Shown in pieces: positions 1-18,178 of a DNA stretch of 18,178 bases. Every line of letters starts with the position of its first letter. The first letter of the stretch is position 1. Source of the DNA: Gulosibacter massiliensis (GTDB lineage Bacteria > Actinomycetota > Actinomycetes > Actinomycetales > Microbacteriaceae); NCBI GenBank assembly GCA_945901035.1, contig CAMDKN010000003.1, forward strand, positions 1 to 18,178, written 5' to 3'. Below the pieces are notes generated by a model. It saw only the letters and a list, made by a program, of their open reading frames with translations, was not told the origin of the DNA and searched no databases. The position numbers and the translations under genes are program-made.

Positions 1-208
1 TTACAAACAGCAACCCAGTAGAAACTAGAGACACCCACAAGGCTCTCAATAGCGTCCGTTTCTCCATGAACAAGAGTCTAGTAATCATGAAAATACGAGA
101 CCGAAATAGTCTGATTTATAGTCTGAAAACCCAAATCAGACCCCTACAACCCCCGTCTTTACTAGGCACGTAAACACCCCTAGTCTCCACACCGAATAGA
201 CTTCACGG
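1..208. promoter_or_regulatory. AT-richer leader region with repeated TAGTCT motifs
   Basis: I see no gene in this stretch. It is visibly poorer in GC than the rest of the window. TAGTCTGA occurs twice as a direct repeat 12 bases apart (107-114, 119-126), and TAGTCT recurs at 181-186. GTCTGATTT (109-117) is the inverted partner of AAATCAGAC (133-141). CTAG, usually an uncommon tetramer, occurs four times (25-28, 78-81, 162-165, 180-183). A TANNNT hexamer, TAGACT (197-202), ends six bases before the GTG at 209 and could be the -10 of a leaderless transcript. The repeats could be an operator, but the regulator is unknown. Confidence 0.4.
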
Positions 209-562
209 GTGTCTTCAGAAAACCGTCGGGATAAATCCATCGGAGCATTGCTCGAGCGAATCGGTGATCGCATCACGTCGGTTGTCGGGACAATGTGGGC
301 GGCGTTGGTCTTTGCGTTGCTCGCGCTGGTTTCGTTGCCAGCGGCCCTCGCAACCGGCGAGACACTGGTGATCGTGGCGTGGGTGGCACAGACATTTTTA
401 CAGCTCGTGTTACTTCCCATCATCATGGTCGGGCAGAACGTGCACTCGCGGCGAGCGGAGCGTCGCGAAAACGAAACACACGCCACGGTAATGGAGGCGC
501 ACCGCGAAACGCAGGAAATCTTGGCAGAGATTCACACCCTGACACGTTCGCAGCCGAAATAG
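209..562 (+). CDS. Small two-helix membrane protein with charged helical tail
   Basis: This is a 117-residue protein of unknown function. Residues about 27-48 and 52-76 are hydrophobic and likely form two membrane helices. They are followed by a strongly charged, helix-prone tail (about 78-112) with heptad-like spacing that could be a short coiled coil. The layout (GDRIT...GTMW at the start, two helices, then GQN with charged residues) recalls DUF1003-type membrane proteins, but it is shorter and I do not assign it. The start is GTG; there is no clear ribosome binding site, and TAGACT six bases upstream suggests leaderless transcription. The DMT transporter follows after 10 bases, so the two are probably co-transcribed. 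Confidence 0.7.
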   Translation: MSSENRRDKSIGALLERIGDRITSVVGTMWAALVFALLALVSLPAALATGETLVIVAWVAQTFLQLVLLPIIMVGQNVHSRRAERRENETHATVMEAHRETQEILAEIHTLTRSQPK

Positions 563-572
563 CCGGCGCGGG

Positions 573-1496
573 ATGTCACGTCGTGCACTGCTGCTATTCC
601 TCGCTGTCGGAGTGGCGTGGGGAATTCCCTACTATTTCATTGCCGTAGCCAATCACTCGTTCAGTACCCCGAGCATCGTGTGGTTGCGGGTCACGATCGG
701 CGCGGCGATCCTGCTCCCCATCGTGATTTTCCGGGGAGATCTTCGTGAAACCCTCAAGAACTGGCGAGGAGTTCTGCTGTTCGCCACTCTCGAGATGGTG
801 GGACCCTGGTACCTCATCACTGAGGCCGAGAGAACGACGGCGAGTAGCTTCGCTGGGCTCAGGATGACCACAATCCCCTTCATCGCCGCGTTCATCACGG
901 GAACCTTCCTCGGTGATCGCGCGGCTCGGCACCCCGCCACCATCACCGGGTTGATTCTCGGTTTTGTGGGTGTTTTCGCCCTGGTCGGTATCGATGCGCT
1001 GAGCGGCGTACTCGAGATTGGCCCTGTGTTGATGCTGGCGTTTTCGGCGGTGTGCTACGCGATTGCACCAATCGTCGCCGGGCGAACCATGCCCACCATG
1101 TCCGGGTTGTCGCTCAGCGCGGTCTCGCTCGCAATGGTGTCCATCATCTATGCCCCATTCGCAGCGTTCACGTTGCCGGCCGACCTCGCCCGCGGGCCGA
1201 CGTTGGATGGATGGATTGCAGTTATCGTTCTCGGCGCGGTGAGTTCCGCAATTGCCTTCGTACTGTTTTTCGCGCTCATCAAGCACGTCGGTCCCCGTCG
1301 CGCGACACTCATCACGTATCTCAATCTCTTGGTCGCGTCGATACTGGGAATCGTGTTTCTGGACGAGCCGCTCACCGCGGGAATTGCAATCGGGTTACCC
1401 CTGGTGGTCGCGGGTTCCTACCTCGCCGGGCGCGACCGATCAGAGATTCAGGGCCCCGTCATCGGTTCGTTCCGTCGCCGACGAACACGACGGTAG
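573..1496 (+). CDS. DMT/EamA-family transporter
   Basis: This 307-residue integral membrane protein is of the drug/metabolite transporter (EamA) type. The chain is almost entirely hydrophobic segments and fits the family pattern of two repeated five-helix units, with the second unit starting near residue 145. The first helix holds the AVGVAWGIPYYFIA signature, and the end of the second unit has the typical sequence FLDEPLTAGIAIGLPLVVAGSYLAGR. Family members export metabolites, amino acids or small toxic compounds; the substrate cannot be read from sequence. The ATG start has only a weak ribosome binding site and lies 10 bases after the preceding gene. The last 38 bases overlap the 3' end of the convergent histidine kinase gene. 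Confidence 0.9.
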   Translation: MSRRALLLFLAVGVAWGIPYYFIAVANHSFSTPSIVWLRVTIGAAILLPIVIFRGDLRETLKNWRGVLLFATLEMVGPWYLITEAERTTASSFAGLRMTTIPFIAAFITGTFLGDRAARHPATITGLILGFVGVFALVGIDALSGVLEIGPVLMLAFSAVCYAIAPIVAGRTMPTMSGLSLSAVSLAMVSIIYAPFAAFTLPADLARGPTLDGWIAVIVLGAVSSAIAFVLFFALIKHVGPRRATLITYLNLLVASILGIVFLDEPLTAGIAIGLPLVVAGSYLAGRDRSEIQGPVIGSFRRRRTRR

Positions 1497-2856
1497 CGGT
1501 TATACCCGAGCCCGATGGGCCGGGTGCGAGAGCAACCGTTCCGCGTCCCAGCTCGGCGAGGTGCTTGACGATGGCCAATCCCAAGCCGCTTCCGTCGGTG
1601 GTGGAATCCGCCCTCCAAAACCGGTCAAAAGCCCGCTCGCGCTGCTCGGGCGTCATTCCCGGCCCGGCGTCCACCACTGTCAATTCGACGTCGCGCCCCA
1701 GCGGGCGGACGCGAACGAGGACAGCGGTTCCCACGGGGCTATGCCCAATGGCATTGTCGACGAGGTTATCCACGATCTGTTCGACCGCTCCGCTGATCGC
1801 CTGAGCGGGGGCGCTTGCGGGTCCGTCGTAGGCAATCGTGATGTTCTGTTCCTCGGCGAGTGCTCGCCAGTTGTCGACTCGATCTCGTGCGATCGTGGCG
1901 ATATCGACGGGTGTTGTTTCGGTCGAGCCCCCGTCTGATCGCGCAATGGACAGCAAGCCTTCGACAATCGTCGTGAGTCGTTCCACCTCGATTTCGGCGT
2001 CGCGCAATCGGTCCGCCGCGCGAGCGGAATCCGACTCCAGCGCTTCGCGGGCGCTTTCAATCCTGAGGAGCAACGCCGTGAGCGGGGTGCGAAGTTGGTG
2101 CGAGGCATCCGAGGCAAAGGCTCGCTGCTGTCGGATCAGGGAATCAAGCTTGGTCGCCATGGTGTTGAAGGCGACGGCGAGACTGCGGACTTCGTGGGGA
2201 CCGTCGGTTTCCGACAACGAGCCGGAAAAGTCCCCGTTCGCCAACGCGTTCGCTTGAGCCTCGACCCGCCGAATCGGGCGGATGACAACGCCCGACACGA
2301 CGAACGCAAGCAGCACCGAAAGCGCGAGGGCCGCACCCGCAACCCACCAGAGAAACAGCGTTTTCTCGGCCACGGACTGGTCGATTTCACCACTGGGGAA
2401 ACTGAGCCGGACGGCGCCGTAGATGGAGGATCCATTAATGATGGGAACCGAAACGTAGACAAGGTTGGACTGGAGAGTATCCGACCAACGCTCGCCCGAG
2501 GTGACATTCCCAAGCAACGACTGGGCAATCTCTGGGCGGTTCGTGAAATCTGTTCCGACAGCCAGCTCGACCGGGTCACTCGTCAGAACACCGATGCCAT
2601 CCCGATCGACCACGATGACCTGCGTGTTGCCCTGTTCCGCGTATCGGTTTACCAGCGCCACAAGGGTTGGGTCCATGTTTCCGGTGGTTTCGACCAGTCG
2701 CTCCACGCGAGAGCCCAGCACGAACGCGTCGCGTTCGTATTCGGTAATAATTCGTGCCTGCTCGGATTCGGCGACATAATTCAACACCACCGCCCCCTGA
2801 GCGGCGAGCAACGTCGCGCTCACTCCGACGATGGATAAGAGAAAGAGGCGTCTCAC
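1459..2856 (-). CDS. Membrane sensor histidine kinase, HAMP type
   Basis: This 465-residue sensor kinase partners the adjacent response regulator. A first membrane helix spans residues about 3-27. An extracytoplasmic sensor of roughly 140 residues follows (PAS/Cache-like, with the sequence QVIVVDRDGIGVLTSD). The second helix is at about 167-192, then a HAMP domain (192-245). The dimerisation/phosphoacceptor motif is SHQLRTPL with His253. The ATPase domain has the N-box DNLVDNA (363-369), DAGPG (396-400) and GSGLGL (422-427). I place the start at the GTG that overlaps the regulator's stop codon as GTGA, because AGGAG precedes it by a good distance; a longer reading is possible but has no such signal. 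Its divergent neighbours are the poly-acidic/ApbE/reductase genes, which I infer it controls. The stimulus is unknown. Confidence 0.92.
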   Translation of the reverse strand: MRRLFLLSIVGVSATLLAAQGAVVLNYVAESEQARIITEYERDAFVLGSRVERLVETTGNMDPTLVALVNRYAEQGNTQVIVVDRDGIGVLTSDPVELAVGTDFTNRPEIAQSLLGNVTSGERWSDTLQSNLVYVSVPIINGSSIYGAVRLSFPSGEIDQSVAEKTLFLWWVAGAALALSVLLAFVVSGVVIRPIRRVEAQANALANGDFSGSLSETDGPHEVRSLAVAFNTMATKLDSLIRQQRAFASDASHQLRTPLTALLLRIESAREALESDSARAADRLRDAEIEVERLTTIVEGLLSIARSDGGSTETTPVDIATIARDRVDNWRALAEEQNITIAYDGPASAPAQAISGAVEQIVDNLVDNAIGHSPVGTAVLVRVRPLGRDVELTVVDAGPGMTPEQRERAFDRFWRADSTTDGSGLGLAIVKHLAELGRGTVALAPGPSGSGITATVVFVGDGTNR

Positions 2857-3521
2857 GACACGCTCCTCACGGTGAATCCAACCCCTCGCACCGATTCGAC
2901 CCACTTCGGGTCACCGAGTTTCTTGCGGATGCTGGCGACGTGGGCGTCGAGAGTTTTGGTGGTGCCGTACCAGGTGGTCTCCCAGACGTCTCGGAGAATG
3001 TCGGCTCGTCGAAAGGCCGTCCCCGGCTCACGAGCGAGGTAGGCCAACAGGTCAAACTCTTTGGGTGTTAGAGCAACCGATTTTTCGTTCACCGAAACCG
3101 TTCGAGTCTTGGTGTCAATGACGAGGGAGCCGACCTCGATGTGTGTGATGGGTGCGACGGAGCCCGTTGCTCGTCTCATCACCGCGTGGATGCGTGCGAC
3201 AAGTTCTTTGATACCAAATGGTTTGACCACGTAGTCGTCGGCGCCCATGTCAAGAACCGTCACGCGGTCCAGCTCTGTTTCACGGGCACTCACAACGATG
3301 ATGGGCACGTGCGAAAAACTTCGGATTAGCCGACAGACCTCAGTGCCATCCATATCGGGTAAACCGAGATCCAAGATCACTGTTGTCACTCCGCCGGCAC
3401 GGACCTTCGCAATTGCTTCGCTTGCGAGAACCACGTGTTTGACGTCGTAATCATTCGCGCGGAGACCTTCGATTACCGCGTCGGCGATCGCGCGATCGTC
3501 TTCGACAAGCAGAACTGTCAT
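2853..3521 (-). CDS. OmpR/PhoB-family response regulator
   Basis: This 222-residue DNA-binding regulator begins MTVLLVEDD. The receiver domain covers residues 1-118: acidic pair Asp8/Asp9, phosphoacceptor Asp51 in LDLGLPDMDG, Ser78 and Lys100 in VVKPF. A C-terminal winged helix (about 128-220) contains LTPKEFDLLAYLAREPG and the ending VRGVGFTV, both typical of OmpR/PhoB members. I chose the ATG directly before TVLLVEDD because the receiver fold begins there; the open frame continues about 47 codons upstream, but that extension is not receiver-like and crosses the parS-like site. The kinase gene follows with a four-base overlap, so the two are translationally coupled. The gene is divergent from the poly-acidic operon, an arrangement often seen with autoregulated two-component systems and their targets. 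Confidence 0.94.
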   Translation of the reverse strand: MTVLLVEDDRAIADAVIEGLRANDYDVKHVVLASEAIAKVRAGGVTTVILDLGLPDMDGTEVCRLIRSFSHVPIIVVSARETELDRVTVLDMGADDYVVKPFGIKELVARIHAVMRRATGSVAPITHIEVGSLVIDTKTRTVSVNEKSVALTPKEFDLLAYLAREPGTAFRRADILRDVWETTWYGTTKTLDAHVASIRKKLGDPKWVESVRGVGFTVRSVS

Positions 3522-3557
3522 ACAACGAGAGTGCCACGAATCTGCACTATTCGTGTT

Positions 3558-3573
3558 TGTTTCACGTGGAACG
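3558..3573. other. parS: parS-like ParB-binding site
   Basis: The 16-mer TGTTTCACGTGGAACG matches the widely conserved parS pattern TGTTNCACGTGNAACA at all fixed positions except the last base. It is nearly palindromic around CAC/GTG. It lies between divergent genes and outside the coding starts I favour. Chromosomal parS sites are bound by ParB (a CTP-dependent clamp) and usually cluster near oriC, which fits the neighbouring pstP-pknB block. I saw no second site of this quality in the window. ParB binding here is inferred from sequence alone. Confidence 0.75.
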
Positions 3574-3583
3574 CCCGATAACC

Positions 3584-3610
3584 TTGGACGTTTCTTTACC
3601 AAACTACGTT
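3584..3610 (+). promoter_or_regulatory. Candidate promoter of the poly-acidic/ApbE operon
   Basis: TTGGAC (3584-3589) and TACGTT (3605-3610) resemble -35 and -10 elements, with a 15-base spacer that is shorter than the usual 17. They lie between the parS-like site and the ATG at 3644. This is a weak call; binding sites for the divergent response regulator would be expected in the same 120-base region. Confidence 0.3.
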
Positions 3611-3643
3611 TTTTCCACCGCGTCGACGAGCGATGATGAGGAC

Positions 3644-4177
3644 ATGAACATACAAGGACCACTTCTCCTGCTCGGCATCACCGCGACCACCACGGTTGGC
3701 CTGGGCACCGTCGCCGTCAACACCGGCGCTGTAAATATCGATGATGTCTCGGGGCTGCTCGCCCAGACCGTCCCGGCAGTTTCGGGCACAACGGCCGGTC
3801 AGGGCGTTGCCCTGGCACTGCCCGACTCTCCCTCGGTGACCTCCGAAAGCGCCGGGTCACTCCCCGCGGACGCTGCCGTGGAACCATCTGTCGACGGATC
3901 GGCCACGGAAACGCACGGCGGATCCGGCGGCTCAACCTGGAGTGAAGGTGACTCGTCCAACAACGATTCGACCAACGCGTCGGGCGGCACAAACTCGGGC
4001 AACAATCACGGAAACAGTTCGGGATCGTCGGGCGGTTCTGGTGAGTACGAGGACGAAGATGAAGATGAAGATGAAGATGAAGACGAAGATGAAGATGAAG
4101 ATGAAGATGAAGATGAAGATGAAGACGAAGATGAAGACGAAGACGAGGACGAAGACGAAGACGAGGACGAAGACTAA
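3644..4177 (+). CDS. Export-type protein with (Glu-Asp)21 polyanionic tail
   Basis: This is a 177-residue protein of unknown function. Residues about 5-30 are hydrophobic and could be a signal or membrane anchor, although no positive charge precedes them. A Ser/Gly/Asn/Thr-rich, disordered-looking region follows (about 60-133). The C-terminus, residues 136-177, is 21 uninterrupted Glu-Asp dipeptides. From this ATG the protein has no Lys or Arg at all. DGSAT (84-88) faintly resembles ApbE flavinylation motifs. I prefer this ATG (GAGG close upstream, followed directly by the hydrophobic stretch) over an in-frame TTG at 3557 that overlaps the parS-like site. Its stop shares a base with the next start (TAATG), so the lysine-rich protein is probably made by coupled translation. 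Acidic tails of this kind can bind cations; that role is only inferred here. Confidence 0.75.
   Translation: MNIQGPLLLLGITATTTVGLGTVAVNTGAVNIDDVSGLLAQTVPAVSGTTAGQGVALALPDSPSVTSESAGSLPADAAVEPSVDGSATETHGGSGGSTWSEGDSSNNDSTNASGGTNSGNNHGNSSGSSGGSGEYEDEDEDEDEDEDEDEDEDEDEDEDEDEDEDEDEDEDEDEDED
4049..4174 (+). repeat. In-frame hexanucleotide tract GARGAY x21
   Basis: There are 21 tandem copies of a six-base unit (GAR GAY) encoding alternating Glu and Asp, with third-base differences (gat/gac, gaa/gag) between units. GAAGAT dominates the first two thirds and GAC/GAG variants dominate the end. Because the unit is six bases, slippage or recombination would change the tail length without breaking the reading frame. 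The long reading frame on the opposite strand here is only the shadow of this repeat. Confidence 0.95.
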
Positions 4178-4479
4178 TGGCACTGTTCGTTGCAACTAAA
4201 TCGCGGGTACTCGTTACGCTCGCAACCGCTGGCGCTATGGTGGCCGGAGTAGCGGGACTTCAGGCCCAGGCGGTGGAACAGGCTGTTCAAGCGGACGCCG
4301 AGAGCGCTGCACTGGCAGCCAGTACCGTGCCCGTCGCCGCACCAACACCGACCGCTACCGTGGTCAAAAAGAAAAAGAAGAAAAAGAAAAAGAGCTCGGC
4401 CGCGGTTGTAGCCCAGCCAGCTCCTGCACCAGCGGCGAAGCCGGCAAAGAACCACGGTTCTTCCAGTGGCTCAAAGTAA
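4177..4479 (+). CDS. Secreted-type lysine-rich protein with Lys9 tract
   Basis: This is a 100-residue protein of unknown function. It begins with a convincing signal peptide: a basic start (Lys8, Arg10), a hydrophobic core (VLVTLATAGAMVAGVAGL) and a likely cleavage site near LQAQA (28-32). The mature part is Ala/Pro-rich with nine consecutive lysines at 64-72, then a Pro/Ala/Lys stretch and a Gly/Ser/Lys end. It has no acidic residue after Glu42, so its mature C-terminal half is purely cationic, the opposite of the protein encoded just upstream. The ATG overlaps the upstream stop by one base (TAATG), and the gene overlaps the ApbE start by 14 bases. I infer an electrostatic partner of the Glu-Asp tail or of anionic wall polymers. 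The lysine tract has long A runs where ribosomes or polymerase could slip. Confidence 0.72.
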   Translation: MALFVATKSRVLVTLATAGAMVAGVAGLQAQAVEQAVQADAESAALAASTVPVAAPTPTATVVKKKKKKKKKSSAAVVAQPAPAPAAKPAKNHGSSSGSK

Positions 4480-5434
4480 TCTTCCGCACAGTTCAATCGC
4501 GTCGTACGCCATCCGCGCAGCACAGGGCGACGGAGGAGCGCCGACTGTTTCACGCCAGTTTTCGGTCATGGGTACCACCACGAATCTGGTCGTTGTCGGG
4601 GGAACCGCCGAAATGCTCGACGATCTTGAACGCACCGCTTTTCACCTTCAATCGCTGTGGAGCCGTTTCCTCGAGGACTCGGACATCACACGGCTGAACA
4701 ACGCCGAGGGCGCACCGGTCACGGTAAATCCGCTCACAGCACAACTGGTGGGGGAAATGCTGGCTGCACGGACACTTACCGAGGGCGAGTACGATCCCAC
4801 GATTTTGCCCAAGCTGATTGCCGAAGGCTACGCGACATCGCGCGTCAACCCAGCACACGTGACGTCGCTGCCCGCCAGTGCACGGTGGCCGATCGACCCC
4901 ACCGGCACGACGATCGAGGGTAACGTCGTGACCCTCCCACTCGGTGTGACACTCGACTCGGGCGGAATCGGCAAGGGAATCGCTGCAGACATCATGGTGT
5001 CAATGGCCATCGAGCGCGGCGCCTTTGGTGCGCTGGTGGAGATGGGCGGGGATGTTCGAATCGGCGGAACACCGCCCGACGGCACTCACTGGCGGATCGG
5101 TATCGAAGACCCGTTTGTCGAAGAACGCTCCATCGCCCGCGTCAATCTGTTGGACGGAGCGGTTGCCACCTCGAGCACACTCAAGCGAGTGTGGGAAAAC
5201 GAGGGACGGTCGGTCAATCACCTCATCGACGTCCACACCGGTGAAGCGATGACGACCAATGTCGTCACGGTCTCGGTTATTGCGGTGTCGGCCGGGATCG
5301 CTGAAGTGATCACGAAAGCGGGATTCACGCGGGGTGACTTCCTGCGCTGGGTCCCCAAACTCGGGGCGGCGGCCTTCGTGGTCTATCGTGATGGAACAAC
5401 GGCTCAATCAGCCAATTGGAAGGATTATTCGTGA
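4466..5434 (+). CDS. apbE: ApbE-type FAD:protein FMN transferase
   Basis: ApbE enzymes attach FMN from FAD to a Thr or Ser of target redox proteins through a phosphoester bond. This 322-residue protein has the family landmarks in order: FSVMGT (33-37), DSGGIGKG (164-171), the GGD flavin/metal motif (194-196) and HLIDVHTG (252-259) followed by a Thr/Val-rich strand. I see no signal peptide or lipobox, unlike many ApbE proteins, so its location is uncertain. The GTG start lies inside the end of the lysine-rich gene and has no obvious ribosome binding site, so it probably depends on coupled translation; conserved sequence from about residue 31 requires a start upstream of 4556. Its stop overlaps the reductase start as GTGA. 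No FMN_bind-domain target is visible in the window; the reductase or the acidic protein are the candidates. Confidence 0.9.
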   Translation: MAQSNLPHSSIASYAIRAAQGDGGAPTVSRQFSVMGTTTNLVVVGGTAEMLDDLERTAFHLQSLWSRFLEDSDITRLNNAEGAPVTVNPLTAQLVGEMLAARTLTEGEYDPTILPKLIAEGYATSRVNPAHVTSLPASARWPIDPTGTTIEGNVVTLPLGVTLDSGGIGKGIAADIMVSMAIERGAFGALVEMGGDVRIGGTPPDGTHWRIGIEDPFVEERSIARVNLLDGAVATSSTLKRVWENEGRSVNHLIDVHTGEAMTTNVVTVSVIAVSAGIAEVITKAGFTRGDFLRWVPKLGAAAFVVYRDGTTAQSANWKDYS

Positions 5435-7005
5435 ATGACCCGCACATCTGGTGGTACGTCTCGCGCGTGAGCGCGCTCACCGCCTGGGGGCTCATGTCGT
5501 TCTCGGTGGTGTGGGGCGTCCTTTTGTCCAGCCGAGTTTTTCAGGGGCTCGACAATCCCGCGTGGCTTAAAGACCTTCACAAATACCTGAGCACACTGAC
5601 CGTGGTTCTTGCCAGCGTCCACACGACGTCACTGATGCTCGATCCGTACGTAAAGTTCGACGCCGCTGACCTGTTCATTCCCGGGGTGGCGACATACGAA
5701 GGAGCCACAGAACTCATCAACATCGCCTTGGCCGTGGGTGTGGTCGCGATGTGGGTGATGTCGATCGTGTACGTGACCTCGTTGGTCATGGACAAGATTC
5801 CGCGCGCGCTGTGGAAAGCAATTCACTACCTGTCCTACGCCGTATTCTTTGCGGTCGGAATTCACGCGGCGTTCGCCGGGTCGGACGTGGGCAGTTGGTG
5901 GTATGCCGCGGTGTCGATTTTCGTCATTTCCATGACCCTGATTGCTCTTTTCATCCGCTTCGCGGTGATTTTCCTTCGAGAACGTCGAGCGGTAGCTGAC
6001 GCCAAAATAGCCGCGTACCGGGCAGAATTACAGGCCGAACGCGCCGCGATGGTGCTGGAGAACCCCGACGAGGACAGTCGGGAAAAGCGAACGATGGTGG
6101 TGCAGAAAGTGACTGTACTTGCTAAGGACATCGTGGGTATTCGACTCATTCCCGTTGGCGGGGGGAACGTTGCCTGGTGGGACGCGGGGTCCCACCTGAC
6201 GCTTCATCTCGCGAATGGAATGGAACGTCAGTATTCCTTATGCGGCGACAGTACGGATCGAACGGGTTACGAAATCGCCGTGCTCGATACGCACGGCCCC
6301 GAGGGGGGTTCGACCTGGATTCACCGCAATGTTGTCGCGGGAACAGTCATTCCCGTCAGTGGTCCACGAAACCACTTCCCCATGGTTCCCGCACGGACCT
6401 ACCTGTTCATCGCGGGCGGAATCGGAATCACCCCGATTCGGGCAATGATCGAGGCACTCCCTGCGCAACGCGACTGGCACCTGCTGTACCTGGGCAAAAA
6501 CCGCGCCGCGATGGCACTCGCCGACGAGGTGGCACAGTCCTATGGCAAGCGTGTCACGATACACGAGTCCGACGTTTCCGGCCGATTTGACCTTTCTCCG
6601 CTCCTCGAATCCACCCACGCCGATGTCTACTGTTGCGGACCCGAGTCACTGATGTCCGAGGTCGAACAGCGAATCGAACGATCGCGGGCCCACCTCGAAC
6701 GCTTCAACCCGGTTGTGCGTGAACTCGACGGCGGGGCAAAGCCACTCGTTGTTCGACTGGCGTCCACGGGCAAAAAAGTTGCCGTCGCGGCCGACGTGAC
6801 GATTGCATCGGCACTCAATGCGGCGGGCGTCCCGATTCAGACGTCGTGTGGAAAGGGCGTCTGTGGAACATGCGAACTGCGAGTGGTTGAGGGAACGCCA
6901 GCTCACTTGGACAGCGTCATGCCCGATTCGGACAAAGACAAACTGGGGGTCTTCTACCCGTGTGTGTCAAGAATTGTGGGAAGCGAAATTACGGTCGACG
7001 CTTAG
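5431..7005 (+). CDS. Ferric reductase-like membrane / FNR / [2Fe-2S] ferredoxin fusion
   Basis: This 524-residue electron-transfer protein fuses three modules. The N-terminal membrane module (about 10-185, six predicted helices) is ferric-reductase-like, with histidines 50, 64, 132 and 145 spaced as two heme-binding pairs across the bilayer. An FNR-type module (about 222-415) follows, with RQYSL (266-270) for flavin, GGIGITP (329-335) for NAD(P)H and CCGPESLM (401-408). The C-terminal plant-type ferredoxin carries Cys473, Cys478, Cys481 and Cys511. I infer electron flow between cytoplasmic NAD(P)H and the cell exterior through flavin, [2Fe-2S] and heme. The GTG start overlaps the ApbE stop by four bases and has GGAAGGA about six bases upstream, so I reject an upstream TTG. 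The acceptor (ferric iron, oxygen or a flavinylated protein) is unknown. The end overlaps the convergent gene by four bases. Confidence 0.92.
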   Translation: MNDPHIWWYVSRVSALTAWGLMSFSVVWGVLLSSRVFQGLDNPAWLKDLHKYLSTLTVVLASVHTTSLMLDPYVKFDAADLFIPGVATYEGATELINIALAVGVVAMWVMSIVYVTSLVMDKIPRALWKAIHYLSYAVFFAVGIHAAFAGSDVGSWWYAAVSIFVISMTLIALFIRFAVIFLRERRAVADAKIAAYRAELQAERAAMVLENPDEDSREKRTMVVQKVTVLAKDIVGIRLIPVGGGNVAWWDAGSHLTLHLANGMERQYSLCGDSTDRTGYEIAVLDTHGPEGGSTWIHRNVVAGTVIPVSGPRNHFPMVPARTYLFIAGGIGITPIRAMIEALPAQRDWHLLYLGKNRAAMALADEVAQSYGKRVTIHESDVSGRFDLSPLLESTHADVYCCGPESLMSEVEQRIERSRAHLERFNPVVRELDGGAKPLVVRLASTGKKVAVAADVTIASALNAAGVPIQTSCGKGVCGTCELRVVEGTPAHLDSVMPDSDKDKLGVFYPCVSRIVGSEITVDA

Positions 7006-7385
7006 TCGACGTCAAAATCGTCGTCAACCCACGCATCGTCGTCAGTCCGCAATACCTGCCACGCGAGGTAGGCGACGCCAGCCACCAGCGCAACCCCGAG
7101 CCCGGCAGCGATGAACCCGCCCAGTCCCGACTTCTTCGGGACCACTGGTGTCTTCGCCATCAGGCGGCGACCGGCCACCAGGCCACTAGCAATGAGCGGT
7201 GCGATACGGGACTCGTATTCGTCACGCGCCCGTGGACCAAGGTCGTTTCGACCGTAATTGCCTGCGAGTCGAGCGGCATCGGCAAGGATGTGACCAGCCG
7301 AGTCGAGGACATCGCGCTGGCGACCGAATGCTTTACCCATCGCACGAGTGATTGCCGCGATTTCTTTGGAATAGGACGTGGGCAT
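7002..7385 (-). CDS. Single-pass membrane protein next to ppiA
   Basis: This 127-residue protein has no recognised function. The N-terminal half (1-78) is charged and helical, with many Arg and Ala residues. A Gly/Ala/Val-rich membrane helix lies at about 87-112, followed by a short, very acidic tail (TDDDAWVDDDFDVD). The ATG has a strong AAGGAGG ribosome binding site, and a CATAAT -10 candidate (7406-7411, minus) lies upstream, so this is a real gene. It is divergent from ppiA and its last four bases overlap the reductase stop. The position beside ppiA suggests a core actinobacterial gene rather than part of the redox operon. Confidence 0.8.
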   Translation of the reverse strand: MPTSYSKEIAAITRAMGKAFGRQRDVLDSAGHILADAARLAGNYGRNDLGPRARDEYESRIAPLIASGLVAGRRLMAKTPVVPKKSGLGGFIAAGLGVALVAGVAYLAWQVLRTDDDAWVDDDFDVD

Positions 7386-7405
7386 GGGGCCTCCTTGACA
7401 CCTTC

Positions 7406-7411
7406 ATTATG
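7406..7411 (-). promoter_or_regulatory. -10 element for the membrane protein gene
   Basis: On the minus strand this reads CATAAT, one base from TATAAT. It lies upstream of AAGGAGG and the ATG at 7385 and would give a short leader with a normal ribosome binding site. I see no convincing -35. Confidence 0.45.
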
Positions 7412-7458
7412 ACCCACGATTGTTCATCGCGCACATCGGAACGAGGCAGAATGGAACC

Positions 7459-7980
7459 ATGTCAATTCACACACAGACCGCAACCATCCAGACCAATCTC
7501 GGGGAGATTCGGGTTCACCTCTTTGGTAACCATGCTCCGAAGACCGTCGCAAACTTCGTCGGCCTTTCCGATGGCTCACAGGTCTGGACACACCCCCAAT
7601 CGGGGAACGCGATGACGACACCGCTCTACGACGGGGTTGTTTTCCACCGGATCATCCCAACGTTCATGATCCAGGGCGGCGACCCACTGGGAATGGGTTT
7701 TGGAGGACCCGGCTACCAGTTCGAGGACGAGATTCACCCCGAACTTAACTTTTCACAACCGTTCATGCTGGCGATGGCGAACGCGGGACCCGGCACCAAC
7801 GGGTCACAGTTTTTTATCACCACCGCGCCAACGCCGTGGCTGCAAGCCAAACACACCATTTTCGGGGTGGTCGCGGACGAGGAGTCCCGTGCGGTCGTGA
7901 CAGCGATTGAGGCAGTACCCACCGGCGCGAATGACAAGCCGGTCACACCGGTCGTGATTTCACACATCGCAATCTCGTGA
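7459..7980 (+). CDS. ppiA: Cyclophilin-type peptidyl-prolyl cis-trans isomerase
   Basis: This 173-residue protein catalyses cis-trans isomerisation of Xaa-Pro bonds to help proteins fold. Cyclophilin signatures are clear: NHAPKTVANFVGL, VVFHRIIPTFMIQGGDP with the catalytic Arg, GPGYQFEDE, and ANAGPGTNGSQFFIT followed by HTIFG. No signal peptide is present, so it is likely cytoplasmic. I place the start at the ATG followed by SIHTQ, which matches the usual N-terminus; CAGAAT six bases upstream may be a weak -10 of a leaderless transcript. In Mycobacterium ppiA also lies in the origin-proximal group with crgA and trpG. The stop codon overlaps the rhomboid start (GTGA), so the two are coupled. 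Confidence 0.95.
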   Translation: MSIHTQTATIQTNLGEIRVHLFGNHAPKTVANFVGLSDGSQVWTHPQSGNAMTTPLYDGVVFHRIIPTFMIQGGDPLGMGFGGPGYQFEDEIHPELNFSQPFMLAMANAGPGTNGSQFFITTAPTPWLQAKHTIFGVVADEESRAVVTAIEAVPTGANDKPVTPVVISHIAIS

Positions 7981-8534
7981 GCAGCCCATTGTGGGCGTCA
8001 CTGCGGCGCAATCGAACCCCGGTGACGTTTGTCCTTCTCGGTCTGATCGGCTTGGTTTATGTCGCCCAATATCTGTTGGGCGACCAACTCACTTTTGCAC
8101 TCGCGTTCTATGCCCCACTAATGGCCGCCGAACCGTGGCGCATCATCACCTCCGCGTTCGCACACGGCGGAATCGTCCACATCATGTTCAACGGCTATTC
8201 GTTGTGGGTTCTCGGTAACGCGGTCGAGCGCATCGTCGGAAGCGCCAAGTTTGCGCTGATTTTCATCGCGTCGATTGTGGCAGGCTGTCTGGCTGTCGTT
8301 GCGATGAACCCGGACTCCGTCGTGATCGGCGCGTCTGCGGGAATTTTCGGCCTTTTCGCGGCCTTGTTTATTATCAATCGCGGTTTGGGAAGCAACAATG
8401 TGTCGCTGATTGTCATCATTGGCATCAACCTCGCAATTGGGTTCGTCGTGCCAGGAATTTCGTGGGAAGCCCACCTCGGAGGGCTTGTCGGGGGCGCGGT
8501 GTCAACGCTGGTGTTGTTTCGCCGCCGCCGATGA
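7977..8534 (+). CDS. Rhomboid-family intramembrane serine protease
   Basis: This 185-residue membrane protein is a six-helix rhomboid peptidase that cleaves substrates within the membrane. The catalytic serine is Ser120 in GASAGIFG and the partner histidine is His166 in EAHLGG. His68 and Asn72 in HIMFN match the oxyanion-side motif. The tail RRRR marks the cytoplasmic C-terminus. The GTG start overlaps the ppiA stop by four bases. Substrates are unknown. In several Micrococcales genomes a rhomboid gene sits next to ppiA, so this is ordinary context. Confidence 0.95.
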   Translation: MSSPLWASLRRNRTPVTFVLLGLIGLVYVAQYLLGDQLTFALAFYAPLMAAEPWRIITSAFAHGGIVHIMFNGYSLWVLGNAVERIVGSAKFALIFIASIVAGCLAVVAMNPDSVVIGASAGIFGLFAALFIINRGLGSNNVSLIVIIGINLAIGFVVPGISWEAHLGGLVGGAVSTLVLFRRRR

Positions 8535-8546
8535 AGTTGTCAACAT

Positions 8547-8585
8547 AGTTATCCCCAGTCGGGGATAATTACATCAGTGTAATTA
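8547..8585. terminator. Overlapping hairpins between convergent rhomboid and crgA
   Basis: Two hairpins share bases. The first has arms 8547-8556 and 8561-8570 around a four-base loop (TTATCCCC/GGGGATAA core, ten pairs including one G-T). The second has perfect eight-base arms 8566-8573 and 8578-8585 around TCAG. Because they share 8566-8570, only one can form fully at a time. They lie between two genes whose stops face each other, so they probably end transcription in both directions. No long U tract follows either one. Confidence 0.7.
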
Positions 8586-8589
8586 GGTT

Positions 8590-8835
8590 CTATCGCCAGC
8601 GAGTCGTCATGAGGAAGCCGACAAACATCAGGCCGAAGCCAATCACGATGTTCACCGCTCCGAGGGTTGCGATGGGGAACAATCCTGCACTGACGTAATA
8701 GGTCAAAATCCAGACGAGTCCGACGAGCATGAAGCCGAACATGATGGGCTTGAACCACACGGGATTCGGCGCCGCAGTGGTGTTCCGCGCGGGGGTCGAA
8801 TCCGGGTTCTGGTCGTCTGAGGTCGTCTTTGCCAT
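8590..8835 (-). CDS. crgA: Cell-division protein CrgA
   Basis: CrgA is a small actinobacterial membrane protein that interacts with FtsZ and peptidoglycan synthases and helps control septation. This 81-residue copy has a charged N-terminus (1-23), the family core NPVWFKPIMFGFMLVGLVWILTYY, a second helix beginning near LGAVNIVIGFGLMFVGF and the conserved C-terminus TTRWR. Its place between ppiA/rhomboid and trpG is the classic actinobacterial order. The ATG has no ribosome binding site, but a good promoter (TTGAGC, 17 bases, TATGCT) ends six bases before it, pointing to leaderless expression. Confidence 0.95.
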   Translation of the reverse strand: MAKTTSDDQNPDSTPARNTTAAPNPVWFKPIMFGFMLVGLVWILTYYVSAGLFPIATLGAVNIVIGFGLMFVGFLMTTRWR

Positions 8836-8841
8836 TGTGCC

Positions 8842-8870
8842 AGCATACCGACACCCCCCTGCTTGCTCAA
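8842..8870 (-). promoter_or_regulatory. Promoter of crgA
   Basis: On the minus strand TTGAGC (8865-8870), a 17-base spacer and TATGCT (8842-8847) form a reasonable sigma-70-type promoter. Transcription would start at or next to the crgA ATG, giving a leaderless message. The divergent sortase -10 lies only eight bases away. Confidence 0.6.
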
Positions 8871-8878
8871 ACCGAGGA

Positions 8879-8884
8879 TAGAAT
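8879..8884 (+). promoter_or_regulatory. -10 element of the sortase operon
   Basis: TAGAAT is followed by exactly seven bases and then the GTG at 8892, the spacing expected if transcription begins at the start codon. I see no good -35. This element decides the GTG start over the longer open frame from 8829, which would overlap crgA and its promoter. Confidence 0.5.
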
Positions 8885-8891
8885 TGGACCC

Positions 8892-9842
8892 GTGCCCCCT
8901 CGATCCGACAAACCTAGCTTTGGTGCGCCACGCCCCGGTGGACGGAAACCGAGCGATGCAAATCCCGAGCAGATTCGCGGTCGAACCTACGCGCTCCGCG
9001 AAATACCGCTTGAGAAGCGCATCGGCGAATTTGTCCCTCAGGAAACACGACGGCAAATTGTCGATTTCCGGGGCATCGGGATTCTTGTCACGCGACGGGA
9101 ATTTGTCGATCGTGCGATTGGAATATCGGGCGAAACCCTCGTAACAGTGGGGCTGTTTGTGCTGTTGTTTCTCGGCTGGCACGTGTGGTTCAACGACATT
9201 GTGCAGGGTGCCGCTCAAGACAGAGCAGCGTCAGTGCTGTCCAACACCTGGAGCAGTATGCCGACCGGTGCCACCGAGTTTGATCGTGCGGCCGGGACTT
9301 CGGACGGGGCAATCACAGACGTCCCACCGCCTGTGGTCAAATCACCGGGAGATGCCGAATCGTTCGCTACGGTCCTCGTTCCCCGGTTCGGCGTGCGCTA
9401 CGAACGAACGGTTGCCGAGGGTGTCGACGTGGAAACCGTCTTGAACAACCAGGTGACGGGCATCGGACACTATCCCAACACGGCTCAATTGGGTCAAATC
9501 GGGAACTTCGCTGTGGCGGGCCACCGAACCACCTACGGAGCGCCGTTTGGGGAAGTCGACAAACTTCGACTCGGTGATCGGATCTATGTGGAAACCGAAG
9601 CGGGTTGGTACGTCTACCGATTCCGCAACATGGAATACGTTTACCCGACCCAAGTGTCGGTTCTCAATCCCGTACCTCAATTACAAATTGAGGCTCGAGA
9701 TAGAATCCTCACCATGACTACGTGCCATCCGAAACTTTCCGCCGCGGAGCGTCTCGTCGCCTACGCGGTGTTTGAATCGTTTGTCCCTCGCGCCAATGGC
9801 ACTCCGACGGAGATAGCCAAGACTGCGTTGGTGAACGGATGA
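8892..9842 (+). CDS. Class E sortase, long N-terminal cytoplasmic extension
   Basis: Sortases join surface proteins to the cell wall through a Cys-His-Arg active site. In this 316-residue protein these are His211 (AGHRTTYG), Cys278 (TMTTCHP) and Arg287 (AAERLVAY); the TTCHP motif and general layout are those of class E enzymes from high-GC Gram-positives. One membrane helix lies at about 80-100, preceded by an unusual, mostly polar cytoplasmic extension of about 75 residues. A linker of about 60 residues separates the helix from the catalytic domain. The gene is followed by a second sortase with an ATGA overlap, and the two catalytic domains are clearly paralogous. No LPXTG/LAXTG substrate is encoded in the window, so targets lie elsewhere. 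Confidence 0.93.
   Translation: MPPRSDKPSFGAPRPGGRKPSDANPEQIRGRTYALREIPLEKRIGEFVPQETRRQIVDFRGIGILVTRREFVDRAIGISGETLVTVGLFVLLFLGWHVWFNDIVQGAAQDRAASVLSNTWSSMPTGATEFDRAAGTSDGAITDVPPPVVKSPGDAESFATVLVPRFGVRYERTVAEGVDVETVLNNQVTGIGHYPNTAQLGQIGNFAVAGHRTTYGAPFGEVDKLRLGDRIYVETEAGWYVYRFRNMEYVYPTQVSVLNPVPQLQIEARDRILTMTTCHPKLSAAERLVAYAVFESFVPRANGTPTEIAKTALVNG
9618..9654 (+). repeat. 37-base identical block shared by tandem sortases, copy 1
   Basis: This block is identical to 10394-10430 and covers the same codons in both sortases (YRFRNMEYVYPTQ region). The flanking bases differ at many synonymous sites, so the identity stands out against the average divergence of the pair. Confidence 0.9.
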
Positions 9843-10615
9843 CGTGGCAGTGGCTGAACATCGCAGTCCAACGTGTATCGTCCCGAAAAACTCGGGAGGT
9901 AATTAGTGATCTCTTTATCACTCTCGGCGTTCTTGTGCTGTTTTTTTATGTCTGGTATGTCTGGCTCGGAGACATCGTGACGGGCGCCAAACAAGACGCC
10001 GCGGGAGTGTCCCTCTCCCAGTCCTGGGCGGAAGTGACGGAGGGAGTCCCCGAATACGATCGCGAAAGTGGCAGTTCCCAGGGTGGGGAACGATCACCGA
10101 AGCCCCCCGTCCTGGCTTCACCGAGGGAGGGCGTCGCCTTCGCGACCATCATGGTTCCTCGGTTCGGGTCAAACTATGTGCGAACGATCGCGGAATCGGT
10201 CGATGTGAAAAAGGTTCTCAACGACCCATCCACGGGAATCGGACACTATTCGTCCACCGCACCACTCGGCGCTGTGGGTAACTTTGCTCTCGCAGGGCAC
10301 CGCACCACGTTTGGCGCACCGTTCGGTAACGTCGACCAATTGCGAGTAGGGGACCGAATCTATGTGGAAACGAAAAAAGGCTGGTATGTCTATCGATTCC
10401 GCAACATGGAATACGTTTACCCGACCCAAGCTGATGTTCTAAGCAACGTTCCCCGCGAAACAATTGTGGCGCAGGATCGAATTCTCACCATGACCACGTG
10501 TCATCCGAAAACGTCTGCTGCGGAACGACTGATCGCCTATTCGGTGTTCGAATCGTTTGTTCCCCGAAAAAACGGCGCCCCGGCTGAAGTCGGAGAGATT
10601 CGCGCGGAGTCCTAG
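9839..10615 (+). CDS. Class E sortase, short N-terminus
   Basis: This 258-residue second sortase has active-site residues His154, Cys221 and Arg230 in the same motifs as the first (AGHRTTFG, TMTTCHP, AAERLIAY). Its membrane helix is at about 26-45, so it lacks most of the long N-terminal extension of its neighbour. The start ATG overlaps the upstream stop (ATGA), so both are made from one message. Similarity to the upstream sortase is high throughout the catalytic domain and includes a 37-base stretch identical at the DNA level (9618-9654 against 10394-10430), suggesting duplication with later sequence exchange. The short N-terminus resembles the usual class E form. Confidence 0.93.
   Translation: MTWQWLNIAVQRVSSRKTREVISDLFITLGVLVLFFYVWYVWLGDIVTGAKQDAAGVSLSQSWAEVTEGVPEYDRESGSSQGGERSPKPPVLASPREGVAFATIMVPRFGSNYVRTIAESVDVKKVLNDPSTGIGHYSSTAPLGAVGNFALAGHRTTFGAPFGNVDQLRVGDRIYVETKKGWYVYRFRNMEYVYPTQADVLSNVPRETIVAQDRILTMTTCHPKTSAAERLIAYSVFESFVPRKNGAPAEVGEIRAES
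10394..10430 (+). repeat. 37-base identical block shared by tandem sortases, copy 2
   Basis: This is the second copy of the exact 37-base block found at 9618-9654, in direct orientation 776 bases apart. Recombination between the copies would fuse the two sortase genes in frame. Confidence 0.9.
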
Positions 10616-10680
10616 ACAATGAGCGATAGCGTTAAACCGCCAACGAGCGGCAACCATTCACGAAGGATGAGGAGCTAACT

Positions 10681-10839
10681 ATGTATTCGGCACTGTGGCG
10701 TGTTTTGCCGGGGCCTCGCTGGTTCAAAATCGTTGTCCTCGTTGTCCTCGTCATCGCCGTACTTTCGGTGTGCGTCGAGTGGCTTTTCCCGTGGATTGCG
10801 GAAAATTTCATCCAACAGGAATCCACGGTCCAACAGTGA
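10681..10839 (+). CDS. 52-residue single-pass membrane protein upstream of trpG
   Basis: This small gene encodes a 52-residue protein starting MYSALWRVLPGPRWFK, with one hydrophobic helix (about 16-37) and a polar end. A strong GAGGAG ribosome binding site sits about ten bases before the ATG, and the stop codon overlaps the trpG GTG start (GTGA), so it is real and translationally coupled. I recall similar short proteins with an LPGP..W motif before trpG in related actinobacteria, but no function is known to me. The location inside a cell-envelope cluster suggests a membrane role. Confidence 0.8.
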   Translation: MYSALWRVLPGPRWFKIVVLVVLVIAVLSVCVEWLFPWIAENFIQQESTVQQ

Positions 10840-11471
10840 CCTCGGTTTTCATTCTTGACAATTACGACTCATTTGTCTACACCCTGGCGGGGTACGTTCA
10901 GGAACTGGGCGCCGAAATCGTAGTCGTGCGAAACGATGCCTTTGCTGAAGAGGAAATCCCCTCGAGACTGGCCGGATTCGACGGAATTCTGATCTCCCCT
11001 GGACCGGGGACTCCAGCCAACGCGGGACTCTCGATCCCGATTATTCGATACGCCCTGGCCAACGCGATTCCGCTTTTGGGGGTGTGTCTCGGTCATCAAG
11101 CGATTGCGGAGGCGATGGGCGGGACAGTCACCCATGCCGAGGAATTAATGCACGGCAAAACGAGTGACGTCACCCATGAAAGTTCCGCCCAGTTCGACGG
11201 TGTCCCCTCGCCGTTTCGCGCAACCCGTTACCACTCGCTTGCGATCGTGAACGGAACGATTCCCGACGAACTGCGTGTCACGGCGCGCACAAGCGGTGGT
11301 GTGATTATGGCGGTGGAGCACTCGTCCGCACCGATGTGGGGGGTGCAGTTTCACCCCGAATCGGTCATGACGGAGGGGGGTTACACCATGATCGGAAATT
11401 GGCTCGAGACCACCGGAATGACCGGCGTAGCGGCGAAGGCACGAACGCTCAGCCCGCTGATGAACCCCTGA
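10836..11471 (+). CDS. trpG: Anthranilate/aminodeoxychorismate synthase glutamine amidotransferase
   Basis: This 211-residue class I glutamine amidotransferase releases ammonia from glutamine for anthranilate (tryptophan) and/or 4-amino-4-deoxychorismate (folate) synthesis. The triad is Cys84 (GVCLGHQ), His173 and Glu175 (VQFHPES). The N-terminus FILDNYDSFVYTL and SPGPGTP are family signatures. I place the start at the GTG that overlaps the preceding small gene; an open frame extends upstream but is the out-of-frame shadow of that gene. Which partner (TrpE or PabB) it serves cannot be told here; many actinobacterial members at this locus may serve both. The stop lies one base from the stop of convergent pknB. 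Confidence 0.95.
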   Translation: MTSVFILDNYDSFVYTLAGYVQELGAEIVVVRNDAFAEEEIPSRLAGFDGILISPGPGTPANAGLSIPIIRYALANAIPLLGVCLGHQAIAEAMGGTVTHAEELMHGKTSDVTHESSAQFDGVPSPFRATRYHSLAIVNGTIPDELRVTARTSGGVIMAVEHSSAPMWGVQFHPESVMTEGGYTMIGNWLETTGMTGVAAKARTLSPLMNP

Positions 11472-11472
11472 A

Positions 11473-13272
11473 CTATTCGGCGGCGCAGTAGACGATTGTT
11501 ATCGAGGACTGCTGCGGAGCTTCGCCCCTGAGTGACTGCGACCCGATTTGCTGACCGCTGCACGAATTGTCCGAAATCACAGTGACATCCAGTTGCAGGT
11601 CTGGGCCCCGAAGAATTCGCGTCGCTTTTCCAACGCTCATTCCGACCACGTCGGGAATTTTGATTTTCCCATTGGAGACGACGATGTTGATAATGGTTCC
11701 CGCGGGAAGGCGCGTTCCCTCTTCGGGGTCACTTCCCACCACAGTGCCTTGTTTCGCGGTCGGCGAAAAACCATCGGTCACTTTCCCTACGACAAATCCG
11801 GCCTTCTCGATCGCCGCCGCAGCCTTCTCTTGTGCCAACAGGTTGATGGATGGTACCGCAACGAGGGGAGCACCGGACGATTCAATCACCGTGACAATCT
11901 CTCCTGCCGCCAGATTGACACCGGGAGCGGGGGACGTCGAGATGACGGATCCTTCCGGAACGCTGTCGCTGGACTCGACACGGCGAGTCACGGTCAAACC
12001 CAGTTCCATGAGCTGTGTTTCGGCGGTCTCGAACGACACGTTGGTGACGTCGGGCATAGAGATGGACAACCCGCTGAGCGCTTGCCCCGAGTTCAAGGTC
12101 AGCACATAAAACATCATCCCCACCACGACCGACGCTAGCGCCAAAAGACCCGCTGCGCCGAGGAGTATCCATCGAACGAGGCTTGCTTTGGGTGGCGTAT
12201 CGCTCTGAAGAAGTGGGCGCAGGTCGTTGAGGTCCATGTTGTCTCCGCCTGGTTCAGGATTGGGTGTTGAGGATGATTCTACGGCGATTCTCGGTGCGGT
12301 GACCGCGGGCGTCAACGCCGGAGGTCCCGCCACGGGCTCGGGTGCTGTTACGGGTGCGGTTGCCGCTCGATCGGCTCGCCCACCCCCGACGAGGTTAGTG
12401 ACCGACCGCAGCGCCGACGCGAAGTCGGCGGCGGTTCGATACCGAGCAGAACGGTCTTTCTCCAGCCCCTTGGCGATAATCATGTCGAATTCCGGAGACA
12501 GTTCGGGGCGCCGACTACGAGCGCGAGGCGCCGTCTGGGTGACATGTTGGAATGCGATGGATACGGATGTGTCGCCCGAAAACAACGGAGAACCGGTGAC
12601 CATTTCGAACAGCACCACCGCGGTGGAATACAGGTCACTCCGGCCGTCGATGATCTCGCCCTTGGCCTGTTCGGGCGAGAAATACTGGGCGGTTCCGACA
12701 ATCGCGGACGGGTCGTTGGTCGGGTCTTCGATTGCCTGGGCAATACCGAAGTCGCAGACTTTCACAACCCCCGATTGGGTAATCATGACGTTGCCGGGTT
12801 TGATGTCGCGATGAATAATCCCCGCCTGGTGCGATTCGGCTAACGCGTCAAGAATTCCGATTGCGATGTGCACCGCGACCTTGGGCTCGAACGGCCCGGC
12901 GTCCATTAACTTCCGCAGAATTTTGCCGTCAATGTATTCCATGACGATGTAGGGAATCGGAACGTCGGCCGACACCGCCGGGATGAATTCTTCGCCGGCG
13001 TCGTACACCCGCACGATGTTCGGATGCCCCATGGCGCTCACTGAGTGGGCTTCGCGCTGGAAGCGGTTTCGCGATTCGGCATCGGCTGCCACATCGGGGC
13101 GGAGCGCTTTGATCGCGACCCGGCGCTGAAGCCGAGTGTCCGTTCCGACGTACACATTGGCCATGCCCCCGCGTCCGATCAACGCCTCGGGCCGATAGCG
13201 CTGGGCAAACAGAAACGGTGAATCCACGATCGAATCCAAGTTGGAACGTGACGACGAATTGTTATCAACCAA
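11473..13272 (-). CDS. pknB: PASTA-domain Ser/Thr protein kinase PknB
   Basis: PknB senses peptidoglycan fragments outside the cell and phosphorylates growth and division proteins inside. In this reading of 599 residues the kinase domain spans about 25-290: glycine loop IGRGGMANV (32-40), Lys55, HRDIKPGN (154-161), DFG (174-176) and VGTAQYFSPE (192-201). A Pro/Ala/Thr-rich juxtamembrane region follows, then a membrane helix (about 366-392) and three PASTA repeats (about 405-468, 470-535, 537-597). Cys571 and Cys596 could form a disulfide in the last repeat. The start is uncertain: TTG at 13272 overlaps pknA by eight bases, while GTG at 13227 is closer to the usual N-terminus. M. tuberculosis PknB has four PASTA repeats, so this one is shorter outside. 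Confidence 0.95.
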   Translation of the reverse strand: MVDNNSSSRSNLDSIVDSPFLFAQRYRPEALIGRGGMANVYVGTDTRLQRRVAIKALRPDVAADAESRNRFQREAHSVSAMGHPNIVRVYDAGEEFIPAVSADVPIPYIVMEYIDGKILRKLMDAGPFEPKVAVHIAIGILDALAESHQAGIIHRDIKPGNVMITQSGVVKVCDFGIAQAIEDPTNDPSAIVGTAQYFSPEQAKGEIIDGRSDLYSTAVVLFEMVTGSPLFSGDTSVSIAFQHVTQTAPRARSRRPELSPEFDMIIAKGLEKDRSARYRTAADFASALRSVTNLVGGGRADRAATAPVTAPEPVAGPPALTPAVTAPRIAVESSSTPNPEPGGDNMDLNDLRPLLQSDTPPKASLVRWILLGAAGLLALASVVVGMMFYVLTLNSGQALSGLSISMPDVTNVSFETAETQLMELGLTVTRRVESSDSVPEGSVISTSPAPGVNLAAGEIVTVIESSGAPLVAVPSINLLAQEKAAAAIEKAGFVVGKVTDGFSPTAKQGTVVGSDPEEGTRLPAGTIINIVVSNGKIKIPDVVGMSVGKATRILRGPDLQLDVTVISDNSCSGQQIGSQSLRGEAPQQSSITIVYCAAE

Positions 13273-14884
13273 CGGTAATCACCAGGTCTTCCGATGGATT
13301 CGATGCGAGGTCGCCACATCTAACAATGTAGGACACACGAACCTCGGTGGTATCGGCATCAATCACGATTTCGGCGACCGTGACTTTCGAACCAAACGTG
13401 CTCACGTCGGCGAAAGAGCCCCCATTGACGGTGAATTCATAGGATTCGAGGACAAAACCCGCGGGGCACTCGGCGTAACGGGGCCACGAGATTGTGACGG
13501 TTCCCCCGGGAAGGTACGGCCCCGAACTCACCGTCAATGCCGAAGGCGACGGAGGCGTCGGAATCGCGTCATAGAAATACACCGCAACGAGCGAATCCGC
13601 GGGAACGCTCCCCCGCGGATTGACGCGATACGCCGTGCCCACCAAATCGATGGACGTCGCGATGTTTCCGGTCACGGCGTCAAGGCGGAGCCCCATCGAC
13701 GCAAGCTTTTCCTCCACCTGATTGAGCGTGAGTCCGACGAATTCGTCTTCGTTAATCGTGACATTACTGGTGAGCGGATCGGTGGGCGCGGGCGTTGGTT
13801 CCACCGTTTCGCTTGCGCTCGGTGAGGGGAGAGGAGCGGGTGCTGATGGGCGCAAGACCAGTGCCACAATTATGCCGACCAGCACGACGGACAGAACGAC
13901 AACGATGCCGATCAGGGGAAGTGTTTTGGGAAGCCTGCGATACGGAGAACGTTGGTCGTTTTCACGCGGGGCCACGGACACCGGGAGAATTCGGGTCGAC
14001 GTGTCTTCCGAAACGTCTTGTGGATCGTCATCCACTGCGGGAACAAGGGCCAACGCTTCGCCGACACGTCCACGGGTGATGGCGATGGCGGCCCGAGCCA
14101 ATTGACGAGCACTCGAGGGTCTGCGCTCGGGCTTTTTGGCGATGCACGCGAGAATGAGGTTTCGCACGGCCAGCGGCACGCTGTCGGGCAGCGGCGGCGG
14201 CGGTTGCTTGATGTGTGCCATCGCAATCGACACCTGGGATTCCCCCGTGAACGGGCGCTTCCCCGCGAGCGCTTCGTAGGCGACAATTCCCAGAGAATAA
14301 ATGTCGGTGAGCGCACTTGCCGTCTTTCCGGAGGCCTGCTCGGGTGAAAGGTACTGCACCGTGCCCATCACCTGACCGGTCGCCGTCAGCGGAACTTGAT
14401 CCGCCGCTCGAGCAATTCCGAAATCGGTGATTTTGACTCGTCCGTCTGGTGTGATGATGAGGTTTCCGGGTTTGATGTCGCGGTGGACGAGCCCCGCCTC
14501 GTGTGCGGCGTGTAGCGCGGACGCGGTCTGCGCCACGATATCGAGAACGCGCTCGGGTGAGAGAAAACGCTCGCGTTCCAAAATGGTGGACAGGGCTTCG
14601 CCGGGGACGAGTTCCATCACGAGGAACGCACTTCCGTCCTCTTCGCCGAAGTCGTAGACGCTCGCGATTCCCTCGTGGTTGACCAGGGCGGCGTGTCGAG
14701 CCTCGGCACGAAAACGTTCCCGAAATGCGGCGTCACCGAAGTATTCCTCTTTGAGGATTTTGATCGCCACGTTTCGTTCGATGACGCTGTCCAACGCTTG
14801 CCAGACCTCACCCATTCCACCAATGGCGAGTCGCGACTTGAGCGCATACCGCCCACCGAAGACGTGACCAATCTGAGGTCTCAT
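13265..14884 (-). CDS. pknA: Ser/Thr protein kinase PknA with extended extracellular part
   Basis: PknA works with PknB to control cell shape and division. The 539 residues comprise a kinase domain (about 12-270) with IGGMGEVW (21-28), Lys42, HRDIKPGN (134-141), DFG (154-156) and MGTVQYLSPE (173-182). An Asp/Glu-containing linker leads to a membrane helix (about 322-344). Outside lie a Pro/Ser/Ala-rich stalk, one PASTA-like repeat (about 375-438) and a final beta-rich domain (about 445-539) with Cys473 and Cys523. M. tuberculosis PknA has no PASTA repeat, so the extracellular half is unusual in that comparison. The ATG overlaps the pbpA stop as ATGA and the gene overlaps pknB, as in the conserved operon. 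Confidence 0.95.
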   Translation of the reverse strand: MRPQIGHVFGGRYALKSRLAIGGMGEVWQALDSVIERNVAIKILKEEYFGDAAFRERFRAEARHAALVNHEGIASVYDFGEEDGSAFLVMELVPGEALSTILERERFLSPERVLDIVAQTASALHAAHEAGLVHRDIKPGNLIITPDGRVKITDFGIARAADQVPLTATGQVMGTVQYLSPEQASGKTASALTDIYSLGIVAYEALAGKRPFTGESQVSIAMAHIKQPPPPLPDSVPLAVRNLILACIAKKPERRPSSARQLARAAIAITRGRVGEALALVPAVDDDPQDVSEDTSTRILPVSVAPRENDQRSPYRRLPKTLPLIGIVVVLSVVLVGIIVALVLRPSAPAPLPSPSASETVEPTPAPTDPLTSNVTINEDEFVGLTLNQVEEKLASMGLRLDAVTGNIATSIDLVGTAYRVNPRGSVPADSLVAVYFYDAIPTPPSPSALTVSSGPYLPGGTVTISWPRYAECPAGFVLESYEFTVNGGSFADVSTFGSKVTVAEIVIDADTTEVRVSYIVRCGDLASNPSEDLVITVG

Positions 14885-16335
14885 TGCGCCAACACCGCCT
14901 CCATGATCTTTCGGGCGATCGGCGCAGCCACGGAGTTTCCCGTGCCGGAATTGCCCGGCCCGTCCGAATCTTCGACCACAACCACGACGGCCACTCTCGG
15001 ATTGTCGGCGGGGGCAAACCCGGTAAACCAGAGCGTGTACGGCTGATCGACACCGTTTTCGGCCGTGCCGGTCTTTCCCGCAACGTCGATTCCCGGAATT
15101 CGAGCACCGCTCGCGACGCCGTCGGCGACGCCGTCGACCATCATGTCGCGCAGGATTCCTGCGGTGTCCGGGCTGATGGGTTGGCCATATTCAATCGGGG
15201 TGAATGGGCTGAGAGGCGACAGGTCACGGGCGAGCACGGAATCCACGACGGTCGGGGCCATCAGCAGACCACCGTTCGCGATGGCCGAGGACACCATGGC
15301 AATTTGGAGTGGTGTGACGCGAACATCGAACTGCCCAAAGGACGACAACATGAGTTGTGCGTCGTCCATTCCCGCGGGGAAAATTGACGGGGTCGTTTTC
15401 ATCGGAACTTCGACGGTTGCGCCAAATCCGAACGCTTCGGCGTAGTCACGCAAACGTGCCTCCCCCAACTGCACCCCGATCTGAGCGAACGGGATGTTGC
15501 AGGACAGACGCAGGGCAGTTGAGATGGTGACGGACCGTCCCGGACCGCACGTGGAATCATTCGCGTTGTAAATCGTCGAATCGCTGAGCGGCAAGTCGAG
15601 CTTGGACGGGTTCGGAATCGCCGACTGTGCGGACATCATTCCCGAATCGATGGCCGCTGAGGCGACGACTAACTTGAACACCGAACCCGGGTGGTACAAA
15701 TCGCCACCGATTGCCCGATTCACGAGCGGTCCCGCGGCCGAATTGAGCAGAGCGTCGTAGTTGGAGCGCACCACATCCGAATCGTGCGAGGCGAGGTCAT
15801 TCGGGTCAAAAGTCGGAGTGCTGACAAACGCCAGAATCCTGCCGGTTGACGGCTCGACGGCGATGGCCGCACCCGTGAGTTCTCCGAGGGCGTCCCGCGC
15901 CACTTGCTGGACCGCAGGATTGAGGGTGAGCTTCACCGACGCACCGCGTGGGTCGGTGCCCGAGACGAGTGCAATGATTTGGTCGAAGAACTGCGAATTC
16001 GATTGACCGCTCAGTTTGTCATTCATGGCGAACTCGAGTCCGCTGATGCCCTGGTTGATGGTGAAGTAGCCCGTCACCGGAGCGAAGAGCCCGCCGCCGT
16101 GATACGTGCGCTGGTATCGATACACGTCGTCGACGGGCAAGGATTCGGCGATGAGAGTTGACCCCACCAGGATTGACCCGCGTTCGGTGGCGTACGAGTC
16201 ATACAGAGTGCGCACGTTGCGCGGGTCGACGCGCAGGTTGTCGACTTGAAACACCTGAATGACGGTGGCGGAAACGAATAGCGCGCCGAACAGGACGCCG
16301 ATGCCGATGCTGACACGCCGAAGTTCCGTGATCAT
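14881..16335 (-). CDS. pbpA: Class B penicillin-binding protein PbpA
   Basis: PbpA is a membrane-anchored D,D-transpeptidase that crosslinks peptidoglycan together with RodA. The 484-residue protein has one N-terminal membrane helix (about 10-30), a short non-catalytic domain and the transpeptidase domain. Active-site motifs are SVFK (Ser218, Lys221), SCN (278-280) and KTGTAE (421-426). Length and order match the short actinobacterial PbpA group rather than PASTA-bearing PBPs. Two extracellular cysteines, Cys263 and Cys279, flank the SXN motif region and may pair. Both ends overlap neighbours by four bases (ATGA with rodA upstream and pknA downstream), showing tight coupling. Confidence 0.96.
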   Translation of the reverse strand: MITELRRVSIGIGVLFGALFVSATVIQVFQVDNLRVDPRNVRTLYDSYATERGSILVGSTLIAESLPVDDVYRYQRTYHGGGLFAPVTGYFTINQGISGLEFAMNDKLSGQSNSQFFDQIIALVSGTDPRGASVKLTLNPAVQQVARDALGELTGAAIAVEPSTGRILAFVSTPTFDPNDLASHDSDVVRSNYDALLNSAAGPLVNRAIGGDLYHPGSVFKLVVASAAIDSGMMSAQSAIPNPSKLDLPLSDSTIYNANDSTCGPGRSVTISTALRLSCNIPFAQIGVQLGEARLRDYAEAFGFGATVEVPMKTTPSIFPAGMDDAQLMLSSFGQFDVRVTPLQIAMVSSAIANGGLLMAPTVVDSVLARDLSPLSPFTPIEYGQPISPDTAGILRDMMVDGVADGVASGARIPGIDVAGKTGTAENGVDQPYTLWFTGFAPADNPRVAVVVVVEDSDGPGNSGTGNSVAAPIARKIMEAVLAQ

Positions 16336-17726
16336 GCGCCCGGCACCGCCTCGCGCTGGTGGCGAACAGTGTCACTGAGCCGCAACAGCAGTGCCACAAT
16401 TATCCAGTTCGCGACGAGCGATGACCCACCCGCGGCGAGGAACGGTGTGGTGAGCCCCGTGACCGGGATCACCCGAGTCACCCCGCCCACGACAATGAAG
16501 ACCTGTAGCGCGAGGACGAACGTGAGCCCCACGGCCAGCAGCCGACCGAAGTCGTCAGAGCCATTGATGCCGATTCGAATTCCCCGAGCGATAAACAACA
16601 GGTACAGCGAGAGAATCGCAAACACCCCGACCAGCCCGAGTTCTTCTCCGAGGCTGGCCATGATGTAGTCCGATTCGGCGAGGGGCACGATACCCGGGTG
16701 GCCCGCACCGAGGCCCGTGCCGATGATTCCTCCCGAGGCGAAGCCGAAAAGCCCCTGAACGAGTTGATAGGAGCCGCCGACGGCCTCGTAATTCGCTTGG
16801 TTGAAGGAATCGAGCCACGCGGCGAACCGACCCTGGACGTAGGTGAGGAACTGACTGGCGATGAGTGCGCCCGCTCCGAACAACCCGCCTCCGACAACGA
16901 ACCAAATTGCCCGTCCGGTCGCCACGTACATCAGGACGAGGAAGAGTCCGAAATAGAGCAGTGACGTGCCGAGGTCGCGCTGGAAAATGAGAACCAGCAT
17001 CGCGACCACCCAGACCACGAGGATTGGTCCGAGGTCCTTGATTCGCGGCCAGGTCACCCCGAACAAGCGCTTCCCGACCACCGACAGCGAGTCGCGCGCC
17101 GTGACGAGATAGCCGGCGAAGAACAACGCGAGTGCGATTTTGCCGATTTCGCCCGGCTGGAAAGACACGAAACCGAGGTCGACCCACAGCCGCGCGCCGT
17201 TGATGGTGACACCGATGAACGGGACGAGGGGCAACATCAGCAACACGACACCGACCAACATCCAGACGTACCGGTAACGCTGCAAGACGCGGTGGTTTCG
17301 AACGGTCACAATGACCCCGATCGCGACGACTGTCGCAATCGCTGTCCACACCATTTGGCGGGTAGCGTTCGCTTCCCAGCCCGTCAGACCGAACGACAGG
17401 TCGAGTCGATGGATCATCGCGATTCCGAGCCCGTTGAGAAGAGTAACGATGGGAAGGATCAGCGGGTCGGCATCACGGGCGACGAATCGCTGCGCGACGT
17501 GCATCGCGAGAACGATGGCACCGAGCCCGAATGTCAGGCCGATGATGGACGGGTTGACCACTCCGGTCACGCCAATATCCACGAGCGCGAGGGCTGCGGT
17601 GGTGACGATCATGGCAAAAACAATGAGCGTCGCCTCGAGGTTCCGAAGTTTCGTCGGAACCTTGAGGCGCAGCATGAGCTGCTCGGTGATGGTCGCGTTC
17701 GCCGGGCTACTGGGACTGAGAGGCAA
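16332..17726 (-). CDS. rodA: SEDS-family peptidoglycan polymerase RodA
   Basis: RodA/FtsW proteins polymerise lipid II into glycan strands. This 464-residue protein has about twelve hydrophobic helices and the SEDS signatures GARLWVDLGFVSFQPGEIGK and AESDYIMASLGEELG; Asp353 in the latter is the predicted catalytic acid. Its place before pbpA shows it is the RodA partner of PbpA, although sequence alone does not fully separate RodA from FtsW. I choose the TTG at 17726, which overlaps pstP by 20 bases and has AAGGA about nine bases upstream; an in-frame ATG 17 codons later is the alternative. The end overlaps pbpA by four bases. Confidence 0.95.
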   Translation of the reverse strand: MPLSPSSPANATITEQLMLRLKVPTKLRNLEATLIVFAMIVTTAALALVDIGVTGVVNPSIIGLTFGLGAIVLAMHVAQRFVARDADPLILPIVTLLNGLGIAMIHRLDLSFGLTGWEANATRQMVWTAIATVVAIGVIVTVRNHRVLQRYRYVWMLVGVVLLMLPLVPFIGVTINGARLWVDLGFVSFQPGEIGKIALALFFAGYLVTARDSLSVVGKRLFGVTWPRIKDLGPILVVWVVAMLVLIFQRDLGTSLLYFGLFLVLMYVATGRAIWFVVGGGLFGAGALIASQFLTYVQGRFAAWLDSFNQANYEAVGGSYQLVQGLFGFASGGIIGTGLGAGHPGIVPLAESDYIMASLGEELGLVGVFAILSLYLLFIARGIRIGINGSDDFGRLLAVGLTFVLALQVFIVVGGVTRVIPVTGLTTPFLAAGGSSLVANWIIVALLLRLSDTVRHQREAVPGA

Positions 17727-18178
17727 TCTCGATCCTTTCGACGACGAGCAGGGCCTGTTTGAGACTCAGGACCGGGATGGTGAGTTCCACCGAGGTCCTC
17801 ACAAAATCAGAGAGCGAGGAGAGCGGAATATCCGTGTCGCGCACGATGGTGTGCAGCGGAATCGAGCCGAAGTCTCCGTTGATTCCGCGATAAACGACGA
17901 CACTGTCTCCGTCAGTACCCACAAAGAACTGCGATTGGGTCCAGACGTAGCCGTAGATGCCGAAGCCGACGACGACGGCGAGGGCCAACGAGAAATAGAC
18001 AGCCCAACGCGACCGTCGTTGTGCCGCACGGCGTTTGTCCTCGGCGACGAGTGTGTCCAAATAATCGGCGGTCTCGAAATGTTCTTCCATCGCGCTGCCG
18101 GATTTGGGCGAAAAAAGGCGCGAAACAACCCGGGGTAGTGGTCTGGTCACCGCGTCAAAAAGTAGGGGAAGTGCGGCC
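17707..18178 (-). CDS. pstP: PP2C-type phosphatase PstP, C-terminal part only
   Basis: PstP is the membrane Ser/Thr phosphatase that reverses PknA/PknB phosphorylation. Only the last 156 or so residues are inside the window; the reading frame stays open to the window edge, so the catalytic domain lies beyond. Visible are a Pro/Arg-rich linker, a charged stretch ending RRAAQRRSR, one membrane helix (WAVYFSLALAVVVGFGIYGYVW) and an extracellular domain of about 80 residues starting QFFVGTDGDSVVVYRG, which matches the PstP C-terminal domain. The 3' end overlaps the rodA start. The internal GTG at 18150 is not the true start. Confidence 0.9.
   Translation of the reverse strand, partial: AALPLLFDAVTRPLPRVVSRLFSPKSGSAMEEHFETADYLDTLVAEDKRRAAQRRSRWAVYFSLALAVVVGFGIYGYVWTQSQFFVGTDGDSVVVYRGINGDFGSIPLHTIVRDTDIPLSSLSDFVRTSVELTIPVLSLKQALLVVERIEIASQSQ

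What the first reader, a model, noticed from the sequence alone, without database searches (positions are those of the whole stretch)
3644..4479. Co-encoded polyanion/polycation pair: (Glu-Asp)21 tail and Lys9 protein in a redox operon
Seen: the first protein contains no Lys or Arg and ends in 42 alternating acidic residues. The next gene starts on the same TAATG and encodes a signal-peptide protein with nine lysines in a row and no acidic residue after position 42. Both precede apbE and a ferric-reductase fusion, and a two-component system lies divergently. Inference: coupled translation makes two oppositely charged export-type proteins that could form an electrostatic complex, a surface cation/iron-binding layer, or a scaffold near the reductase. 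I know of no described system with this composition.
Basis: partly seen in the sequence, partly recalled or inferred. Interest (0 to 1): 0.8.

Follow-up and report, generated by a model that had tools for sequence, protein, structure and literature searches.

The report
Flavin-carrier tail proteins beside ApbE
Two small, floppy, membrane-anchored proteins encoded beside a flavin-attaching enzyme and a membrane reductase carry conserved sites that look like places where vitamin-B2 cofactors are bolted on, so they probably act as flexible electron-carrying arms outside the cell; this flavin reading is predicted, not yet tested.

Summary
In detail: P1 (3644-4177) has no Lys/Arg and ends in (Glu-Asp)21; P2 (4177-4479) starts on the shared TAATG and has Lys9. 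An ApbE without evident signal peptide and a NAD(P)H reductase with four invariant membrane histidines follow; a two-component system is divergent. The order RR | P1-P2-ApbE-reductase holds in 42 of 42 analysed loci, from Microbacteriaceae to Mycolicibacterium.

The charge pair does not generalise: P1 tails are acidic in 42 of 42, but P2 is net positive in 15 of 40 (10 of 11 in this genus, 5 of 29 elsewhere). Conserved instead is a motif resembling the ApbE flavinylation site, in P2's last ten residues in 35 of 40 (shuffles 1.7) and repeatedly in P1. Proteins with such a tail precede ApbE plus a related membrane protein in 27 of 37 other loci. Two 94%-complete relatives have only this ApbE and no FMN_bind.

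Best explanation: P1 and P2 are disordered, tethered arms carrying covalent flavin from the reductase to an outside acceptor. The strict motif is rare (1 of 42 P1, 0 of 40 P2); flavinylation is unproven.

The parts
3644..4177 (+). P1: N-terminal hydrophobic segment (about aa 5-28), Ser/Gly/Asn-rich linker with several flavinylation-like motifs, acidic C-terminal tail
   Evidence: no Pfam family above cut-off; 27 homologues named 'hypothetical protein' or not named, no Pfam
3923..3934 (+). P1 motif SGGS (7-mer HGGSGGS)
3980..3991 (+). P1 motif SGGT (7-mer TNASGGT)
4016..4027 (+). P1 motif SSGS (7-mer HGNSSGS)
   Evidence: same 7-mer type as the P2 C-terminus
4028..4039 (+). P1 motif SGGS (7-mer SGSSGGS), just before the acidic tail
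4043..4174 (+). acidic tail, EY(ED)21; GAAGAT hexamer array 4055-4173
4177..4479 (+). P2: N-terminal signal/anchor-like segment, linker, K9, C-terminal flavinylation-like motif
4366..4392 (+). Lys9 stretch of P2 (mainly a feature of this genus)
4453..4473 (+). P2 C-terminal motif HGSSSGS, followed by K and stop
4466..5434 (+). ApbE, FAD:protein FMN transferase; GTG start overlaps the P2 end; no signal-like hydrophobic N-terminus
   Evidence: PF02424 E 1.4e-45; PDB FMN transferases 6nxi etc.; alignment A1; hydropathy
5431..7005 (+). membrane reductase: TM region with four invariant His (H49, H63, H131, H144), flavin/NAD domain, 2Fe-2S Cys 472/477/480/510 (numbering from Asn after the GTG start)
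2853..3521 (-). response regulator, divergent
   Evidence: opposite strand in 42 of 42 analysed loci
1459..2904 (-). sensor histidine kinase (ORF; exact start uncertain)
   Evidence: kinase match in 40 of 42 fetched stretches

Best explanation
P1 and P2 are substrates of the ApbE encoded beside them. Each is a membrane-tethered, unfolded chain that carries covalent FMN on short Ser/Thr motifs: P2 at its C-terminal tip, P1 on one or several motifs before an acidic tail. The co-encoded reductase passes electrons from NAD(P)H through flavin, a 2Fe-2S centre and two b hemes across the membrane; the tethered flavins pick them up outside and, as flexible swinging arms, hand them to an acceptor in or beyond the cell wall. 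The acidic (often Asp/His) tail of P1 may hold ferric iron or another cation next to the flavin; P2's linker (Lys-rich in this genus, Pro-Ala in many others) is a spacer. The divergent two-component system probably controls the operon. Shown: gene order, sequence families, motif and charge conservation. Inferred: flavinylation, flavinylation in the cytosol before export, C-out topology, heme binding, direction of electron flow. Not known: the acceptor.
For: (1) P2 orthologues have [ST][GSAQ][GA][ST] in the last 10 residues in 35 of 40; expected 1.65 if the exported part is shuffled, 2.14 if only the last 20 residues and 4.86 if only the last 12 are shuffled; by lineage 13 of 17 against 0.61 (last 20) or 1.74 (last 12). 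Among 52 close homologues 51 have it, the miss being a truncated record; two end DGTSAGSK and one DGTSGGSK. Codons vary synonymously at the motif in 11 genus loci. ORFs of at least 250 aa in 80 named loci (not verified as genes): 11 of 1116. (2) P1: [DN]..[ST]G[AG][ST] in 18 of 42 (expected 1.8), [ST]G[AG][ST] in 32 of 42 (expected 9.1); in 16 of those 18 the last copy lies within 25 residues of the acidic tail. L142 reads DASTGAS, L162 NVTTGAT. (3) The published ApbE motif is D-x-x-[S/T]-G-A-[S/T], seven residues suffice, Asp to Ala has only minor effect, and tags work best at protein termini (PMC12052999 sections 8 and 18). (4) Across the class, 27 of 37 distinct loci with ApbE and a related TM protein have an upstream protein with this C-terminal motif. 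(5) G001 and G007 (94% complete) have one ApbE, no FMN_bind, no DUF2271, no NqrB/RnfD; G247 (90%) likewise. (6) The reductase has four invariant His and the 2Fe-2S Cys in 10 of 10 aligned sequences and no shared motif of its own.
Against: No experiment. The strict motif D..[ST]GA[ST] is not enriched: 1 of 42 P1 (expected 0.7) and 0 of 40 P2; the usual reading here has N, H or other residues at position 1 and Gly at 6, and ends in Ser, which ApbE accepts less well than Thr. P2 lacks even the relaxed motif in 5 of 40 (L149, L162, L164, L168, L169); L164 lacks it in both proteins, and so do L168 and L169. Orthologues are related, so shuffle expectations overstate independence. ApbE lacks a signal-like N-terminus, so flavinylation would have to precede export, unlike the usual exported ApbE. 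FMN_bind occurs elsewhere in 4 of 15 genus genomes and in 15 of 23 other genomes with the locus. Other known substrate types (DUF3570, Flavodoxin_4, FMN_red) were not searched for. Gly-Ser-rich tails are low-complexity, and 10 of 37 class-wide loci did not show the motif.
Confidence: 0.73

Rival explanations
1. One reading: the acidic P1 and basic P2 form an electrostatic complex, cation/iron-binding surface layer or scaffold near the reductase, with no covalent flavin.
For: P1 tail acidic in 42 of 42; P2 net positive in 10 of 11 genus loci and in L149, L151, L162, L163, L164; a K run of at least 5 in 50 of 52 close homologues.
Against: P2 is net zero or negative in 24 of 29 loci outside the genus while the rest of the locus is kept; it does not explain the C-terminal motif or ApbE.
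Confidence: 0.08
2. The Gly-Ser tail is a docking or processing tag (for the reductase, the wall or a protease) and ApbE modifies something else.
For: Motif deviates from the strict consensus; FMN_bind proteins exist elsewhere in some genomes; some orthologues lack the motif.
Against: Seven-residue register with Ser/Thr at positions 4 and 7 as in the ApbE motif, Asp at position 1 in some; a single ApbE and no FMN_bind, DUF2271 or NqrB/RnfD in G001, G007, G247.
Confidence: 0.14
3. P1/P2 are ligands or accessory sensors of the divergent histidine kinase rather than redox carriers.
For: A response regulator sits divergently in 42 of 42 analysed loci, with a kinase match in 40.
Against: In 5 of the 9 first outgroup loci (ApbE, TM protein, tailed protein) no RR/HK match was found in the fetched stretch, one of them cut short by a contig end.
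Confidence: 0.03
4. Low-complexity drift: repeat-rich ORFs without selected function.
For: Hexamer array in P1; linkers diverge quickly.
Against: Order, membrane segments (hhalign 98.5% over 30 columns and 94.9% over 33), acidic tail and motif are kept over long divergence, with synonymous codon change at the motif.
Confidence: 0.02

Closest known systems
MsrQ-like flavinylation gene clusters of Actinobacteria (Meheust et al. 2021, PMC8238504)
   Same: ApbE beside a multi-TM bis-heme protein, often with an NAD-binding domain; broadly conserved in Actinobacteria (section 10).
   Different: There the cluster typically includes an FMN-binding-domain gene; here the candidate substrates have no folded domain found by Pfam, only short motifs on tethered tails. 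[quoted passage not shown]
Multi-flavinylated proteins (PMC8238504 section 18; PMC11334425 section 4 part 2)
   Same: Several flavin sites in one exported protein proposed to carry electrons over distance.
   Different: Those carry several folded FMN_bind domains; P1's sites are bare motifs in a low-complexity chain.
Flavinylated FMN_red with unstructured C-terminal extension, Lactococcus (PMC11334425)
   Same: Flavinylation motif(s) on an unstructured C-terminal extension, shown by co-expression there.
   Different: That tail belongs to a folded flavoprotein and reaches its own flavin site; P1/P2 have no such domain.
Engineered flavin-tag (PMC12052999 section 18)
   Same: A seven-residue terminal peptide suffices for ApbE.
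   Different: Artificial; P2 looks like a natural counterpart.
SpNOX / phthalate dioxygenase reductase
   Different: Concerns the reductase only. The model is moderate (mean pLDDT 71.7, pTM 0.49).

Membership tests
ApbE (PF02424) | Pfam model above its cut-off | tested here: met
   156.3 bits against 25.6; PDB FMN transferases
ApbE (PF02424) | conserved flavin/metal/catalytic positions | tested here: inconclusive
   D164, G166, K170, S236, H252 invariant in 15 of 15 sequences; which of these are catalytic is recalled, not tested
ApbE (PF02424) | typically an exported lipoprotein | tested here: not met
   highest 15-residue Kyte-Doolittle mean in the first 45 aa is 0.97 in the window and 0.90-1.54 in four relatives, against 1.70 (P1) and 2.09 (P2); no signal-peptide predictor was run. 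Not strictly defining: cytosolic ApbEs are known (PMC12052999 passage)
ApbE-flavinylated substrate | strict motif D-x-x-[S/T]-G-A-[S/T] | tested here: not met
   not in window P1 or P2; 1 of 42 P1, 0 of 40 P2
ApbE-flavinylated substrate | [S/T]GA[S/T]-like motif, relaxed | tested here: met
   P2 35 of 40 in last 10 residues; 51 of 52 close homologues
ApbE-flavinylated substrate | FMN_bind (PF04205) or another known substrate domain | tested here: not met
   no Pfam family for P2 at E up to 1; P1 only three hits below their cut-offs
ApbE-flavinylated substrate | covalent FMN | not testable with these tools
   needs biochemistry
MsrQ-like flavinylation cluster | PF01794-type TM protein with two heme sites | tested here: inconclusive
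   four invariant His in 10 of 10 sequences, but PF01794 was not among the hits of the window protein at E up to 1
MsrQ-like flavinylation cluster | FMN_bind gene in the cluster (typical) | tested here: not met
   no match in the own genome, 80% complete; none in the operon
Exported proteins | cleavable signal or N-in/C-out anchor | tested here: inconclusive
   hydrophobic N-terminus; charge pattern read by eye; no predictor available

The most novel reading that the evidence does not exclude
Actinomycetes carry a widespread class of redox carriers with no folded cofactor domain: disordered, membrane-tethered tails ending in a natural flavin tag, flavinylated in the cytosol by a co-encoded ApbE before or during export, which swing between a NOX-like transmembrane reductase and acceptors in the cell wall. 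P1/P2 pairs with acidic, possibly metal-binding tails are the elaborated form in Microbacteriaceae and some relatives.
Probability: 0.57. Interest if true: 0.85.

Novelty: new variant of a known kind. Interest (0 to 1): 0.74.

Why it matters
The eLife 2021 survey found 17% of its genomes to have apbE but no FMN-binding protein, brought this to 4% (670) with two new substrate domains, and said that less prevalent substrates remain unidentified (PMC8238504 section 7); [quoted passage not shown] A short C-terminal motif on disordered tails offers a directly testable substrate for a group of actinobacterial apbE genes, suggests that a covalent flavin can be a carrier without any protein pocket, and gives a Gram-positive route for electrons into the wall. 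The predicted proteins are small and simple to test; their relatives in the searched database are unnamed or 'hypothetical', one P2 relative being called HAMP domain-containing.

Tried and rejected
Tried without gain: Pfam hits of P1 to PPP4R2, CDC27 and DDHD are below their cut-offs; acidic composition is my explanation. The ApbE alignment A2 had no stretch conserved enough for a contig scan. Nine ORFs near the reductase in four named loci (L159, L160, L163, L169) gave a restriction-modification pair, a nitrilase-type hydrolase, Caa3_CtaG/CopD and a CoA-transferase, no common partner, so the acceptor stays unknown. The reductase model does not test heme binding or P1/P2 docking. The FMN_bind tblastn queries were mostly read in wrong frames, so that column was ignored; FMN_bind statements rest.

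Considered and rejected: the charge pair as the conserved core; the reductase itself as the ApbE target (no motif column shared by the 10 aligned sequences, 4 of 10 have none); artefact of repeat assembly (acidic tails recur in 42 of 42 loci with other repeats).

Rows dropped: the 42 loci are those whose fetched stretch spans RR to reductase. Left out were L034, L040, L043, L046, L138, L158, L165, L166 (contig ends or truncated), L159, L160, L167 (same places as L132, L133, L150) and L183 (33% identity, no ApbE match: a reductase relative without the module). Of 80 named loci only L158-L171 and L183 were examined for the module; the other 65 match only the cytosolic half of the reductase and served as control ORFs. 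From, G212 (contig start) and the partial matches in G204 and G326 were not followed. P2 was not scored in L148 and L150 (masked bases), hence 40. Lineages were assigned by hand. Class-wide: 38 loci, L265 repeats L093, hence 37; five (L239, L243, L245, L250, L257) gave no candidate and count as misses. The tails of L255 and L256 were picked by eye after the automatic rule missed them (only L255 counts as a hit), and in L090 and L240, with two candidates each, the one with the motif was counted. Of ten ApbE loci without a TM match, six gave a candidate and none scored, but L101 ends in TSTAS, close to the motif, so it is not a clean control. Notebook entries 2 and 4 hold miscounts (five genus genomes with FMN_bind; 11 of 12; all 'hypothetical'); the numbers in this report are recounted.

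Full report
What is there. The window lies in a roughly 1.2 Mb genome, 80% complete. Its family includes the genome G303, which I take to be Aurantimicrobium minutum because locus and named contig have the same length; taxonomy puts that species in Microbacteriaceae, Micrococcales. At 3644-4177 is P1 and at 4177-4479 P2, then ApbE (4466-5434) and a reductase (GTG 5431-7005), each overlapping the next; a response regulator and histidine kinase run the other way. The ED regularity comes from a GAAGAT array.

Gene order. Using the reductase, I fetched the locus from the same genus, from other Microbacteriaceae genera and from named contigs of more distant actinobacteria, including Salinibacterium, Nanopelagicales and Mycolicibacterium vanbaalenii. 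In 42 of 42 loci whose fetched stretch spans the module, ApbE lies on the reductase strand and the response regulator on the other, with P1 and P2 between them (in L148 and L150 P2 is partly masked). The kinase matched in 40 of 42. The loci left out are named under Tried and rejected. The membrane segments of P1 and P2 in this genus match those elsewhere (hhalign 98.5% over 30 columns and 94.9% over 33). L140 and L143 carry three P1-like genes in a row and L142 two (by reading).

Charge. P1's exported part is net negative in 42 of 42 (-9 to -60) and its last 30 residues in 42 of 42 (-5 to -30). P2's exported part is net positive in 10 of 11 loci of the window's genus but in only 5 of 29 others (L149, L151, L162, L163, L164); 4 are zero and 20 negative. 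Many of the others have a Pro-Ala linker where this genus has lysines (by reading). Among 52 close P2 homologues the longest K run is 3-9. A conserved polyanion-polycation pair is therefore a feature of this genus and a few others, not of the system.

The motif. P2 chains that share little else end alike: NHGSSSGSK here, NGTTGGSG, DGTTAGSGG, DATTAGSGG, DAHTGGS, VHATTGGS in others. In 35 of 40 scorable P2 the last ten residues hold [ST][GSAQ][GA][ST]; shuffling the exported part gives 1.65, only the last 20 residues 2.14, only the last 12 residues 4.86; by lineage 13 of 17 against 0.61 (last 20) or 1.74 (last 12). Misses are L149, L162, L164, L168, L169. In 52 close homologues the motif is in 51, two ending DGTSAGSK and one DGTSGGSK. 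The codons vary synonymously. Of ORFs of at least 250 aa in the 80 named loci, 11 of 1116 have it. P1 carries [DN]..[ST]G[AG][ST] in 18 of 42 (expected 1.8), in 16 of these 18 within 25 residues of the acidic tail; L142 reads DASTGAS, an exact match to the published motif, and L162 NVTTGAT. The strict form D..[ST]GA[ST] is not enriched as a class (1 of 42 against 0.7 expected, and 0 of 40).

Comparison with ApbE biology. I read sections 8 and 18 and passages of the ApbE review PMC12052999: ApbE attaches FMN to the last residue of D-x-x-[S/T]-G-A-[S/T]; seven residues are enough; replacing Asp by Ala matters little, Ser is accepted less well than Thr; tags work best at termini; cytosolic ApbEs exist. 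The tails here fit that register with Ser/Thr at positions 4 and 7, mostly Gly or Ser at 5 and Gly or Ala at 6, and a variable position 1. ApbE itself is convincing but has no signal-like N-terminus.

No other substrate found. FMN_bind is absent from 11 of 15 genus genomes, several of them incomplete. G001 and G007 (94% complete) have a single ApbE, no FMN_bind, no DUF2271 and no NqrB/RnfD; G247 (90%) is the same. On the other side, 15 of 23 other genomes with the locus do have FMN_bind somewhere, so this argument rests on the genomes without it, and DUF3570, Flavodoxin_4 and FMN_red were not searched.

Class-wide. Starting from ApbE genes beside a related TM protein, an upstream small protein ends in the same motif in 27 of 37 distinct loci: 7 of 9 in a first set and 20 of 28 in a second; five loci had no candidate, and a few picks were made by eye (told under Tried and rejected). 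Of 32 candidate tails 30 end in Gly-Ser, with Ser/Thr at the fourth-last place in 30 and Gly at the second-last in 31; the commonest residues of the last seven read H-A-T-S-G-G-S. At ApbE loci without a TM match none of six upstream candidates scores, though L101 comes close.

Mechanism. P1 and P2 would be flavin arms: chains of about 60-250 residues after the membrane segment could sweep much of a Gram-positive wall. A motif at the very C-terminus is the last part to leave the cytosol, which suits a cytosolic ApbE; this is inference. The acidic tail beside the P1 motif could bind ferric iron; untested.

Literature. I saw sections 6, 7, 10, 18 and passages of PMC8238504, section 4 parts 1 and 2 of 3 and passages of PMC11334425, the named sections of PMC12052999, and search listings only of others. 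Searches listed no paper whose title or abstract start describes disordered flavin-tag tails; only top rows were listed, and the library lacks most subscription papers and all bioRxiv preprints, so this is weak evidence of absence.

Verdict.

Noticed in passing
L140, L143 and L142 (P1 region upstream of P2): P1-like genes stand in three (L140, L143) or two (L142) tandem copies by reading, suggesting several arms per reductase.
   Followed up: partly
L046 (G011:C8), about 1575-2123: Remnants of the kinase C-terminus and the reductase C-terminus lie side by side, as if a deletion removed RR, P1, P2, ApbE and most of the reductase at once; an assembly error is not excluded.
   Followed up: no
window 4466-4570 and relatives: ApbE of this locus has an N-terminal extension with a recurring ISRDALRAVF-like stretch before its catalytic domain; possible membrane or substrate contact (by reading).
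   Followed up: no
L162, L164 (P2): P2 of two actinobacterial MAGs is Lys-rich with Cys near the C-terminus (L162 ends NHHKKKKC) and lacks the motif.
   Followed up: no
window 8829-9842 and 9839-10615 (+): Two overlapping tandem sortase genes (Pfam Sortase E 4.9e-30 and 8.2e-28) in a genome of about 1.2 Mb.
   Followed up: no
homologue P0026: A truncated P2 relative is filed under Klebsiella pneumoniae, most likely a contaminant in that record (my inference).
   Followed up: no
genus genomes G006, G010, G012, G014: An FMN_bind gene close to a second ApbE match, apart from this locus, occurs in 4 of 15 genus genomes.
   Followed up: partly
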